Positions 1 to 64,000 of a DNA stretch of 64,000 bases are shown one piece after another. The stretch lies in NCBI RefSeq assembly GCF_011320225.1, contig NZ_JAAOEN010000001.1, positions 663,652-727,651 of the forward strand, written 5' to 3'. Below the pieces are notes generated by a model. It did not search any database, was not told the DNA's origin, and saw nothing but the letters and a program-made list of their open reading frames with translations. Made by a program: the position numbers and the translations under genes. Source of the DNA: Phytoactinopolyspora limicola. GTDB taxonomy: Bacteria > Actinomycetota > Actinomycetes > Jiangellales > Jiangellaceae. Position 1 is the stretch's first letter, and every line of letters starts with the position of its first letter.

Positions 1-786
1 GGCTTCTTCTGGTACCTCTACCTGGACGGATCGATCGAGCTGGAGGCGAAGGCCACCGGGATCGTGTTCGCCGGCGCCGGTCACCCAGGGTCGGCCAACC
101 CGCACGCTCCGGAGATCGCACCCGGTGTGTTCGCGCCGGTCCATCAACACCTGTTCTGCGCCCGGCTGGACGCGGACGTCGACGGTACCCGGAACGACCT
201 GTACGAGGTGGACGTCGTCGGGATTCCCACCGGCCCGGACAACCCACACGGCAACGCGTTCACCTGGCGCCCGCGGCAGTTGCACCGTGAACAGGAGGCG
301 CAACGCCTCGCCGATCCGAGTACGGCCCGGGTGTGGGAGGTACGCAGCGCCGAGCGGACCAACCGGGTCGGCCAGCCGACGGCGTACCAGCTGGTGCCCA
401 GGGCGTCGGCGACGTTACTGGCGCAGCCGGACTCGACGGTCCACGCACGGGCGACGTTTGCGTCGAAACACCTATGGGCGACCCGGTATCACCCAGGTGA
501 GCGGTACCCGGCCGGGGATTATCCGAACGCCCACGCCGGAGGTGCGGGGCTGCCGGCGTGGACCGCAGCCGACCGCGACCTGGACGGGGCCGACGTCGTG
601 TTGTGGCATGTCTTCGGGCCCACTCACGTGCCGAGGCCGGAGGACTGGCCCATCATGCCGGTCGACTACTCGGGTTTCCTGTTCCGCCCGTACGGCTTCC
701 TCGACCAGAACCCGGCGCTCGATCTGCCGGCGGGCAACGGTGCTACGGCGGGCAACGACGACCACTGCCACCACCATGACCACTGA
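1..786 (+). CDS. Copper-containing primary-amine oxidase, C-terminal part
   Basis: The reading frame is open from the first base, so the start lies outside the window; 261 codons remain. Copper amine oxidases convert primary amines to aldehydes with release of ammonia and hydrogen peroxide, using copper and a topaquinone made from a tyrosine. Visible here are the family strand WYLYLDGSIELE, the copper pair HQH (window residues 48 and 50), the RYHPGERYPAGDYPN segment, and the third copper His in FGPTHVPRPEDWP. The topaquinone tyrosine would lie upstream and cannot be checked. The C-terminus is His-rich (NDDHCHHHDH). The next gene starts 12 bp downstream and belongs to a family found beside tyramine oxidase, which supports a monoamine substrate. 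The substrate itself is inferred. Confidence 0.93.
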   Translation, partial: GFFWYLYLDGSIELEAKATGIVFAGAGHPGSANPHAPEIAPGVFAPVHQHLFCARLDADVDGTRNDLYEVDVVGIPTGPDNPHGNAFTWRPRQLHREQEAQRLADPSTARVWEVRSAERTNRVGQPTAYQLVPRASATLLAQPDSTVHARATFASKHLWATRYHPGERYPAGDYPNAHAGGAGLPAWTAADRDLDGADVVLWHVFGPTHVPRPEDWPIMPVDYSGFLFRPYGFLDQNPALDLPAGNGATAGNDDHCHHHDH

Positions 787-798
787 GAGAGCGGGCCG

Positions 799-1668
799 AT
801 GAGCGAGACGATCAACACTGCGACGACGGCCTCGAGTCTGTCGGACACGTCGACATGGCTGCCCCTGGACGGATTGGCCCCCGGCTTCGACGCGAACAAG
901 GGTCCCTCGGTCGCGGACCTCGCCGGGCGGACCGTCGTCGTCGAGAATCCGGGCGGCACCGTGATCACCCACCGGTTCGGTCCGGACCGTGTGGACTGGG
1001 ACTATGCCGCCGCGCCCGACGACCCGCACGGCGACGAGCAGGGGGCGGACGACTACGAGGCGTTCGCCGTCGACGACGAGCTCTACTACGTGCAGTTCCA
1101 CAGCCAGGTACGGCCCGGTGACGCGGTGTCGCTGCTCCTCGACATGCGCTCCGGGCACGCACTCAGCGTGGTGACCACCATCGGCTCCGACCCGACGGCG
1201 GTGCCGCGGGTCACGCAGTCTTTTGTGGCCGGCCGGATCCGGGGTGTCGACGAGAACGGCCCGGCGCCGGCACCCACGACGTCGCTGGTGGGGCGGCGGG
1301 CGGTCTGGGTGTACAGCTCGGAACATGCCTACGAACACGTCTACCTGAGTCCGCACTGGTACACGTGGCAGTGCCTGTCCGGTCCCGAGCTGGGGCTGGC
1401 CGACACCGACGAGAACTCCACGTACCAGCTGCGGCCCGGCATCTACGTGTTCGCCTGGCGGGAGAAGGTGATCCCGTGTGCCTCGGTGACCGTCGCGGAC
1501 CACCGTGATGCCCACCGGCTGCGCTCGCATGGAGTGCTGTTCGGCCTCGACAGCACGGGCCAGGCGCCGACGCACTTCACCTTCGGCGCATGGGGCCGGT
1601 TGTTGAGCACCACCGTGCATCCGCCCGGCCTCGACCCGGCCGGCCCGGCTGCGGCCCAGGAGTCCTGA
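799..1668 (+). CDS. moaF: MoaF-family protein
   Basis: This 289-residue protein resembles MoaF of the Klebsiella monoamine regulon, which despite its name is not proven to act in molybdopterin synthesis. The N-terminal half carries the LLLDMRSGHALSVV-type segment. The C-terminal half carries the family hallmarks AYEHVYLSPHWYTWQC, SGPELGLADTD and YVFAWREKVIPC. The ATG lies 12 bp after the amine oxidase stop, behind a GAGAGAGCGG purine stretch, so the two are probably co-transcribed. Its biochemical role is unknown; linkage to amine oxidase suggests a part in amine catabolism, perhaps binding of an intermediate. The stop codon is the TGA of TGATCA. Confidence 0.82.
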   Translation: MSETINTATTASSLSDTSTWLPLDGLAPGFDANKGPSVADLAGRTVVVENPGGTVITHRFGPDRVDWDYAAAPDDPHGDEQGADDYEAFAVDDELYYVQFHSQVRPGDAVSLLLDMRSGHALSVVTTIGSDPTAVPRVTQSFVAGRIRGVDENGPAPAPTTSLVGRRAVWVYSSEHAYEHVYLSPHWYTWQCLSGPELGLADTDENSTYQLRPGIYVFAWREKVIPCASVTVADHRDAHRLRSHGVLFGLDSTGQAPTHFTFGAWGRLLSTTVHPPGLDPAGPAAAQES

Positions 1669-1738
1669 TCACCGGTCACCGACTCGTCGTTCCACATTCG
1701 AGATCCGAGATCGTCGACCATACGACCCGGAGGTTCAC

Positions 1739-3394
1739 ATGGTGCGTTCGGCAGACCTGATCCTCACCGGCGCGACCATCCATACGGTGGACACCGTTCG
1801 GCCACGAGGGTCGACGCTGGCGGTCGCCGACGGCAAGGTGCTCGCCGTCGGAGGTCCCGAGCTGGCCGACGAACTGCGGGGGCCCGATACCGAGGTGCGT
1901 GACGTCGGCGGCCGGTTCGTGATGCCGGGATTCGTCGACGTCCACAACCATCACGCGGTGGCCGGGCGAGCTGACCTGTTCGAGCTCACGTTCTCGGCGG
2001 ACGCGTCGTTCGACGAGGTGATCGCGGCGGTTCGGGAGCACGCATCGCGGCTCGGTCCGGACGAGTGGGTGCTCGGTGGGGCTTGGGGATCGACGCTGGT
2101 GGACGCCGTCTCGCGGGAATCGGCGCGGCGCGTGCTCGACGAAGCAGCCGGTGGGCGCCCGGTGATGCTCAACGACGACAGCCGGCACAACCGGTGGGTG
2201 AACACCAAGGCCCTGGAGTTGGCCGGCCTCAACGACGCAACCGCCGACCCCGACGGTGGGCTCGTGCGCGACTCGGACACCGGTGAGCTCACCGGGGTGC
2301 TCCTCGAGGCGGCCGGCAAACCTGTCGAGGCGGCGGTGCGGACCACCCAGTCGTTCAGCGAAGAACAGCATCTGCGGTGCTCGGAGCGGGCCATCGAGAT
2401 GCTGCACCCATACGGCATCACCGCGTTCCAGGACGCGGGGGTGTCCGTCGACATCATGCGGTCGTTGAAGTCACTCGACGACGCCGGCCGGTTGGCTGCG
2501 TGGGTGGTCACGTCGATGCTGATCAACGATCCGCTCTTCGGGGTGCAGCCGATCGGAGATGCCCTCATCGCCTTGGGTGACGAGTACCGGAGCACCCATC
2601 ACCGGCCGGACTTCGTGAAGATCTTCCTGGACGGGGTGCCACCGACCCGCACCGCTGCGTTCCTGGAGCCGTATCTACCCGACGACGTTCATGGCGCCCA
2701 CTACCACGGTGAGACGTCCATGACCCCGGATGAGCTGCTCGGATGGCTGCGCAAAGTAGCCCGGAACGGCCTGTCGGTCAAGATCCATTGCACGGGCGAC
2801 GGCGCGGTCCGGGCGGCGCTCGATGCTATCGAGGTGGTGCGGGCCGAAGGCCACCGCGACGTCGGGTTCCAGATCGCTCACGGGCAGTTCGTCCACCCCG
2901 ACGACATCGCCCGCTTCGGGTCGCTTGGTGTGGCCGCGGATATTTCGCCCTACATCTGGTTCCCGGGGGTCATCCCGGAGGCCATCGCCACCGTATTGCC
3001 GACGGAGCGGGCCGGCCGGATGCAGCCGAACCGGGCGTTGCTCGACTCGGGTGCGGTCGTGGCCGGTGGATCGGACTGGCCGGTGAGCGAGTCGCCGAAC
3101 GCGTGGGAGGGGATTCAGGGCTTAGTGACCAGGGCCGACCCGGCTGGCCGGCACCCGGGGCGGTTGTGGCCCGAACAGGCCGTCACCCTGGAGGAGGCGA
3201 TCGCCGTCTTCACGATCAACAGCGCCAAGGCGATGGGTCTGGGGCGGGTGACGGGTTCATTGGCCGCAGGGAAATCCGCGGACTTCATCGTCGTCGATCA
3301 GAATCCGTTCGAGGTGGAGGTGACGTCGCTCGCGCGTACCCGTGTGCTGGAGACATGGTTCGCCGGTCAATTGGTCTTCTCCCACCGGGGGTGA
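1739..3394 (+). CDS. Amidohydrolase family 3 (YtcJ-like) enzyme
   Basis: This 551-residue enzyme is a metal-dependent hydrolase of the amidohydrolase_3/YtcJ group, which hydrolyse amides or cyclic amides of varied substrates. The N-terminal composite domain is followed by a TIM barrel. Metal-site elements are in order: HNHH (HxH, near residue 71), the carboxylatable Lys in FVKIFLDG, His in KIHCTGDGA, His in QIAHGQFVHP, and Asp in GGSDWPVSESPNAW. A strong CCGGAGG precedes the ATG by 7 bp. The gap to moaF is 70 bp, so it may belong to the same transcript. A second family member is encoded on the opposite strand at 17388-18776. The exact substrate cannot be told from sequence. Confidence 0.85.
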   Translation: MVRSADLILTGATIHTVDTVRPRGSTLAVADGKVLAVGGPELADELRGPDTEVRDVGGRFVMPGFVDVHNHHAVAGRADLFELTFSADASFDEVIAAVREHASRLGPDEWVLGGAWGSTLVDAVSRESARRVLDEAAGGRPVMLNDDSRHNRWVNTKALELAGLNDATADPDGGLVRDSDTGELTGVLLEAAGKPVEAAVRTTQSFSEEQHLRCSERAIEMLHPYGITAFQDAGVSVDIMRSLKSLDDAGRLAAWVVTSMLINDPLFGVQPIGDALIALGDEYRSTHHRPDFVKIFLDGVPPTRTAAFLEPYLPDDVHGAHYHGETSMTPDELLGWLRKVARNGLSVKIHCTGDGAVRAALDAIEVVRAEGHRDVGFQIAHGQFVHPDDIARFGSLGVAADISPYIWFPGVIPEAIATVLPTERAGRMQPNRALLDSGAVVAGGSDWPVSESPNAWEGIQGLVTRADPAGRHPGRLWPEQAVTLEEAIAVFTINSAKAMGLGRVTGSLAAGKSADFIVVDQNPFEVEVTSLARTRVLETWFAGQLVFSHRG

Positions 3395-3485
3395 TGAGTG
3401 CCAGGTGGCCGGATTGGTGACTAGCACGCAGCTTCCGCATCCTCACGGTTGAGCATCCGGGCGCTGCGCAGGGCGCAACACACGC

Positions 3486-3534
3486 TATAATCCTACGTCG
3501 GTAGACGTAACCTCGCTATACGATCACGTAGGAT
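3486..3534 (+). promoter_or_regulatory. Promoter with TetR-type operator ahead of the TetR gene
   Basis: A perfect TATAAT lies at 3486-3491. It is followed by the dyad TACGTC-GGTA-GACGTA (3494-3509) and by a wider inverted pair, ATCCTACGT (3490-3498) and ACGTAGGAT (3526-3534). No convincing -35 is visible. Operators directly downstream of the -10, about 20-65 bp before the GTG of the TetR gene, are what negative autoregulation predicts. CTACGTCGGTAGA (3493-3505) also fits the 13-bp motif found at other promoters in this island. Confidence 0.6.
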
Positions 3535-3555
3535 CACGCGTACCAGGGAGCCCAG

Positions 3556-4143
3556 GTGCCTAAGATCATCGACCATGACCAGCGCCGGAGTGACATCGTC
3601 GACGTCACCTGGGAGCTGATCACCAAGGGCGGCATCGAAGCGGCCACCATGCGCGAGATCGCCAGTGCGGCCGGCTTCGCCAACGGCGCGCTGAAGCACT
3701 ACTTCCCCAGCAAGGACGACATCATCCAGGCTACGTACGAGCGGGCGCTGGAGTTGATGAAGAGCTACGTGCAGCTGGGTGAGTTGCGCGGGCTGGCGGC
3801 GCTGCGTGCGATGTGCTTGGCGGCGATGCCGATCGACGAGGAACGGATCACCGCCGGCCGGGTTTTGCTCACGTTCTGGCACGCGTCGCTGTCCAACCCG
3901 AAACTGTACGAGAAGTATTTGGAGCACGTTCGAGAGTGGCGTGCCCAGCTACACCAGCTGATCGCCGAGGGGCGCGAAGACGGCGACATCGTCACGGCGA
4001 TCCCCGACGAGCAACTCGTCGACGAGATGGTCTTGCTCAACGCCGGGGCCAACGTCATGAGTTTGGTTGGACCCCAGTTCTCCACCGTCGAGTTGCAGCG
4101 GCGGCACATCGAGTCGTTTATGGACCGCCTCACCACCCCATGA
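3556..4143 (+). CDS. TetR/AcrR-family transcriptional regulator
   Basis: This is a 195-residue one-component regulator. The N-terminal helix-turn-helix is clear (TMREIASAAGFANGALKHYF at about residues 30-49, then PSKDDIIQATYERAL). The C-terminal two thirds are the helical ligand and dimer domain, with no family-wide motif. The GTG start follows CAGGGAGCCCAG. A dyad in its own promoter at 3494-3509 suggests autoregulation, and related sites occur upstream of the ABC importer, the SDR and the alcohol dehydrogenase, so it may control the whole catabolic island. That wider role is inference. Its stop codon is the TGA inside the 60-bp palindrome at 4136-4195. Confidence 0.9.
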   Translation: MPKIIDHDQRRSDIVDVTWELITKGGIEAATMREIASAAGFANGALKHYFPSKDDIIQATYERALELMKSYVQLGELRGLAALRAMCLAAMPIDEERITAGRVLLTFWHASLSNPKLYEKYLEHVREWRAQLHQLIAEGREDGDIVTAIPDEQLVDEMVLLNAGANVMSLVGPQFSTVELQRRHIESFMDRLTTP

Positions 4144-4195
4144 TCATGAACACTTTGCCGTGCCATGGCACGGCAAAGTGTTCATGATCATGGGG
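4136..4195. repeat. 60-bp perfect palindrome between convergent genes
   Basis: Bases 4136-4165 are the exact reverse complement of 4166-4195. The arm runs CCCC-ATGATCATGAACAC-TTTGCCGTGCCA and the centre is CCATGG. The TGA of the TetR gene (4141-4143) lies in its left TGATCA. The convergent esterase ends 13 bp beyond it. It could act as a bidirectional terminator, but it has no T-tract. It belongs to the palindrome family at 12683, 30459, 36540 and 63549. Confidence 0.95.
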
Positions 4196-4207
4196 GTAGG
4201 GGGTGGG

Positions 4208-5146
4208 TTAGGCGAGCTGGCGGCGGAGGAAGGCGGCCGCCTGGGAATGTGAGCGGGCCGACGCCGGCAGTTGTGTGTACAGCCCGTAATAGCCGTGGAT
4301 CTGGCCGTCATACCGGCTCAGCTCCACTGGTACCCCCGCGCGCTCCAGCCTGCGGGCGAACTCCTCACCCTCGTCCCGTAGAACGTCGTACTCGGCCGTC
4401 ATCACCAGCGCCGGAGGCAGGGCGTCGAGATTGGCGGCACGCAGCGGGAGAAGGTAAGGGTGGTCGAGGTCGGCCGGATCGGCGGCATACTGCTCGAAGA
4501 AGAAGCGCATCGCGTCGGCGCCCATGCCGTAGCCGGAGGCGCACGACGTGTATGACGGGTACCCGTCGTCGGGATGGCCGTAGACCGGGCACACCGATAC
4601 CTGGGCCCGGATCCGCGGGCCTCCACGGTCCCGCGCCATGAGGCACACGACCGTCGCGAGATTTCCTCCGGCGCTCTCTCCGCCCACCGCGATCCGGCTA
4701 GAGTCCAGGCCCAGGCCGGATCCCTCGCGGGCGATCCAGGAGACGGCGGCGTAGCAGTCGTCGGGTGCGGCCGGAAACGGGTTCTCGGGGGCGAGGCGGT
4801 AATCGACGGCCACGACAGCCACCCCGGCGGCGTTGCACACCGCACGGGAGGCCACCTCGTTCTCGTCCGCCGAACCAATCGTCCAGCCGCCGCCATGGAA
4901 CCAGACGAACACCGGCACCGGACCGGTGGACTCGGGCAGATACACCCGGACCTTGATGTCGCCGGCCGGTCCGGGGAGCTGATGCTCGGTGACCGATGCC
5001 ACCGGTTCGAGCGGGTCCGGCAGGGTGATGTTCGCGGCGAACGCGGCCCGCATCTCGGGGGCTGACACCGGCCCCGGCTGCGGTGCCGCGGCGCCGGCGG
5101 TAGCCATGCCGTCGAGTAAGGTCTGCACGGCTGGATCGAGGGTCAC
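4208..5146 (-). CDS. Alpha/beta hydrolase, HSL (hormone-sensitive lipase) type
   Basis: This 312-residue serine esterase belongs to the abhydrolase_3 group, which cleaves short acyl esters. Motifs in order are the oxyanion HGGGW (FVWFHGGGWTIGS), the nucleophile GESAGGN, Asp in YDVLRDEGEEFA, and His in IHGYYGL near the C-terminus. The frame stays open far upstream, but the start is set at GTG 5146 because GAAGGAG lies 7 bases before it and homologous enzymes begin near here. It follows the methyltransferase gene by 14 bp on the same strand, so they form an operon. A second HSL-type esterase sits at 21024-22037. Its physiological ester is unknown. Confidence 0.88.
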   Translation of the reverse strand: MTLDPAVQTLLDGMATAGAAAPQPGPVSAPEMRAAFAANITLPDPLEPVASVTEHQLPGPAGDIKVRVYLPESTGPVPVFVWFHGGGWTIGSADENEVASRAVCNAAGVAVVAVDYRLAPENPFPAAPDDCYAAVSWIAREGSGLGLDSSRIAVGGESAGGNLATVVCLMARDRGGPRIRAQVSVCPVYGHPDDGYPSYTSCASGYGMGADAMRFFFEQYAADPADLDHPYLLPLRAANLDALPPALVMTAEYDVLRDEGEEFARRLERAGVPVELSRYDGQIHGYYGLYTQLPASARSHSQAAAFLRRQLA

Positions 5147-5160
5147 GGTCGAGCTCCTTC

Positions 5161-6150
5161 TCAGACGGCGTCGGCGACGAGGATCCGTGGGCTGCCGGGC
5201 AGGGCCGTTGTGCCCACCGGGCGCCAGCCGGTCTGCTCCAGCCAGGTGTGCACCTCCGACTCCGGGTACACGACGGTGCCGTCGATCACCAGGTACTCGC
5301 CGGCATGGAGGGCGTCGAGTGCGCGTTGGTTCTTGTTGTCGTCGAGGTAGAAGTCGAGCAGGATCAGGCGGGCGTTCGGCGTGGCGGCGGCGCGGGCGTG
5401 CCGGAGGATTTCCACGTTCTGGGCCGCGTCGAACCGGTGGATGACGTGGTTCACCATGACGATGTCGAACTCGCCGACTGGTTCCGCGGATTCGGTGGGT
5501 GCGCCGATGACGACGCTGCGGTCGTCCAGTCCCGCCGCGGTGACGTCGCTGGTCACACTGTCGGCGAACTTGGGATCGAAAACGAATGTGGTGTGCAATG
5601 CGTCGTTGGTGCGCATAGCTTCGATGCTGAAGGCGCTGGAGAGCCCACCCAGGTCGAGCATGGCGCGGTACGGGCTGAAGTCGAAGTGCTGCGCGAGCAT
5701 CGCGGCGTGCAGCCGGTTGTACGTCATGACCCCACCCAGGAAGGTGCCCCAGCGGGCCTCGTCCATCCCGAGGTCTCCGGGCTGGCCGGTGTCCACGGTG
5801 GTGTCGAACTGCTGCCAATGCCCGTAGCTGATCTCGTTGAGGAAGGTGAGGTAGGGGGCGAGGTCGAGCTGGGCATGTTGGCCGGTGAGATAGGCGGCTG
5901 CTTCCGGGGTCAGTTCGTAGCGGCCGTCGGAGCGGGTCAAGAGGTTGAGCGCGGCCATGCTGTCGGCGAGGATGCGCGCGACGGTCGGGGGAACTCCGGT
6001 CTGGCTGGCGAGTTCAGCCGCGGTGAGCGGGCCGTCGGCGAGCGCGGCGAATAGCCCCGTGCGGCTGGCGGCGAACAGTTGCTTGGCGCCCATGTAGCTG
6101 ACGGCGATGTCGATGATGCCGGATGGTGTGGGGGTGGCTGGCGATGTCAC
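5161..6150 (-). CDS. O-methyltransferase-like protein (methyltransferase_2 family)
   Basis: This 329-residue protein has the layout of plant/actinobacterial O-methyltransferases. An N-terminal winged-helix dimer domain (GIIDIAVSYMGAKQLFAA, then LADGPLTAAELASQTGVPP) is followed by a Rossmann SAM domain with VMVNHVIHRF and NARLILLDFYLDDNKNQ. The glycine loop is unusual: LDLGGLSSAFS rather than DxGGGxG, so SAM binding or methyl transfer may be altered. Two GTG codons compete; 6150 is preferred because GAGGAG then sits 7 bases upstream, whereas it would nearly touch the one at 6156. The esterase gene follows 14 bp downstream. The acceptor substrate is not known. Confidence 0.8.
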   Translation of the reverse strand: MTSPATPTPSGIIDIAVSYMGAKQLFAASRTGLFAALADGPLTAAELASQTGVPPTVARILADSMAALNLLTRSDGRYELTPEAAAYLTGQHAQLDLAPYLTFLNEISYGHWQQFDTTVDTGQPGDLGMDEARWGTFLGGVMTYNRLHAAMLAQHFDFSPYRAMLDLGGLSSAFSIEAMRTNDALHTTFVFDPKFADSVTSDVTAAGLDDRSVVIGAPTESAEPVGEFDIVMVNHVIHRFDAAQNVEILRHARAAATPNARLILLDFYLDDNKNQRALDALHAGEYLVIDGTVVYPESEVHTWLEQTGWRPVGTTALPGSPRILVADAV

Positions 6151-6192
6151 GGTCACGCTCCTCTGTAGTGCTGTTGGGCGGTTGCTGTTGGT

Positions 6193-6250
6193 GGTGATGG
6201 TGGTGGTGATGTGGCGGTGATGGTGGTGGTGATGTGGCGGTGATGGTGGC
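6193..6250. repeat. 23-bp tandem repeat, about 2.5 copies
   Basis: Two exact 23-bp units of GGTGATGG/TGGTGATGTGGC composition (6193-6215, 6216-6238) are followed by a partial third copy to 6250. It lies in the 5' leader of the methyltransferase gene, between its start and the operator-like site at 6276. It contains no gene; reverse-strand frames through it only give His/Thr-rich low-complexity peptide. Confidence 0.85.
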
Positions 6251-6275
6251 GAGGCGGAACCTGCGCGACGAAAGT

Positions 6276-6408
6276 CTACAGACGTTGACAATAACTGCAC
6301 AAGTGCGCGTATGCTCGGAGAACGCAGGTCAAACGGGGTCTATATCGATTTCCTACAGATGTGGAATAAACCATTGACAGTGCTGGGGTGCCCTGTCAAC
6401 ATGTGTAG
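6276..6408. promoter_or_regulatory. Divergent promoter region with three CTACRNNNGTNNA sites
   Basis: Between the methyltransferase (-) and the ABC importer (+) there are three copies of one motif: CTACAGACGTTGA (6276-6288), CTACAGATGTGGA (6353-6365) and, on the minus strand, CTACACATGTTGA (6396-6408). The last two face each other and bracket a TTGACA (6374-6379). The arrangement looks like an operator pair around a promoter of the importer. The regulator is not identified; the TetR protein encoded at 3556 is the nearest candidate. Confidence 0.5.
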
Positions 6409-6463
6409 GAATATCGACCCCCTGGTCGACTCTACGACTGGCGCCAGGAAGGGAATTCTCGCT

Positions 6464-8239
6464 ATGCCGCTGCTCGACGTCAGAGATCTGACGATCAGTG
6501 TCGTCACCGATGAAACCGAGACAGAACTCGTCCACGAGCTCTCGGTGGACCTGGAACATGGGCACACCCTGTGTATCGTCGGTGAGTCCGGCAGTGGCAA
6601 GACGGTCACCGCGCTCTCCATCATCCGCCTGTTCGAGTTCATCGCACCCGTCTATACCGACGGCGAGATCAGGGTCGACGGCGTCGACGTCACCACACTG
6701 ACCGCCGACGAGATGCGCGCCTACCGCGGCACCCGGATCGGGATGATCTTCCAAGAGGCACTGGACTCGCTGAACCCGAGCCAGCGCATCGGCCCGCAAC
6801 TGATCGAGGCGTACCGACGTCCGGGTACCGCCCCGCGGCAAGCCAGTCGTAAAGGCACCAAGCTGCACCGCGAGGCCGATGCCAAGGCCCGCAGCCTGCT
6901 CACCGAAGTAGGCCTGCCGGACACCGACCACATCATGGCGCAGTATCCCCACCAGCTTTCCGGCGGTATGCAGCAGCGGGTGATGATCGCGATGTCGCTG
7001 ATGTCGGACCCGGACCTGCTCATCGCCGACGAGCCCACCACCGCCCTCGACGTCACGACTCAGGCCGAGATCCTGACGCTGTTCCGTAGGGTGCAGAAGG
7101 AGCACCAGACCGCGTGTGTCTTCATCACCCACGACATGGGTGTAGCCGCCGAGATCGCCGATCGCATCGCGGTGATGTACCAGGGCCGGTTGGTGGAGCT
7201 CGGTACCGCACGGGAGGTCTTGACCGCCCCCCAACACCCCTACACCCGGGCGTTGCTGGAGTGTGTGCCGCAGCTCGGCGTACGCCGCCGGGATGGATTC
7301 CCCACCATCTCCAGCGCCATGCTGAAAGCGGCCGTGGAAGGTGGCGACGTCTCCGGGGTGTCAGCCACCGAGACGGTCCGGATCACCGAACCCGCGGCAC
7401 CCATCGACGCCGATGCGGACACCCCGTCGGTGGTGATCGACCGGGTGTCCAAGGTGTTCGGTGGCCGCAGCGGCCCCCTAGCGCGAGTGCTGCCGCCCAA
7501 ACAGGAGGTGCACGCGGTCAAGGAGGTCTCGCTCGAAATCCCGCCCGGGGAGTTCTTCGGCCTGGTCGGTGAATCGGGCTCGGGCAAAACGACTCTCGGG
7601 CGCATCGTCAGTGCCCTTCAGCCGCCGACCAGTGGCGCCGTCCGGTTCGGCGAGCACCGGTTCGACCAGGACGGCCTGCACGGCAGCGAGCGGAGTTTCC
7701 GCCAGCGAGTGCAGATGATCTTCCAAGACCCGCAGAGCTCCCTCGATCCGCGCCACACGACGGCCCGCATCATCGCCGAGCCACTACGTGAGCTGGGCCT
7801 GGCCCGGGGCGCCGCGCTGCGCCGCCGGGTGACCGAACTCATCGACGAGGTTGGCCTACCGGCCGACTGCGCCGACCGGCTGCCGTCCCAGCTCTCGGGC
7901 GGGCAGCGCCAGCGGGTGGCGATCGCCCGGGCGATCGCGGCCGCTCCCCAGCTGATCGTCGCCGACGAACCGACGTCGGCGCTCGATGTCTCGGTGCAGG
8001 GGCAGGTCATGAACCTGCTACTGCAACTCCAGCGCAGCCACAACATCAGTTTTCTGTTCATCACGCACAACCTCAGCCTGGTGTTGTCCGTCGCCGACCG
8101 CGTCGGCGTGATGTACAAGGGCGACCTCATCGAGGTCGACTCACCCGAGGCCATCCGCACCTCGTCCACACACCAGTACACCCAGCGGCTGCTAGCCGCC
8201 AACCCCGACCTGTCGAACTACCAGCGCCGGAACAGCTGA
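6464..8239 (+). CDS. Dipeptide-type ABC transporter, fused DppD-DppF ATPase
   Basis: This 591-residue protein carries two complete ABC ATPase domains, corresponding to DppD and DppF joined in one chain. Domain 1 has Walker A GESGSGKT (about residue 40), signature LSGGMQQR and Walker B LLIADEPTTALD. Domain 2 has GESGSGKT, LSGGQRQR and LIVADEPTSALD. The oligopeptide-type C-terminal extension (HPYTRALLECVP) follows domain 1. The frame is open upstream, but ATG 6464 begins the family N-terminus (PLLDVRDLTI), with AAGGGA upstream. Three genes for a binding protein and two permeases follow on the same strand. It powers uptake of a small peptide-like or other solute. Confidence 0.93.
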   Translation: MPLLDVRDLTISVVTDETETELVHELSVDLEHGHTLCIVGESGSGKTVTALSIIRLFEFIAPVYTDGEIRVDGVDVTTLTADEMRAYRGTRIGMIFQEALDSLNPSQRIGPQLIEAYRRPGTAPRQASRKGTKLHREADAKARSLLTEVGLPDTDHIMAQYPHQLSGGMQQRVMIAMSLMSDPDLLIADEPTTALDVTTQAEILTLFRRVQKEHQTACVFITHDMGVAAEIADRIAVMYQGRLVELGTAREVLTAPQHPYTRALLECVPQLGVRRRDGFPTISSAMLKAAVEGGDVSGVSATETVRITEPAAPIDADADTPSVVIDRVSKVFGGRSGPLARVLPPKQEVHAVKEVSLEIPPGEFFGLVGESGSGKTTLGRIVSALQPPTSGAVRFGEHRFDQDGLHGSERSFRQRVQMIFQDPQSSLDPRHTTARIIAEPLRELGLARGAALRRRVTELIDEVGLPADCADRLPSQLSGGQRQRVAIARAIAAAPQLIVADEPTSALDVSVQGQVMNLLLQLQRSHNISFLFITHNLSLVLSVADRVGVMYKGDLIEVDSPEAIRTSSTHQYTQRLLAANPDLSNYQRRNS

Positions 8240-8285
8240 GTGGCGCTCCGATTCGTGCTCTCCTACCACTAAAAGGAAGCCAGCC

Positions 8286-9908
8286 ATGAACCAACGACCC
8301 AGCAGACGGCGTCTATTCGCCCCCGCGCTCGTCGCGGTGACCGCCGCCTCCCTCGCGCTCACCGCGTGTGGCGGTGACGACGCGTCGTCGGCCGACCCGG
8401 GCGGGGACAGCGGTGATGGAGCCGCGGCCGGTGAACCCGTCGTCGGCGGGGACCTCATCGTCGCGATTCCCTCTGACCCGCAGTCGCTCGATGGTGCGGT
8501 CAACCCCACCCAGGTAGCAGTTCACCTGAGCACGATGCTCTACGAGAAGCTCTTCGACGTCGACCGCGACAACGCCGCGCATCCCATGCTCGTCGACGAG
8601 TACGAGGTCAGCGAGGATGGCCTGACCTACACCTTCACCCTGCGCGACGGCATCACGTTCCACGACGGTGCCGCGCTCACCTCGGCTGACGTCGTCGCCA
8701 GCCTCGAACGATGGCTGGAGTTCAACGGCACCGGCCAGGTCGTCGCACCTGATGTCGCCTCCGTCGAGGCCACGGACGATCTCACCGTGGTGTTGACGCT
8801 GAACAATCCCCGATACCCGCTCATCAACGAGCTGGCCAGCCCGGGTGCACACATCTTCCGGGCGGAGCTGATCGAGGGTCTGGACGCGGAGGGCTTCGAC
8901 GTCGATGGCGCCATCGGTACCGGGCCCTACCAGCTGCGGAACTGGGACACCGGCCAAGAGGTCGTCCTCGAGCGGTTCGACGGCTACCAGTCCCGCACCG
9001 AGGAAGGGCTCGGCGGACACGTCGGCGCCAAACACGCCTATCTCGACACTGTGACGTTCAAGGTGGTTGGTGATCAGGATGCGCTGATCAACGGGTTGCT
9101 GACAGACCAGTGGCACCACATCATGCCGACGCCAGATCACTATGACCGGCTCCAGGCCGAACCAGGGGTGGAGGTGTCGATTCTTAGTGGTGGCGACTTG
9201 AACGTCGTTATTCCCAACCACGACGAGAGTTCCATCTTCTCCGACCCGGAGGCCCGGCAGGCGCTGAACCTAGCCCTCGACAAGTCGGCTATCAACGCCA
9301 CTACCGGTGGGAACCCGGAGATCCTCGTCGAGGATGGAGCGTTCGTCTCGCCGGACAACACCGACTTCTACTCCACCGAAGGCGCCGAGATCTACGAGGC
9401 ATACGACCCCGAACGTGCCAAAGAGATGTTCACCGAGGCGGGTTTGAACGAGGGCGACACCCTGCGCATCGTCACGTCGTCAACCTTCCCGCAATTCAAC
9501 CAGTGGGCGGTGCTCATCCAGGATCAGCTTGGTGAGCTGGGCTACAACGTGCAGATCGACCCGTACGACTTCACCACGATGCTGAGCATCCTCGGTGAAG
9601 AAGACTGGGATCTCACGATGCTCTTCTTCAACGGCTTCCTCAACTCGCCACAGCAGATGCCGCCGTTGAATCTCGGTGGGCTGAACGGCTCGGGCTCGGA
9701 CGAGATGGTCGGCTTGCTCGCCGCATACAACGCCGTGGAGAACGAGGAACAGGCCAAGGAGATCGTGGACCAGCTCCAGGCCCTGGTGTGGGAGGAACTG
9801 CCGGTCATCGTGCTGAGCTCCGGTCGGCCATACGCGGCCTACTCGCCTGACCTCAGGGGTTACGACAACTACTGGCGCGTCTTCTGGAACTCCTGGCTCG
9901 AGGAGTGA
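8286..9908 (+). CDS. ABC transporter substrate-binding lipoprotein, family 5
   Basis: This 540-residue extracytoplasmic binding protein belongs to the DppA/OppA family (SBP_bac_5). The signal peptide is basic (NQRPSRRRLFAP), hydrophobic, and ends in the lipobox LTAC, so the mature protein should be lipid-anchored at a Cys near residue 28. Family segments include GGDLIVAIPSDPQSLD, YTFTLRDGITFHDG and GTGPYQLRNWD. An AAAAGGAAGCC ribosome site lies before the ATG. It captures the substrate for the importer encoded on either side. Ligand specificity in this family cannot be read from sequence; relatives bind peptides, sugars, opines or metal chelates. Confidence 0.92.
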   Translation: MNQRPSRRRLFAPALVAVTAASLALTACGGDDASSADPGGDSGDGAAAGEPVVGGDLIVAIPSDPQSLDGAVNPTQVAVHLSTMLYEKLFDVDRDNAAHPMLVDEYEVSEDGLTYTFTLRDGITFHDGAALTSADVVASLERWLEFNGTGQVVAPDVASVEATDDLTVVLTLNNPRYPLINELASPGAHIFRAELIEGLDAEGFDVDGAIGTGPYQLRNWDTGQEVVLERFDGYQSRTEEGLGGHVGAKHAYLDTVTFKVVGDQDALINGLLTDQWHHIMPTPDHYDRLQAEPGVEVSILSGGDLNVVIPNHDESSIFSDPEARQALNLALDKSAINATTGGNPEILVEDGAFVSPDNTDFYSTEGAEIYEAYDPERAKEMFTEAGLNEGDTLRIVTSSTFPQFNQWAVLIQDQLGELGYNVQIDPYDFTTMLSILGEEDWDLTMLFFNGFLNSPQQMPPLNLGGLNGSGSDEMVGLLAAYNAVENEEQAKEIVDQLQALVWEELPVIVLSSGRPYAAYSPDLRGYDNYWRVFWNSWLEE

Positions 9909-9915
9909 CGACCTT

Positions 9916-9944
9916 GTGGCAGGGGTCGACTCGGCCCCTGCCAC
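9916..9944 (+). terminator. Intercistronic hairpin after the binding-protein gene
   Basis: GTGGCAGGGG (9916-9925) pairs exactly with CCCCTGCCAC (9935-9944) across a 9-base loop, 8 bp after the binding-protein stop. There is no T-run. It probably stabilises the binding-protein mRNA or stops part of the transcripts, giving more binding protein than permease. It also argues against starting the permease at GTG 9916, which lies inside the left arm. Confidence 0.75.
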
Positions 9945-9978
9945 ACCGTACGACTCGACGGGAAAGAAAGGGCTGGTA

Positions 9979-10923
9979 GTGACAGGGCTACTCTTTCGGC
10001 GGCTACGCGATCTGATCATCATTCTGCTGGTGGTCGGCACCATGATGTTCTTCATCATCCGGCTGATACCGGGTGACCCAGCCGTCGCCATTCTCGGTGC
10101 CAACCCCCAACCGCAGGAGCTAGCGAATCTGCGGGATGCACTTGGGCTTGACGGTTCCCTTCTCCAGCAGTACTTCGCCTGGCTGGGCCAGGTGGTGACG
10201 GGTAACCTCGGTCAGTCGATCACCCATCATGACTCGGTGCTTTCGGTGATCGGCCGGCATATCGCACCGACGCTGACACTGGCGGTGCTGAGCACCAGCA
10301 TCAGCTTCTGCATCGCGGTAGCGATCACCACCTGGAACACGGTGCGGCCGCGCGGCATCCTCTCCCGGATGGTCAACCAGATGGCGCCGCTCGGGATGGC
10401 GATCCCGGACTTCTGGAGCTCGTTGATGTTCATCCTCATCTTCGCGCTCACCCTGAGATGGCTGCCGTCCAGCGGTTATACCAACCTGTTCAGTGATCCG
10501 ATCGGTGCTATCCCCGGACTCGTCCTCCCGGTGACGGCACTGGTGATCGGTCAGTCGGCGTTGTACACGTTGGTGTTGCGGGAAAGTGTGCTCAGCGAGT
10601 TGTCGCACGCCTATCTGCGCACCGCCCGGAACAAGGGTTTGTCGGAGTCGCAGGTGGCGATCCGGCATGTCCTGCCGAACGCGTTGATGCCGATCCTGAC
10701 CATCGTGGGTACCAACTTCGCGGTGCTGGTGGGGGGCATCGTGATCATCGAGAGTATCTTCGTGATCCCCGGGCTCGGCTCCCTGTTGCTGGGTGCCATC
10801 CACACCCGCGACTTCCCACTCATCCAAGGCATCACCTTGTTCGTGGCCCTGCTGTTCGTGCTGGTGAATCTGATCGTCGACCTCTCCTACACCTTGATCG
10901 ACCCGAAGGTGCGTGTCTCATGA
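9979..10923 (+). CDS. Dipeptide-type ABC transporter permease (DppB-like)
   Basis: This 314-residue inner-membrane permease has about six transmembrane segments. It starts with the typical RRLRDLIIILLVVGTMMFFIIRLIPGDPA helix. The DppB marker RLIPGDPA and the ATPase-contact EAA loop (YLRTARNKGLSESQVAIRHVLPNALMP) are present. GTG 9979 is chosen because AAAGGG precedes it and the earlier GTG at 9916 lies within a hairpin. Its stop overlaps the start of the next permease (ATGA at 10920-10923), which indicates translational coupling. It forms the channel with the protein encoded at 10920. Confidence 0.92.
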   Translation: MTGLLFRRLRDLIIILLVVGTMMFFIIRLIPGDPAVAILGANPQPQELANLRDALGLDGSLLQQYFAWLGQVVTGNLGQSITHHDSVLSVIGRHIAPTLTLAVLSTSISFCIAVAITTWNTVRPRGILSRMVNQMAPLGMAIPDFWSSLMFILIFALTLRWLPSSGYTNLFSDPIGAIPGLVLPVTALVIGQSALYTLVLRESVLSELSHAYLRTARNKGLSESQVAIRHVLPNALMPILTIVGTNFAVLVGGIVIIESIFVIPGLGSLLLGAIHTRDFPLIQGITLFVALLFVLVNLIVDLSYTLIDPKVRVS

Positions 10924-11933
10924 CGTCTCCCGTTCTTGAACCGGTGGCTGAGCTGGCGGCCCCGTCCCGCGGCAGCCTCTCCCACCGGCTCCGGCGCGCG
11001 GTACGTCGCAACCGGGTGCTGACCGTTGGCACGCTGCTGCTCGGACTCATCGTCGTCATGGTGATCGTGTTGCCGTTCTTCCTGCCCAGCAGCACCGCCA
11101 CCGACCCCGCCAACCGTCTGTTGGCACCGTCCGGCGAGCACCTTCTTGGCACCGACCTCTATGGCCGAGACGTGCTCAGCCGCCTCGTGGAGGGCGGGCG
11201 GGCCTCACTGGGCATGGCGGTGTTGATCACCCTCTGTGCGGGCACCGCGGGCATGATGATCGGGATGATCAGCGGGTATTTCCGGGCCGCGGATGCGATC
11301 CTCATGCGGGTGATGGACGCCTGGATGGCTTTCCCCGGCATCATCCTCGCCACCGCCCTGGCCGTCGCCTTCGGCGCGAGCATGTGGACCGTGCTGACCG
11401 CGTTGTCGGTGATCTTCACCCCGTTTGTTGCCAGGGTGATCCGGAGCCGGGTGCTCGGTGTCGCCACGAAGTCGTTCATCGAAGCCGCCCGGGTGTCCGG
11501 CATGGGCCGGTGGAAGATCCTGTTCGTGCATATCTTCCCGAACGTGTTGCCGTTGGCGGTGGTCCAGGTCATCATCCTGGCCGCGGCGGCGATGCTGATC
11601 GACGGGGCGCTGAGCTTCCTGGGCCTGGGTATCGCTCCGCCCACGCCCACCTGGGGCAACATGATCGCCGAGGGCCGTGCGTACATGCATGACGCACCGT
11701 GGCTGGTGATCGTGCCTGGGCTGGCCATCATCATGTGTGTCTATCTGTTCAACCTGGTAGGGGCCAGCCTGCGTCTCGTCGTCGATCCGCGCAGCCGCAC
11801 GTTGAGTGAGCTCCAGCGGCTACGTGCCCGCGGGCAAGGGCCGCGCCGCCGCCAGGCCAATGATGCCGATGGCGCCGAGCCGCGTACCGGTGAGCTGAAG
11901 CAACCGGCCGAACCCATTGACGAGAGGATCTGA
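10920..11933 (+). CDS. Dipeptide-type ABC transporter permease (DppC-like)
   Basis: This 337-residue permease is the partner of the DppB-like protein. The N-terminal OppC-type helix (LTVGTLLLGLIVVMVIVLPF) is followed by the family segment HLLGTDLYGRDVLSRLVEGGRASL, several membrane helices, and the EAA loop (FIEAARVSGMGRWKILFVHIFPN). The end of the core shows DGALSFLGLGIAPPTPTWG, typical of DppC. A polar, charged tail of about 45 residues extends past the last helix (RARGQGPRRRQANDADGAE), longer than usual. The start overlaps the previous stop by 4 bp; the hydrolase gene follows 6 bp downstream, so five genes are probably co-transcribed. Confidence 0.92.
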   Translation: MTSPVLEPVAELAAPSRGSLSHRLRRAVRRNRVLTVGTLLLGLIVVMVIVLPFFLPSSTATDPANRLLAPSGEHLLGTDLYGRDVLSRLVEGGRASLGMAVLITLCAGTAGMMIGMISGYFRAADAILMRVMDAWMAFPGIILATALAVAFGASMWTVLTALSVIFTPFVARVIRSRVLGVATKSFIEAARVSGMGRWKILFVHIFPNVLPLAVVQVIILAAAAMLIDGALSFLGLGIAPPTPTWGNMIAEGRAYMHDAPWLVIVPGLAIIMCVYLFNLVGASLRLVVDPRSRTLSELQRLRARGQGPRRRQANDADGAEPRTGELKQPAEPIDERI

Positions 11934-11939
11934 GCGATC

Positions 11940-12686
11940 ATGACGCAGTCCACCCTGGAGCTAGCGGTACGCCGCTTCACCCCGGACGGACCCGTGAGCG
12001 GCCCACCAGTGCTGCTCGTCCACGGTTTCACCTCCGACGGCGAAAGCGACTGGCTGGGTAGCGGCTGGCCGGCAGCGTTGACGGCGGCCGGCCGGGTGGT
12101 TCTCGTTCCTGACCTGCCGGGACACGGGACGAGTCCGGTCCCGCGTGGCGTGGCCGATGCCCTGCCGAGTGCCATGGTGGCTGCACTACTGGACGTGGTG
12201 GCGAGCGAATCTTCCGGGCCGGTAAACGTGGTCGCCTACTCGCTGGGTGCTCGGCTGGCGTGGGAACTTCCGAAGGCGTCGGTGACGGTATCGCATCTCG
12301 TCCTCGGCGGGATCAGCCCGCGTGAGCCGTTCGGTGCGCTGGACACGGAGGTCCTGCTGGCCGTCGCTGAGCAGGGGGCCGACCCGGGTGATCCGTTGAC
12401 GGGGATGGTGGCGTCGATGATCACTGCACCTGGCCGGAACACCCGAGCGCTGGTGACGTGTGTGGAGGGCCTGAAGGCCGAGCCGTTCTCACCGTCCCCC
12501 TCGGATATCGACGTGCCGGCGCTGTTCGTGGCCGGTGACGCCGATCCGGTCGCGGCCGGGATCGAGGAGCTGGTGGAGCTGGTGGACGGCGCCCAGTTGT
12601 GGAAGGTTCCCGGCGATCACCTCAGCACACTGCACGGCCCGGACTTCCAGCGCGTCGCGGTCGATTTCCTCACCACCCCTCGGTGA
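11940..12686 (+). CDS. Alpha/beta hydrolase fold protein
   Basis: This 248-residue soluble hydrolase has the classical catalytic elements: an oxyanion turn in LLVHGFTSDGESDW, the nucleophile elbow AYSLGA, an acidic residue in VAGDADPVAAG, and His in VPGDHLSTLHG. It resembles small esterase or C-C hydrolase family members, without a feature fixing the substrate. The gene lies 6 bp after the permease gene, so it probably processes the imported compound. Its TGA stop (12684-12686) is part of the left TGATC of the 54-bp palindrome that ends the operon. Confidence 0.83.
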   Translation: MTQSTLELAVRRFTPDGPVSGPPVLLVHGFTSDGESDWLGSGWPAALTAAGRVVLVPDLPGHGTSPVPRGVADALPSAMVAALLDVVASESSGPVNVVAYSLGARLAWELPKASVTVSHLVLGGISPREPFGALDTEVLLAVAEQGADPGDPLTGMVASMITAPGRNTRALVTCVEGLKAEPFSPSPSDIDVPALFVAGDADPVAAGIEELVELVDGAQLWKVPGDHLSTLHGPDFQRVAVDFLTTPR

Positions 12687-12736
12687 TCGTCAGCGGTTCC
12701 GTGTCGCTATAGCGACACGGAACCGCTGACGATCAC
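12683..12736. repeat. 54-bp perfect palindrome overlapping a stop codon
   Basis: Bases 12683-12709 are the exact reverse complement of 12710-12736. The arm starts GTGATCGTC and ends GTCGCTA, so the centre is CGCTATAGCG. It lies between convergent genes and contains the hydrolase stop TGA. The palindrome at 30459-30512 has the same length, ends and centre but an unrelated middle of the arm. Confidence 0.95.
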
Positions 12737-12757
12737 GCGGAGTGGAGCGTGGGCTAA

Positions 12758-13723
12758 CTACCAGGTGCCGTCGGCGTTGACGTCGCGGTCGAGCCACAGG
12801 TCTTCGAGGGCCTGCCGGACCGCTGGTCCGTGTTCCCGCCACAACCGCAGCGCGCCGAGGTTGTCGTCGAACTGGCTGCGCCGGCTGACACCGAACAGCA
12901 CATTGGCGACGGCGTCGTATTGGAGGCAGAACGCGATGGCGACCTGGGCGGGAGTCGCGTCGAAGGTGGTGGCGACCGCCGCTACTGTGTCGGCAGCGTC
13001 GCGGATGGCGTCGCGGATTCCCCCGGGGTCGGCGCCGATCTTGCGCTCCGGGTGTTTCTTGCCGACCAGGATGCCGCCCTCGAAGATGTCGGAGGCCTGC
13101 ATGGCGAGCCGGCCAGCGGCGAAGTGTTGGCCGTAGAAGTCGCCCTCGGCCATCGATCGGCGCACCACGCTGTACTTGAGCTGGGTGAATGCGGGCGGAG
13201 TGAGTCCCTCCGCGGTGGCGAAGTCGATGGCTAGGTCGAGGTCGGCGGCGGGCCAATTGTTCACCCCCCACGACGAGAACCAGCCGGCCTGGATCTGTTC
13301 GTGTACGTCGGTCACGATCTGCCGGATGTCGGGACGCTCCATGTAGTCACCGACGACGACGGTCTCGGCCGCATCGACCCCGACCCGCTCGAACGACGTG
13401 GCGAGCTGTTCGGCGAACCCGACCTTCGGGTACTCCCACAACCAGAGTTTCCCGCAGAGCTGGTACTGCTCCCGTCGGAGTCCGGCGGCGCGGACGGCCT
13501 CGCCGAAGATGATGTCGGTTCGCGCCTGCTCGGTGTGTGGGCCCATGTTGTAGTGGGCGACATCGAACAGGGTGACACCGGCGTCGACGCTGGTCCGCAC
13601 TAAATCGACGACGTCGTCGAACACCATCCGATCCCACGTGTTCCACGATCCGAGGCCGAAGATCGACGTCTCTGGGCCCGCTGGGCCGAGCCGCTTGGTG
13701 GGTATCGCGCCATGGTCGTTCAC
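12758..13723 (-). CDS. Aldo/keto reductase family protein (copy 1)
   Basis: This 321-residue protein has the TIM-barrel pattern of aldo/keto reductases, which reduce carbonyls with NADPH. The N-terminus is PTKRLGPAGPETSIFGLGSW. Asp and Tyr occur in LFDVAHYN, Lys in LCGKLWLW, and the C-terminal cofactor segment in ANVLFGVSRRSQFDDNL. Two oddities are shared with the paralogue at 20062: the Asp-Tyr spacing is one residue short, and the usual catalytic His (L-x-x-x-H-R-P-D) is replaced by Gly-Asp (VVVGDYMERPD). GTG 13723 is preferred because GGAGG lies 5 bases upstream. It is read in the same direction as the glycosidase gene upstream. The function may therefore differ from ordinary reduction. 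Confidence 0.85.
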   Translation of the reverse strand: MNDHGAIPTKRLGPAGPETSIFGLGSWNTWDRMVFDDVVDLVRTSVDAGVTLFDVAHYNMGPHTEQARTDIIFGEAVRAAGLRREQYQLCGKLWLWEYPKVGFAEQLATSFERVGVDAAETVVVGDYMERPDIRQIVTDVHEQIQAGWFSSWGVNNWPAADLDLAIDFATAEGLTPPAFTQLKYSVVRRSMAEGDFYGQHFAAGRLAMQASDIFEGGILVGKKHPERKIGADPGGIRDAIRDAADTVAAVATTFDATPAQVAIAFCLQYDAVANVLFGVSRRSQFDDNLGALRLWREHGPAVRQALEDLWLDRDVNADGTW

Positions 13724-13751
13724 GTCGGCCTCCACTCATATTCCTGTATTT

Positions 13752-13764
13752 CTACAAGCGTATA
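13752..13764 (+). promoter_or_regulatory. Operator-like site CTACAAGCGTATA
   Basis: This copy of the CTACRNNNGTNNA motif lies 28 bp upstream of the aldo/keto reductase start, in the 161-bp gap to the glycosidase. It is followed by AT-rich ATAAAA, as at the other sites. No firm promoter hexamers can be assigned on the minus strand. Confidence 0.4.
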
Positions 13765-13884
13765 ATAAAAGCCGTCGGTACATTCCGCTCACGCCGGCGC
13801 GACCGTCGTCGAGTTGTTCACTACCCCGGACACGGTGGCCGGGATATTCCTGCCCGCTGTGTCACCTGCTCGAGGGCGGGTCGC

Positions 13885-15300
13885 TCATGGTGCGCCCGGC
13901 AAGCCACCCCGATTGATCACCGCCTGGTACCACCTGGCGCTGTCTTTGGGAACCCGGTTCTGGGTCGGGTAGTGGACGAACACGATGCCGAACCGTTTGC
14001 GGTAGCCCTCGGCCCACTCGAAGTTGTCCAGCAGCGACCACACGAGATACCCACGCACGTCCACTCCGGCAGAGAGCGCGGCATGGACGGCGCGCAGGTG
14101 GCCGTCCAGGTAGTGGATCCGGTCCGGGTCTGCCACTCGGTCGGTTGCTGGGTCGTGATGGTCGTCGAACGCGGCACCGTTCTCCGTGATCCAGATCGGC
14201 ACCCCGCTGTAATCCGCGGCCAGCCTGGTCAGCAGCGTCGTGAAGCTAGCCGGCTCGATCGGCCAGCCCATCGCCGTCACCGGTCCGGGAACGGCCTGGA
14301 ACTCGATGCCGTCGCTGCCGGGATAGACCGCCGACGGAGGTGTGCCGGCCCGGGCCGCGACGACGGTGGGGGTGTAGTAGTTCACGCCCAGCAGGTCCAA
14401 TGGTGCGGCGATGATGTCGTCGTCGCCGGGCTGCATCCAGGCTGGATCGGTGAATCGGCGAACCACATCCACCACGTCGGCCGGATAGCCACGGCCGAAC
14501 AGCGGGTCCAGGAAGATCCGGTTGTGCAGCCCGTCGATCGTCCGGGCCGCTGCCGCGTCGTCCTCCGCGCTCGGATCGGCCGGGCGGACCGCCGCCGGGT
14601 TCAGCGTGATGCCGATCTCGCCGGCTCCGGCGTCGCGCAACGAGCGCACCGCGAGCCCGTGGCCGAGGAGCAGATGATGGGCAGCAGCGAAGGCGGCCGC
14701 CGGGTCGGTGCGGCCCGGGGCATGGATCCCGGAGGCGTAGCCGAGGAACGCCGCACACCAGGGCTCATTGAGCGTGATCCAGCGGTGCACCCGGTCGCCC
14801 AGCCGTTCGTGGACGAGGGCCGCGTACTCGGCGAACCGGTAGGCGGTGTCGCGGGTCGCCCAGCCGCCGTCGTCCTCCAGCGCCTGGGGCAGATCCCAGT
14901 GATACAGCGTCACGATCGGTTCGATGCCGTGACCGAACAGGGAGTCGACCAGGCGATCGTAGAAGTCGAGGCCGGCAGGGTTGGCCGGGCCGCTGCCACG
15001 TGGCTGGATCCGCGGCCACGCGATCGAGAACCGGTAGGCGCCGAGACCGAGACGCGCCATCAAGGCCACGTCGTCCGGATAACGGTGGTAATGATCGCAG
15101 GCGGTGTCGCCGGTGTCGCCATCGTGGACCGCACCCGGGGTGTGGCTGAAGGTGTCCCAGATGGACGCGCCGCGGCCGTCTACGGTGGCCGCACCCTCGA
15201 TCTGGTACGCCGCGGTAGCCGCGCCCCATACGAATCCGGGCGGAAACGTGACTGGCGCCGCCATGTCCGGCGAGGTATGGCTGGTGGCTTGGGTGCTCAT
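13885..15300 (-). CDS. Glycoside hydrolase family 1 beta-glucosidase
   Basis: This 471-residue retaining beta-glycosidase is full length for GH1. The N-terminal family signature is FPPGFVWGAATAAYQIEGA. The acid/base Glu lies in TLNEPWCAAF and the nucleophile Glu in WITENGAAF. Aglycone and sugar-site segments YHWDLPQ and WSLLDNFEWAEGY are also present. No signal peptide is seen, so it acts inside the cell on imported or internally made beta-glycosides. GGAG lies 12 bases before the ATG. The start overlaps by 4 bp the stop of a decayed sugar permease fragment, which suggests that it once belonged to a sugar-uptake operon. Confidence 0.95.
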   Translation of the reverse strand: MSTQATSHTSPDMAAPVTFPPGFVWGAATAAYQIEGAATVDGRGASIWDTFSHTPGAVHDGDTGDTACDHYHRYPDDVALMARLGLGAYRFSIAWPRIQPRGSGPANPAGLDFYDRLVDSLFGHGIEPIVTLYHWDLPQALEDDGGWATRDTAYRFAEYAALVHERLGDRVHRWITLNEPWCAAFLGYASGIHAPGRTDPAAAFAAAHHLLLGHGLAVRSLRDAGAGEIGITLNPAAVRPADPSAEDDAAAARTIDGLHNRIFLDPLFGRGYPADVVDVVRRFTDPAWMQPGDDDIIAAPLDLLGVNYYTPTVVAARAGTPPSAVYPGSDGIEFQAVPGPVTAMGWPIEPASFTTLLTRLAADYSGVPIWITENGAAFDDHHDPATDRVADPDRIHYLDGHLRAVHAALSAGVDVRGYLVWSLLDNFEWAEGYRKRFGIVFVHYPTQNRVPKDSARWYQAVINRGGLPGAP

Positions 15301-15503
15301 TCTCTGACCGCTCCTCGCATGATGCCGCCGATGATCCGCGTGCCGAGTACGACGAAGGCCACCAGCTGTGGCAGTGCGGCCAGCAGTGTGTCCCCGTCAA
15401 TAGTAGAGAGAAGTTCCGTGACATGGCCGCTGCTGAGATCCGACAGTGCCACCTGGGCGGTGTCGTCGGCGGGCTAGGAGCGCACTACCAGCGGCCAAGG
15501 CGT
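15297..15503 (-). pseudogene. Remnant of a CUT1 (MalG-type) sugar ABC permease C-terminus
   Basis: Read on the minus strand, this stretch gives TPWPLVVRS, a TAG stop (about 15474-15476), then in the same frame PADDTAQVALSDLSSG, TLLAALPQLVAFVVLG and RIIGGIMRGAVRE before TGA. That is the order of the last third of MalG-type permeases (WPLVV, then VALS.LSSG, the last helix, and a GAVKG-like end). The internal stop and lack of the N-terminal two thirds show a broken gene. Its final TGA overlaps the ATG of the glycosidase gene. The membrane and binding-protein parts of that transporter are absent from the window. Confidence 0.72.
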
Positions 15504-15580
15504 CGTCGTGCCGAACGGCCGAGAGGACACCTCCAGATGATCGTCACGGCGATGAAGGGGTTGTCGACTGTGCTGTTTTT

Positions 15581-15593
15581 CTACGGCCGTATA
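15581..15593 (+). promoter_or_regulatory. Operator-like site CTACGGCCGTATA overlapping a -10
   Basis: This copy of the shared motif contains the palindrome TACGGCCGTA and runs into TATAAG (15590-15595), a plausible -10 for the SDR gene that starts at 15645. No clear -35 lies 17 bp upstream. Confidence 0.45.
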
Positions 15594-15644
15594 AGATAAG
15601 CGCCCAGCGGCGGCCACCCAGCCGCATAAACGAAGGGAGTGGTA

Positions 15645-16406
15645 ATGCCGGCATCGAACAGCACGGAACGCCCCGAACCCCGGACGGTAGTGGTCACGGG
15701 GGGTGCCAGCGGGATCGGGCGAGGGGTTGCCGAGGCATTCACCGCGGCCGGCGATCACGTCGTCATCGCCGACGTCTCCGCCGACCAGGCCAATGCCGTG
15801 GCGGACGAGATCGGGGCGGCGCACCAACAGGTGGACATCAGTGACGAGGACTCGGTACTCGCCCTCATAGCCGGGCTGGAGGATGCCGGCCGGACCGTCG
15901 ACGTCCTCGTGAACAACGCCGGCTTAGCCGGGGGCGGCGGACCAATCGTCGAGCTTCCCGTCGAGATCTTCGACACCTGCACGAGGATCAACTTCCGGGG
16001 CACGTTCCTCATGACCCGCGCGGTTGGTGCGCATATGATCCGGCACGAGAATCGGGGCGCCATCGTCAACATCTCCTCGATCGGCGCCCGCCAACCCACC
16101 CCTGGCCTCGGGCACTACGAAGCCACCAAAGCCGCGGTCGACGCGCTGACCAGGTCGGCCGCGGTGGAGCTGGCCGGGCACGGGATCCGGGTCAACGCGG
16201 TCGCGCCGGGTCCGGTCCTCACCCCGATGACCGCCGGATTCGCGTCCAACGTCGAGGCTCGCGCGGCGTGGGAGGCACGTATTCCGCTGGGCACGATCGC
16301 TCAAGTGTCCGACGTCGTACCCGCGGTGGTCTTCCTGGCGTCGGCCGAGGCGCGGCACATCACCGGCGCCTGCCTACAGGTCGACGGCGGCCAGTTGCTC
16401 ACCTGA
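15645..16406 (+). CDS. Short-chain dehydrogenase/reductase (SDR)
   Basis: This 253-residue classical SDR has the cofactor glycine motif TGGASGIG near residue 20, the structural NNAGLAG motif, catalytic Ser in IVNISSIGA, and the YEATK Tyr-Lys pair. The C-terminus (HITGACLQVDGGQLLT) is typical. Asp in VVIADVSAD at the end of the second strand favours NAD over NADP. ATG 15645 follows GAAGGGAG with 5-base spacing and is preferred to the GTG 6 bp upstream. The gene stands alone after an operator-like site and probably oxidises an alcohol intermediate of the island. Its stop is the TGA of CCTGATCT at the border of a repeat-rich region. Confidence 0.92.
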   Translation: MPASNSTERPEPRTVVVTGGASGIGRGVAEAFTAAGDHVVIADVSADQANAVADEIGAAHQQVDISDEDSVLALIAGLEDAGRTVDVLVNNAGLAGGGGPIVELPVEIFDTCTRINFRGTFLMTRAVGAHMIRHENRGAIVNISSIGARQPTPGLGHYEATKAAVDALTRSAAVELAGHGIRVNAVAPGPVLTPMTAGFASNVEARAAWEARIPLGTIAQVSDVVPAVVFLASAEARHITGACLQVDGGQLLT

Positions 16407-16437
16407 TCTCCGTTTGGTCACCTGATCGTTTCCTCAG

Positions 16438-16491
16438 GGGCGATCAGGTGTGCCAACGGCGGTGGGCGGCGCGGTGTGGTGCATCTGATCG
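16438..16491. repeat. 54-bp direct repeat, copy 1
   Basis: This unit matches 17072-17125 at 52 of 54 positions. It starts GGGCGATCAGGTGTGCC and ends GTGCATCTGATCG, so its ends are themselves nearly inverted. It overlaps two of the hairpins in this region. Confidence 0.9.
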
Positions 16492-16639
16492 CGTCTTTGA
16501 GTGTGGACGCGTGGCGATCAGATGCGTCGCAAACGTGTGCGGTAGCTGTGCATACATCTGATCGACCGCGCGCCCATCGCGCTCGCCGCGCCCGTCGCGG
16601 GTGTCGGTGTCGGCGTGCGTTGTGGCGACTCCCACCCCT

Positions 16640-16770
16640 CGGTTGGTTGCAGTAAGTCTGCTTGTTGTTGCCCTGGTGACAGTAAGCGTCCTTGTGCCCG
16701 GGGTGGATGCCGCGGTGAGCCTCCTTGTTGTTGCCGGGACACTCACCACGCTTTCCTTGCGACGTGGGGC
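16640..16770. repeat. Degenerate interspersed repeats around CTTGTTGTTGCC
   Basis: Four loosely related units occur: AGTAAGTCTGCTTGTTGTTG, AGTAAGCGTCCTTGTGCCC, GTGAGCCTCCTTGTTGTTGCC (less its last base) and CACGCTTTCCTTGCGAC. The spacing is irregular (about 20-45 bp), so this is not a CRISPR array. A similar set lies at 23396-23520. Confidence 0.5.
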
Positions 16771-16789
16771 GGTGTTGCCCTGGCCCCGT

Positions 16790-16857
16790 ACTGCGCTACC
16801 GCCAGATGGCGTTAAGGCCCGAATCCGGCTCTTAACGCCATCTGGCGGTAGCGCAGT
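16790..16857. repeat. Palindrome with 27-bp perfect stem and 14-base loop
   Basis: Bases 16790-16816 are the exact reverse complement of 16831-16857; the loop is GCCCGAATCCGGCT. The arm begins ACTGCGCTACCGCC and ends GGCGTTAAG. Unlike its neighbours it lacks TGATC. A strong hairpin would form in either RNA strand. Confidence 0.92.
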
Positions 16858-17071
16858 GCGCGATAGCGCGTTGGGACCTGGCACCCATCCGGCCCGACGT
16901 CGCCACAGTGCGCCTTTCACCATCGTCGGCACCCCTGAACCTGTGATGAGGCAACTCGCCTGCTCCAGAGGAGTGAAGACGGGCCGACGCGGTATATGTC
17001 GCGCAGCCCGACGCCTACCTTCGACTGACGGCAGCCCCAGCCAGCGTCACACTCACAGATCGTTTGTGGAA

Positions 17072-17125
17072 GGGCGATCAGGTGTGCCAACGGCGGGCGG
17101 CGGCGCGGTGTGGTGCATCTGATCG
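17072..17125. repeat. 54-bp direct repeat, copy 2
   Basis: This is the second copy of the unit at 16438-16491, in the same orientation 634 bp downstream. The two mismatches are adjacent to a G-rich run in the middle of the unit. Confidence 0.9.
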
Positions 17126-17387
17126 TCAGGGCCGGCGTTGACTGCGCAGGGTGCACACGACGACCCTTTGAGGCATGCTCCGTCACCGATCGCGCGAACG
17201 GAGTCGCCGACCCCGTTGCCGATCAGATGCACAACCGGCCCTCAGGGCGCTGGCCGTGCATCTGATCGCGCGCGTGTCCACATGGTGGAGATGATCAGGC
17301 GACGACGTCGTTGCATCGGTCGGCGTGAACCGTCGTGTCCGGGCGCCTGATCGTTTCTGCGGTAGCGATCAGGCGCACAAACGGAGA

Positions 17388-18776
17388 TCAGGTGCGGACG
17401 TGGGGGGCGGTGAAGACGACGCGGCCGTCGATAACGGTCATCTCGATGCCCACACCGGGCAGTTCGGACGGCGGCACCGTGCGCGGGTCGGTCTCGAGTA
17501 CACACAGGTCCGCCACCTTTCCCGGCTCCAGCGACCCCTTCCATGCTTCGGCGCCATCCTGAAACGCGGGGACGGTGGTGTAGCAGCGCAGTAGCCGCGT
17601 CATCAGATCGGGGTTGGGGTCGGTGTCGGCAGCGCCCAGCAGTGTCGCCGCCGCGGCGATCTGCACTCGCCAGTCGGGCGGTAGCACTGGCCCGTCGCTG
17701 CTGAGCGTCACCGGCAGACCGCTGCCGAGAATCTCGCTTAGCGGCCAGGCCGTCGCGGCCACATCGTCACCGAGCACGGCGGCGACCATCGGGGCGGTGG
17801 CGACGGCGATCCCCGGCTGGGTGGTGATCCCGATTCCGAGTTCGGCCATCCGAGCGACCTGCGCGGAGGTGACGAGGTCGGCGTGGACGGCATAGTGGCG
17901 TGCGCCGGGGCCGTATCGGTCTTGGCAGTCGGCTACGGCGTCGGCGAACACCTCCATGCTGCGGTCGCCGGTGGCGTGCACGCCGATTTGCAGTCCACGG
18001 GCATGAGCCAGCGCCACCATCCGGCGGAATCGGTGCTCCCGCTCGTTGTCGTCAGCACCCTCGACGAGCAGCCGTCCAGTTGTGTCGTCGTCGTATCGAT
18101 GACGGGTCCACGCCGAGCGCATCGGTGGGATGCCGTCGGCGAAGATCTTTACCCCGGTGACGTTGAGCCAACGCGGGTCGGATGCGGGTACCTCGGTGTC
18201 GAGCCCTTCCTCGAAGTCCTCGATCCGGCTTGGTCCGTCGAGTAGACCGAACAGTCGCAGCACTGTGACGCGTGCCAGGAGGTCGCCGTCGGCGGCTAGG
18301 GCGGCATAGGTGTTGAGCACGGCCTGGGAGAAGCAGCCGGTGTCGCCGTGGTCTTCCCCTGGCCCTAGGCCGGCTTCGGTGTAGCTGGTGATGCCGAGCT
18401 GCGCGCAGACTTTTCCGGCCCGCATGATCGCCGTGCGTCGCCCGGCTTCGTCGTCGATCCGGGCCGGGGCCGCCGTGGGCGGGGCGAAGCCGCCGGAGCC
18501 GATGAGGGTGTGTGGCCAGAGCGCACCGAGCCAGGTGCCGTGGAGGTGGGAGTCGTTGATTCCGGGTATGACGGTGCGTCCGCTCAGGTCGATGTGGCGG
18601 GTGGCGGCTCCCGCGTGCTGGGCCACCTCGGCGTCGGTGCCAACGGCGACGATCTGGCCGGCACGCACAGCGAGGGCGGTTCCGGTCCGGTCCGCGTCGT
18701 CAAAGGTCAGGACGGTTCCACCGGCCATGATCAGGTCGGCCGTGGGGTGGATTCGGTCGATGCGGGCGACGGTCAC
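17388..18776 (-). CDS. Amidohydrolase family 3 (YtcJ-like), second copy
   Basis: This 462-residue metal-dependent hydrolase is related to the one at 1739 but about 90 residues shorter. Metal-site elements are DSHLHGTWLG (HxH), Lys in GVKIFADGIPP, His in IGVHATGDRS, His in YAVHADLV, and Asp in LSSDGPVLPPDW. GTG 18776 follows AAGGAG with 5-base spacing. The gene is divergent from the alcohol dehydrogenase gene, with a shared operator-like site between them. The substrate is unknown; two related amidohydrolases in one island suggest successive or parallel amide hydrolysis. The stop TGA lies within the TGATCT of the bordering inverted repeat. Confidence 0.86.
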   Translation of the reverse strand: MTVARIDRIHPTADLIMAGGTVLTFDDADRTGTALAVRAGQIVAVGTDAEVAQHAGAATRHIDLSGRTVIPGINDSHLHGTWLGALWPHTLIGSGGFAPPTAAPARIDDEAGRRTAIMRAGKVCAQLGITSYTEAGLGPGEDHGDTGCFSQAVLNTYAALAADGDLLARVTVLRLFGLLDGPSRIEDFEEGLDTEVPASDPRWLNVTGVKIFADGIPPMRSAWTRHRYDDDTTGRLLVEGADDNEREHRFRRMVALAHARGLQIGVHATGDRSMEVFADAVADCQDRYGPGARHYAVHADLVTSAQVARMAELGIGITTQPGIAVATAPMVAAVLGDDVAATAWPLSEILGSGLPVTLSSDGPVLPPDWRVQIAAAATLLGAADTDPNPDLMTRLLRCYTTVPAFQDGAEAWKGSLEPGKVADLCVLETDPRTVPPSELPGVGIEMTVIDGRVVFTAPHVRT

Positions 18777-18807
18777 CGCGGCTCCTTGCAGGGATGGACG
18801 CTTTTGT

Positions 18808-18820
18808 TCAACATATGTAG
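18808..18820 (-). promoter_or_regulatory. Operator-like site CTACATATGTTGA between divergent genes
   Basis: The site lies 32 bp from the amidohydrolase start and 43 bp from the alcohol dehydrogenase start. It matches CTACACATGTTGA at 6396-6408 in 12 of 13 positions. A single operator here could control both divergent genes. Confidence 0.5.
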
Positions 18821-18862
18821 ACTAACCGAAAAATTTACCGCCTCCGGACGGAAGTGGGGCAC

Positions 18863-19996
18863 ATGCCGTTACCGACCAAAACCGCGGCCGCGGTGTTATC
18901 CGAGCACGGCCGACCACTCAGCCAGCAAGACGTGCCGCTGCCGGAAGACGTCGAGCCGGGCGCCGCGCTGGTGCGGGTCACCTGCGTGACACTCTGCGGA
19001 ACCGACGTACACCTGTGGAGCGGCGGCATGACCTTCCCCGGCATGCTGCCGATGATCCTCGGTCACGAGATGGTCGGGGAGGTCGTGGCTGCCGGACCCG
19101 GCACCGTGGACACACTGGGACGTGCCATCGCCGCGGGCAACCGCATCGGTTGGTCGGAATCCACGTGTGGCAGGTGCTACGGGTGCACCATCCTGCGTGA
19201 GCCGGTGGCCTGCTCTGACCGCGGCTACGGGTTCCGCCAGCGCAGTGACCAGCCGCCGTATGCCACCGGTGGCCTGGTGGAGTACTGCTACGTCACCCCG
19301 GGTGCGGCCAAGCTGCTCCTGCCCAACGACGTCAAGGACACCTGGGCGGCCATGTCGGGGTGTGCGGCCAAGACGGTCCTCCGTGCGGTCGACCGGTGCG
19401 GGGGGATCCGGGCCGGGGCGAGCGTCGTGGTCCAGGGGGCCGGCGCCCTGGGAATCTTCGCCACCGCCGTCGCGCGGATCTCGGGGGCCGGAACGGTGAT
19501 CACCGTAGGGGGCCCCGACGACCGGCTGGCCGCCGCCACGAGGTTCGGCGCAACCGCGACGGTGTCGGTGGACCTGACCGCCGAACAGCGCATCGCTCGG
19601 GTGCACGAACTGACCAACGGTGCGGGCGCCGACTACGTCTTCGACTTCGCCGGGGCGCCAAGCGTCGGCGCTGAGGCGATCGCGTTCGCCGCGCAGCGCG
19701 GCACCATCGCGATCGTCGGTTCTACGGGTCCGCAACCCACCGAGGTCTCGCTCGGGACCATCATGGGCAAGGAGTTGACGGTGGTCGGCTCGCTCAACGG
19801 TGACATCGCCGATTACTACCGAGCCGTGGAGTTCTTCCGCACCTTCGCCGACCGGCTCCCGTGGGACGAGTTGTTCAGCCCGCCGGTCGGGCTCGCGAAA
19901 GCCAGCGCCGCGCTCGAGTCCATGGAACGTCTCGGGCAGATCAAAGCCGTGATCGATCCGAGGTTGTCCGCCGCTGACGGCGCCGGGGCCCGCTGA
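18863..19996 (+). CDS. Zinc-dependent medium-chain alcohol dehydrogenase
   Basis: This 377-residue MDR enzyme oxidises an alcohol with NAD(P). Catalytic-zinc ligands are in TLCGTDVH and LGHEMVGEV. The structural-zinc lobe has four Cys in STCGRCYGC and VACSDR. The Rossmann motif is GAGALGIFA and is followed by GGPDDRLAAATRFGATATV. ATG 18863 is chosen because GGAAG precedes it and the upstream GTG (18854) falls too close to that purine tract. Downstream, with a 65-bp gap, lie the second aldo/keto reductase and an esterase, so the three probably form an operon. The true substrate is unknown. Confidence 0.93.
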   Translation: MPLPTKTAAAVLSEHGRPLSQQDVPLPEDVEPGAALVRVTCVTLCGTDVHLWSGGMTFPGMLPMILGHEMVGEVVAAGPGTVDTLGRAIAAGNRIGWSESTCGRCYGCTILREPVACSDRGYGFRQRSDQPPYATGGLVEYCYVTPGAAKLLLPNDVKDTWAAMSGCAAKTVLRAVDRCGGIRAGASVVVQGAGALGIFATAVARISGAGTVITVGGPDDRLAAATRFGATATVSVDLTAEQRIARVHELTNGAGADYVFDFAGAPSVGAEAIAFAAQRGTIAIVGSTGPQPTEVSLGTIMGKELTVVGSLNGDIADYYRAVEFFRTFADRLPWDELFSPPVGLAKASAALESMERLGQIKAVIDPRLSAADGAGAR

Positions 19997-20061
19997 CCGG
20001 AACCCCGGACAAGATCGTCGCCGCGACATGCCGCGGCCTCGACGTGATGGAGGAGAGAACT

Positions 20062-21027
20062 GTGGACGCAACGAGTTCCACGCCGATCCCGCAGCGCCGC
20101 ATCGGGGCCGACGGCCCCCTGACCGGCGTGTTGTCGCTCGGCTCTTGGCACACCTATGACCGGATGGATTTCCGCGACGCCGTCACCATGCTCCGGACAG
20201 CCGTCGATAGCGGCATCAACCTGTTCGACGTGGGTGTTTACGGGTTTCCGGGTGGGCCTCAGTCCTACACCGACATCATCTTCTCGGCGATGGTCCGAGG
20301 CGCCGGGCTGCGCCGCGACGAGTATCTTCTGTCGTCGAAACTCTGGCTGGAGGGATACCCCGAGCACAGTCTGCGGGCCCAGCTGGAGAACGCCCTCTTC
20401 CGCGTCGGTGCCGACCACGCCGATCTGGTCATCCTCGGCGACCTACGACGCGACGGCATCGACCTGCGTCAGCTGGTGGTGGATCTGGCCGACCTGGCCG
20501 ACGCCGGCTTGATCCGTTCGTGGGGCGTGAACAACTGGTCGGCAACGAACATCCAGACGTTGATCGATCATGCGGCTAGCGCAGGCTTGCCCGGGCCCGC
20601 CATCGCGCAGCTCAAGTACAGCGTGTCCCGCCGCGCCATCCCCGACGGGGAACCGTTCGAGCGGATCTTCGCCCAGGGCGTCACCTTGCAATCGTCGGAT
20701 GTGATGGAGGGCGGGGTTGTCCTGGGCAAGGATTCGCGGCAGGTAGGACGCGATCCCGGTGACATCCGCCAGCGCATCGCCGACTCGGCCGCCCAGCTCA
20801 AGGGCATCGCGGATCAACTCGGGGCAAGCCCAGCTCAGGTGTGCGTCGCGTTCACGCTGACCCACCCGGCCAACACCACCACCCTGTTCGGCGCCACCAG
20901 CGTCGAGCAACTGAACGACAACCTCGCGGCGGTCGACCTGGTGCGCCGCGTGGGCGGCGCGGAGCTGCGAGCGCTGGTCGATCCACTGTGGGTGGACAAA
21001 GGTGTGGTCGACCCGGAGGGGCCGTGA
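20062..21027 (+). CDS. Aldo/keto reductase family protein (copy 2)
   Basis: This 321-residue protein is a clear paralogue of the one at 12758, with shared segments such as SWGVNNW, QLKYSVSRR and EGGVVLGK. Asp-Tyr is in LFDVGVYG and Lys in SSKLWLEG. The family His is again absent, with Gly-Asp in its place (LVILGDLRRDG). GTG 20062 follows GGAGGAG with 6-base spacing; two ATGs 15-18 bp upstream have no such site. Its stop overlaps the start of the esterase gene (GTGA at 21024-21027), a sign of coupled translation. It should bind NADPH and handle a carbonyl compound, but the altered active site leaves the reaction open. Confidence 0.86.
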   Translation: MDATSSTPIPQRRIGADGPLTGVLSLGSWHTYDRMDFRDAVTMLRTAVDSGINLFDVGVYGFPGGPQSYTDIIFSAMVRGAGLRRDEYLLSSKLWLEGYPEHSLRAQLENALFRVGADHADLVILGDLRRDGIDLRQLVVDLADLADAGLIRSWGVNNWSATNIQTLIDHAASAGLPGPAIAQLKYSVSRRAIPDGEPFERIFAQGVTLQSSDVMEGGVVLGKDSRQVGRDPGDIRQRIADSAAQLKGIADQLGASPAQVCVAFTLTHPANTTTLFGATSVEQLNDNLAAVDLVRRVGGAELRALVDPLWVDKGVVDPEGP

Positions 21028-22037
21028 ACGCGCTACCGATGGATGGTCGGCGCCGGCCAGCCGTACGTGCGCCGTTCGACCCTGAGCTGGCCGCCGCGGC
21101 GGATCGGATGCGCGCCGGAGCCGAGCCGCCCGCCCTCACCATCGATACGCTCGCCGAGGCGCGGGTGTCCATGGCGACGATGAACCTGGGGTGCGACGAG
21201 GCCGTTCGTGGGCGTGACATCGAGTGGGAAGACCACACGGTGCCCGGGCCGCCGGGACAGCCGGACATCACGGTGACCGTCCTGCGCCCGCGCTCGGCCA
21301 CCGCCGCCGCGCCGGGCCTTTACAACATCCACGGCGGCGGCATGGTCATGGACAACCGGTTCAGCGATCTGCCCCGCATGGTGGAGTTGATCGACGAGTT
21401 CGGCTTCGTCGCGGTGACGGTCGAATATCGGCTGGCCCCGGAACATCCGCATCCGGCGCCTGTGGAGGACTGCTACGCCGGGCTCGTGTGGATGGCCGAG
21501 CGTGCCAGCGAGCTGGGCATCGATCCGTCGATGCTGGTGGTCATGGGGGGTAGCGCGGGTGGCGGCCTCAGCGCCGGCGTGTGTCTACTGGCCCGTGATC
21601 GAGGTGGTCCGGCGGTGGCGGGGCAGATGCTCCTCTGTCCGATGATCGACGATCGCAATGATTCGGCCTCCACGCTCCAGTACGGGGAGCACGGTGTGTG
21701 GAGTCGAGCTAGCAATGAGCTCGGATGGACGTCGTTGCTGGGCGATGAGGCCGGCGCCGAGCAGGTATCGCCATACGCGGCGCCGGCCCGGGCGACCGAC
21801 CTGTCGGACCTGCCACCGGCGTTCGTGGAAGTGGGCGCCGTCGAGATCTTCCGAGATGAGGACGTCGAGTACTACAGCCGGCTTTGCGCCGCCGGTGTCC
21901 CGGCCGAGCTGCACGTGTGGGCCGGTGCGTATCACGGCTTCGACCGACTCGCCCCGGCCAGCGAGGTGACTAGGGCGGCCCTCGCAACCCGTTCGTCGTG
22001 GTTGCGCAGACTGTTGGGGCAGGTGCGCCCGGCCTGA
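21024..22037 (+). CDS. Alpha/beta hydrolase, HSL type (second copy)
   Basis: This 337-residue serine esterase has the same architecture as the one at 4208: HGGGMVMDNRF (oxyanion), GGSAGGG (nucleophile Ser), Asp in EIFRDEDVEYY and His in AYHGFDRLAP. The GTG start overlaps the previous stop and follows GGAGGG closely; ATG 21039 is a possible alternative, shortening it by 5 residues. It ends the dehydrogenase-reductase-esterase operon. The two HSL esterases have clearly different sequences around the catalytic residues, so they may act on different esters of the same pathway. Confidence 0.88.
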   Translation: MNALPMDGRRRPAVRAPFDPELAAAADRMRAGAEPPALTIDTLAEARVSMATMNLGCDEAVRGRDIEWEDHTVPGPPGQPDITVTVLRPRSATAAAPGLYNIHGGGMVMDNRFSDLPRMVELIDEFGFVAVTVEYRLAPEHPHPAPVEDCYAGLVWMAERASELGIDPSMLVVMGGSAGGGLSAGVCLLARDRGGPAVAGQMLLCPMIDDRNDSASTLQYGEHGVWSRASNELGWTSLLGDEAGAEQVSPYAAPARATDLSDLPPAFVEVGAVEIFRDEDVEYYSRLCAAGVPAELHVWAGAYHGFDRLAPASEVTRAALATRSSWLRRLLGQVRPA

Positions 22038-22099
22038 CCTGGATTTCGCGAGCCGGCCGGGGATTCGGATGGCCCTGCCGTGCGGCAACAGGCCCCTGG

Positions 22100-22162
22100 C
22101 CGCCGTGATCGTGTCGGCGATCCGGTCGCGAGGCGACGCGAATCCCGACACGATCACGGCGG
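22100..22162. repeat. Palindrome with 18-bp stem carrying TGATC
   Basis: CCGCCGTGATCGTGTCGG (22100-22117) pairs exactly with 22145-22162 across 27 bases that are themselves weakly self-complementary. It lies between the convergent esterase and polysaccharide monooxygenase genes and may end both transcripts. Confidence 0.9.
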
Positions 22163-22234
22163 TAGCAGCTAGCAGCCGGCACGAGCGTTCATGTCGTGCC
22201 CGTTGACGTCCAGCCTGGTGCGTGCCGTGACCTG

Positions 22235-23083
22235 TCAGCTGCTACCAAAGGCCATGGTCGTGAATGCGGGCGCGGCTGGTTCGTCGCAGTCGCCGACTGG
22301 CTGCCAGACCCCCCATTCACCTCCGGTGCCGGGCTCCTCACCCTGGGTCCACCAGCGCGCGCGGTACTCCACGCCTTGGTGGCTCACGGTGTCTCCGCCC
22401 AGGTAGACGGTGCCCGAACTCCAGGCGGGAGCCTCACAGGCCGGGGGCTCGGGCTCGGGGCCGCCTCCGCCGTTGTCGTCACCGAAGATCACGTCGTGGC
22501 AGGCGTAGAACGCATTGGGTGTGTCCGCTACGGTCCACACGGCGAGGATCAGGTGGCGTCCCTGTTTGTTCGTGGGTAGCTGGGAGGTGTGTGTGTACCT
22601 GAACGGTGGCTGGCCTTGGAACGGGACCACCGCGAACGGCTGCGGTTCGAGCATGGCTCTGGTCAGGGGTTCGAGTGGGTTGTAGTTGTTGTTGGTGATG
22701 AAGTACTCGAACTTCGACGTGCTGTGCGGTGCGGTGAAGACCCAGCTGAACTGGTGGTTTGCGCCCGCGACCAGATTTTGTGCGGGCCAGTTGCCGCCCC
22801 TGGGGTTGTCCAGTGGCGCGAAGGCCTGGTTGCCGCCGGCGCAGATCTGGCCGTCGGCCGGTCCGCCGGCCGGGAAGCCGTCCGGCCCTTCCACGCTCTG
22901 CGGTTCCCATTGGATGGGGCCGCAGTTGGTGACGGTGCCGTTGGCACAAAGTAGCTGTCGGCTGGTGGGGCTATCGGTATAACCGTGGGCCGACGCGGAC
23001 TGGGCGCCGATGATTCCGAGAGCAGCCACCGTAGCGGTGCCGGTCAGTGCAGCGAGTGCGGTCCGGATCAAGGTACGTTTCAT
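22235..23083 (-). CDS. Secreted lytic polysaccharide monooxygenase (AA10) with CBM5/12-like domain
   Basis: This 282-residue secreted copper enzyme cleaves crystalline chitin or cellulose by oxidation. A Sec-type signal peptide ends at SASA, leaving His33 as the mature N-terminus; with His120 (FTAPHSTS) it forms the histidine brace. The N-terminal HGYTDSPTSRQ and the NAFYACHDVIF strand are typical of AA10. A short GGGGPEPEPP linker leads to a C-terminal module (about residues 216-266, PAWSSGTVYLGGDTVSHQG, then EYRARWWTQGEEP) of carbohydrate-binding family 5/12, often chitin-binding. It stands alone. Its presence fits a soil or plant-associated polymer degrader. Confidence 0.95.
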   Translation of the reverse strand: MKRTLIRTALAALTGTATVAALGIIGAQSASAHGYTDSPTSRQLLCANGTVTNCGPIQWEPQSVEGPDGFPAGGPADGQICAGGNQAFAPLDNPRGGNWPAQNLVAGANHQFSWVFTAPHSTSKFEYFITNNNYNPLEPLTRAMLEPQPFAVVPFQGQPPFRYTHTSQLPTNKQGRHLILAVWTVADTPNAFYACHDVIFGDDNGGGGPEPEPPACEAPAWSSGTVYLGGDTVSHQGVEYRARWWTQGEEPGTGGEWGVWQPVGDCDEPAAPAFTTMAFGSS

Positions 23084-23395
23084 GTTCCGGTCTCTCCTTG
23101 AGTGGTGTGGTCCCCCTTGTTCGTGCTCCCCCTCGGCTCATTCGAGGCGCTCCGGCTGAGCCGGCCGGGCTCGGGCGGTCAACTAGAAATAAAACTTCCA
23201 TTTCGTGACGGTCTACCACCTCCTGGTGGGTTCTCCTGGGACTTTCCGCGCGCGGCATTTACATAGGAAGGTTTCTTAATAGAGTCATCGTGGGGACAGT
23301 TGCGGATCTTGTCAAGACCCGTCTTTACACCTGGCGATGTTGGCGGTCGGCTTTGGCGACGCTCGTTGCCGGGGTCGCGACGACGCCACGTCGGC

Positions 23396-23520
23396 CATAA
23401 GGAGGCTTGTTGCGGTGCGGGGCTGGCCATGAGGAGGCTTGTGGTTGTGGGGGCAGCAGTGTGGAAGCTTGTTGCAGCCTGCGGTGTGCCATCAGGAGGC
23501 TTGGTGCGGTGCGGGGATGG
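23396..23520. repeat. Interspersed repeats around GGAGGCTTGTTG
   Basis: Four units start at about 23400, 23433, 23463 and 23494: GGAGGCTTGTTGCGGTGCGG, GGAGGCTTGTGGTTGTGGG, GGAAGCTTGTTGCAGCC and GGAGGCTTGGTGCGGTGCGG. Most are preceded by CCATNA. The spacing varies (about 30 bp) and so do the units, so this is not a CRISPR array. The rest of the 449-bp gap between the monooxygenase and DUF3800-like genes shows no gene. Confidence 0.75.
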
Positions 23521-23532
23521 CTATGACACTGG

Positions 23533-24609
23533 TTAGGTGCTCGGCACGGGCGGTGCAAGCGCCGACCAGCTCGACTCGTCAGTCCATTCCGACGACGTAT
23601 CGACGTACGGCCGTAGCAGCGTGCATAGGTGGGTGTCGACCTGGCCGCTCAACGCGTCGGACGCGATCTTCCGGGCCACACCAGCGAGGAAGTCCGCCAC
23701 CTGCACCCGGGGATCCGACCGCGAGTCGACGAGTGTGACATCGACGAGTGTGCTGGTCGTCCGGCCGACGCCACGGCGGTCCGTATTGAGAATCGCGCGA
23801 AGCGTGTTGACCCGGGCCGGGGTGAGGGCGGCGTGCTCATCGTGCACCACCGCCACCGAATGGCCGTCGCGGCTCCAGTACCGGATCGCCGACGCCAACG
23901 CCGGAAACAGGGGATCGAGAGCGATGATCATCCGGGGTTCGTCGAGGAGCTTGGCCCGGGCCGTGCCCGGACGGGGGCGGGCGTCTCGGAGACGTTCGAC
24001 GACGCGTCGCGCCGGCGCCCCAGCGCCGTCGCCCACACGCGGCGGTACATCGTCGCCCATGTGGTGCAAGAGCTGGAAGAACGGTTCCACCGCGGTCAGG
24101 TGTGTCTGGCCATGGTGATCTTTGCCCCGGACGAGATGGTTCGCGGCTTGTAGGAAGGCCTGCCAGGTCGACAGGCCGAACTCATCCGGGCCGGCTCTGA
24201 GGAGGGTGATGGCGGCGGCCCGGGCAGCAGGCTCGGCAGACATGCCTATGTGGCTGGGTCCGTCGGCGCCGCCGAGCACCATCTCCACGACCCTGCTGAC
24301 GAGGAAGGACGTCTTGTCTGTGAGGTGGACATGGGCATATCCGTGGACCGGGCCGGATGGATTGAGGAACCACTCCAGCACGGCCCGGTGCCGTTCACGC
24401 AACAGGTGATTGGCTTTGTACTCCCGCGCCGGGGAGCGTATTCGGCGGCGGGTTTCGCGGACACACTCGGCGGCGGTCTCGACGTCGAGTACCACGCTGG
24501 CATGGGCGAACACGTCGGTGTTTGCTTCGACGAAGTTCGTGCCCTCAGCGCCGGATTCGTCACAGCCGATTTCTAACGGCTCGCTTCGGTCGGGATAGTT
24601 GGTGGTCAT
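23533..24609 (-). CDS. DUF3800-like protein
   Basis: This 358-residue protein shows the two marks of the DUF3800 group: an N-terminal acidic CDESG motif on a first strand (LEIGCDESGAEG) and a C-terminal VQVADFLAGVARK helix. That layout resembles an RNase H-like nuclease fold. Proteins of this group are often near mobile or defence genes, but nothing of that sort is seen here. The middle is rich in Arg/Pro and unremarkable. The start is uncertain: ATG 24609 has GGTGA just upstream, while ATG 24630 would add 7 residues. No function can be assigned. Confidence 0.62.
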   Translation of the reverse strand: MTTNYPDRSEPLEIGCDESGAEGTNFVEANTDVFAHASVVLDVETAAECVRETRRRIRSPAREYKANHLLRERHRAVLEWFLNPSGPVHGYAHVHLTDKTSFLVSRVVEMVLGGADGPSHIGMSAEPAARAAAITLLRAGPDEFGLSTWQAFLQAANHLVRGKDHHGQTHLTAVEPFFQLLHHMGDDVPPRVGDGAGAPARRVVERLRDARPRPGTARAKLLDEPRMIIALDPLFPALASAIRYWSRDGHSVAVVHDEHAALTPARVNTLRAILNTDRRGVGRTTSTLVDVTLVDSRSDPRVQVADFLAGVARKIASDALSGQVDTHLCTLLRPYVDTSSEWTDESSWSALAPPVPST

Positions 24610-24754
24610 CCCGTCACCCGCCGCCGTCATCTAGCCTGGATCAGCATCGTGCCAGATCCGGATACCGACGTCGACCGCCTTTCGATGGGACCACCTGTCC
24701 GCCGTGACCTACCTTCGGCGATGGTTGCCGCTGACCGTCGTCGCTGGCCGTTGG

Positions 24755-27100
24755 TCAGTCCAGCACCTTTTGTGTCAGTTCATCGACCGCGACGATGATC
24801 TCCGGGTTCTCGTCGGCCTTCGGCCCAGGTGTGTAGGTGACTCGGCGCAGGCCGCGCCGGTAGCGGAACACTCCACGGCGCGCGTGCAGATCCCAATCCA
24901 CCGGCCCGCCATGATCGAAGCCCACACTGATGCCGGTGAACGGAGCCATCCCCAGCAGCTGGGGGATATTGTCCAGCTGGATCAGGCGGTCGGACCCGAT
25001 GTCCACCTCGACCGCACATCGCATGGCGGCAAGCGCGGTGAACCGGACGGTCACCACCAGAGGGGTGGCGCTCGCGGCGGCCGGAAGTGGACCACTTCCA
25101 CGCACCGGCCGACCGTAGGCGTTGTATGTGAGCCGAAGCTCACCGTCCTCGACGTACAGGACGTATCCACCACCCTGATCGCCGTGCGCGACGATGACCC
25201 CCTCATCGCCCATCTGATAGTCGAGGTCCGCCTCGATGACGAAGGAGCGCAGCAACGTCAGCCGGCTCGAACGGAACCGCTCCAGCACTGGGGTTCCCGG
25301 GTAGATGGTGACCGGTTCGGCCAGCGGCAGCTCGGTGGATGGGCGGGTGAAGAACATCCGGCCGGTGTCATCCAATGGAAAGACGGTGTTTGCCCACGCC
25401 GCCTCCCGCCACTGTGCGGCCAGTCCGGCCACCTTGTCCGGGTGGACGGCGGCAAGATCGTTGGTTTCAGCCGGGTCGGTGGTGATGTCGTAGAGCTGCC
25501 AGCCGTCCTCGGTGAACGGGGTCCCGGGCAAATGTGGCGCGATGATCTTGAAGCCGTCGGCGAAGTATCCGCGTTGGCCACCACACTCGACGTATTGGGT
25601 GTGATGCCGGGTCGGAAGCTCGGCGTCGCGCAAGAGGTGGTCGAAGCCGACACCATCCACGTCTTGAGTAGGTGTTCCGTGCCGCTCGGTGAGCCGCGGC
25701 ACACCGGCCAGACCGAGCAGCGTGGGGGCGACGTCGGTGATGTAGGCGTATTGATGCCGCACCCCGGAGTCATCGTCGGACCTAGGTAGCCCGTCCGGCC
25801 AGGACAGCATGAACGGCACGTGGATGCCGCCGGCGTATGCGTGGCCCTTGTAGTAGCGGAAAGGTGTGTTGGACACATGAGCCCAACCCCGCGGGTAGTG
25901 CCCGTGGACCTGGGGTCCACCCAGGAGTTCCAGCTCACGTGGCACGTCGGTGACCCAGTCGCCGGGTAGCCCTGCGAGGTGTACGAACTGGCTGAAGTAG
26001 CTGCGGGTTCCGGCTAGGCCGCCCTCGCCGGTAGCACCGTTGTCGCTGGCGAAGACGATGATGGTGTTTTCGTACTCACCGAGTTCGCGGAGCGTCGTCA
26101 CCAGGCGTCCAACACTCTGGTCTACCGCGTCCACGGCCGCGGCATAGACCTCCATGTGCCGGGCGAACAACTCCTGGCGGTCCGGGGGGAGTTCGTCCCA
26201 TGCCGGCACACCCATCGTTTCGTCAGGGCCAGACGGCGACATCCGGGTCGACTCGGGAAACAGGCCGGCCTGGATCTGCTGGCGGAACCGTTGGCTGCGG
26301 ATGTGGTCCCAGCCGGCGTTGTACACCCCTCGGTATTTCTCGATGTCGTCCGGCTTGGCCTGGACCGGGCCGTGAACAGCTTGGTGAGCGAAGTAGAGGA
26401 AGAACGGCCGGCTGGCATCGCTGGCGCGTAGGCCGTGAATCATACCGATCGCCTCATCGGTGAGGGCGTCGGTCAGGTAGAAGTCGTCCGGGTACTCCTG
26501 CACCGGGTCGGGGCTGTTGTCGCGGATCAGGCGGTGCGGGTGGAACAACGACGTAAAGCCGTCCAGCGAACCGTAGTAGCGGTCGAAACCGCGCTGCAGC
26601 GGCCAGGATCGTTTGTCAGCGCCGTCGTGCATCTGCGATTCCTTCGTCAGATGCCACTTGCCGACCATGAACGTGGCGTAGCCGCCGGCTTGGAACGACT
26701 CGGCCAACGTTGGTACGTCGTCGGCGAGCTCGAACCGGTAGCCAGGGTATCCAGGGTCCATGTGCACGACGGAGGCGTATCCGGCGCGGTGCGGGTTGAG
26801 CCCGGTGAGCAGGGCGGCACGAGACGGAGTGCACAGCGGTGTCGCGTGGAAGTTCGTGAGCCGGTAGCCGTCGTCGGCCAGGCCAGCGAGGTGAGGTGTC
26901 GCTATTTCCGAACCGAATGGGCCGATGTCGCTGAAGCCAAGATCGTCGACGAGTATCACCACGACGTTGGGCGCCCCGTCACGCGCCCGCTTCGGTCCGG
27001 GCCACCACGGCGTCGACTCGGAGACACACTCGGCGACGCTGCCCCCGAATCCGTCGTAGCCCCGGGTGGGGTACGACGTACGGGCCGGGTTCTGGGCCAT
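24755..27100 (-). CDS. Arylsulfatase-type sulfatase
   Basis: This 781-residue type I sulfatase hydrolyses a sulfate ester. The metal-binding DD is in VVILVDDLGFSDIGPFG (residues 52-53). The modification motif C-T-P-S-R (Cys90) must be converted to formylglycine by a separate enzyme. Further active-site pieces are MVGKWHLTKE and FASDNGATGEGG. The C-terminal 200 residues form the extra domain seen in long arylsulfatases. No signal peptide is visible, so the enzyme may be cytoplasmic or exported by an unrecognised route. ATG 27100 follows GAGGAG with 7-base spacing. It lies 77 bp after the GMC oxidoreductase gene, so they may share a transcript. Confidence 0.93.
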   Translation of the reverse strand: MAQNPARTSYPTRGYDGFGGSVAECVSESTPWWPGPKRARDGAPNVVVILVDDLGFSDIGPFGSEIATPHLAGLADDGYRLTNFHATPLCTPSRAALLTGLNPHRAGYASVVHMDPGYPGYRFELADDVPTLAESFQAGGYATFMVGKWHLTKESQMHDGADKRSWPLQRGFDRYYGSLDGFTSLFHPHRLIRDNSPDPVQEYPDDFYLTDALTDEAIGMIHGLRASDASRPFFLYFAHQAVHGPVQAKPDDIEKYRGVYNAGWDHIRSQRFRQQIQAGLFPESTRMSPSGPDETMGVPAWDELPPDRQELFARHMEVYAAAVDAVDQSVGRLVTTLRELGEYENTIIVFASDNGATGEGGLAGTRSYFSQFVHLAGLPGDWVTDVPRELELLGGPQVHGHYPRGWAHVSNTPFRYYKGHAYAGGIHVPFMLSWPDGLPRSDDDSGVRHQYAYITDVAPTLLGLAGVPRLTERHGTPTQDVDGVGFDHLLRDAELPTRHHTQYVECGGQRGYFADGFKIIAPHLPGTPFTEDGWQLYDITTDPAETNDLAAVHPDKVAGLAAQWREAAWANTVFPLDDTGRMFFTRPSTELPLAEPVTIYPGTPVLERFRSSRLTLLRSFVIEADLDYQMGDEGVIVAHGDQGGGYVLYVEDGELRLTYNAYGRPVRGSGPLPAAASATPLVVTVRFTALAAMRCAVEVDIGSDRLIQLDNIPQLLGMAPFTGISVGFDHGGPVDWDLHARRGVFRYRRGLRRVTYTPGPKADENPEIIVAVDELTQKVLD

Positions 27101-27177
27101 CTCAGGCTCCTCTCGTGGTGCCGTGCCGCATCGGGCATGACGCTGCGTCCGCGTCGCGGGACGGCGTCGTCCCTGCA

Positions 27178-28698
27178 TCATCCCGTGATGAACGATGCCG
27201 CCTGTTCACCGATCAGCACTGCGGGGGCGTTGGTGTTGCCGGTGGTCACCCGTGGCATCACCGACGCGTCGGCGACTCGGAGGCCGGTCATGCCGTGCAC
27301 CGCCAAGGCCGGATCCACGACTGCGAACTCGTCCACGCCCATCTTGCAGGTACCAACCTGGTGGTGGTAGGTGATGGCGGTTCGGCGGACGTAGTCGCGC
27401 ACCGCGTGGTCGTCGTCGACGACGTCTGGTCCGGGGTATAACTCGTAAGCGCCCCACTCGCCAGCCAGAGCCGACGTACGGCCCAGCGCCCGGCACTGCC
27501 GCACGGACGCGACGAGGCTGGTGACGTCGTCCTCCTCGGCCAGGGCGTTCAGGTCGATCAGCGGTGGGGCGGCCGGATCGGGCCCGGCCAGCCGGACGCT
27601 GCCTCGGCTGCGTGGGGTGACCATCCCGGCCATCAGCGAGAACCCGTGGTCGGGCCCGCTCATCCACGACTCGTACATCGGCACGCTGAAGTGGATGGGC
27701 TGGGTGTCGGGTACGGGTAGGTCGGGGCGGCTGCGCCAGAACAGGTGGGTCTGGGTGACGGAACGTCCCGGCCGGGGTGGTTCGACCTCCCGGGCCCTGG
27801 TGCTGAAGATCACTGGCGACAGGAGGTGGTCATGCAGGTTCTTGCCGACGCCAGGGAGGTCGGCGACGACGTCGACGCCGACGGTCCGCAAGTCGTCAGC
27901 CGGACCGATGCCGCTGCGGAGCAGGATGGCCGGCGAGCCGATGGCGCCGGCGGCGAGGACCACCTGGTCGGCATGAAGGTGCGCGAGCTGTCCGCCCGAT
28001 TCGTACTCGACACCAGTGATACGGGTGCCTTGGCGTAGCAACCGGAGTACCCGGGCCCGCGTGCGCACGGCCAGCCGCGGGGAGCCGAGCACCGGCGCGG
28101 TGTAAGCGAGCCACGTGCTCAGGCGTTTGCCGTCGCGCATGGTGACCTGCTGCTCCGAAACGCCGTCGAGGTGCCCGCCGTTGTAGTCGGGGTTCTGCTC
28201 CAGGCCGAGCTCGAGCGCGGCGTCGATGATGGATTGCTGGATGGGGTGTAGCGGGGTGTTCGGCGTGACGTCGAGGAGTCCATCGGTGCCCCGCAGGTCG
28301 GATCCGGCGCCGTGGCAGCGTTCGATCTTTTTGAACACCGGCAGCACGTCGTTCCAGGACCAGCCGGTGTTGCCTAGGTCGGCCCATGTGTCGAAGTCGT
28401 GGCGGGCGCCTCGAACCCAGATCATCGCGTTGAGTGAGTGCGAGCCGCCCAGGACTCTGCCCCGTGGCAGGTGGAGTAGTCGGCCGCCGGCAAACTCCTG
28501 CGGCACGGTGTAGTAGTCCCAGTCGTCCGCGCTGTGCCAGAGCTCGCCCATGCGCGACGGTTCGTGGATGGCGGGGTTGGTGTCGGGGCCGCCGGCCTCC
28601 AGCAGAGCGACGTTCGCTCCGGCGTCCACCAGGCGTCGGGTTATCACCGAGCCGGACGAGCCCGCACCGACGACGATCACATCGGCTTGACCAGCCAT
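27178..28698 (-). CDS. GMC-family FAD oxidoreductase (choline dehydrogenase-like)
   Basis: This 506-residue flavoenzyme oxidises an alcohol to an aldehyde. The FAD-binding dinucleotide motif is VVGAGSSGSVITRR near residue 10. GMC signatures follow: LPRGRVLGGSHSLNAMIWVRG and AAGAIGSPAILLRSGIG. The active-site His pair region is TYHHQVGTCKMG near the C-terminus. GGGAGG precedes the ATG. The neighbouring divergent aldehyde dehydrogenase could take the aldehyde onward. At about 50 residues shorter than typical BetA, it need not be a true choline dehydrogenase. Confidence 0.93.
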   Translation of the reverse strand: MAGQADVIVVGAGSSGSVITRRLVDAGANVALLEAGGPDTNPAIHEPSRMGELWHSADDWDYYTVPQEFAGGRLLHLPRGRVLGGSHSLNAMIWVRGARHDFDTWADLGNTGWSWNDVLPVFKKIERCHGAGSDLRGTDGLLDVTPNTPLHPIQQSIIDAALELGLEQNPDYNGGHLDGVSEQQVTMRDGKRLSTWLAYTAPVLGSPRLAVRTRARVLRLLRQGTRITGVEYESGGQLAHLHADQVVLAAGAIGSPAILLRSGIGPADDLRTVGVDVVADLPGVGKNLHDHLLSPVIFSTRAREVEPPRPGRSVTQTHLFWRSRPDLPVPDTQPIHFSVPMYESWMSGPDHGFSLMAGMVTPRSRGSVRLAGPDPAAPPLIDLNALAEEDDVTSLVASVRQCRALGRTSALAGEWGAYELYPGPDVVDDDHAVRDYVRRTAITYHHQVGTCKMGVDEFAVVDPALAVHGMTGLRVADASVMPRVTTGNTNAPAVLIGEQAASFITG

Positions 28699-28860
28699 GA
28701 CAGGTACCTCCCCGGGAGCGAATGGTCCGACCCTGCCACGTGGGGTCGCCGCGCGGGAATCGCCGGCCGGTGAGGTTTTCGCTGGTCGACAACGGCCATG
28801 CCCACGTCGACAAGACGGGCCTGCGGCGGCGCCTCGATACTGAACCGAACGCTGGGCCTT

Positions 28861-28894
28861 AGAGCTGCCGCCAGCATCAATTGGCGGACGCTCT
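28861..28894. repeat. 34-bp hairpin AGAGC..CCGCCA..TGGCGG..GCTCT
   Basis: AGAGC-TG-CCGCCA pairs with TGGCGG-AC-GCTCT, interrupted only by a TG/AC mismatch, across an 8-base loop. It lies in the 262-bp gap between the divergent GMC and aldehyde dehydrogenase genes. Its ends match the terminal repeats of the element at 52139-52303. Apart from this hairpin nothing else stands out in the gap. Confidence 0.75.
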
Positions 28895-28960
28895 AGCCGT
28901 CCGGGCTACCCATTCGGACTGGCTGCGCCCGCCCGCTCAGGACGCGAAGGAGCCGACCAC

Positions 28961-30406
28961 ATGCCCACCCGCCTGTTCATCGACGGAGAATGGACCGAGG
29001 CGTCCGGCGGCGCCCTGCCAACCTACGACCCAGCTAGTGCCACGGTCATCGAGGAGGTCGGCGCGGCCGGGCAGGCCGATGTGGACGCGGCCGTGGCCGC
29101 CGCTCGGCGAGCGCTCGACTCGGCCGAGTGGGCCGGGCTGCTGCCTCCGCAGCGCGCCGCCTTGCTGTTCCGCCTGGCTGACCTGATCGACCAGCATCAC
29201 GAGGAGCTGGCCCAGCTGGAGACGAGGGATCAGGGCCAGCCGATCGGCATTTCCCGGCAGGTGAGTGTCAGTGGTGCGGCCGAACATTTCCGGTACTACG
29301 CGGGTTGGGTCACCAAGATTCAGGGGACGACGAACCCGGTGTCGTTCCCGGACACGTTCCACTACACCAGGCGTGAGCCGGTCGGCGTGAACGCGTTGGT
29401 GACGCCGTGGAACTTCCCGTTGATGATCCTGGCGTGGAAGCTCGCGCCGGCACTGGCGACCGCTAACACGGTGGTGATCAAGCCGAGCGAGGTGACGCCG
29501 CTGACCACCATTCGGCTCGTGGAGCTCACCCAGGAGGCGGGGTTCCCGCGGGGTGTGGTCAACCTGGTGACCGGCGACGGCTCCGTGGGCGCGATGCTGA
29601 GCTCCCACATGGACGTCGATCATCTCTCCTACACCGGGTCTACGGCGGTCGGCAAACTCATCACCAAGGCCAGTGCCGACTCCAACCTCAAGCGGGTGAC
29701 GCTTGAGTTGGGCGGCAAGGCACCCAGCGTGATCGCGGCGGACGCGGATATCGACGCCGCGGTGGGCGGCAACATCGCCGGGTCGACGCTCAACTCCGGC
29801 CAGGTGTGCGCGGCCTGTACCCGCTTCTATATCGACAAGAAGCGAGAGCAGGAGTTCGTGGAGAAGCTGGCCGCCGGGGTGGGGTCGCTGCGGATCGGAC
29901 CCGGCTTGGACGAGTCGACGCAGCTGGGCCCGCTGGTGTCGGAGCGGCATCGGGATCATGTGGAGCGGCTGGTGGGGGTCGGCCGGGACGAGGGCGCGGA
30001 GCTGGTGGTTGGTGGGCAACGGTCCGATGGCGACGGGTACTTCTACAACCCGACGATCTTCACCGGTGTGCGGGACGAGATGACCATCATGCGGGAGGAG
30101 GTGTTCGGACCGGTCCTCGCGGTCACCAGCTATGAGGATGACGACGAGCTCACCGATCTGATCACCCGGGCCAACGACACGCAGTACGGGCTGGCGGCGA
30201 TGGTGTGGACCCGCGACATCAAAACCGCGCAACGGCTCAGTGCGGGTATCAAGGCCGGTGGTGTGTTCGTCAACATGCCGGCTATCCCTGATATGGCCGC
30301 TCCATGGGGTGGGTACAAAGCATCCGGATGGGGGCGGGAGATGGGCCCGTGGGCGATCGACGCCTACACCGAGTTGAAGTCGGTGTGGGTGAATTACGGT
30401 TACTGA
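28961..30406 (+). CDS. NAD(P)-dependent aldehyde dehydrogenase
   Basis: This 481-residue enzyme oxidises an aldehyde to a carboxylate. The general-base Glu is in LELGGKAPS, the nucleophilic Cys in NSGQVCAACTRF, the NAD site in TGSTAVGK, and the C-terminal FGPVLAVTSYEDDDE segment is typical. It resembles betaine-aldehyde and phenylacetaldehyde dehydrogenases. GAAGGAG lies before the ATG. It is divergent from the GMC oxidoreductase gene and upstream of a homoprotocatechuate operon, so it could oxidise an arylacetaldehyde made by amine oxidase; this is inference. Its TGA is part of TGATCG, the start of a palindrome-rich gap. Confidence 0.94.
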   Translation: MPTRLFIDGEWTEASGGALPTYDPASATVIEEVGAAGQADVDAAVAAARRALDSAEWAGLLPPQRAALLFRLADLIDQHHEELAQLETRDQGQPIGISRQVSVSGAAEHFRYYAGWVTKIQGTTNPVSFPDTFHYTRREPVGVNALVTPWNFPLMILAWKLAPALATANTVVIKPSEVTPLTTIRLVELTQEAGFPRGVVNLVTGDGSVGAMLSSHMDVDHLSYTGSTAVGKLITKASADSNLKRVTLELGGKAPSVIAADADIDAAVGGNIAGSTLNSGQVCAACTRFYIDKKREQEFVEKLAAGVGSLRIGPGLDESTQLGPLVSERHRDHVERLVGVGRDEGAELVVGGQRSDGDGYFYNPTIFTGVRDEMTIMREEVFGPVLAVTSYEDDDELTDLITRANDTQYGLAAMVWTRDIKTAQRLSAGIKAGGVFVNMPAIPDMAAPWGGYKASGWGREMGPWAIDAYTELKSVWVNYGY

Positions 30407-30425
30407 TCGCACCGCCCTCATCCCC

Positions 30426-30546
30426 GTGATCGTCGCCAGTTTTCTGCCCTCATCCCCAGTGATCGTCGCCAGGATTCGGTCGCTATAGCGACCGAATCCT
30501 GGCGACGATCACCGATGGGTGGCGACACGATCTCGGCGACGATCAC
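30426..30546. repeat. 54-bp perfect palindrome with extra arm copies on both sides
   Basis: Bases 30459-30485 are the exact reverse complement of 30486-30512. The arm starts GTGATCGTC and ends GTCGCTA, with centre CGCTATAGCG. A further left-arm copy, GTGATCGTCGCC (30426-30437), and its complement (30535-30546) lie outside, giving a nested inverted arrangement. It has the same length, ends and centre as the palindrome at 12683-12736. Confidence 0.93.
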
Positions 30547-30610
30547 CGGTGGGTGGTGATGGGGTGGTGGGTGGAGAGGGGAAAGCGTCGGTGATCGATG
30601 ATGCGGCGGA

Positions 30611-30654
30611 GTGTGCCGGCGGTGTGCCGGCGGTGTGCCGGCGGTGTGCCGGCG
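30611..30654. repeat. Four exact 11-bp tandem repeats (GTGTGCCGGCG)
   Basis: Four perfect copies lie head to tail, ending 26 bp before the AT-rich promoter segment of the homoprotocatechuate operon. A unit of 11 bp keeps each copy on nearly the same face of the helix, so it could be a cooperative protein-binding array; it may equally be slippage in GC-rich DNA. Confidence 0.9.
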
Positions 30655-30680
30655 GAGTTCTGGCGGAGCGGGCTGCCAGA

Positions 30681-30703
30681 TTGTATATGTTTTAAGATAT
30701 GAT
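30681..30703 (+). promoter_or_regulatory. Probable promoter/GntR site of the homoprotocatechuate operon
   Basis: TTGTATATGTTTTAAGATAT (30681-30700) runs into TATGAT (30698-30703), a fair -10, 41 bp before the ATG at 30745. FCD-type GntR regulators often bind TTGTATAC-like dyads, and such a regulator is the second gene of the operon. No good -35 is seen. Confidence 0.4.
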
Positions 30704-30744
30704 GAGTTCGTGGATGTGTTCAGGCTTGTGAAACGGGGTAATCG

Positions 30745-32202
30745 ATGACGTCTGCGTCGCACCTACCGCAGCCAGGCAAGATCATTGCGGTGCACGTCAA
30801 CTACCCGTCGCGTGCCGCCCAGCGTGGCCGCACGCCCGTGGCGCCGTCGTACTTCCTCAAACCAGCGACGTCGGTGGCGGAGTCGGGTGTGGCTATCGAA
30901 CGCCCGGCCGGTTGTGAGCTGCTGGCGTTCGAGGGGGAGATCGGCCTCGTGATCGGCCGCACTGCCCGCCGGGTGGAGCCCGCTGAGGGCTGGTCCTACG
31001 TTTCGGCCGTCACCGCGGCCAACGACTTCGGAGTGTACGACCTGCGCTACGCGGACCGCGGTTCCAACCTTCGGTCTAAGGGGGGCGACGGATTCACCCC
31101 GCTCGGGCCAACGACCATCCCGGCCGACGCCGTCGATCCGGCCCGCCTCCGCGTGCGCACCTGGCTCAATGGAGAACTCGTACAAGAGGACACCACTAAG
31201 GATCTCCTCTTCCCGTTTGGGCAGCTGATCGCCGATCTGTCGCAGCTCAGCACACTCGAACCCGGTGACGTGATCCTCACCGGCACGCCGGCTGGTGCGT
31301 CGGTTGCCCGGCCCGGCGACGTCGTCGAGGTCGAGGTCGACGCCCTGGACAAACCCGGCGGAGGCCTGACCACCGGCCGGCTCACCACACCGGTGGTAGA
31401 GGGCACGGTCACGTTGCGGGAGTTCGGGGCACTACCCAAGGTCGACGACGTCCAGCGGGCCGAGGCGTGGGGTAGCGCCGCTGCCGCCGGGCTGCCACCG
31501 GAGTTCACCCTGACCGATGAGCTGGCCGCCAAACTCGGCCGGGTGGCCACCGCTACCCTCAGCGCCCAGCTCCGCAAACGCGGCTACAACAACGTCTCCA
31601 TCGACGGACTCACCTCCACCCGTCCGGACACCCGCCTGCTCGGCCGGGCCCGCACCCTCCGGTACATCCCCAACCGGGAAGACCTCTTCCGCAGCCACGG
31701 CGGCGGGCACAACGCCCAGAAACGCGCGTTCGACTCGCTGCGCTCCGGCGACGTCCTCGTCATCGAGGCCCGCGGTGAGCGCGGCACCGGGACGGTCGGC
31801 GACATCCTGGCCTTGCGGGCGCAGGTTCTCGGCGCCGCCGGCATCGTCACCGACGGAGGGGTACGCGATCTCGCCGCGGTGGCCGCGCTGGACATCCCGA
31901 CGTACCACGCCGGTGGCCATCCGGCCGTGCTCGGCCGCCGGCACGTTCCATGGGACGTGGACGTGACGGTCGCGTGCGGCGGCGCCTCCGTCCAGCCTGG
32001 CGACGTCATCGTCGGTGATGGCGACGGTGTCCTCGTCATCCCACCGCACCTGGTCGAGGAAGTGGTCGACGCGGCCATCGAGCAGGAGCGCGAGGAAGAG
32101 TTCATCGCCGAGCAGGTGGCCACGGGTGCCGGCGTTGATGGTTTGTATCCGATGAACGCCGAGTGGAAGGCGAGGTACGCCGCATGGCTGACGACGCGGT
32201 GA
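30745..32202 (+). CDS. FAH-domain / RraA-like aldolase fusion, homoprotocatechuate pathway
   Basis: This 485-residue protein joins two enzymes. Residues about 10-225 are a fumarylacetoacetate hydrolase-type domain (FEGEIGLVIG, DFGVYDLRYADRGSN, GDVILTGTPAGAS), matching HpaG, which decarboxylates and isomerises the ring-cleavage product. Residues about 250-465 are an RraA/HMG-aldolase-type domain with GDILALRA and TDGGVRD; Arg374-Asp375 correspond to the catalytic pair of pyruvate aldolases. The fusion could thus carry out an HpaG step and the final retro-aldol step. E. coli HpaG has two FAH-like halves instead. The stop overlaps the GntR start by 19 bp. Confidence 0.85.
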   Translation: MTSASHLPQPGKIIAVHVNYPSRAAQRGRTPVAPSYFLKPATSVAESGVAIERPAGCELLAFEGEIGLVIGRTARRVEPAEGWSYVSAVTAANDFGVYDLRYADRGSNLRSKGGDGFTPLGPTTIPADAVDPARLRVRTWLNGELVQEDTTKDLLFPFGQLIADLSQLSTLEPGDVILTGTPAGASVARPGDVVEVEVDALDKPGGGLTTGRLTTPVVEGTVTLREFGALPKVDDVQRAEAWGSAAAAGLPPEFTLTDELAAKLGRVATATLSAQLRKRGYNNVSIDGLTSTRPDTRLLGRARTLRYIPNREDLFRSHGGGHNAQKRAFDSLRSGDVLVIEARGERGTGTVGDILALRAQVLGAAGIVTDGGVRDLAAVAALDIPTYHAGGHPAVLGRRHVPWDVDVTVACGGASVQPGDVIVGDGDGVLVIPPHLVEEVVDAAIEQEREEEFIAEQVATGAGVDGLYPMNAEWKARYAAWLTTR

Positions 32203-32873
32203 AGGCCGGCGGGCGGCCCGCGGCCGAAGGCGCTTCGAAGTCCGAACGTGCCTACCAGTGGATCGCGGAGCGGATCGGTACTGGTGCCTACAGTCCGGGC
32301 TTCCGGCTGGTGTTGGGCCAGATCGCCAAGGAACTCGACGTCAGCGTGGTGCCGGTGCGGGAGGCCATCCGCCGGCTCGAGGCGGAGGGTTTGGTGACCT
32401 TCGAGCGCAATGTCGGGGCGCAGGTCGCGATGGTCGACGAGACCGAGTATCAGCACACCATGCAGACTCTGGCGCTGGTAGAAGGGTTCGCTACAGCGCT
32501 TTCCGCGCCGGCGTTGCCGGCAGAGGCGCTGGCCCGGGCGCGCGAGGTCAATCAGCACATGGTCGAGTGTCTCGACCATTTCGACCCGCACCGCTTCACC
32601 GAACTCAACCGCGAGTTCCACGCCGTGCTCTTCGAGCCGTGCCCCAACCCGCACCTGCTCGATCTGGTCCACCGCGGTTGGGGCCGGCTCAAGACTCTGC
32701 GCGACTCCACTTTCAGCTTCGTGCCGGGCCGAGCGCACGAGTCGGTGAAGGAGCACGAGGCGATCCTCGACCTGATCGAGCGTGGGGCGCCCTCGGTCGA
32801 CGTCGAGCTGGCGGCCCGCCAGCACCGCTTGGCCACGCTGACGGCATTCCTGGAGAACCGCGGCGCTCATTGA
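32184..32873 (+). CDS. GntR-family regulator with FCD ligand domain
   Basis: This 229-residue FadR/VanR-type regulator has a winged helix (ERIGTGAYSPGFRLVLGQ, then VSVVPVREAIRRLEAEGLV) followed by an all-helical FCD domain. The latter carries metal/ligand-type positions in LNREFHAVLFEPC and ESVKEHEAILD. ATG 32184 overlaps the preceding gene and follows AAGGCGAGG; the in-frame GTG at 32163 is less likely. It probably represses the operon in which it is encoded until a pathway intermediate binds, acting at the AT-rich site near 30690. Regulatory role is inferred from family and location. Confidence 0.9.
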   Translation: MADDAVKAGGRPAAEGASKSERAYQWIAERIGTGAYSPGFRLVLGQIAKELDVSVVPVREAIRRLEAEGLVTFERNVGAQVAMVDETEYQHTMQTLALVEGFATALSAPALPAEALARAREVNQHMVECLDHFDPHRFTELNREFHAVLFEPCPNPHLLDLVHRGWGRLKTLRDSTFSFVPGRAHESVKEHEAILDLIERGAPSVDVELAARQHRLATLTAFLENRGAH

Positions 32874-32918
32874 GACGGATAACCGCGCCACGACTGAGCA
32901 TGCACAGAAGGGACGATA

Positions 32919-33860
32919 ATGAGGTTCCGCTCTAATCCCCATGCGATCGTTGGATCGATCGCCCCGGTGATGACCCCGTTCACCGACGCCGGTGAGGTCG
33001 ACCACGAGAGCCTGTCCAACCTGGTCCGCTGGCAGCTCGCCGCGGGCTCCCACGGCATCTCCATCGGTGGTTCGACGGGGGAGCCTAGTGCGCAGACGGT
33101 GGCCGAACGGGCAGCGGCGATCCGTACCGTGGCGGCGGCCGTGAACGGCGACGTCCCGTTCGTGCCCGGAACAGGCTCGGCCAAACTCGACGAGACGATC
33201 GAGCTGACCGCGGCCGCCCACGAGGCCGGGGCCGACGCGGCGCTGATCATCACCCCGTATTACGCGCGGCCCACCCAAGAGGCGCTCTACCAGTGGTATG
33301 TCGCGGTCGCCAAAGAATTCCCGGACCTCCCCATCGTGGCGTACAACGTGCCCAGCCGCACCGCGGTCGACATCGCGCCGGAGACGGTGGCCCGGCTCTA
33401 CCGCGACCTCGACAACTTCGTCGGCATCAAGGAGACGACGAAAGACTTCGAGCACTTCTCCCGTGTGCTGCATCTGTGTGGCAAGGAACTGCTGGTCTGG
33501 TCTGGCATCGAACTGTTGTGCCTGCCGCTGCTGTCGCTCGGTGGTGCCGGCTTCATCAGCGCCACGGCCAACATCGCTCCCGCGGCGACCGTGCAGATGT
33601 ACAACGCGTGGCAGGCCGGCGACTTCGAGCAGGCTCGCGAGATCCACTACGGGCTACATCCCCTCGTCGACCTGCTCTTCGTCGAGACCAACCCGGCGCC
33701 TGGCAAGTGGGTCCTAGAGCAGCGTGGGCTCATCCGGTCCAGTCACGTGCGCCCGCCACTACAGCCGCCCACCGCGGCCGGTGTCGCGCGGATGCGAGAA
33801 CTGCTGGCCCAGGGCGAGCAGTACCTCACCCCGGCCGACGGACACCAGGTGGGCAGCTGA
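32919..33860 (+). CDS. DapA-family (dihydrodipicolinate synthase-like) aldolase
   Basis: This 313-residue TIM-barrel aldolase/lyase has Schiff-base Lys171 in FVGIKETTKD, Tyr142 in AYNVPSRT and the GGSTGEPSAQT substrate loop. In DapA proper the enzyme condenses pyruvate with aspartate semialdehyde; in catabolic operons relatives cleave or dehydrate 2-oxo acids. Here it lies between the GntR and HpaE genes, so it more likely acts on a C7-C8 oxo-diacid of homoprotocatechuate breakdown than in lysine synthesis. It could replace HpaI or HpaH, both absent. That assignment is inference. Confidence 0.85.
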   Translation: MRFRSNPHAIVGSIAPVMTPFTDAGEVDHESLSNLVRWQLAAGSHGISIGGSTGEPSAQTVAERAAAIRTVAAAVNGDVPFVPGTGSAKLDETIELTAAAHEAGADAALIITPYYARPTQEALYQWYVAVAKEFPDLPIVAYNVPSRTAVDIAPETVARLYRDLDNFVGIKETTKDFEHFSRVLHLCGKELLVWSGIELLCLPLLSLGGAGFISATANIAPAATVQMYNAWQAGDFEQAREIHYGLHPLVDLLFVETNPAPGKWVLEQRGLIRSSHVRPPLQPPTAAGVARMRELLAQGEQYLTPADGHQVGS

Positions 33861-33899
33861 CGAACACGAGGTCACCAGACCTCACGAGAAGGGTTGAAC

Positions 33900-35423
33900 A
33901 TGACCGAGCACTACATACCGGATGACCTGCCGGCGAAGATCCAGCACTACATCGGTGGCGAACTGGTCGACAGCCTCTCCGGCAAGACCTTCGACGTCCT
34001 CGACCCCGTCACCAACCAGGTGTACGTGACGGCGGCGGCTGGACAGCGGGAGGACGTCGACCGCGCTGTCGAGGCCGCACGGCATGCCTTCGAGACCGGA
34101 CCATGGCCGGGTATGGTGCCGCGGGAACGGGCCCGGGTGCTGAACCGGATCGCCGACGCCGTGGAGGCGCAAGACGCCCGGCTGGCCGAGATGGAGACCT
34201 TCGACACCGGGCTACCGATCACGCAGGCACTGGGCCAGGCCCGCCGGGCGGCCGAGAATTTCCGGTTCTTCGCCGACCTGATCGTGGCGCAGGCCGATGA
34301 CCTCTATAAGGTTCCGGGGCGCCAGGTCAACTACGTCAACCGCAAACCGGTCGGCGTAGCCGGGCTGATCACCCCGTGGAATACGCCATTCATGCTGGAG
34401 AGCTGGAAGCTCGCGCCGGCGTTGGCCTCGGGGTGCACCGTGGTGCTCAAACCCGCGGAGTTCACCCCGCTGTCGGCCAGCTTGTGGGCTGGTATCTTCC
34501 GCGAGGCGGGACTACCCGACGGGGTGTTCAACCTGGTCAACGGCTATGGCGAGGAGGCCGGCGACGCTCTGGTGCGGCATCCGGACGTCCCGTTGATCTC
34601 CTTCACCGGCGAGACCACAACGGGCCAGGTGATCTACCGCAATTGCGCCACGCACCTCAAAGGGATGTCGATGGAGCTGGGCGGGAAATCGCCGGCGGTG
34701 GTGTTCGCCGACGCCGATCTCGACGCGGCCATCGACTCCACTCTTTTCGGAGTGTTCTCGCTCAACGGGGAACGGTGCACCGCCGGTAGCCGGATCCTGG
34801 TGGAACGCGCGGTCTACGACGAGTTCTGCCAGCGGTACGCCGCCCGGGCCCGGAACATCGTCGTCGGCGATCCACATGATCCGAAAACCGAGGTCGGCGC
34901 CCTCGTGCATCCTGAGCATTACGAGAAGGTGATGCGGTACGTCGAACTCGGGAAACAGGAGGGTCGCTTGCTGGCCGGCGGTGGCCGCCCGGAGGGCTTG
35001 GAGCATGGCAACTACGTCGCGCCCACCGTCTTCGCCGACGTTCCGGCCGACGCGCGGATCTTCCAGGAGGAGATCTTCGGCCCGGTTGTGGCGATCACCC
35101 CGTTCGACACCGACGAGCAGGCGCTGACGCTGGCCAACGGGGTCAAGTACGGCCTGGCGGCCTACATCTGGACGACCGACCTGGCCCGGGCGCACACCTT
35201 CGCGCAGCGAGTGGAGGCCGGCATGGTGTGGCTGAACTCGCACAACGTGCGTGACCTGCGGACCCCGTTCGGTGGGGTCAAGGCGTCCGGGCTCGGGCAT
35301 GAGGGCGGCTACCGCTCGATCGACTTCTACACCGATCAGCAGGCGGTGCACATCACGCTTGGTGACGTGCACACCGCCCGCTTCGGTGCCGGGCCGGGCG
35401 ACGGCGAGCGTCCTTCCACCTGA
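33900..35423 (+). CDS. hpaE: 5-carboxymethyl-2-hydroxymuconate semialdehyde dehydrogenase
   Basis: This 507-residue aldehyde dehydrogenase oxidises the ring-fission aldehyde of homoprotocatechuate to 5-carboxymethyl-2-hydroxymuconate with NAD. Catalytic Cys is in NGERCTAGSRI and Glu in MELGGKSPA. The NAD segment is FTGETTTGQ, and the HpaE-like C-terminus is NSHNVRDLRTPFGGVKASG. The ATG at 33900 follows AGAAGGG; an upstream TTG is less likely. The assignment rests on family resemblance and on the HpaD gene 33 bp downstream. It is distinct from the aldehyde dehydrogenase at 28961. Confidence 0.88.
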   Translation: MTEHYIPDDLPAKIQHYIGGELVDSLSGKTFDVLDPVTNQVYVTAAAGQREDVDRAVEAARHAFETGPWPGMVPRERARVLNRIADAVEAQDARLAEMETFDTGLPITQALGQARRAAENFRFFADLIVAQADDLYKVPGRQVNYVNRKPVGVAGLITPWNTPFMLESWKLAPALASGCTVVLKPAEFTPLSASLWAGIFREAGLPDGVFNLVNGYGEEAGDALVRHPDVPLISFTGETTTGQVIYRNCATHLKGMSMELGGKSPAVVFADADLDAAIDSTLFGVFSLNGERCTAGSRILVERAVYDEFCQRYAARARNIVVGDPHDPKTEVGALVHPEHYEKVMRYVELGKQEGRLLAGGGRPEGLEHGNYVAPTVFADVPADARIFQEEIFGPVVAITPFDTDEQALTLANGVKYGLAAYIWTTDLARAHTFAQRVEAGMVWLNSHNVRDLRTPFGGVKASGLGHEGGYRSIDFYTDQQAVHITLGDVHTARFGAGPGDGERPST

Positions 35424-35456
35424 TTACGGCACGAGCACATCGCCAGAGAGGTTCTC

Positions 35457-36533
35457 ATGACAGACGCGACATCCATTAGGCCCACGGTCCCGCCGCCGGA
35501 CGTCATCCGGTGTGCCTACGTGGAGTTCATCGTCAGCGACCTGGCCGCCAGCCGCGAGTTCTATGTGGACGTGCTCGGCCTCGTCGTGACCCACGAAGAC
35601 GCCGACGCGTTGTACCTGCGGGCGTTCGAGGAGTATCTGCACCATTCGATCGTCCTGCGCAAGGGACCGGTGCCGGCGCTGAGTGTGCTGGCCTACCGGG
35701 TACGTAGTGCCGCTGAGCTCGACGTCGCCGAGGAGTACTACCGCCAGTTGGGCGTCAGGGTGGAACGTCGCGCGGCAGGGGCCATCCGGGGCATCGGCGA
35801 GGCGGTGCGGATCGAGGATCCGCTGGGGTTCCCGATCGAGTTCTTCTACGACGCCGAACACCGGGAGCGTTTCACCCAGCGTTACGACGCACACGGCGCC
35901 GGTGCTATCGCGCGGCTGGACCACTTCAACGTCAACACACCGGATGTCCCGGCGGCTAGGGCGTATTACGAGGGTCTCGGGTTCCGGGTGTCGGAGGACA
36001 TCAAGGACGACGAGGGGACGGTTTATGCCGCGTGGCTGTTCCGTAAGCCGACCGTGCACGACATCGCGCTGACCGGCGGTGATGGGCCGCGGCTGCACCA
36101 TGTCGCGTTCGCGACCCACGAGCGTCACCAGATTCTGCACATCTGCGATCACCTCGGTGCGCTGCGGCGATCGGACATGATCGAGCGGGGTCCGGGCCGG
36201 CACGGGGTGTCCAACGCCTTCTATCTGTATCTGCGCGACCCGGACGGGCACCGAATCGAGATCTACAGCCATGACTATTACACCGGGGATCCGGACAACC
36301 CGGTGATCTCCTGGGACGTCCATGACAACCAGCGTCGAGATTGGTGGGGCAACCCCGTCGTGCCGAGCTGGTACACCGACGCGTCGCTGGTGCTCGACTT
36401 GGATGGCAACGTCAAGGAGACCGTGGAGCGGACCGACTCGAAGGAGATGGACGTCACTATCGGCGCCGACGGGTTCTCCTACACCCGCAAGAACGACACC
36501 GAGCAGGGGTTCAAGCTCGGCACCCAGGTCTGA
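35457..36533 (+). CDS. hpaD: 3,4-dihydroxyphenylacetate 2,3-dioxygenase (extradiol, type I)
   Basis: This 358-residue vicinal-oxygen-chelate dioxygenase opens the ring of homoprotocatechuate next to the hydroxyls. The metal triad is intact: His156 (RLDHFNV), His215 (LHHVAF) and Glu268 (RIEIYSHDYY). These are one off the numbers of the Brevibacterium fuscum enzyme (155, 214, 267), so the proteins align almost without gaps. The second-sphere segment GRHGVSNAFYLYLRDPDGH is conserved. Whether it uses Fe or Mn cannot be told. It is the last gene of the operon, which ends in a 96-bp palindrome 7 bp after the stop. Confidence 0.95.
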   Translation: MTDATSIRPTVPPPDVIRCAYVEFIVSDLAASREFYVDVLGLVVTHEDADALYLRAFEEYLHHSIVLRKGPVPALSVLAYRVRSAAELDVAEEYYRQLGVRVERRAAGAIRGIGEAVRIEDPLGFPIEFFYDAEHRERFTQRYDAHGAGAIARLDHFNVNTPDVPAARAYYEGLGFRVSEDIKDDEGTVYAAWLFRKPTVHDIALTGGDGPRLHHVAFATHERHQILHICDHLGALRRSDMIERGPGRHGVSNAFYLYLRDPDGHRIEIYSHDYYTGDPDNPVISWDVHDNQRRDWWGNPVVPSWYTDASLVLDLDGNVKETVERTDSKEMDVTIGADGFSYTRKNDTEQGFKLGTQV

Positions 36534-36539
36534 CCCGCC

Positions 36540-36635
36540 CCTCCCTGTCTCCCTCCCTCCCGTGATCATTGGCTTTTAGCTACCGGATCCGGTAGCTAAA
36601 AGCCAATGATCACGGGAGGGAGGGAGACAGGGAGG
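36540..36635. repeat. 96-bp perfect palindrome filling a convergent gap
   Basis: Bases 36540-36587 are the exact reverse complement of 36588-36635. From outside inward the arm has CCTCCCTGTCTCCCTCCCTC, then CCGTGATCATTGGC, then TTTTAGCTACCGGA; the centre is CCGGATCCGG. It occupies nearly all of the 105-bp gap between hpaD (+) and the GNAT gene (-), so it could end both transcripts. Its inner part matches the palindrome at 63549-63616 except for AG versus GA, changed symmetrically on both arms. Confidence 0.97.
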
Positions 36636-36638
36636 CGA

Positions 36639-37232
36639 TCATGGGAGGAAGGTTGGGCGGGCCATGGTGAGGCCCGACGGATTCTCGTGCAGCACGGTGA
36701 AGCCGAGGTGGCGGTAGAAGCCGATCGCGTTGGTGTTGGTCGCGCCCACACCGAGGTGCACCCCGGTGGCCCCGACGTCGTGCAGCGCGGCCAGCAGACG
36801 GCGCATGAGGATGCGGCCGAAGCCGCGGCCCTGGGTCCGTGGGAGCAGGTCGATGTGCAAGTGTGCCGGGTACTCGGCGACGACGTCGTCCCGCGCCACG
36901 GGTGGCCGGTGGATGAGCCGGGCGAACCGCGCATCGATGGTGTCGTCCGGGAACGAACCCACGGGATACCGCTCGCGTAGCCGCGGCCACCAGCGTGCCT
37001 CGCAGAGCTTCTCGAAACCGCGGGTGTCTCGCGCCCCCAGCACATAGCCGGCGACACCGTCGTCGTCCTCGACCACAAAGGCCAGGTCGGGCTCGAACGC
37101 CAGATATGGCCCGACGTAGATCTCCCCGAGGATGCGCGGATCGGTGAAGGCTGCGCCACCACCCGGGCCGGTCTTCAGGCAGATCTCGTACAGCGTGTCG
37201 TCGTCCCCGCTGCGATAGGGCCGTACCTCCAT
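36639..37232 (-). CDS. GNAT-family N-acetyltransferase
   Basis: This 197-residue acetyltransferase has the acetyl-CoA pyrophosphate loop in LLPRTQGRGFGRILM and the C-terminal strand-helix GATNTNAIGFYRHLGF. The N-terminus (VRPYRSGDDDTLYEICLKT) is typical of a bacterial subgroup related to the acetyltransferase-like domain of O-GlcNAcase. The acetyl acceptor is unknown. It stands alone; its stop TGA is in ATGATCG, 3 bp beyond the 96-bp palindrome. It is on the opposite strand from the aromatic operon and is unlikely to belong to it. Confidence 0.87.
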   Translation of the reverse strand: MEVRPYRSGDDDTLYEICLKTGPGGGAAFTDPRILGEIYVGPYLAFEPDLAFVVEDDDGVAGYVLGARDTRGFEKLCEARWWPRLRERYPVGSFPDDTIDARFARLIHRPPVARDDVVAEYPAHLHIDLLPRTQGRGFGRILMRRLLAALHDVGATGVHLGVGATNTNAIGFYRHLGFTVLHENPSGLTMARPTFLP

Positions 37233-37310
37233 GGCGTCGAACCTATCCAGTTCACTGCGGATCCGAGAAACTCCGTGCTGTCCGCGGTGGTGTTGCGGCC
37301 CGGATGAGAG

Positions 37311-38306
37311 TCATTCATCGCGACGTCGCTCGATGAGGGCGTTCACCAGGCCCGCCGCTGTAGCGGCATCGTCGACGACGATAACGGTTCGCTGCCCGCT
37401 CGTCCGGTCGAGGACGATGGCTGGTCCGCCCCGAAGAACGTAGGCGGAGGCGCCGCGGTACGGGCCGAACGCCGCGATCCGATAGCCGTACCCGCCGAAG
37501 TGCCGCAGCGGATGGATCTCGGCGACCTGAGCGCTGGTGATCTCCTCCAGTGGGGTGCGGAACCGTGGCCACCCCCACCGTCCGGCGACGGTGACCCCGT
37601 GCCGATCGACTGTGACGCGGATCGAGAACATGAACGACGTCAGGAGCGCCAGCACGATGGTAATGATCAGCAGCCACCACTGCCGCGACACGAAGGCCGC
37701 CATTGCCGTCACCGCCACCGCGATCACGAGACCGGCCAGCGTTGCGCTGCCGGCAGCCACCGAGCGGTTCCAGCTCACTAGCTCGGAGCCGTCGATGGTG
37801 AGGTGGGGAGCCGATCCGGCCGGTGCCGGTGCCGGCCGCCTCCAGCGTGGTATCACGACGACGGCGACGACGGCCGCCAGGGCCGCGACGGCGATCCCAC
37901 CCACGATGGCCCATGGGGTGATGGTGGCGTCGGCTGCATCCGCGAGTCCTCGCTGGTGCCCGACGAGGCCAACCATGAGTGCGGTGACGAAGCCCGCCGT
38001 GCCGCTGGCGGTGCCGGCCGCCGTGCGCACGATCGTCGGCTCGGTCCGCCCTGCCGCGCAGAGAGCGAGACCCAGGATCGCGAACACCACGCAGAAGCCG
38101 ATGAGTGTCAGTGCGACGCCAGTGACACTGGAGAATCCGTCCGCGCCGCCGGTGCCCCAATGGGTGGCCACCCGGTTGGGGAGGTCGTCGCGCCAGCTCA
38201 GCACGGTTAGTGCGCCCACGACGCCGATGACGGCCGGCAGGACTCCCGTGGCCAGGACGATGCGTCCGGTGGGGCGGGGCCGGCCGGCGGTTGCCGTGTC
38301 TGTCAT
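37311..38306 (-). CDS. DUF1648-type membrane protein
   Basis: This 331-residue integral membrane protein has about six predicted segments. The N-terminal part (LPNRVATHWGTGGADGFSS after the first helix) matches DUF1648, found in SdpI-like immunity and sensor proteins. The C-terminal 110 residues form a soluble PH-like domain with RVTVDRHGVTVAGRWGWPRF and PLRHFGGYGYRIAAFG. GGAGG precedes the ATG. The YtrA-type regulator gene lies 131 bp upstream on the same strand, a pairing common in actinobacteria. The function is unknown; envelope stress or peptide immunity is possible. Confidence 0.72.
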   Translation of the reverse strand: MTDTATAGRPRPTGRIVLATGVLPAVIGVVGALTVLSWRDDLPNRVATHWGTGGADGFSSVTGVALTLIGFCVVFAILGLALCAAGRTEPTIVRTAAGTASGTAGFVTALMVGLVGHQRGLADAADATITPWAIVGGIAVAALAAVVAVVVIPRWRRPAPAPAGSAPHLTIDGSELVSWNRSVAAGSATLAGLVIAVAVTAMAAFVSRQWWLLIITIVLALLTSFMFSIRVTVDRHGVTVAGRWGWPRFRTPLEEITSAQVAEIHPLRHFGGYGYRIAAFGPYRGASAYVLRGGPAIVLDRTSGQRTVIVVDDAATAAGLVNALIERRRDE

Positions 38307-38437
38307 GGTCGTCCTCCGTGTGAAGCGATGTGCGGTGTTGGTCCGGATGATGGGTGGGCAGAAACCCGATGTGATGGCTGGTTGACGTGGCTGGCGGGTC
38401 AGTCGGGTTGACCTGAGGGGGCCGCCTGGGGCGTCGG

Positions 38438-38815
38438 TCAGGTGGGGGCGTCACCGAGCTGCGCGTGGTACTCGTGGTCGATCATGGTGGTGAGGCTGTC
38501 CATCCCGATGCCGAGCCGGCGGGCTCGGTCGACGGCATGTCGGATCGCCTCCTGGAGCTCGGCCAGCCCGCTGCCGGCGTGTTGGGTGACGACGGCTCCA
38601 CGCCCGCGCCGTAGCTCGATGAGTCCTTCGTCCCGCAGCACTTGGTAGCTGCGGAGCGCGGTGTGCATGTTGACGCCGAGCGACTGTGCCAGCTCCCGTG
38701 CTCCGGGTAGGCGCTGACCAGGGCTGATCTCCCCGCGTGCGGCGGCGCCGCGGATCGCCGCGGCGAGCTGGGCGAACAGCGGTTCCGTCGACGTAGGGTC
38801 CAGCCGGATCAACAT
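38438..38815 (-). CDS. GntR-family regulator, YtrA subfamily
   Basis: This 125-residue short GntR protein consists of a winged helix (LAAAIRGAAARGEISPGQRL, then SLGVNMHTALRSYQVLRDEGLI) and a two-helix dimer tail (residues about 75-125). The lack of a large ligand domain is typical of YtrA regulators that control membrane protein or ABC operons. The promoter contains a perfect dyad TTGTTCTA-N7-TAGAACAA, and the start codon lies about 6 bases after the -10, so the message may be leaderless. It probably represses itself and the DUF1648 gene downstream. Confidence 0.9.
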   Translation of the reverse strand: MLIRLDPTSTEPLFAQLAAAIRGAAARGEISPGQRLPGARELAQSLGVNMHTALRSYQVLRDEGLIELRRGRGAVVTQHAGSGLAELQEAIRHAVDRARRLGIGMDSLTTMIDHEYHAQLGDAPT

Positions 38816-38821
38816 AGGGCG

Positions 38822-38850
38822 AGTCTATTGTTCTAGTTCTAATAGAACAA
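38822..38850 (-). promoter_or_regulatory. YtrA-type operator and promoter, probably leaderless
   Basis: On the minus strand TTGTTC (38845-38850) and TAGACT (38822-38827) are separated by 17 bp. The perfect inverted repeat TTGTTCTA/TAGAACAA (38828-38835 and 38843-38850) fills the space. The ATG at 38815 begins 6 bases after the -10, leaving no room for a ribosome site. Confidence 0.7.
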
Positions 38851-38918
38851 ATTCCGCCGGAAAGAATCGTATCGGCCCGGTGGGTAGACGGCGCCGCGCG
38901 TTGCGGTACCGTCTCGTC

Positions 38919-41015
38919 ATGGTTGATCTCGACCGCCCGTCGCCGCCGGTCGCTAAACGCGTGCCCCATACCCGTGACGTTCACGACGATCCCGTCGCCG
39001 ACGAATACGCCTGGTTGTTGAACCGGGACGATCCGGACACCATCGCGTACCTTGAGGCGGAGAACGCCTACACCGAGGTCATGACCGCGCACACGAAGGC
39101 GCTACAGGGTGAGATCTTCGACGAGATCAAGGCCAGGACCCTCGAGACCGACCTGTCCGTCCCGTCCAGGCGCGGCGACTGGTGGTACTACACCCGCACC
39201 GTCGAGGGCCAGCAGTACCCACTCCATTGCCGGGCTCGAACCGAACCACCACTACCAGCCGATCCGGCCGACCCCCTTGATCCGCCGGCCGACGAGCAGG
39301 TGCTGCTCGATCAGAACGAGCTGGCTGGAGACTCCTCGTACTTCGCCCTAGGCGCACTCGACGTCAGCCCCGACGGACGCCTCCTGATCTTCTCCACCGA
39401 TTACGACGGCGGCGAGAAGTACACCCTCCGGGTCAAAGACCTGGTCAGCGGGGCCGTCTTGGCAGACGAGATCCCCGGCACCTATTACAGCACCGCATGG
39501 TCGGCCGACGGCTCCACCGTGTTCTACACCACCGTCGACGACGCCATGCGCCCGTACCGGGTGTGGCGACACCGCCTCGGCACGGCACCTGCGGACGACG
39601 AGATCGTGCACCAGGAGGACGACGAGCGTTTCTTCGCTGGGGTGGGGCTCACCCGCAGCGACACCTACCTCGTCATCTCCGTCGACAGCCAGGTCACCAG
39701 CGAGGTACGGGTCCTCGAGGCGGATACGCCGGGTGGTGAGTTCCGCATCGTGGAGCCCCGCCGGCAGGGTGTCGAGTATTCGGTCGACCACTCCGGTGAC
39801 TATTTCTACATCGTGCACAACGACGGTGCCGCGGACTTCGAGCTGGCCCGGGTGCCCGTAGCATCGCCGGGACGGGCCCATTGGCAACCGGTCCTTCCGC
39901 ACCGGCCCGGTACCCGAATCGTCGACGCCGATTGTTTCGCCGATCACGTTGTTGTCTCACTACGCCGGGACGGCAGCACCGGCCTACACGTCATCCCCCT
40001 GGAGAACGGCACCCCCGGGGTGGGCGCCGACATCACCTTCCCGGAGGAAGTGCGCACCGTCCGGGCTGGGCGTAACCCAGAGTTCCGCACGTCGACGTTT
40101 CGGCTGGGCTATACGTCGCTGGCCACTCCAGGGTCGGTGTTCGACTACAACGTCGACACCCGTGAGCTGACGTTGCGCAAACGTGAGCCGGTGCTGGGCG
40201 ACTTCGACCCGGATCGCTACGAGACGGTCCGCGACTGGGCGACGGCGGACGACGGCACCCGGATCCCACTCTCCATCGTGCGCCGGCGGGACACCCCAGC
40301 CAACGGCACCGCGCCATGTGTGCTGTACGGCTACGGCTCCTACGAGAGTTCGATGGACCCGTGGTTCTCCATCCCCCGGCTCTCCCTGCTGGACCGCGGT
40401 TTCGTTTTCGCCATCGCCCACGTACGCGGTGGCGGCGAGATGGGTCGCGCCTGGTATGACAACGGCAAGATGTTGACGAAAAAGAACACGTTCACCGACT
40501 TCGTCGCCTGCGCTGAGCACCTCGTCAAGGCCGGCTGGACGGCCCGGGACCGACTGGTCGGCCGGGGTGGAAGTGCGGGTGGTCTGCTCATCGGGGCGGT
40601 GGCGAATCTTGCCCCGGACACGTTCGCCGGGCTGGTCGGTGAGGTGCCCTTCGTCGATCCCCTGAACACCATCCTCGACCCCTCGCTCCCGCTTACCGTC
40701 ATCGAGTGGGAGGAATGGGGCAACCCGGTGGAGTCCGCCGAGGTCTACCGGTACATGAAGTCCTACTCGCCGTACGAGAACGTCGCCGCTCACCCGTACC
40801 CGGCGATCCTCGCTACGGCCGGGCTGAACGACCCCCGTGTCGGGTATCACGAGCCGGCCAAATGGGTGGCCCGACTACGTACTACCGCCACTAGTACCCG
40901 TCCGATCCTGTTGAAGACGGAGTTGGGTGCGGGGCATCGCGGACCGTCCGGTCGCTACGATGCGTGGCGGGATGAAGCGTTCACGCTTGCTTTCATCATT
41001 GACACGGTCGCTTGA
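38919..41015 (+). CDS. Oligopeptidase B-type prolyl oligopeptidase (S9A)
   Basis: This 698-residue serine peptidase has an N-terminal seven-bladed propeller (about residues 70-400) and a C-terminal alpha/beta-hydrolase domain. Catalytic Ser552 is in GRGGSAGGLL, Asp in TAGLNDPRVGYHEP and His in GAGHRGPSGRYD. The approach sequence VLYGYGSYESSMDPWF and AHVRGGGEMGR are typical of oligopeptidase B, which cuts small peptides after Arg or Lys in the cytoplasm. ATG 38919 is preferred over the in-frame GTG at 38880, since homologues begin close to VDLDRPSPPVAKR. The gene stands alone. Confidence 0.93.
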   Translation: MVDLDRPSPPVAKRVPHTRDVHDDPVADEYAWLLNRDDPDTIAYLEAENAYTEVMTAHTKALQGEIFDEIKARTLETDLSVPSRRGDWWYYTRTVEGQQYPLHCRARTEPPLPADPADPLDPPADEQVLLDQNELAGDSSYFALGALDVSPDGRLLIFSTDYDGGEKYTLRVKDLVSGAVLADEIPGTYYSTAWSADGSTVFYTTVDDAMRPYRVWRHRLGTAPADDEIVHQEDDERFFAGVGLTRSDTYLVISVDSQVTSEVRVLEADTPGGEFRIVEPRRQGVEYSVDHSGDYFYIVHNDGAADFELARVPVASPGRAHWQPVLPHRPGTRIVDADCFADHVVVSLRRDGSTGLHVIPLENGTPGVGADITFPEEVRTVRAGRNPEFRTSTFRLGYTSLATPGSVFDYNVDTRELTLRKREPVLGDFDPDRYETVRDWATADDGTRIPLSIVRRRDTPANGTAPCVLYGYGSYESSMDPWFSIPRLSLLDRGFVFAIAHVRGGGEMGRAWYDNGKMLTKKNTFTDFVACAEHLVKAGWTARDRLVGRGGSAGGLLIGAVANLAPDTFAGLVGEVPFVDPLNTILDPSLPLTVIEWEEWGNPVESAEVYRYMKSYSPYENVAAHPYPAILATAGLNDPRVGYHEPAKWVARLRTTATSTRPILLKTELGAGHRGPSGRYDAWRDEAFTLAFIIDTVA

Positions 41016-41056
41016 TCCCCCTTGCTTATATGTGGATTTTCGGAATGATGTACTAC

Positions 41057-41075
41057 GCCCGCTGACGAGGCGGGC
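41057..41075 (+). terminator. Small GC hairpin after oligopeptidase B
   Basis: GCCCGC pairs with GCGGGC across 7 bases, 42 bp after the stop. There is no T-tract, so it may be a weak terminator or only mRNA structure. Confidence 0.4.
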
Positions 41076-41098
41076 TAACTACGTCATGGGGAGCCCAC

Positions 41099-41698
41099 GT
41101 GTCCAATTCGTTCGATATCAAGTCGCTGCCGCTGGCGCGGCAGATCGCGCTGCTCGGCGGTTTGCTGCTGTTCATCTCGCTGTTCTTCCCTTGGGTACGC
41201 GCGAGCGCCGACATGGGCGGCTTCGGTTCGGTCAGTGGCAGCGCCAGCGGTTGGGACGGGATCGGGACGCTAGTCGGGATCCTGGTCATCCTGCTGGTCG
41301 CCTGGGAGGCAGCGCGCCTGCTCGGGGTGACGAGCCAGGTCAAGATCAACGCGGATCTCGTGACGGCCGGTCTCGCGGCGCTGACCGCGCTGTTCGGTCT
41401 GATCCAGTTCATCCGCTCGCTGACGCAGAGCCCGGGAATCCCCGGGGTGAGTGTTGGCCCGCACATCGGCGCGTTCCTCATCCTGATCCTCAGTGCGGCC
41501 CTCGGCTACGCCGCGTTCCTGTCGTACCAGTCGGCCGGCGGATCGGCCGCGCTGCAGAACCTCAAGACGCAGACGGCTGAGGCTGGCCCGGCTGCCCCGC
41601 CCGCGCCGCCCGCTGGTGGCCAGGCCCCGCCGCCTCCTGCGGCTCCGGAGGCGCCGCACGGCGAGGACGACCGTCCGGCAGGTCCGACCCCCAGCTGA
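41099..41698 (+). CDS. Membrane protein with Pro/Ala-rich tail
   Basis: This 199-residue protein of unknown function has about four membrane helices (ALLGGLLLFISLFF, LVGILVILLVAWEAARLL, LVTAGLAALTALFGLI, HIGAFLILILSAALGYAAFL). It ends in a 45-residue cytoplasmic-type tail rich in Pro and Ala (PAAPPAPPAGGQAPPPPAAP). The GTG start follows GGGGAG with suitable spacing. Similar four-helix proteins with low-complexity tails are common in actinobacteria, but no domain is recognised. The stop is the TGA of TGATCC. It has no obvious functional link to its neighbours. Confidence 0.72.
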   Translation: MSNSFDIKSLPLARQIALLGGLLLFISLFFPWVRASADMGGFGSVSGSASGWDGIGTLVGILVILLVAWEAARLLGVTSQVKINADLVTAGLAALTALFGLIQFIRSLTQSPGIPGVSVGPHIGAFLILILSAALGYAAFLSYQSAGGSAALQNLKTQTAEAGPAAPPAPPAGGQAPPPPAAPEAPHGEDDRPAGPTPS

Positions 41699-41793
41699 TC
41701 CCTGACGCCGCCTATGCGGCAACGAATCTTTACCACTCACCTGGGTAACCCTTGCTGCGGGAGATACGTCACGCAGCTGGCAGGTGAGCGCGA

Positions 41794-42207
41794 ATGTCTG
41801 GATCGGTTGATGAACCCAACATCCGTCATGTGCAGTCGACCTCGCAGCTCGTCGCGGACGCGGCCGAGCAGTCGTCCCGCCTCGTACGCGATGAGATCCG
41901 CCTAGCGCTGGCGGAGATGCGCGAGAAGCCCAAGTCCGTGGGTATCGGGCTTGGGCTTTTCGGCACTGCGGGTCTTTTCGCGCTTTACGGTGTCGGAGTA
42001 CTGATCGCCGCGGGTATCTTGGCGCTCGCACTGGTGTTGCCCGCGTGGGCCGCCGCGTTGATCGTCGCCGTTGTTCTTTTCGTGGCGGCGGGGATCGCCG
42101 GTCTCGTCGGCAGGCGGGCGGCACAGCGGGCGAGACCAGTGCCTGAGCAGGCGGTGGAGAACGTCCAGCGGGATATCGAAGAGCTGCGAGAACGGGGGAC
42201 ACGGTGA
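41794..42207 (+). CDS. Phage-holin-family (superfamily III, DUF1469) membrane protein
   Basis: This 137-residue protein has an amphipathic N-terminus (TSQLVADAAEQSSRLVRDEI and RLALAEMREKP), two membrane helices (residues about 50-110) and a charged C-terminal helix. This is the Actinobacteriophage holin superfamily III, which occurs on actinobacterial chromosomes without any phage. It is the first of three overlapping genes with DUF3618 and YihY, a conserved set assumed to act at the cell envelope. No direct function is known. Its stop overlaps the start of the DUF3618 gene. Confidence 0.88.
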   Translation: MSGSVDEPNIRHVQSTSQLVADAAEQSSRLVRDEIRLALAEMREKPKSVGIGLGLFGTAGLFALYGVGVLIAAGILALALVLPAWAAALIVAVVLFVAAGIAGLVGRRAAQRARPVPEQAVENVQRDIEELRERGTR

Positions 42208-42434
42208 CCGAGCGACAGACCATGCCACCGGAACCGCCGAAGGGCGCGGGTCCTGACGAGATCATCGCCGACATAGAGCGCACCCGGGCGCACCTCGGTG
42301 ACACCGTTGAAGAGCTGGCCGACCGGGCCACCGCCCGAGGGCGGGAGGCCGCATACCTGGCCGGTGGGCTCGTGGCCGCTGCGGCGGTGTTGGTCGCGGC
42401 CGCCCTGTGGTGGCGCCGCCGACGGGCGACGTGA
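42204..42434 (+). CDS. DUF3618 small membrane protein
   Basis: This 76-residue protein has the DUF3618 signature DEIIADIERTRAHLGDTVEELADRA, given here in outline as IERTR..L..TV..LA.R, followed by one membrane helix (YLAGGLVAAAAVLVAAALWW) and a basic end. The GTG start overlaps the holin stop (GTGA) and the stop overlaps the YihY start (TGATG), so the three are translated together. The function is unknown. Confidence 0.9.
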   Translation: MTERQTMPPEPPKGAGPDEIIADIERTRAHLGDTVEELADRATARGREAAYLAGGLVAAAAVLVAAALWWRRRRAT

Positions 42435-43513
42435 TGGCACAACAGCCAGGCAGCGAATCCGAACCCGGTGCGTCGGACCCGCCTGAACCTGATGGGCGAG
42501 CCGCCACCGGCATGCCGGTCAAGGACGTCTTGAGGCGCGTTCTCCGCAAGTTCTCCGCCGACCAGTGCACCGACCTGGCTGCGGCCTTGACCTACTACTC
42601 GGTGTTGGCCCTGTTCCCGGCCATCGTCGCCGTGGCGTCGATTCCCGCGCTCATCGGTCAAGAAGCGGACGCCACCGACGCGATCCTGGACGTGGTTGAC
42701 GACGTAGCACCCGCACTCGTCGACGATCTTCGTGGCCCCATCGAGCAACTGGCCCAGGTGCCGGCGGCTGGGGTGGCGCTCGTGATCGGCCTGCTCGGAG
42801 CCTTGTGGGCCGCATCGGGTTATGTCGGCGCGTTCGGCCGGTCGATGAACCGGATCTATGGCGTGGCCGAGGGGCGACCGTTCTGGAAGCTGCGTCCGGT
42901 TGTGTTGCTGGTGACGGCGGCGACAGTGCTGCTCGTGGCACTGGCGATGCTCATGCTGGTAGTCACGGGTCCGATGGCACGGGCTATGGGCGACGCGATT
43001 GGTGTGGGCGACGCCGCCGTGACCGTCTGGGAGATCGCGACCTGGCCGGTGCTGGTTCTCGTCGTCATGACCATCTTCGCCATCCTGTACCAGGCCACTC
43101 CCAATGTCCGGCTGTCTCGCTGGCGATGGATCAGCGCGGGCGCCGTGCTGGCATTCGTGGTGTGGGCCGTGGCATCGGCCGGATTCGGGTTCTACGTGGC
43201 CAACTTCGCCGACTACGACCGCACCTACGGCTCACTGGCCGGTGTGATCATTTTCCTGCTGTGGTTGTGGATTACCAACCTGGCGCTGCTGTTGGGTGCG
43301 CAGCTGGACGTGGAGTTGGAGCGGGTCCGAGAGCTCCGGGCCGGACTGGCCGCCGAGGAGACCCTGCGGTTGCCGCCGAAGGATACGAGAGCCAGCGACA
43401 AGACAGCAGCCAAGTATGCCGACGACGTGCGCCAGGCCCGCGAGTTCCGTCAGCGTGCGGGCTCAGCACGGCAGACGGCCGACCCGTCGAGCAAGCTCGG
43501 GCCCGACGGCTGA
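42434..43513 (+). CDS. YihY/BrkB-family membrane protein
   Basis: This 359-residue inner-membrane protein of the YihY/BrkB family (once called RNase BN) has six helices. Family landmarks are CTDLAAALTYYSVLALFPAI, GALWAASGYVGAFGRSMNRI and PNVRLSRWRWISAGAVLAFV. The last helices are YGSLAGVIIFLLWLWITNLA and LLLGAQLDVELER. The ATG at 42434 overlaps the DUF3618 stop. The C-terminal 70 residues are charged. The true role is not known; transport or envelope functions have been proposed for the family. The terminal codons lie in a 21-bp direct repeat. Confidence 0.92.
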   Translation: MAQQPGSESEPGASDPPEPDGRAATGMPVKDVLRRVLRKFSADQCTDLAAALTYYSVLALFPAIVAVASIPALIGQEADATDAILDVVDDVAPALVDDLRGPIEQLAQVPAAGVALVIGLLGALWAASGYVGAFGRSMNRIYGVAEGRPFWKLRPVVLLVTAATVLLVALAMLMLVVTGPMARAMGDAIGVGDAAVTVWEIATWPVLVLVVMTIFAILYQATPNVRLSRWRWISAGAVLAFVVWAVASAGFGFYVANFADYDRTYGSLAGVIIFLLWLWITNLALLLGAQLDVELERVRELRAGLAAEETLRLPPKDTRASDKTAAKYADDVRQAREFRQRAGSARQTADPSSKLGPDG

Positions 43514-43547
43514 TCATGGCGAGTAGGCTCGGGCCCGACGGCTGATC
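43495..43547. repeat. 21-bp direct repeat duplicating the YihY gene end
   Basis: GCTCGGGCCCGACGGCTGATC occurs exactly at 43495-43515 and 43527-43547, separated by 11 bp. The first copy encodes the last residues (LGPDG) and TGA of the YihY protein. The second follows in the gap before the convergent small ORF and overlaps its 3' end. It could be a small tandem duplication or a repeat element. Confidence 0.9.
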
Positions 43548-43765
43548 GCGCGATCGTGAAGGTGATTGGCCAGTCCCCCGCTCCAGCCGGCGACCCGGGC
43601 CAGCAGCAGCGCCGTGCGATCCAGCCAATGCGCCCGGCGCAGAGCAGCCCGTTCGGTGGTGCGGGCCCGCTTGAGAGCGCGGGCAGCGCTCATCTGTGCC
43701 GCATGCCGGTGCCGCTCGTGGCCTTCGTGGCGGTGGAGGAAGTGGTAATGGTCGGTGGAGTACAT
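43514..43765 (-). CDS. Small basic His-rich protein, hypothetical
   Basis: This 83-residue ORF lies 11 bp after the DUF4097 gene and ends against the YihY gene. Its N-terminus is His-rich (YSTDHYHFLHRHEGHERHRH) and the rest is Arg/Ala-rich and helical (SAARALKRARTTERAALRRA). The close spacing and GGAG upstream of its ATG favour a real gene. No family is recognised, and the high-GC context makes chance ORFs common. Its stop TGA lies within TGATCA. Confidence 0.42.
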   Translation of the reverse strand: MYSTDHYHFLHRHEGHERHRHAAQMSAARALKRARTTERAALRRAHWLDRTALLLARVAGWSGGLANHLHDRAISRRARAYSP

Positions 43766-43776
43766 GGCGAACGCTC

Positions 43777-44649
43777 CTAGCGCAGCGGCGAGTGGCTGCG
43801 GATGATGGCGATCGAACCGCTGACGGCTCGCGCGGAAATGGTCGCCGTCGGCTCGGAGCTATCCGGCGCGGAGGTCTCGTCGAGCTCGGACCGGACCCGT
43901 CCGGACACGGTGGAGCAGTCGAGTTTGGCGACTGTGCCCACGGCTACCCCGGCGGTGATATCGCCGGAGGCGGTCTTGGCCCCCAAGGAGCCTTGGGTCA
44001 TGTGGCGGACTCGGACGTCGCCGGAGGCAGTTTGGATCTCGACGGCGGACATGGTGGTACTGATCTCGACGTCGCCCGACGCCGTCCGGAGCCCGCCATC
44101 CGCGACGATGTCGTCGATCTTGAGATCGCCCGAGGCAGTGTTGGCATCGATCCGGCCCGAGCAGCCTTGGATGTGGACGTCGCCGGACCCCGAGTTGACC
44201 TCCGCGGACGTGACCTGGGCGATGCGGATGTCTCCGCTGCCGGTTTTGACGCTGGTGGCCTGCGCGTCGCTGACCGCGACATCCCCGGACCCGGTGTTCA
44301 GGGAACAGTTCCCCAGGCCACCGCCGGCTTGGATGCTGGCCGAGCCGGTCCGGACGGAAACGAGGCTGTCGTGTGGAACAACAACAACGATGTCGAGCTG
44401 GAGATCGGGCAAGAGCGACGGCCCCGCGTCTTTCTGGGAGAGGTCGATGAGGAGTTCGTCGTCCTGGTGGTGGACGATGGCGTGCTCGATCACCACCCAG
44501 GCGTCTTCGTCACCGGGCACGCTGGGCTGGATGTCGACCTTGGCCTCGGTCACGTCCGCGGCGTTGACCTCGACCCGACCGGCACGTGAGTTGATGGACA
44601 GGGCGAGTGGGTTGGGCGCGGGGAAGGTACGGGGAAACGTGGATGCCAT
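43777..44649 (-). CDS. DUF4097-type beta-helix protein
   Basis: This 290-residue protein consists mostly of repeated strands. About seven units carry T-G/A-S-G-D-V/I (NTGSGDVAVS, KTGSGDIRIA, NSGSGDVHIQ, NTASGDLKID, RTASGDVEIS, QTASGDVRVR, KTASGDITAG), as in DUF4097 (adhesin-like) proteins. It has no signal peptide. ATG 44649 follows AGGAG with good spacing. It lies 31 bp after the HicB-like gene; this pair recurs in actinobacteria, where the upstream gene probably controls it. Its function is unknown. It may polymerise or act as a structural scaffold, which is speculation. Confidence 0.85.
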   Translation of the reverse strand: MASTFPRTFPAPNPLALSINSRAGRVEVNAADVTEAKVDIQPSVPGDEDAWVVIEHAIVHHQDDELLIDLSQKDAGPSLLPDLQLDIVVVVPHDSLVSVRTGSASIQAGGGLGNCSLNTGSGDVAVSDAQATSVKTGSGDIRIAQVTSAEVNSGSGDVHIQGCSGRIDANTASGDLKIDDIVADGGLRTASGDVEISTTMSAVEIQTASGDVRVRHMTQGSLGAKTASGDITAGVAVGTVAKLDCSTVSGRVRSELDETSAPDSSEPTATISARAVSGSIAIIRSHSPLR

Positions 44650-44680
44650 GGGATGCTCCTGATCTGGCCTGATATCTGGT

Positions 44681-45199
44681 CTAGCGGGCCCAGCCGGAGA
44701 GGCGCCGGCCGACGTTGATGTGGACACCGGTCTGCGGGTTGATGTGGATCCCGGCCGATGGACCGTCCAGTGCCTGGCCGATGGCGCGGACCAGCCACGC
44801 GTTGACCGAAAGCCCTTCCGTGGCCGCGGCCTCTTCGACGCGGGCTTTGAGGCTCTCCGGCAGTCGAAGCGACACCCGGGAGGTGCCCTCGTCCGGTTCC
44901 GGGGCGGGCGGCGGCGTTGGTGGTTCCGGCGGAGGTGGCGGAGCGAATCCGGCGCCGTGATCGTCGGTCACGACGAAGTCAGGGTTGCCGCCGCGCATGC
45001 GGACATCCACTGACACGCCGTCGAGTTGTGTGGTGATGTCCGCGGCGGCATCACCGAACGCCTCGATGAGGGTCAGCCGCAGCGATGGTTCCACGGCGTA
45101 GGACAGCCGATCCGCGGCTTCCCGGACATCGTCGGCAGCGGCCTGAGCCGCGGCGGCTAGTGCTTGCCGGAGTGACGATACATACGGCGAAAGCTCCAT
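44681..45199 (-). CDS. HicB-like / ribbon-helix-helix regulator
   Basis: This 172-residue protein has an N-terminal helical domain (VSSLRQALAAAAQAAADDVR) and a Pro-rich linker (FAPPPPPEPPTPPPAPEPDE). It also has a C-terminal ribbon-helix-helix (TSRVSLRLPESLKARVEEAA, then EGLSVNAWLVRAIGQAL) of the HicB/Arc type. No HicA toxin gene is adjacent, so it is more likely a stand-alone repressor of the DUF4097 gene 31 bp downstream. The first inverted repeat of the operator overlaps the ATG at 45199; an ATG at 45229 is possible but would encode the operator itself. Confidence 0.75.
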   Translation of the reverse strand: MELSPYVSSLRQALAAAAQAAADDVREAADRLSYAVEPSLRLTLIEAFGDAAADITTQLDGVSVDVRMRGGNPDFVVTDDHGAGFAPPPPPEPPTPPPAPEPDEGTSRVSLRLPESLKARVEEAAATEGLSVNAWLVRAIGQALDGPSAGIHINPQTGVHINVGRRLSGWAR

Positions 45200-45248
45200 G
45201 ACGTCACTATGACACCATGGAGACGTCATGTCAACGCCATCATGGCGT
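45197..45248. promoter_or_regulatory. Operator array for the HicB-like regulator
   Basis: CATGACGTC (45197-45205) and GACGTCATG (45222-45230) form a perfect inverted pair, followed by ACGCCAT-C-ATGGCGT (45234-45248). Two weaker GGCGTCA/GGAGTCA half-sites follow to about 45282. Repeated TGACGTC/TGGCGTC units suit a cooperative ribbon-helix-helix repressor. The start codon overlaps the first arm and no ribosome site is seen, so the message may be leaderless. Confidence 0.6.
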
Positions 45249-45375
45249 CACGACTTGCTAGTGAGGCGTCAAAGTGGAGTCACGGCGGCGTCGTCGACGT
45301 CGCGCTCACCCGCCGCCCCGGTTTTGTTGTCAGGCCGGATGGCAGGTCGGTGGTGCGCGGGTAACATGTGCCGGT

Positions 45376-46044
45376 GTGACGATGGGCGTCGGGCTGGAGA
45401 TGACGGCCGTCGCGGCGGGGCAGGTGACGTTGTCCGACCGCCGGACGCAGCGTCGCTGGTTGGTCGAGCTGGCGCCGTATCTGATGGCGACCGTACCTGT
45501 CACCCAGCACCAGTACGCGGCCGTCGCCGGCGAACATCCGAGCGCCGCCCGTGGCGACCAACTCCCGGTCGAGAGTGTCTCCTGGTTCGACGCGGTCCAC
45601 TTCTGCAACACCCTGTCCCGGATGGAGGCACGGACGCCCGCCTACCACCTCGACCCGGCGGCTGGAAACGTCGAATGGGATCACGACGCCGACGGTTACC
45701 GGCTGCCGACCGAAGCCGAGTGGGAACACGCCTGCCGGGCCGGCACGTCAGGTCCCCGATACGGGAATTTGGACGAGATCGCGTGGTACCGCGAGAACTC
45801 GGCCGGGCGGATCCACGATGTCGCTGGCAAGCAGCCCAACCCGTGGGGGTTGTACGACACCCTGGGGAACACCTGGGATTGGTGCTGGGATGTCTACGAC
45901 GCCGAGGTGTACGGCACCTACCGGGTGCTCCGTGGTGGCGGGTGGTTCGACGAGCATTGGAGCTGCCGTGCCTCGGTTCGCCGGCGGAGCCATCCGTCGT
46001 TGCGGATCGACGACGTCGGGTTCCGGGTCGCTCGCTCGATCTGA
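45376..46044 (+). CDS. Formylglycine-generating-enzyme-like (SUMF1 superfamily) protein
   Basis: This protein of about 222 residues has the core of the FGE-sulfatase domain: PVTQHQYAAVAG, SVSWFDAVHFCNTLSR, YRLPTEAEWEHACRAGT, YDTLGNTWDWCWD and RVLRGGGWFDEHWSCRASVR. True aerobic FGE uses two cysteines in the last segment; only the second (SCRASVR) is present, with the first replaced. It is also shorter than FGE. It is therefore probably another member of the superfamily, not the activator of the sulfatase encoded at 24755. The start is uncertain (GTG 45376, ATG 45382 or ATG 45412), as no clear ribosome site is present. Confidence 0.68.
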   Translation: MTMGVGLEMTAVAAGQVTLSDRRTQRRWLVELAPYLMATVPVTQHQYAAVAGEHPSAARGDQLPVESVSWFDAVHFCNTLSRMEARTPAYHLDPAAGNVEWDHDADGYRLPTEAEWEHACRAGTSGPRYGNLDEIAWYRENSAGRIHDVAGKQPNPWGLYDTLGNTWDWCWDVYDAEVYGTYRVLRGGGWFDEHWSCRASVRRRSHPSLRIDDVGFRVARSI

Positions 46045-46052
46045 CTGGGGAG

Positions 46053-48299
46053 TCAGGGGGAAGGTGTCTGCTGGGTGCCTCGGCGCACGCCCGCGAGGAG
46101 CAGCTGGGCAACGTCCACCACGTCGACGTTCTCGCCTTGGCCGTTGGCCTGCGCTTCGGTGAGACCGTCGGACAACATGACCCGGCAGAACGGGCAGCCG
46201 ACTGCGATGGACCCCGACACTTCGCCGTTCTGTGCCGCCGGACCAGCCAGCGTGTTCAACGCTTCCTCCGTGCGTTCGGCATTGATCCGTTTGCCGATCC
46301 GCTCTTCCATCCACATCCGGGCGCCACCAGCCCCACAGCAGAACGACGTCGATCCGCTACGAGGCATCTCCCGGTACTCCACCCCCGGCAAGGCACCGAC
46401 CAGCTCACGTGGCGGCTCGTAGACCTTGTTGTGCCGGCCGAGGTAACACGGGTCGTGGTAGGTGACCGAGCGCCCGGCCACGGCACCTTCGGGTGGTGCC
46501 ACCGGGGTGAGTTTGCCCTCTCGGACCAGCCGGTTGAGTAGTTGTGTGTGGTGCACGACCTCAAGCTCCAAGCCGAGCTGCTGGTACTCGTTCTTCAAGG
46601 TGTTGAAGCAGTGCGCACACGTCGACACGACCCGGACCGTCTTGGTCTCCCGCAGCACCTCGACGTTTTGCAACGCGAGCTGCTGGTACAGGAATTCGTT
46701 GCCGGAGCGTCGGGCCGGGTCTCCGGTGCAGGTCTCGCCGTCGCCGAGGACCGCGAACGTCACCCCGGCGGTGTGGAGAAGCTCCGCCACGGCCTGGGTG
46801 GTCTTCTTGGCGCGGTCCTCGAACGCACCCGCGCAGCCGACCCAGAACAACCACTCGACCTCGTCCAGCGACTCGACGTCGACGCCGACCTGCTTGACCT
46901 CGAAGGGCAGCGCGGCGGCCCACTCCATCCGCTTGGACGCGTTCATACCCCAGGGGTTGCCGGACTTCTCGAGATTCTTGAACAGGCCGTTGAGCTCGCT
47001 GGGGAACTCCGTCTCGATCAGCGCCTGGTAACGACGGAGGTCGAGGATGTGATCGACGTGTTCGATGTCGACCGGGCATTGTTCGACGCACGCACCGCAG
47101 GTGGTGCACGACCACAGGACGTCGGGGTCGATGACCGCGCCGCCGCTGGGCAGCGACGGGTCGCCTTCGGTGGGGCCGACGAGCGGCCGTTCGGCTTCGG
47201 CCAGCGCCTCGGCCGGGACCTCGGCGAGCTGCTCGGGGGTACCCCGCTCGTCGCCCATCATGTCTTTGCCGCCGCCGGCGAGCAGGTACGGAGCCTTGGT
47301 GTAGGCGTGGTCGCGTAACTGCATGATGAGCAGCTTGGGCGAGAGGGGTTTGTCGGTGTGCCATGCCGGGCACTGCGACTGGCACCGGCCGCACTCGGTG
47401 CAGGTGGTGAAGTCGAGTAGGCCTTTCCAGGAGAAGTCTTCGACTCGCCCGACACCGAGGGCGGCGTCTTCGTCGAGATCGTCGATGTTCTCGAAGTCGA
47501 CCGGCTCGCCCTTGACCGCGAGTGGCTTGGCTGCGCCGAGCGCTGCGGCGCCGTCGGCGTTGCGCTTGAAGAAGATGTTGAAGAAGGCCAGGAAGCGGTG
47601 CCACGCCACGCCCATGGTCAGGTGCCAGGAGAGGACGGCGAAGAACAACCAGGAGACGGTGATCTTGATAGCAGCTACGACGTGGACGATCATTTCCACG
47701 TCCGTCGTTGCCACGCCCGAGAAAGCCTCACCGATGAAGAACGTCAACGGGAAGTGGGAGGCGTCGCCCATCAGGCGGTATTCCAGCCCGCGCAGCAGCA
47801 GGATGGACGCGGCGATGGCGCTAATGGTGATCTCGGCGTAGTACGCCTGCCAGAACGTCGAGCCGAAGAACCGCGAGCGCCGGCCGGTCTCGCGCGGGTG
47901 GCTGACCTGGCGGATGACGGTCAAGGTCAGGATGCCGAGGAGGGTCAGCCAGGCGAACGCTTCCAGCAGCCATTCCAACGGGTGCCAGTGGCCGATCAGC
48001 GGCAACGCGAACTCGGCGTCGAACAGCTGCCCATAGGCGGTCACCAGCGTGACGACCAAGAGGTAGAAGCCGAGCGCGACCCCCCAGTGGGCCACACCCA
48101 CCAGCGGCTTCTTGAGCATCTTCGTGTGCCCGAAGTACTCCTTGGCGACGGTGGCGATCCGACGGCCCGGCTGGTTGGTCCGGCCCGGTTCAGGCTGCCC
48201 CAGGCGGATGACCCGGAACATCCGGATCACTGCGTCGGTCAGCACCACCAGTGCGAGCGCGGTGACACCCAGCGATACAGCGATGGCGACGAACTGCAT
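46053..48299 (-). CDS. Membrane-bound Fe-S oxidoreductase (heterodisulfide reductase-like)
   Basis: This 748-residue protein begins with about six membrane helices of cytochrome b/NarI type (residues 1-250). Two 4Fe-4S motifs follow (CTECGRCQSQCPAW and CTTCGACVEQCPVD), and the C-terminal part has two cysteine-rich CCG domains (FWVGCAGAFEDRA, CAHCFNTLKNEY, SFCCGAGGARMWMEERIG). Proteins of this shape are common in actinobacteria and are thought to pass electrons between a soluble donor, such as ETF, and quinones; the donor is not known. ATG 48299 follows GGGAG. It lies 81 bp after dcd on the same strand. Confidence 0.9.
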   Translation of the reverse strand: MQFVAIAVSLGVTALALVVLTDAVIRMFRVIRLGQPEPGRTNQPGRRIATVAKEYFGHTKMLKKPLVGVAHWGVALGFYLLVVTLVTAYGQLFDAEFALPLIGHWHPLEWLLEAFAWLTLLGILTLTVIRQVSHPRETGRRSRFFGSTFWQAYYAEITISAIAASILLLRGLEYRLMGDASHFPLTFFIGEAFSGVATTDVEMIVHVVAAIKITVSWLFFAVLSWHLTMGVAWHRFLAFFNIFFKRNADGAAALGAAKPLAVKGEPVDFENIDDLDEDAALGVGRVEDFSWKGLLDFTTCTECGRCQSQCPAWHTDKPLSPKLLIMQLRDHAYTKAPYLLAGGGKDMMGDERGTPEQLAEVPAEALAEAERPLVGPTEGDPSLPSGGAVIDPDVLWSCTTCGACVEQCPVDIEHVDHILDLRRYQALIETEFPSELNGLFKNLEKSGNPWGMNASKRMEWAAALPFEVKQVGVDVESLDEVEWLFWVGCAGAFEDRAKKTTQAVAELLHTAGVTFAVLGDGETCTGDPARRSGNEFLYQQLALQNVEVLRETKTVRVVSTCAHCFNTLKNEYQQLGLELEVVHHTQLLNRLVREGKLTPVAPPEGAVAGRSVTYHDPCYLGRHNKVYEPPRELVGALPGVEYREMPRSGSTSFCCGAGGARMWMEERIGKRINAERTEEALNTLAGPAAQNGEVSGSIAVGCPFCRVMLSDGLTEAQANGQGENVDVVDVAQLLLAGVRRGTQQTPSP

Positions 48300-48380
48300 G
48301 GCGGCCAGGCTCCCTTCTCGTGCCCACATCGCCGGACCGGGATGTTCGATCCAGCAGAAACCAGACTACCCGCCAGTAAC

Positions 48381-48956
48381 TTAGGTGTCCGCCCGGTGGA
48401 AGTTGAGGAACGAGCGGCTGGGAGTTGGACCCCGCTGGCCTTGGTAGCGTGAACCGTACCGATCCGAACCATACGGCGTCTCGGCCGGACTGGTCAGTGA
48501 GAAGAAGCACAACTGACCGATCTTCATGCCGGGCCAGAGTTTGATCGGCAACGTCGCGACGTTGGAGAGTTCCAATGTGACGTGGCCGTTGAAACCAGGA
48601 TCGATGAACCCCGCGGTGGAGTGGGTGAGCAGGCCCAGCCGGCCCAGCGACGACTTTCCTTCGAGGCGGGCCGCTACGTCGTCGGCGAGTGTGACGACCT
48701 CCCAGGTGGACGCCAGGACGAACTCCCCGGGGTGCAGGATGAACGGCTCACCATCGATTGGCTCGACGAGGCGGGTCAGGTCCGGCTGCTCCTCGGCCGG
48801 GTCGATGTGCGGATACCGGTGGTTCTCGAAGACCCGGAAGTAGCGATCGAGCCGGACGTCGATGCTTGAGGGCTGGACCATCTCAGCGTCGAACGGTTCG
48901 AGGACGACCCGCTTCTTCTCGACGGCGGCTTTGATGTCCCGGTCGGAAAGCAGCAT
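48381..48956 (-). CDS. dcd: dCTP deaminase (probably bifunctional, dUMP-forming)
   Basis: This 191-residue enzyme deaminates dCTP and supplies dUMP for thymidylate synthesis. Family motifs are [40 protein letters not shown] (with the catalytic Glu) and the C-terminal [13 protein letters not shown]. Its length and sequence match the actinobacterial type, which often combines deaminase and dUTPase activity; that is known of the family, not shown here. It is conserved and helps mark this part of the window as core chromosome. The Fe-S oxidoreductase gene follows on the same strand. Confidence 0.96.
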
Positions 48957-49027
48957 GCTCGGACGATACCGGATCGACCCAGTCCAGGAAGGGCAAGGGC
49001 AGCGGCTAGGGGAGACCTATGCTCCGG

Positions 49028-49768
49028 TCAGCACGGTTCGTCGTTCTCGATGACATCCTCGGACACCATCCACTGCCCGAGTTGTGGGTCGACCATGGCA
49101 CTGATGACGGCGGTGGCGTTGCCCTGTTCGCCCCTCACGGGGTGTTCACCTGCGTCGTCGACGAAGGTGAGATCAGTGCCGTCGAGACAGCCACCCAGGA
49201 GCACCTGGAACTCGTCGCTATGTTCGAGTTCGAGGTGGACGATGAGCTCGCCGCTGTACCGCAGTCCGTTCTCTGCTTGGTAGTCGATAGAGCTCTCGAG
49301 GCTGTCCACCAACGACGGGTAGGCGAGCTCTTCGATACGCTCGTCGAACTCGACTTCACGCAGAGCTGTGCGCCGTTCGCGGAGATAATCGATATACACC
49401 GCCACGGCCGGTCCAGCGTCCTCCGGAATGTCGCTAGGCTCAACGATGGTCAGCCCAGCCTCGGGAAACTGGTGTGTCTGTCCTCCCGCACCCACCGAGA
49501 TGTCGGTGTTGGGCAACCCGGAATCGCTAGCGTCGGCACCCTGTGTCGACTCTTGGTCGGACGGCTCGTCCACATGGTCATCCGCCTCGTCGTCGGGTTC
49601 GGATTCTGGCGTGGCGGCACGAGGTTCGTTCCCAGCCGGGGCGGGTGAGTCGGTCTGGTCCAACCCCGCCGGTTCGGTGGTGTCGCCACTACAGCCGACG
49701 AGGGCCAGGCCGGCCAGCACCGTTGCGCTCAAGGCGGTGCGGAGTCGGCCAGCAGCTTCCATGCGCAT
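49028..49768 (-). CDS. Secreted lipoprotein of unknown function
   Basis: This 246-residue protein has a lipoprotein signal with lipobox LVGC (Cys near residue 26), then about 65 residues of acidic, disordered linker (PESEPDDEADDHVDEPSDQE). The globular C-terminal half contains DAGPAVAVYIDYLRERRTAL and a pattern (YPSLVDSLESSIDYQAENGL) reminiscent of small secreted actinobacterial proteins with a cystatin/NTF2-like fold. No domain is recognised with confidence. GAGG lies 7 bases before the ATG. It is 58 bp downstream of another secreted protein gene on the same strand, so the two may work together outside the cell. Confidence 0.75.
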   Translation of the reverse strand: MRMEAAGRLRTALSATVLAGLALVGCSGDTTEPAGLDQTDSPAPAGNEPRAATPESEPDDEADDHVDEPSDQESTQGADASDSGLPNTDISVGAGGQTHQFPEAGLTIVEPSDIPEDAGPAVAVYIDYLRERRTALREVEFDERIEELAYPSLVDSLESSIDYQAENGLRYSGELIVHLELEHSDEFQVLLGGCLDGTDLTFVDDAGEHPVRGEQGNATAVISAMVDPQLGQWMVSEDVIENDEPC

Positions 49769-49826
49769 GTCACAACCTCGTCAATCAAACAAACCGAACA
49801 CCCACGGAAGCCGTCCCGTGCCCGCT

Positions 49827-50849
49827 CTAGCCGATGACGCGAGCCTGGACCTCCGCGACCGGAACAGCGAACTGCGCTTCTGTGGTTTGCGGGTCCAGGG
49901 GTCCTTGCGGCTCACCGTTGTAGGACCAGTCGACGGACCAGAAGCTACGGGCGCTCACCTGGGTCACCTGGCCGGGTTGGTTCGCACTGGACCGCTGGAA
50001 GGTCAAGTTGCAGTCCGAAGACGCGCCGGGAGCCCAGGCGATACCGAAGCCATCACAGGTGACGGATTCGGCGGTGGCCGCTGAGAAGCCCATCTCACTC
50101 AACGTTGCCTCGACTGTGGCACGGTGTCCGGCGGCTTCGGCATGCACGTCGAGTTCGACCGGGCCGTCATCGAGCCAGAACCAGGTAGGTATGTTCACCA
50201 GCGTGGCGCCGTCACCCTGCCGTTGTGGGTTCCAAGAGACGTCCGGGTCCGGCAATCGCATCGCGTCGTGCGCGATCTCCAGCAGAAACTCCGGCGGAAT
50301 GTCTGGAACCGGCTCCGGGTCACCCGCTTCTACGTAGACCGTCGGTGTGTTCTCCCACCACTCGTCTAGGTACTCGGCGTACTCGTCGATTGTGCCGTTG
50401 AAGTTCTGCTGGCTACAGCGCTTGTGCCACCAGCGGCCGTCTTCGTCATCCTTGTGCTCTTCGAGGTCTTCGAGCGTCAGTTCATTGGTTCCAAAGGGAT
50501 TCTGGTGCCAGTCGCGCTTCTCCCACGCTTCCTTTCCGCTCCACAACTCGAACCGATAACACGGTGGTCGGACCCACGTGTTGTTGCCAGGGATCTCGTA
50601 GCCGTCTTCACCCGCTGTGATGCCGGTACCCCACACGCTCACCCGGAGGTACCCGTCCTTGGACGATCCTTCGGCGTTGTTGTCACAGGTCTCAAAGGTG
50701 CACCGAGGCTTCAGCTCTTCCTGCGCATGTGCCGCCGGTGTGATGGCCAAGAGCGAGCTGGAGGTCAGGACGATCGATAGCGCGCCAGCAACCAGAACCT
50801 TAGGCGGGCTCACTCGGCTGAACGCTGGCCCATGTGCGAGTTTGGGCAT
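49827..50849 (-). CDS. Secreted protein of unknown function
   Basis: This 340-residue protein has a long signal peptide (VLVAGALSIVLTSSSLLAIT) with a likely cut after AHA (about residue 42). The mature part starts with four Cys within a short span (RCTFETCDNN) and has more Cys later, suggesting disulfides. Aromatic, acidic segments (GRWWHKRCSQQNFNGTIDEY) and a C-terminal beta-rich part (WSVDWSYNGEPQGP) follow. It belongs to no family I recognise. GAGAGGGTTGAGTT precedes the ATG. The following lipoprotein gene lies 58 bp downstream, so the pair may be an operon. Confidence 0.75.
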   Translation of the reverse strand: MPKLAHGPAFSRVSPPKVLVAGALSIVLTSSSLLAITPAAHAQEELKPRCTFETCDNNAEGSSKDGYLRVSVWGTGITAGEDGYEIPGNNTWVRPPCYRFELWSGKEAWEKRDWHQNPFGTNELTLEDLEEHKDDEDGRWWHKRCSQQNFNGTIDEYAEYLDEWWENTPTVYVEAGDPEPVPDIPPEFLLEIAHDAMRLPDPDVSWNPQRQGDGATLVNIPTWFWLDDGPVELDVHAEAAGHRATVEATLSEMGFSAATAESVTCDGFGIAWAPGASSDCNLTFQRSSANQPGQVTQVSARSFWSVDWSYNGEPQGPLDPQTTEAQFAVPVAEVQARVIG

Positions 50850-50949
50850 AACTCAACCCTCTCGATGACAGCGACGATCTCCGCCGACGCCGATCACGTT
50901 CCTCCGCAGTCGAGGACGAACGTAACAGAGATCGTGACCAGAAGACAGA

Positions 50950-50985
50950 GGTTCCCCGTCCCGTTGTCGAACGAGACGGGGAACC
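50950..50985 (-). terminator. Terminator hairpin of the betaine transporter operon
   Basis: GGTTCCCCGTC (50950-50960) pairs exactly with GACGGGGAACC (50975-50985); inside, CGTT-GTCG-AACG extends the stem after one mismatch. It lies 40 bp after the binding-protein stop. No T-tract follows, which is usual for actinobacteria. Confidence 0.8.
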
Positions 50986-51024
50986 GTCAGCACAGCAGTG
51001 AGAAAGACCTCAGCCGCTGTTGTG

Positions 51025-52107
51025 TTACAGGGTGCCGGCCTTCAGGTTGTCGACGAACTCCTGGTTGTCGGCGATCCATTCGGCCACCGCGGCCTCGTGG
51101 TCGTCGCCGTCGTAGTGGTCCTCGCTGAACATGATGTTCTCCAGCTCGGCGAGTTCGTCAGGGGTCATCGAGAGGTTACGAACCAACTGCGCGACGTTCG
51201 GGAAGTCAGCCTCGAAACCCGACCGGGCGAAGTTGTAGATGAACTCCGTCTCGCCCAGTGCACCCTCGGGGTCTTCGAGGTCCCGGATCGGGAAGGCGTC
51301 GTAGGCCCAGTGCGGGTGCCACAGGGTGACCACGACGTTCTCGCCGTCGTCGAGGGATGCCTGCAGCTGCGCGAGCATGGCCGGCGTGGACGAGTCGAGG
51401 AAGCTCCAACCCCCGGCTTCGAGCTCATAGGTGGGGAAGACCACGTTGTCGGTGATGTCGGTCAACCCGGCGCCGGCGTCGATGCCATAGACGGCCGAAC
51501 CGGTGAACTCGTCAGCGTAGTCGGCCAGCTCAGCCAGCGACTGCACGGGAGCATCTTCGTTGACGGCGATGGTGAGCTTGGCGTTGTCGTACCAGCAGCC
51601 CAGGCTTTCCAGGTCGTCGCCGTACTGTTCGAGGTACTGCGGGTGAGTTACGGGAAGCCAGCCGTCGGTCATGAAGTCGATGTCGCCAGCGGCTACACCC
51701 GCGTAGGTGACACCAGCCTCGAGCTCCTCGAAGTCCACGGAGTAACCCATGTCCTGGAGGACCGCCTGGAACAGGTAGGCCGACGCGTAGGACTCGTCCC
51801 AACCGTCGAAGATGCCGATGGTCAGGTCGGTTTGGTCGTCCCCGGTCCCTTCCGGATCGGGAATAGCCGCGGCGCCCTCGGTGGTCGTGCAGGGCGCCCA
51901 GGCGGCGGCGTCGAAGTCGCCGTTGTCAGCCGGCTCGTCGACCGGATCGTCATCCGGATCCTCGTCCGGGTCCTCATCTGGGTCGTCGTCGCCAGGCGCC
52001 GTGACGTCGGCGTCATCTGTGGCGTCGTCATCCGAGCCACAGGCGGCGAGTACGAGCCCGCCCGCGACGAGGCCAGCGGCCAGTGCGGTGAGCTTGGACT
52101 TTCGCAT
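51025..52107 (-). CDS. Glycine betaine/proline ABC transporter binding lipoprotein
   Basis: This 360-residue binding protein belongs to the OpuAC/ProX family. The lipobox is LAAC (Cys near residue 23). A long acidic linker (DDDPDEDPDEDPDDDPVDEP) precedes the ligand domain. Family features are IGIFDGWDESYASAYLFQAV, DFMTDGWLPVTHPQYLEQYG and VVVTLWHPHWAYDAFPI, whose aromatic residues form the cage for quaternary amines. It supplies the permease and ATPase encoded upstream on the same strand. Uptake of betaine protects against salt or drought; the acidic linker also hints at salt tolerance. Confidence 0.92.
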   Translation of the reverse strand: MRKSKLTALAAGLVAGGLVLAACGSDDDATDDADVTAPGDDDPDEDPDEDPDDDPVDEPADNGDFDAAAWAPCTTTEGAAAIPDPEGTGDDQTDLTIGIFDGWDESYASAYLFQAVLQDMGYSVDFEELEAGVTYAGVAAGDIDFMTDGWLPVTHPQYLEQYGDDLESLGCWYDNAKLTIAVNEDAPVQSLAELADYADEFTGSAVYGIDAGAGLTDITDNVVFPTYELEAGGWSFLDSSTPAMLAQLQASLDDGENVVVTLWHPHWAYDAFPIRDLEDPEGALGETEFIYNFARSGFEADFPNVAQLVRNLSMTPDELAELENIMFSEDHYDGDDHEAAVAEWIADNQEFVDNLKAGTL

Positions 52108-52138
52108 TGTTCCTCTCCCCTAACTTGTTATGTGGGAC

Positions 52139-52303
52139 TTAGAGCTTCCGCCAATAGATGCTGGCGGGCTGAGTCAGCGGATAAGCATCGCCTGGCTTCG
52201 TTGTCGTCGTCGATCGATGGCTCCGCATCGACCTCCTCCTCCGCCTTGCCATGCTCGCTCCTCCACTAGCTCAGCTCCACCGATCTATTGGCGGAAGCTC
52301 TTA
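52139..52303. mobile_element. MITE-like element with 18-bp terminal inverted repeats and TTA duplication
   Basis: GAGCTTCCGCCAATAGAT (52142-52159) is repeated exactly inverted at 52283-52300, and both ends are flanked directly by TTA (52139-52141 and 52301-52303). The 159-bp element encodes nothing recognisable. It lies between the permease and binding-protein genes of the transporter operon, so transcripts must pass through it or a promoter must lie within it. The terminal motif recurs at 28861-28894. No related transposase is in the window. Confidence 0.6.
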
Positions 52304-52317
52304 CACGGTCCGGGTGT

Positions 52318-53199
52318 TCAGTCCCGGACCCGGCTGGCCCGGACCACAGGTGCCCGATCCGCGAGCGCAGCAACGACTCGGTCGAGATAGATCGCCAGGA
52401 TCACGATCGCCAGCCCTCCTTCCACTCCGAGGGCCAGGTCGACCCGGGTCAGCGAGGACCTCACCTCGCGGCCGAGCCCGTGGGCGCCGATGAACGCCGT
52501 CAGGACGACCATCGACAGGGCAAGCATGATGACCTGGTTGATGCCGGCCATGATGGTGGGCATGGCCAGCGGGAGCTGGATCTGCCGGAGAATCCGCCGT
52601 GGGGTGGAGCCGAAGGCCTGTCCGGCCTCGACCACCTCGGAGTCCACCTGGCGGATCGCGAGTTCGGTGAACCGGACGCCGGGCGGCATGGCGAAGACGA
52701 TGGTCGCGACGATGCCGCCGGTGACGCCAACGCCGAAGGCGACGATAGCCGGAACCAGGTAGACCAAGGGCGGCATGGTCTGCATGAAATCCAGAATCGG
52801 CCGGACGGCGTTGCTCACCGAGGTGGACTTCGCTGCCCAGATGCCGACCGGTACTGATATCAGTACCGCAATACCGGCCGCGACGAGCACCATCGCCAGC
52901 GTGTACATCGCCTCGCTCCATTGATCCACCGAGGCGATGACGTAGAAGCCTATGACGGTGAAGACGGCGAGCTTCCATGACCGTACCGTCCACGCGAGTG
53001 CGGCGAACAGCGTGATCATGATCAGGAAGTGTGGTGCCTCCAGAACGGTGTCTACGGCGTCGAACGCGCCTTCGAGCACGGCCTGGAGGCCATCGAAGAT
53101 GATCGAAAACGTCCGGACGAACCATCTAATCGCATCTTCGATCCAGTCACCGAGATCGATCCGCGGGTCGAGCGGGTCGAACGAATCAGTTCTGATCAC
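52318..53199 (-). CDS. Glycine betaine/proline ABC transporter permease
   Basis: This 293-residue permease is of the ProW/OpuAB type. It has an N-terminal amphipathic stretch ([18 protein letters not shown]), then about six membrane helices. The EAA-type loop is [20 protein letters not shown], and the family strings [20 protein letters not shown] and [20 protein letters not shown] are present. GTG 53199 is chosen since GGAGG lies 7 bases before it; it overlaps the ATPase gene by 14 bp. The ORF could also start at ATG 53217. With the ATPase and the binding protein it completes the importer. Confidence 0.92.
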
Positions 53200-54535
53200 G
53201 TTCCACCTCCGCGGCATCCTGCACGGCTAGCTGTTCGGCGACGGTACGGGCCCCCATGGGATCCACGGTGTCGTGTGTTCCGGGCCCGTCCGCCGGCTGG
53301 CCAGGTGGAGGACTCTCACTCGCGACGCTGGCGGCCTCCGCACTGTGAACCACGTCGGCGATGCTCGCCATCGCATTGAGCAGAGTGACCCGGGGTACGA
53401 CGCCAACGAGCCGTTTCTCGTCGTCGATGACGGCAAGTGGGAGCTGTGACTCCGCCGCGGGTGCGAACAGGTCGACCAGGTAGGCGTCTTGGTGGACGGA
53501 CGCCACATTCGCGTCGATGATCGACTCCAAGGTGGTGTCGCCACGTTTCACCGCGCTCACGACCTCTTTGTCATACACGACGCCGTGCAGTTTGTTGTCG
53601 CGCCGCCCGACGGCGAACGCGGCGGTCATCTGCTTCTCGCGCATGGCGTGCTGAGCTTCGCGGGGCCCGGCGTTGGCGTTGACGGTGTACTGCGCAGGCT
53701 CCATGACGCTGGACGCGGTGAGTACCCGGGTGCGGTCGACGTCGGCGACGAACTGCGCGACGTAGTCGTTGGCGGGGTCGTTGAGAACTTCTTCGGCGGT
53801 GCCGATCTGCACGATACGGCCGTCGCGCATGACCGCGATGCGATCACCGAGCCGCATGGCCTCGTTGAGGTCGTGGGTGATGAAGACGATGGTCTTGTTC
53901 AACGAACTCTGCAGCTGGACCAGTTGGTCCTGCATCTCCCGCTTGATCAGCGGATCGAGCGCGGAGAACGCCTCGTCCATCAGCATGATGTCGCTGCCGG
54001 CCGCTAGCGCCCGGGCGAGCCCGACCCGCTGCTTCATGCCGCCGGACAGCTGGACCGGGAACTTGTCTTCCCAGCCGGCCAGTCCGACCATCTCCAGCGC
54101 CTCGCCGGCCTTCGCCCGCCGCTCTGTTTTGTCGACGCCCTGGATGTCGAGGGCATACGCGGCGTTTTCCAGCACCGTGCGGTGCGGTAGCAGAGCAAAA
54201 TGCTGAAAGACCATGCTGATCTTCTGCTTGCGTACCCGGCGCAACTCGGAGTCGCTGATGTTGGCGATGTCGATGCCGTCGACGAATACATGCCCGTCGG
54301 TGGCCGGCCACAACCCATTCAGCATGCGGATCAGCGTGGACTTACCCGACCCGGACAGGCCCATGACGACGAAGATCTCGCCGGGTTGCACCTCGAAGCT
54401 CGCGTCGATGACGGCCGCCGTGGCTCCGAGCTTGGCGACCTCCTCGCGGCTCGCTCCTTCTTTGAGTCGACGCACTGCTTGTTCGGCTCGTCGACCGAAC
54501 ACTTTGTACAGTCCTTCCGCGCGAACCGCGGCCAA
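53186..54535 (-). CDS. Glycine betaine/proline ABC transporter ATPase with CBS domains
   Basis: This protein of about 449 residues is of the ProV/OpuAA type. It contains [20 protein letters not shown] at the N-terminus, Walker [10 protein letters not shown], signature LSGGMKQR and Walker [15 protein letters not shown]. The C-terminal part has two CBS repeats (residues about 290-415), which in OpuA sense ionic strength. The start is uncertain: the frame is open to 54697, but homologues begin near [13 protein letters not shown], so TTG 54535 behind GAGAGGTGAGG is preferred. The stop overlaps the permease start. It energises uptake of the osmolyte. Confidence 0.88.
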
Positions 54536-54884
54536 AACCTCACCTCTCGTTCGTCGGCCACGCGACACACCGGGGATACCGGCCGGGCGTTCGGGGCGCC
54601 GGTCAGGCAGCCCGTGAGCCACGCGACTAGTCGACCGAGTCGGGTCTGACCTGTGCTTCGACAGTGAAGCCGGACACCGCCACACGGCGCTGGCCAAATG
54701 ATGCGGGTAGGCACCACTCGACCAGTCCGGGAAACCCCCGCCTCGGTCCTGGTCCAGTGCACCACGCTATACGAACGGTTTACTCGTCCGCACCTGGCGG
54801 GGCATGAGGACGCCACAATGTGTGGTGATCGAGACGAGATCGCAACCAGTCATCTCACCGTCCGGAACACCGGGGATGACGTGC
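54536..54884. other. 349-bp intergenic region, betaine operon leader
   Basis: The region lies between the end of the MacB-type permease gene and the start of the betaine transporter ATPase, both on the minus strand. I see no gene and no strong hairpin. A TATAGCGT-like segment on the minus strand near 54770 could be a -10, without a matching -35. The promoter of the osmolyte operon should lie here. Confidence 0.4.
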
Positions 54885-56099
54885 TCAGCCGCTGCGCAAC
54901 GCGGTGATCGGCTCGATCGTCGACGCCCGCCATGCGGGATATGTGCCGGCCACCAGGCCGATAAGCGCACCGAGCAAGGGGGCGGCCGCGGCCAGCCGTT
55001 CGTCCAGCAGTGGGGTCCAGTCTTGGACTACCGCCACACCGATGGTGACGAACACACCGATCGCGGCTCCAATGAGTCCGCCGAGGAAGCCGATCATGAC
55101 GCTCTCGGCGACGAACTGGCCGGCGATGTGGCGCCTCGTCGCTCCCACCGACCGGCGCAGGCCGATCTCGGCGACCCGCTCCATCACCGATAGCAGGGTG
55201 ATATTGGCGATCCCCAGTCCACCCACCAGTAACGCCAGGCCGCCCAACGCCAGGAACACCGCGTTCACGTCGGTCGACACATCGGCCCGGAGCGAACTCG
55301 GCGCCGGCGGCGCTGTCACGCTGAGCAGACTGGGGTTGTTGGGCGCGATAGCCAGCGCAGCCTGTTGGCCGATCAGCTGTGCGGCACCGAGGACGGTACG
55401 GACCTCCAGCGCATCGGGTGCCTCGAGCCCGTATCTGGTGATCGCCGTTCCCATCGGGAGGATCACCGCGTCGAGGAGGTCGGTGCGGGCCGACGTCCGA
55501 TCGAGGATACCGATCACCGTGTACGGTCGGTCGCCGATGAACACCGTCGGCATGGCTTCGATGCGGGTGATACCCAAACGTTCGGCCGCGTACCGGCCGA
55601 GCACTACGACGTCGTCGCCGCGTTCATCGTGCCCGCGGTCGAAGAATCGGCCCGTTCCGATCACGCCATTAACGGCGTCGACCAGCCCAGCGGAGGCGGC
55701 GACCACCGGAATATCGTGGTCGATCGTGCCGCGGGGATCGTGGATCGGGAGCCCACGTACTCGAGCCCTCTCGATGTCGACCTGGGCGTATATGCCGGCA
55801 GAGGCGACACCGGCCAGCCGGCCCACTCGGTCGGGAGCATCCCACGGCAACCGGGTGGCCTGTATCGAACCGTCTCGCCCTTCCATCTCGTCGGGTTCGA
55901 CGACCACCCTGGTGGCGGCCATTTGGTCGAAACGCTCCGAAATCTGCCCGGACGCGGTCTGGCCCAGTCCCACGGTCGACACCAGGGCGGCCACTCCGAC
56001 CACTGTGCCAAGGGTGGTCAGGAGGAGCCTGGACGGGCGCGCCGCGATTCCCGCGAGGGCCTCGGTCATGAGGTCGCGGAGGCCGAACCTGAACTTCAC
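54885..56099 (-). CDS. MacB/FtsX-type ABC permease
   Basis: This 404-residue permease has one N-terminal helix (RLLLTTLGTVVGVAALVSTV), a large extracytoplasmic domain (about residues 50-280) and three C-terminal helices. The FtsX-type core is VFLALGGLALLVGGLGIANI, followed by VMERVAEIGLRRSVGATRRH and IAGQFVAESVMIGFLGGLIG. It works with the ATPase encoded just upstream (GTGA overlap at 56096-56099) as a mechanotransmission exporter rather than a channel. With the adaptor protein it should form a tripartite-like complex that removes a peptide or lipid-like compound from the envelope. Confidence 0.9.
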   Translation of the reverse strand: MKFRFGLRDLMTEALAGIAARPSRLLLTTLGTVVGVAALVSTVGLGQTASGQISERFDQMAATRVVVEPDEMEGRDGSIQATRLPWDAPDRVGRLAGVASAGIYAQVDIERARVRGLPIHDPRGTIDHDIPVVAASAGLVDAVNGVIGTGRFFDRGHDERGDDVVVLGRYAAERLGITRIEAMPTVFIGDRPYTVIGILDRTSARTDLLDAVILPMGTAITRYGLEAPDALEVRTVLGAAQLIGQQAALAIAPNNPSLLSVTAPPAPSSLRADVSTDVNAVFLALGGLALLVGGLGIANITLLSVMERVAEIGLRRSVGATRRHIAGQFVAESVMIGFLGGLIGAAIGVFVTIGVAVVQDWTPLLDERLAAAAPLLGALIGLVAGTYPAWRASTIEPITALRSG

Positions 56100-56830
56100 G
56101 TGGCCGCCTCCGGGGTCGGGACGTCGTCCCACTGCTCCGTGAGCGTGCCGTCGGCGATCCGGACCCTACGGTCCGCACGGTAGCTGACGTCGACGTCGTG
56201 GGTGATGACGGCCAGAGTGAGGCCCTCGGCATGGAGTTTGTCGAAGACGTCGAGCACGGTATCGGCGTTCCCGGAGTCGAGGTTTCCAGTGGGTTCGTCG
56301 GCGAGGAGGAGCGTCGGTTGGGCGGCGAGGGCCCGTGCGATGGCGACCCGCTGCCGTTCCCCACCGGACAACGTCGTTGGCTCGAAGTTGAGCCGGTGAC
56401 TCAGTCCGACCCGCTCCAGGGTCGCCCGGGCCCGGTCGATCCGGTCCCGTCGGGAGATCGGCCGGTAGAGCATCGACAGGGCGACGTTCTCCAGCACCGT
56501 CCGGTACGGCAGCAGGTGGAACGCCTGGAACACGAAACCGATCCGTTCACCGCGGAGCATCGACCGGCGCCGCTCGGACAGGCTGCGCACGTCGACCCCG
56601 TCCAGCCGATAGGTGCCCGCCGTCGGGCGATCCAGCAGGCCCAACAGGTGCAGGAGGGTCGACTTACCCGAGCCGGACGGCCCGACGATCGACAGGTACT
56701 CGCCGTCCATGATCCTGAGGTTCACGTCGCGGACCGCTTCCACCTCAGGGGGCCCGGGGAATGAGCGCTGAATCCCGATCATCTCCACTACCGGTTGGCT
56801 GGCACCGTGGTCGGGATCAGTCGTCGTCAC
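56096..56830 (-). CDS. MacB/LolD-type ABC transporter ATPase
   Basis: This 244-residue ATPase has Walker [10 protein letters not shown], signature LSGGERQR, Walker [14 protein letters not shown] and the MacB/LolD string [20 protein letters not shown]. The GTG start overlaps the adaptor gene by 14 bp and the stop overlaps the permease start, so the three are co-translated. It drives the permease encoded downstream. Substrates of such systems in Gram-positives are often antimicrobial peptides. Confidence 0.94.
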
Positions 56831-58385
56831 CCGGATCCTCCCCCTCGTCCTCGTCCTCGCCCTCGGACTCGTCGACCGAGTCGGGCTGGTCGTCTAGTCC
56901 GTCGTCGTCATTGCTGAGACTGGGGGCATCCGAACCGACGATGACGAGGTCCCCCTCGTCGAGGGTGCCGTCGACGGCGGTGACCTCCGCGTAACCGGCC
57001 GCCGTGAGACCCACCTCTACCTCGACCAGGTCCGTGACCGGCTCCTCACCGTCAGTGGCGGGACGCTGCACCTCCACCCGGGCGGCGCCATCCGGCCCCG
57101 CACTAAGCGCGGCTAGCGGCACCGCCAGGACGTCGCCGTCGGTGCTCTCCACCGGGATCGTGACCTTGACGTTGGACGAGCGCAGCGCCTCGACCTCATC
57201 GTTGGACAGGTCCTGCGGAGTGATGGTGATCCGATAACCGGCGCCGTCACCGGACAACTCGCGGATTCGGGTGATGGGCGCCGTCAGCTCGTCGCCACCA
57301 GGCAGCTCGATGATCGCTTCCATGTCTTCGTCGAGGAGCGACCGCGCGGCGGTGTCCACCGTGGCGGTCACCGCCAGCCGGGTACCGCTGACCGACATCA
57401 CCGCACCGTCGACGATGTCGCCCCGGTCCACCTGCACCTCGTCGACGCGGCGGGGCAACGACGACACGAAAACCACCTCCGACAACGGCAACGGGGTGCC
57501 GGCGTTCGCGGCCGCGGTGTCGCGTTGGGTCTGCGCTTCGCCGAGCCGCGTCCGGGCACCGTCCAGCATCTTCTGCTCAGCGGAGGTGTCCGGTGCCTTC
57601 TTGAGGTCGTTCAGCGTGGCTTCTGCCAGCCGTAGCTGCGCCTCGGCGGCGGATATCGCGTCGGCTTCGCCATCACTGCGGGCCTGCCGAAGCTCGCGCC
57701 GGGCGTTGTTCACCTCGTTCTCCGCGGCCACCTTCTCCGCCTCGGAAGGGCCGGTCCCAGCGGCTTGCAGCGCAGCCTCGGCGTCCGCGACCTCGGCCTC
57801 CGCGGCGGATACGGCGTCTCTCGCCGCATCGAGTTCGGCGACCACGTCCTCCGCGGGTGTGGGCGGGCTGTATCCAGCCTTCTCGAACAGTTCGGCGACC
57901 GCACGGCCCGTTGCGCTGGTGTAGGTGTCGTCGACCGTTCCGGGGTCGAATCCGAGTTTGTCCAGCGCTTTCTCCAACTGCTCGACGTCCGGCCCGGACA
58001 TGCCGGGACGCAACGATCTGTACATCGGTAGATCGCCGGGTAGCGCCAGAACCGGCCGCCCGACGATCTCCAGAAGTACGCCGCCTGCCTTGATCGTGTC
58101 GCCTACATCTGGAACATGGCCGGTGACCACCGCCGCGCTGTCCAACCCGGTGATCTCCGGCACGATGGTGGTAGCACCGGTGTACGCTGCGTCACCGCGG
58201 ATGACGACGTTGCTCTCCAACGTCCTTCGCTCTACCGGCACCGTCACGTCCGACGCGGTAGGTGGTGCCGTCCGCGCCGCCGCGTCCGCTGGTGACGTAA
58301 TACGCGTACCAGCGAAGACGCCGGCACCCAGCGCCAAGACCGCGGCGACCACGACGATGCCGAGAACTCGGCTGCGCGAACGCAT
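56817..58385 (-). CDS. HlyD/RND-type membrane-fusion adaptor with peptidoglycan-binding domain
   Basis: This 522-residue adaptor has an N-terminal membrane anchor (VLGIVVVAAVLALGAGVFAG), a biotinyl-lipoyl-like half (ITGLDSAAVVTGHVPDVGDT), then a peptidoglycan-binding-1 domain (SLRPGMSGPDVEQLEKALDK). The coiled coil (about residues 185-275, rich in AAEAEVADAEAALQA) is followed by the beta-barrel part and a very acidic tail ([18 protein letters not shown]). It should link the MacB-type transporter to the cell wall. The ATG at 58385 overlaps the preceding lipoprotein stop (TGATG). Confidence 0.9.
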   Translation of the reverse strand: MRSRSRVLGIVVVAAVLALGAGVFAGTRITSPADAAARTAPPTASDVTVPVERRTLESNVVIRGDAAYTGATTIVPEITGLDSAAVVTGHVPDVGDTIKAGGVLLEIVGRPVLALPGDLPMYRSLRPGMSGPDVEQLEKALDKLGFDPGTVDDTYTSATGRAVAELFEKAGYSPPTPAEDVVAELDAARDAVSAAEAEVADAEAALQAAGTGPSEAEKVAAENEVNNARRELRQARSDGEADAISAAEAQLRLAEATLNDLKKAPDTSAEQKMLDGARTRLGEAQTQRDTAAANAGTPLPLSEVVFVSSLPRRVDEVQVDRGDIVDGAVMSVSGTRLAVTATVDTAARSLLDEDMEAIIELPGGDELTAPITRIRELSGDGAGYRITITPQDLSNDEVEALRSSNVKVTIPVESTDGDVLAVPLAALSAGPDGAARVEVQRPATDGEEPVTDLVEVEVGLTAAGYAEVTAVDGTLDEGDLVIVGSDAPSLSNDDDGLDDQPDSVDESEGEDEDEGEDPGDDD

Positions 58386-59509
58386 CACCCGTTGCCACCG
58401 GACTCTGCCAGCCAGTCGCGGTAACGCTCCAGCTCAGCCTGGTTCGCGTTGACGAACTCCTGCTCCATCTGGTGCGAGACCTCGGTAAGCACGTCGTTGT
58501 AATGCTCGTTGGAGCAGGCGAATTCGGCTGTTGCGAGCTCTACTTCATAGTCCTGCAGTTCGCTGAGCGCCTCGGGGTCGATGTCGGCGTTCCCGTCCGG
58601 CGTTCCTACGACGACGGCCGAGTCGGTCGCCTCGTCGTCGTCATCGCCTGTTCCGCCACCACCGGTGAGTGCCATGAACCGGTCCCACACGTCGTTCTCC
58701 GCCTCGTCGGGGGCAGTGAAATCCGGGTATCCAGCCTCAGCCATGCAGGTCCGCCACGCGTCGAGCGCGTCCTCGACCCGAGGATCACCCATGACTCGGT
58801 TGAACAAGGCGGAAAGGTCGTCCCACAACCCGTTGAAGCCGGCGTCGTCGTCCTCGACCATGTCGATGGAACCGAAGCTCTCGCCGTGCACCTCGTGTGC
58901 GGCCTGCCCAGAGCATCCTTGTCGCTCCGGGTCGGACATCACGTCGTTGAGCTCGTCGAAGTCCTCGTCGGAGATGGTCTCTCGATCGGAGGGACTGAAC
59001 AGCGTCACCATCTCGCCCCACAACGCTTCGTCGTAGGCCTGCTGCGCGGCCTCGGACAGGTCGGACCGGATGGCGTCGTTGGGGTCGTCAGACTCGTCCC
59101 CGCCGTCAACGTTCATGAGAGTGGATACGCCGTAGCCATACTTCTCGGCAAACTCCGCGGGCTCCAGCGCATACGCCTCGTCGAAGATCGACGACCCAGA
59201 TTCCATGTCGAACGTCACGGGGACGTACTCGAAGCCCTCGTCACGCATACATTGCGCGGTAAGCTCCTGGACCCTGCGTTCGTTCTGGAGTTCCTCGTCG
59301 GAGGGTTCCCAGGACGTCGCCGACACGAATCCCCCTTGGATTCCGTTGCCAAACGGCGTATGACCGAGATATTGGGCTAGTGGACTGTCGGAACTCTCAT
59401 CTTGTGCGCCAGTGCTCGGGCCGCTGTCGTCTCCGGAGCAGCCGGCCAGCATCACGCCGGTGACCCCGAGCACTGCCCAGGCAGAGCGTCGTATACGTCG
59501 GTCCATCAT
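58385..59509 (-). CDS. Acidic lipoprotein of unknown function, paralogue 1
   Basis: This 374-residue lipoprotein (lipobox LAGC, Cys near residue 22) is a paralogue of the protein encoded at 59671. Shared blocks are CMRDEGFEYVPVTF, DEAYALEPAEFAEKYGYGVST, AAQQAYDEALWGE, WRTCMAEAGYPDF and ELERYRDWLAESG. The conserved Cys pairs suggest disulfide bonding; the fold is mainly helical and unrecognised. Both genes precede the adaptor and exporter genes and have a similar promoter. They may bind the exported compound or serve the sensor kinase; that is speculation. The paired ATGs (59509, 59506) leave the exact start open. Confidence 0.82.
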   Translation of the reverse strand: MMDRRIRRSAWAVLGVTGVMLAGCSGDDSGPSTGAQDESSDSPLAQYLGHTPFGNGIQGGFVSATSWEPSDEELQNERRVQELTAQCMRDEGFEYVPVTFDMESGSSIFDEAYALEPAEFAEKYGYGVSTLMNVDGGDESDDPNDAIRSDLSEAAQQAYDEALWGEMVTLFSPSDRETISDEDFDELNDVMSDPERQGCSGQAAHEVHGESFGSIDMVEDDDAGFNGLWDDLSALFNRVMGDPRVEDALDAWRTCMAEAGYPDFTAPDEAENDVWDRFMALTGGGGTGDDDDEATDSAVVVGTPDGNADIDPEALSELQDYEVELATAEFACSNEHYNDVLTEVSHQMEQEFVNANQAELERYRDWLAESGGNG

Positions 59510-59533
59510 GGCGGATAGCGTGCCTGAAACCCT

Positions 59534-59575
59534 GTGAAGATCTTGTGAAGAAGCGGTCAGTAGTGAACTCTTCAC
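59534..59575 (-). promoter_or_regulatory. OmpR-type direct-repeat promoter, copy 1
   Basis: GTGAAG occurs at 59534 and 59545 (11-bp period, as for OmpR-family regulators), followed by GCGGTCA and CTTCAC (59570-59575). The same pieces at the same spacing (36 bp from GTGAAG to CTTCAC) occur at 60741-60782. Read on the minus strand, CTTCACAAGATCTTCACA lies just ahead of paralogue 1. Confidence 0.65.
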
Positions 59576-59670
59576 CGCTTCGTTATGTCGATGCCGAGGA
59601 GCGCGCCCACGTAGATGGCGAGCGTGCCGACGATGGCCCGGCCCGGCGACTGCTCTACCACGGTGGTCCA

Positions 59671-60717
59671 TCAGGAATCGCCGCTCCCGTGGAGAAAGTC
59701 GCGGTAGCGCTCGAGCTCGTCTCGATGAGCGTCGACGAACTCTTCCTCCAGCTCAAGAGCCACTGTCCGGTAGTCGTCCTCATGTTGCTCGCGGCAGCCG
59801 AAGTCGGCAGTCGCGAGCTCGATCTCGTGCTTCCGGAGTTCTTTCAGCTTCTCTGGGGCGATGATGGAGCGGGAGTCCCCCTCGACGATGACCCCGCCGT
59901 CGTCACCCATCGTCGCGGGTGCTTCGTCCTCCGGGACGCTCGCCTCGAACGTTTTGTCCTCGATCAACATGTACGGATCGTCCAGTTCTTCAAGTCCGGC
60001 GAAGCCCTGGTCGGCCATACACTCTTGCCATTCGCCGACCAGCGCGGTAACCCGCGGGTCGTTGCGGACACGCTCGAAGAGCGCTTCGACGTCGTCGAAC
60101 AGTGGATCGAACTCTTGGCTGACATCGTCGAGGTTCGGCTCATCGGTGTCGACCGTCTCGGCGTGAGCCTGGTCGTAGCAGCCGGAATTGTCACGGTCAC
60201 CGGACTCTTCGTCCCGCCGGCCCCATAGCGCGTCGTCGTAGGCGTCGCGCGCTGCTTCGCTGAGGGCGTCCCTGATGTCCGCGTTGGGGTCGTCACCTTC
60301 GGGCAGGTTGTTAGCCTGGTTGTAGAAGATGGTGGTGATGCCGTAGCCGTACTGCTCGGCGAAGTCGGCGGGCTCCAGTGCGTACGCCTCGTCGAACTGC
60401 GCCGGGCCGGAGTCTTCGTCGTCCTTCACGGGGCGGGGGACGTATTCGAAGCCCGCATCGCGCATACAGTCGGCGACCAACTCCTCCATATGGTGCTGCT
60501 GGCGGATCTCTTCCGCGGAGGGCTCCGGATGATTATCGGTGATACCGGAGCCGCGTCCGCTGAGACCGGCCGTCGCCGGCGTACGATTCATGAACTCCGC
60601 GAGTGGACCTGAGGCGGCGCGCTCGCCGTCGTCGTCGGTCTCGTTGTTCGAGCAACCCGCCACGGCGAGGGCGGCGGCGGCGAGTGATAGTGCTGTGCGC
60701 TGGTAGGTGCTTCTCAT
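59671..60717 (-). CDS. Acidic lipoprotein of unknown function, paralogue 2
   Basis: This 348-residue lipoprotein (lipobox VAGC, Cys near residue 22) shares with paralogue 1 the blocks CMRDAGFEYVPRPV, DEAYALEPADFAEQYGYGITT, DAYDDALWGR, WQECMADQGFAGL and ELERYRDFLHGSG. It is 26 residues shorter, with a shorter centre. The genes lie in tandem 161 bp apart, and paralogue 1 leads directly into the exporter operon, so this looks like a local duplication that included the promoter. The function is unknown; the neighbourhood suggests ligand binding linked to sensing or export. Confidence 0.82.
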   Translation of the reverse strand: MRSTYQRTALSLAAAALAVAGCSNNETDDDGERAASGPLAEFMNRTPATAGLSGRGSGITDNHPEPSAEEIRQQHHMEELVADCMRDAGFEYVPRPVKDDEDSGPAQFDEAYALEPADFAEQYGYGITTIFYNQANNLPEGDDPNADIRDALSEAARDAYDDALWGRRDEESGDRDNSGCYDQAHAETVDTDEPNLDDVSQEFDPLFDDVEALFERVRNDPRVTALVGEWQECMADQGFAGLEELDDPYMLIEDKTFEASVPEDEAPATMGDDGGVIVEGDSRSIIAPEKLKELRKHEIELATADFGCREQHEDDYRTVALELEEEFVDAHRDELERYRDFLHGSGDS

Positions 60718-60732
60718 GCTGCCTACGGTGTC

Positions 60733-60782
60733 GTGAAGCTGTGAAGGACCTATGAAAGCGCGGTCATATCCTTACTCTTCAC
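60733..60782. promoter_or_regulatory. OmpR-type direct-repeat promoter, copy 2 (divergent)
   Basis: GTGAAG at 60733 and 60741 and ATGAAA at 60752 are followed by GCGGTCA and CTTCAC (60777-60782). From 60741 the spacing matches copy 1 base for base. The site lies between paralogue 2 (-) and the response regulator gene (+) and is the natural target of that regulator, giving autoregulation and control of the efflux genes. Confidence 0.65.
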
Positions 60783-60816
60783 AGGTTCTTGACCGGATCC
60801 TGGGACACTGGCGGGC

Positions 60817-61548
60817 ATGGGAGCCCGAATTCTCGTGGCCGAGGACGACCACAAACAGGCCGATCTCGTGCGCCGCTACCTCGAGCGGGAGGGCCATGCG
60901 GTGATCGTCGCGCCCGACGGCAGAGTGGCCCTCGACGAGGCGCGTCGTCGCTCACCGGACCTCGTGGTGCTCGACGTGATGATGCCGCGCGTCGACGGGT
61001 TGGATGTGTGCCGGATCTTGCGTGCTGAGGCAGACGTCCCAATCATCATGCTGACCGCCCGCACCACCGAGGACGATCTGTTGCTCGGATTGGATCTGGG
61101 CGCGGATGACTACATCACCAAGCCCTACAGCCCACGCGAGCTGGTGGCTCGGGTCCGCACCGTGCTGCGGCGTTCCGCGGCCTGGTCCCATCGTGACGAG
61201 CAAGTGGCCCGCATCGGTGAGCTGGTGGTCGACAGCGGCCGGCACGAGGTGCTGATGGCTGGCCGACCGGTCGACGTGACACCGGCCGAGTTCAAGATCC
61301 TGGAATGCCTGATCACCGCACCGGGCCGGGCCTTCAGCCGCCAGCATCTCCTGGAACAAGCCTTCGGTTTTGACCACTACGTTCTGGACCGGACTGTTGA
61401 CGTCCACGTGATGAACCTGCGCCGGAAGATCGAACCCGATCCGTCGGCTCCGCTGTATCTGCTGACCGTGTACGGAGTGGGGTACAAGATGGCCGAACGG
61501 GCGCCGGGTGACCGATTGGTTGGCGATAGCTCGTCGGAGGTTGTGTGA
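60817..61548 (+). CDS. OmpR-family response regulator
   Basis: This 243-residue regulator has a receiver domain with acidic pair Asp10-Asp11, phosphorylation site Asp53 (VVLDVMMP), Thr80 and Lys102 (YITKPYSP), followed by a winged-helix DNA-binding domain (TPAEFKILECLITAPGRAFS, then VDVHVMNLRRKIEPDP). Its stop overlaps the kinase start (TGATG). It is divergent from the lipoprotein-efflux operon, whose two promoters carry 11-bp-spaced GTGAAG repeats suited to this family. It probably switches on that operon when the kinase senses envelope damage or a toxic peptide. Confidence 0.95.
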   Translation: MGARILVAEDDHKQADLVRRYLEREGHAVIVAPDGRVALDEARRRSPDLVVLDVMMPRVDGLDVCRILRAEADVPIIMLTARTTEDDLLLGLDLGADDYITKPYSPRELVARVRTVLRRSAAWSHRDEQVARIGELVVDSGRHEVLMAGRPVDVTPAEFKILECLITAPGRAFSRQHLLEQAFGFDHYVLDRTVDVHVMNLRRKIEPDPSAPLYLLTVYGVGYKMAERAPGDRLVGDSSSEVV

Positions 61549-63560
61549 TGCGCATTAGCCTCCCCGTCCGTCTGCTGGGCCTGTCGTTGGCGGTAGCGGC
61601 CTGCGCGATCACCGCCACGGCCTGGCTGACCACCCGCGACACTGGAGAGAGGTTCCGAGGAGAGTTCGAGCGCACACTCGAGGCCGACACCTTCATCTAC
61701 CAGGATTTAGTCAAATACGCCGCTTCCAACGACTCGTGGGACGACGTCGGCTATCTGCTGCGTGATCTTGCCGGCCTTACGGGGCGGAGGGTCGCGTTAA
61801 CCGATCTCGATGGTCAGATCCTGGCCGATTCGGCGGGCGATGGTGGTGGGGTGCCGCCTCTGCCATCGAATCCGACCGCCGAGATCGATGTGCTCCGCAA
61901 CAACGTCGACGTGGCGTTCTCCGGCGGGATGCCCTACCTATCGGATATATCGGTCTTCGACATGGCTGACGCTGAAGATGTCGAGGTAAATTACGACAGG
62001 GTTGACCCCGTCGATCCAGCCGAGGCCGCGGCATTGGACGAGAGGATTAGCTTCTCCGTCGAGACAGCCTCGGGCACAGGGTTCGGGGGTATCTCGCCCT
62101 TGTGGCGGATGACCGACGCCGAACACGAAGCCCGAGAGGCGGTCCTGGTCGAGGTGCAGAGCTGTTTGCAGGACTCGCTGGGGGTGACCGGTCAGCTCGT
62201 CGTCGACCAGTTCGGTGAGATTTTGCTGCTCGATGGCTCGTTCGAAGTGGCCGCGGGCACGGCCATCGGCTCAACCGACAGCTTCGCGTTTGACGAAACC
62301 GGTGTCGAATTGTCCGGGAGCGCCGCCGGCGACGAGTGTTTCGGGGACGCACTCTCCACCCCTAGTCAGGCCGCTCGGGATCTCGCCGAACGGCAAGCCG
62401 CCCTCATGAGCTGGTGCCTCGACGACGTCGACGTCCCGCACCGCGTGGTGGAAGGAAGCTGGGGGCTGTCGCAGGTGGTCCCGGCCGCCTCACCGCCGGA
62501 GAGCCCACGGCCCGACGACGAGTTCGGCACGTGGATTTCGTGCGACAGCACGGCTTGGGAGAACGCGCTCGAAGGCTACGTAGCTGGCCCGGCCCTGCTC
62601 TACACCGGCAGCACCGAACGGTTCGATCCGTTCTTCGGCGATGGCTGGTGGCGCACGATGTTGGCGGGATTGGCGGTGCTCGCCGCCGCCACCGGCGTGA
62701 CCGTACTGGCCGGCCGCCGGCTCACCCGGCCCATCCACGCCCTGACCGGGGCCGCGCGTCGTATGGGATCCGGCGACCACGGCGCACGGGTCCGGGTGTC
62801 CGGCCGAGGCGAGCTGGCCGAACTGGGGACGGCGTTCAACTCGATGGCCGAGTCCGTCCAGACGAACGAGGAACGACGTAAGGCGATGGTGAGCGACGTC
62901 GCTCACGAACTACGCACCCCGTTGTCCAACGTCCGTGGATACCTGGAAGCCGCCGAGGACGGCGTCGTACCACTGGATCCGGCGTTGGTGTCGTCTCTGT
63001 TGGAGGAGTCCCACCTTCTGCAACGCTTGATCGACGACCTTCAGGATCTAGCGCTGGCGGATGCCGGGAAACTGCGGGTTCACCCCGAGGACGTCGACAT
63101 CGAGCAACTCGCCCGTCAGGTGGTTGCTGCCCACGGTAAAGCCGCCGCCGACGCGGAGGTCGACGTCCGGGTGGACGCGGTACCCGTCGTCGCCACCGCC
63201 GACCCCCAACGGTTGCGGCAGGCAATGGGCAATCTCGTGGCCAACGCAGTGCGCTTCACTCCTGCCGGGGGGCACGTCGTGGTCAAAGTCCACCCCGGCG
63301 TCGCCGCGGACGCCGTGGTCATCGAGGTGACCGACGATGGGCCCGGCATTCCGCCCGGACACCTGCCTCGCCTGTTCGACCGCTTCTACCGGGTCGAGCA
63401 GTCGCGTAGCCGCCAGACGGGCGGCAGCGGGCTCGGCCTGGCCATCACTAAACACCTGGTGGAGGCACACGAGGGGACGATCGAGGTGGCTAGCACGGCC
63501 GGGGAGGGCTCCACCTTCACCATCCGCCTCCCCGCCCACACGACGCCCCCCTCCCCATGA
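61548..63560 (+). CDS. Sensor histidine kinase
   Basis: This 670-residue membrane kinase has an N-terminal helix (LLGLSLAVAACAITATAWL), an unusually large outer domain of about 340 residues with Cys residues and several aromatic blocks, and a second helix (MLAGLAVLAAATGVTVLAG). A HAMP linker (RRLTRPIHALTGAARRMGSG) and the HisKA domain with His453 (SDVAHELRTPLSN) follow. The ATPase domain has NLVANAVRFTP, DDGPGIPPGHL and GSGLGLAITKHL. It should phosphorylate the regulator encoded just upstream. The big sensor domain may contact the two lipoproteins or the ligand directly. The TGA stop is inside the palindrome at 63549. Confidence 0.94.
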   Translation: MRISLPVRLLGLSLAVAACAITATAWLTTRDTGERFRGEFERTLEADTFIYQDLVKYAASNDSWDDVGYLLRDLAGLTGRRVALTDLDGQILADSAGDGGGVPPLPSNPTAEIDVLRNNVDVAFSGGMPYLSDISVFDMADAEDVEVNYDRVDPVDPAEAAALDERISFSVETASGTGFGGISPLWRMTDAEHEAREAVLVEVQSCLQDSLGVTGQLVVDQFGEILLLDGSFEVAAGTAIGSTDSFAFDETGVELSGSAAGDECFGDALSTPSQAARDLAERQAALMSWCLDDVDVPHRVVEGSWGLSQVVPAASPPESPRPDDEFGTWISCDSTAWENALEGYVAGPALLYTGSTERFDPFFGDGWWRTMLAGLAVLAAATGVTVLAGRRLTRPIHALTGAARRMGSGDHGARVRVSGRGELAELGTAFNSMAESVQTNEERRKAMVSDVAHELRTPLSNVRGYLEAAEDGVVPLDPALVSSLLEESHLLQRLIDDLQDLALADAGKLRVHPEDVDIEQLARQVVAAHGKAAADAEVDVRVDAVPVVATADPQRLRQAMGNLVANAVRFTPAGGHVVVKVHPGVAADAVVIEVTDDGPGIPPGHLPRLFDRFYRVEQSRSRQTGGSGLGLAITKHLVEAHEGTIEVASTAGEGSTFTIRLPAHTTPPSP

Positions 63561-63616
63561 TCATTGGCTTTTGACTACCGGATCCGGTAGTCAAAAGCCA
63601 ATGATCATGGGGAGGG
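63549..63616. repeat. 68-bp perfect palindrome overlapping the kinase stop
   Basis: Bases 63549-63582 are the exact reverse complement of 63583-63616. The arm has CCTCCCCATGATCATTGGC and then TTTTGACTACCGGA; the centre is CCGGATCCGG. The kinase stop TGA (63558-63560) lies in its left TGATCA. It differs from the inner part of the palindrome at 36540 by GA for AG on one arm and TC for CT on the other, so pairing is kept. Confidence 0.97.
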
Positions 63617-63698
63617 TCCTTGGGGCGCGACGCGAGGTGTCACTGCGCGAGGAAACCGGGTATCATCGCCACGACGCCGTCCGCCTCGGGCGGCGCTC

Positions 63699-63772
63699 GC
63701 GGGTGTAGTTCAATGGTAGAACTTCAGCTTCCCAAGCTGACAGTGCGGGTTCGATTCCCGTCACCCGCTCCA
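63699..63772 (+). tRNA. tRNA-Gly (anticodon CCC)
   Basis: The acceptor stem GCGGGTG pairs with CACCCGC, followed by T and an encoded CCA. The D-arm is GTTCAATGGTAGAAC, the anticodon arm TCAGC-TTCCCAA-GCTGA with anticodon CCC, and the T-arm CGGGTTCGATTCCCG. It reads GGG codons, abundant in GC-rich genomes. Length 74 with CCA. Confidence 0.97.
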
Positions 63773-64000
63773 CCACATCACCGCAGGTCACGGCGCTTGC
63801 GAAGGTCTCCCGCCGGGCGTCGTGGGTCATTCTGTTCACCTCCTTGGGCCATTAACCGATCGTCGCTGGGACACCGGCCGCTCCGTCGTCGTCCTCGTCC
63901 TGGCCGGTTTCGGCGAATTGGGCGTTCAAGGCGGACCGCCATGATGACCGAAATGCCGGGCTCGTGGAGGACTAGTGGCACATAGGTCCCCTCGTCGCTC
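63773..64000. other. Window edge, no supported gene
   Basis: A minus-strand frame is open from the window edge to 63778, but it is Arg-rich without recognisable family features. A strong AGGAGGTG with an ATG 6 bases downstream (63829 region, minus strand) would start a short peptide that reads into the antisense of the tRNA, which is a common artefact. I assign no gene here. Confidence 0.3.

Follow-up and report, generated by a model that had tools for sequence, protein, structure and literature searches.

The 96-bp perfect palindrome that separates two convergent genes of Phytoactinopolyspora limicola is no singleton: it is one copy of a large dispersed family of gene-end hairpins, and near-perfect gene-end palindromes are far commoner in this genome than in the relatives sampled. 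With moderate confidence, we favour a reading in which these elements are REP-like bidirectional 3′-end or terminator hairpins that owe their perfection and extension to template switching at replication, a reading in which we infer both the termination and the template switching.

The window, by which we mean the whole stretch of 64,000 nucleotides that was analyzed, belongs to a draft assembly of P. limicola (G000; 6.59 Mb in 40 contigs). The two arms of the palindrome (36540-36587 and 36588-36635) are 100% complementary and separated by a spacer of 0 nt, and the preliminary description of 48 matching bases on each side was thus accurate; the chance expectation for loopless perfect palindromes with arms of at least 48 nt in 64 kb is ~1e-22. 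The ORF coordinates also agree with the convergent gap it described, which leaves 6 bp to the end of the hpaD-like ORF and 3 bp to the end of the GNAT ORF. The locus is made up as follows:

35457..36533, + strand: hpaD-like extradiol dioxygenase / glyoxalase-superfamily gene (PF00903, 6.9e-24)
36540..36635, no strand: 96-bp perfect palindrome, the whole element with its locus-specific outer arms (arm comparison)
36540..36562, no strand: left outer arm, 23 bp, pyrimidine-rich, locus-specific, perfect complement of the right arm (flank comparison)
36563..36612, no strand: family A core, 50 bp, TGATCATTGGCTTTT...AAAAGCCAATGATCA (genome-wide pattern count)
36613..36635, no strand: right outer arm, 23 bp (flank comparison)
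36639..37232, - strand: GNAT acetyltransferase gene (ORF and domain match)

The RNA fold of the palindrome is predicted at -102.7 kcal/mol (z -20), and the predicted folded strand has a 4-nt loop, rather than the hairpin with no loop that had been proposed.

When the window was scanned for perfect arms of at least 10 nt with a spacer of 0-8 nt, seven places were obtained, every one with a spacer of 0. The other elements of the TGATC families are:

4136..4195, no strand: family B copy (TGATCATGAACAC...), 30-bp arms, perfect, convergent gap
12683..12736, no strand: family C copy (GTGATCGT...TATA...), perfect, convergent gap
22100..22162, no strand: family C-like copy, imperfect, convergent gap
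30459..30512, no strand: family C copy, perfect, between tandem genes
63549..63616, no strand: second family A copy, perfect, with arms of 34 bp; ORF 61545-63560 ends at its TGA, and a tRNA gene lies downstream

A further repeat palindrome family (CGCTACCGCCAGATGGCGTTAAG...), not of the TGATC type, is represented at 16787-16860; it has six members in a 1.66-Mb sample of G000, and the arms measure 32-36 bp among the copies listed. Searched over the whole window at gathering scores, Rfam matched tRNA alone.

Across the genome, the core of family A, TGATCATTGGCTTTT-N-AAAAGCCAATGATCA, is present in 76 strict copies, and its reversed-pattern control in 0; the same pattern was found five times in the relative G004, with a single perfect core among the five, and gave no match in G001-G003. 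The second family, B (TGATCATGAACACT-N-AGTGTTCATGATCA), has 86 copies in G000, 87 in G005, 52 in G003, 38 in G004, 5 in G002 and 0 in G001. The general form RTGATCR...YGATCAY gave 410 matches in G000 (reversed-pattern control, 2) and 4-334 in each of 21 other Jiangellaceae genomes (control 0-1, except for 16 in G005), counts that include some matches in plain coding sequence and are lowest in G007 and G008, assemblies that are 81 and 75% complete. With a tighter pattern applied to a class sample of 148 genomes, 11 Jiangellaceae members had 28-265 matches and the others mostly 0-20, the exceptions above 20 outside the family being G050 (145), G109 (136), G086 (70), G048 (31) and G144 (27). G050, which belongs to another actinobacterial family, carries many copies of a different dispersed and partly tandem repeat, GTGATCATGCAATCCCGCCACCCC. 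A near-perfect palindrome of different sequence with a 2-nt centre (TCGTGAGTG...CACTCACGA) is common to two Amycolatopsis stretches (L016 12100-12147 and L018 12073-12116), so similar elements may occur in other actinomycetes. At 55 hpaD loci of named genomes, a scan for perfect arms of at least 12 nt with a spacer of at most 10 nt found no copy of the 96-bp element; ordinary looped hairpins follow soon after the gene in some. Among titles and the opening parts of abstracts, mostly from outside subscription journals, we found no prior description of this family.

The elements of G000 also differ from those of its relatives in their symmetry. Loopless elements with arms of at least 20 nt and at most one mismatch numbered 41 in 1.66 Mb of G000 versus none in the combined 0.78 Mb of G001-G005, a count made with runs of N removed and with a mismatch cut-off that drops a 106-bp element of G001. 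The latter, a near-palindrome without a loop at 50224-50329 of the joined sequence of the C28 stretch, has 3 mismatches and comes from a relative that carries SbcCD; imperfect copies related to it are present in G003. Among the RTGATCR elements of 48-56 bp in G000, 30/90 were perfect and 53/90 had at most two asymmetries; the corresponding figures among the matches listed were 0/18 and 3/18 in G004, and 0/80 and 3/80 in G014 (5.6 Mb in 1 contig), these being drawn from the first 25 and 91 matches of 313 and 171 genome-wide, respectively. None of the 50 family B copies listed of the 52 in G003 was perfect, and 31 of the 50 had the asymmetric interior CGTGCYATGYGAACG, whereas in G000 the CGTGNNAT-type half was found on both strands in 25/29 copies and the GTGAACG half in 0/29. 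The interior of family B is therefore asymmetric in G003 and symmetric in G000, the difference to be expected had one half served as template for the other and the symmetric form then spread. The second pair from the centre was most often unpaired (25/82 elements), and its two sides were uncoupled in family B (p=0.24) and coupled in family A. A symmetric founder could explain the coupling in family A; central symmetry is not clearly selected, and a requirement for it is unsupported in family B.

Beyond the core, the flanks are pyrimidine-rich and have their own sequence at each locus. An outer complementarity score of at least 8 was reached by 12/24 family A copies versus 20/552 cross-pairs, by 11/29 family B copies versus 37/812 and, more weakly, by 3/16 family C copies versus 19/240; in this control each left flank was paired with the right flank of another copy, so that flanks are reused and the draws are not independent. 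The mean length of the outer arms was nearly the same for exact pairing as with mismatches allowed (7.5 vs 8.3 in family A and 6.8 vs 6.9 in family B), which indicates that the outer blocks are mostly perfect and end abruptly. Such blocks are what is expected from one fold-back copying event, and single changes would hardly reach them. The extension at 36540-36635 is 23 bp long, the maximum among the cross-pairs being 14, and another copy (C1 251614-251711 of G000) has arms of 49 bp in all with 1 mismatch. The outer arm of the 96-bp copy is thus typical in kind and extreme in length: it had been described as unique, and its letters are indeed seen at no other copy, but other copies carry complementary outer arms specific to their own loci. 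Pyrimidine-rich flanks were also found at copies that lack long complementarity, unlike the flanks of the ordinary looped hairpins printed. On contig C12 of G000, two 120-bp nested palindromes (26480-26599 and 365145-365264, with 8 and 5 mismatches) hold a family C palindrome centrally within a second, GTGATCGTTAGC... palindrome, and by eye this second outer layer is present in part at ~10/16 family C copies.

The position of the elements relative to genes was analyzed in 1.66 Mb of G000 with gene calls from a simple caller rather than the annotation. The 24 family A cores comprised 12 in stop-stop, 8 in stop-start and 3 in start-start intervals and 1 at a sequence end, compared with 21% stop-stop, 51% mixed and 25% start-start for random intergenic positions. 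The median distance from the core edge to the nearest facing stop was -3 nt in family A, 8 nt in B and 52 nt in C, against 96 nt for random intergenic positions. At a distance of -3 the TGA of the core itself is the stop codon, as it was for 12/21 A copies and 9/24 B copies with a facing stop; another in-core stop (-17) was seen once in family A. Counting both sides, 22/24 gene ends that use the core TGA encode a final Pro and 13/24 encode Ser-Pro, compared with 138/1,399 and 24/1,399 of the sampled genes, a background that includes the core-TGA genes. Five core-TGA proteins could be matched to proteins in the relatives' sampled stretches, with lengths of 670 residues vs 665, 672 and 617; 129 vs 133; 235 vs 236; 420 vs 424; and 279 vs 269, 316 and 318. 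Since the nearest matches lie within 10 residues, the elements seem to sit at native gene ends, although the relatives' lengths of 617, 316 and 318 disagree. The element has a pyrimidine-rich 5′ side and reads identically from both strands; no U-tract follows the hairpin, and a purine-rich GGG stretch ends the element on both strands. At the 96-bp locus, the GNAT stop lies within CCCATGATCG (window 36636-36650), which resembles a second element end just beyond the palindrome; an end like CCCATGATCG occurs at 2/106 flanks of families A and B, with 0.56 expected.

By eye, 25 comparisons of 16 G000 gene ends with the relatives' sampled stretches (looking within 140-170 nt) revealed no relative with an element of family A, B or C; a few of these G000 gene ends bear other hairpin types. 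One convergent gap has a family C palindrome in G000 and an ordinary 16-bp hairpin with a 4-nt loop in G001, and among convergent gaps compared with stretches of G001, G004 and G005 there was one conserved pair only, with no element there. These empty gene ends fit a recent acquisition at places where a gene end is required in both directions, in keeping with the recent origin that had been put forward to account for the palindrome's persistence.

That persistence had been presented as a puzzle on the grounds that the hairpin would be a substrate for SbcCD-like nucleases. The search for sbcCD it called for found neither SbcC nor, over the family cut-off, SbcD in G000, a 99.45%-complete draft. 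Among the 22 Jiangellaceae genomes, SbcD passed the cut-off in six (G001, G002, G003, G005, G009 and G011) and was not found over it in G000, G004, 12 g3 genomes and two incomplete genomes, some of which have weak sub-cut-off matches; an SbcC N-terminal query detected the same six genomes plus one weak match in G015. In a class sample, 113/197 genomes passed the SbcD cut-off, and an absence like that in G000 is thus common. G000 does encode a 348-aa SbcD-like phosphoesterase (C1:615663-615938) that scores 43.9 bits, below the cut-off of 77.65, and its 3.3-kb locus contains no SbcC-like ORF by eye; similar sub-cut-off matches occur in G002, G003 and G004. This protein may provide another Mre11-type activity in G000. 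According to published work, the smallest hairpins that SbcCD cleaves in vitro are equivalent to palindromes of 20-36 bp (PMC4245961), yet SbcCD+ Escherichia coli tolerates an 85-bp palindrome (PMC3315005). We rejected loss of SbcCD as the sole cause: because G004 and G014, which lack SbcCD, hold few near-perfect copies, the loss is at most permissive and not sufficient for perfect palindromes. SbcCD was thus worth looking for and is not detected, but it alone is not the key, given the 85-bp palindrome tolerated in E. coli, the few near-perfect copies in G004 and G014, and the 106-bp element of G001. Persistence is a property of the repeat family in G000 and not a puzzle of one locus.

The elements can be set beside three known systems. 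REP/BIME elements (the RAYT-associated GTAG and CGTC superfamilies) are high-copy, palindromic and intergenic, most of them lying 3′ of coding regions, between convergent as well as tandem genes (PMC3733652), and the elements described here are likewise high-copy extragenic palindromes near gene 3′ ends. They differ in having a core of 50 bp, and up to 98 bp with arms, versus a REP unit of 20-40 bp, in carrying TGATCA at both ends of a symmetric core rather than a GTAG or CGTC tag at one end, and in combining near-perfect symmetry and a stop codon of their own with no Y1/RAYT match in G000 or the other Jiangellaceae genomes searched. In Streptomyces clavuligerus, structured ends that lack U and are likened to I-shaped terminators have been described, as have bidirectional ends (PMC8269248). 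The likeness to the U-tract-less, bidirectional terminators of GC-rich actinomycetes, as described there, is a strong hairpin right after stops on both strands with no U-tract, and a strong predicted hairpin does lie at converging ends here (12/24 family A stop-stop vs 21% random); the elements of G000 instead form a few dispersed families of near-identical sequence with locus-specific arm extension, for which we infer termination. Finally, template switching makes or repairs perfect stems in one event (PMC8794818). The perfect stems of such quasipalindrome-correction hairpins are the point of likeness; the differences are a dispersed repeat family and arms that reach into coding ends.

In the favoured reading, each convergent transcript would fold the element into a long 3′ hairpin that would terminate transcription and/or protect the mRNA end in both directions, as a putative U-tract-less, I-shaped, bidirectional terminator. 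During replication, the nascent strand would switch template by folding back on one arm and copying it, and copying that continued outward into the flank would, at a single stroke, write its reverse complement beyond the opposite arm, probably giving the 23 bp at 36540-36635. In a lineage without detected SbcCD, long hairpins could escape cutting by it, an effect that would be at most permissive, and copies that were already symmetric would then have spread to many gene ends. Possible signs of template switching are the locus-specific perfect blocks and the symmetrised family B halves. Against this reading, the pyrimidine tract and the Ser-Pro tails could instead mark a transposition process, and the symmetric centre of family A may be only the trace of a symmetric founder. 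Also counting against it are the few near-perfect copies in G004 and G014, the 106-bp element of G001, the weaker outer complementarity of family C and the uncoupled loop positions of family B. A bolder version, which we regard as possible but doubtful, is a self-extending palindrome in a lineage without SbcCD: fold-back synthesis would repeatedly rewrite one arm and its flank, including the last codons, and perfect copies would spread to stop codons without a REP transposase, supplying TGA, often with a Ser-Pro tail, to one or both neighbouring genes.

It seems to us rather unlikely that selection for RNA pairing in the two transcripts acted alone, with compensatory changes perfecting the stems, G-U pairs excluded since these become A-C on the other strand, and no special mutational process. 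It would account for stems that are kept while the loop position of family B is free, and for elements that face stop codons; however, gradual selection should leave partial pairing, whereas the outer arms form blocks that are mostly perfect, break off sharply and vary from locus to locus, and elements of the same class in relatives retain mismatched interiors. We give still less credence to a REP- or MITE-like mobile palindrome with stop codons or older terminator hairpins as its targets, in which case the outer arms would be the stem of an older hairpin entered at its centre. Near-identical copies that are absent from the compared gene ends of relatives, a core TGA that serves as the stop and the nested family C palindromes of C12 speak for mobility, but flanks that are pyrimidine-rich even without long complementarity set the elements apart from the ordinary looped hairpins printed, and there is no Y1/RAYT transposase match in the 22 Jiangellaceae genomes. 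Such a transposase was tried as the mover and rejected, PF01797 having matched 0/22 of these genomes, including G000, with a control that was positive in 5/14 well-known genomes.

The nearly constant length of the elements (52 or 54 bp with R/Y ends in 77/82) and the RTGATCR ends common to the families would suit a putative dyad site for a nucleoid protein, gyrase or a segregation factor, with the symmetry read in double-stranded DNA. We nevertheless consider this improbable, given that arm sequences vary between families and genomes with the symmetry kept, that the family B centre is uncoupled and that location tracks stop codons. An artefact of assembly or of the library that mirrored one flank was a natural concern, palindromes being error-prone in sequencing and the assembly a draft of 40 contigs. 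We judge it very improbable: the same core recurs with different arms at many loci on several contigs, and imperfect copies are resolved too. The concern that the single locus was an assembly or PCR-template artefact is accordingly answered by the many copies at different loci that share its behaviour.

If the self-extending palindrome were correct, the genome of P. limicola would document, naturally and at genome scale, how palindromes grow once hairpin cleavage is lost. In the E. coli studies consulted, long palindromes are artificial constructs. Dozens of natural long palindromes, together with relatives with and without SbcCD, would make it testable whether hairpin cleavage or a mutational process limits perfection in nature, and a dispersed hairpin that provides stop codons would tie gene ends to the evolution of terminators in an unusual way.
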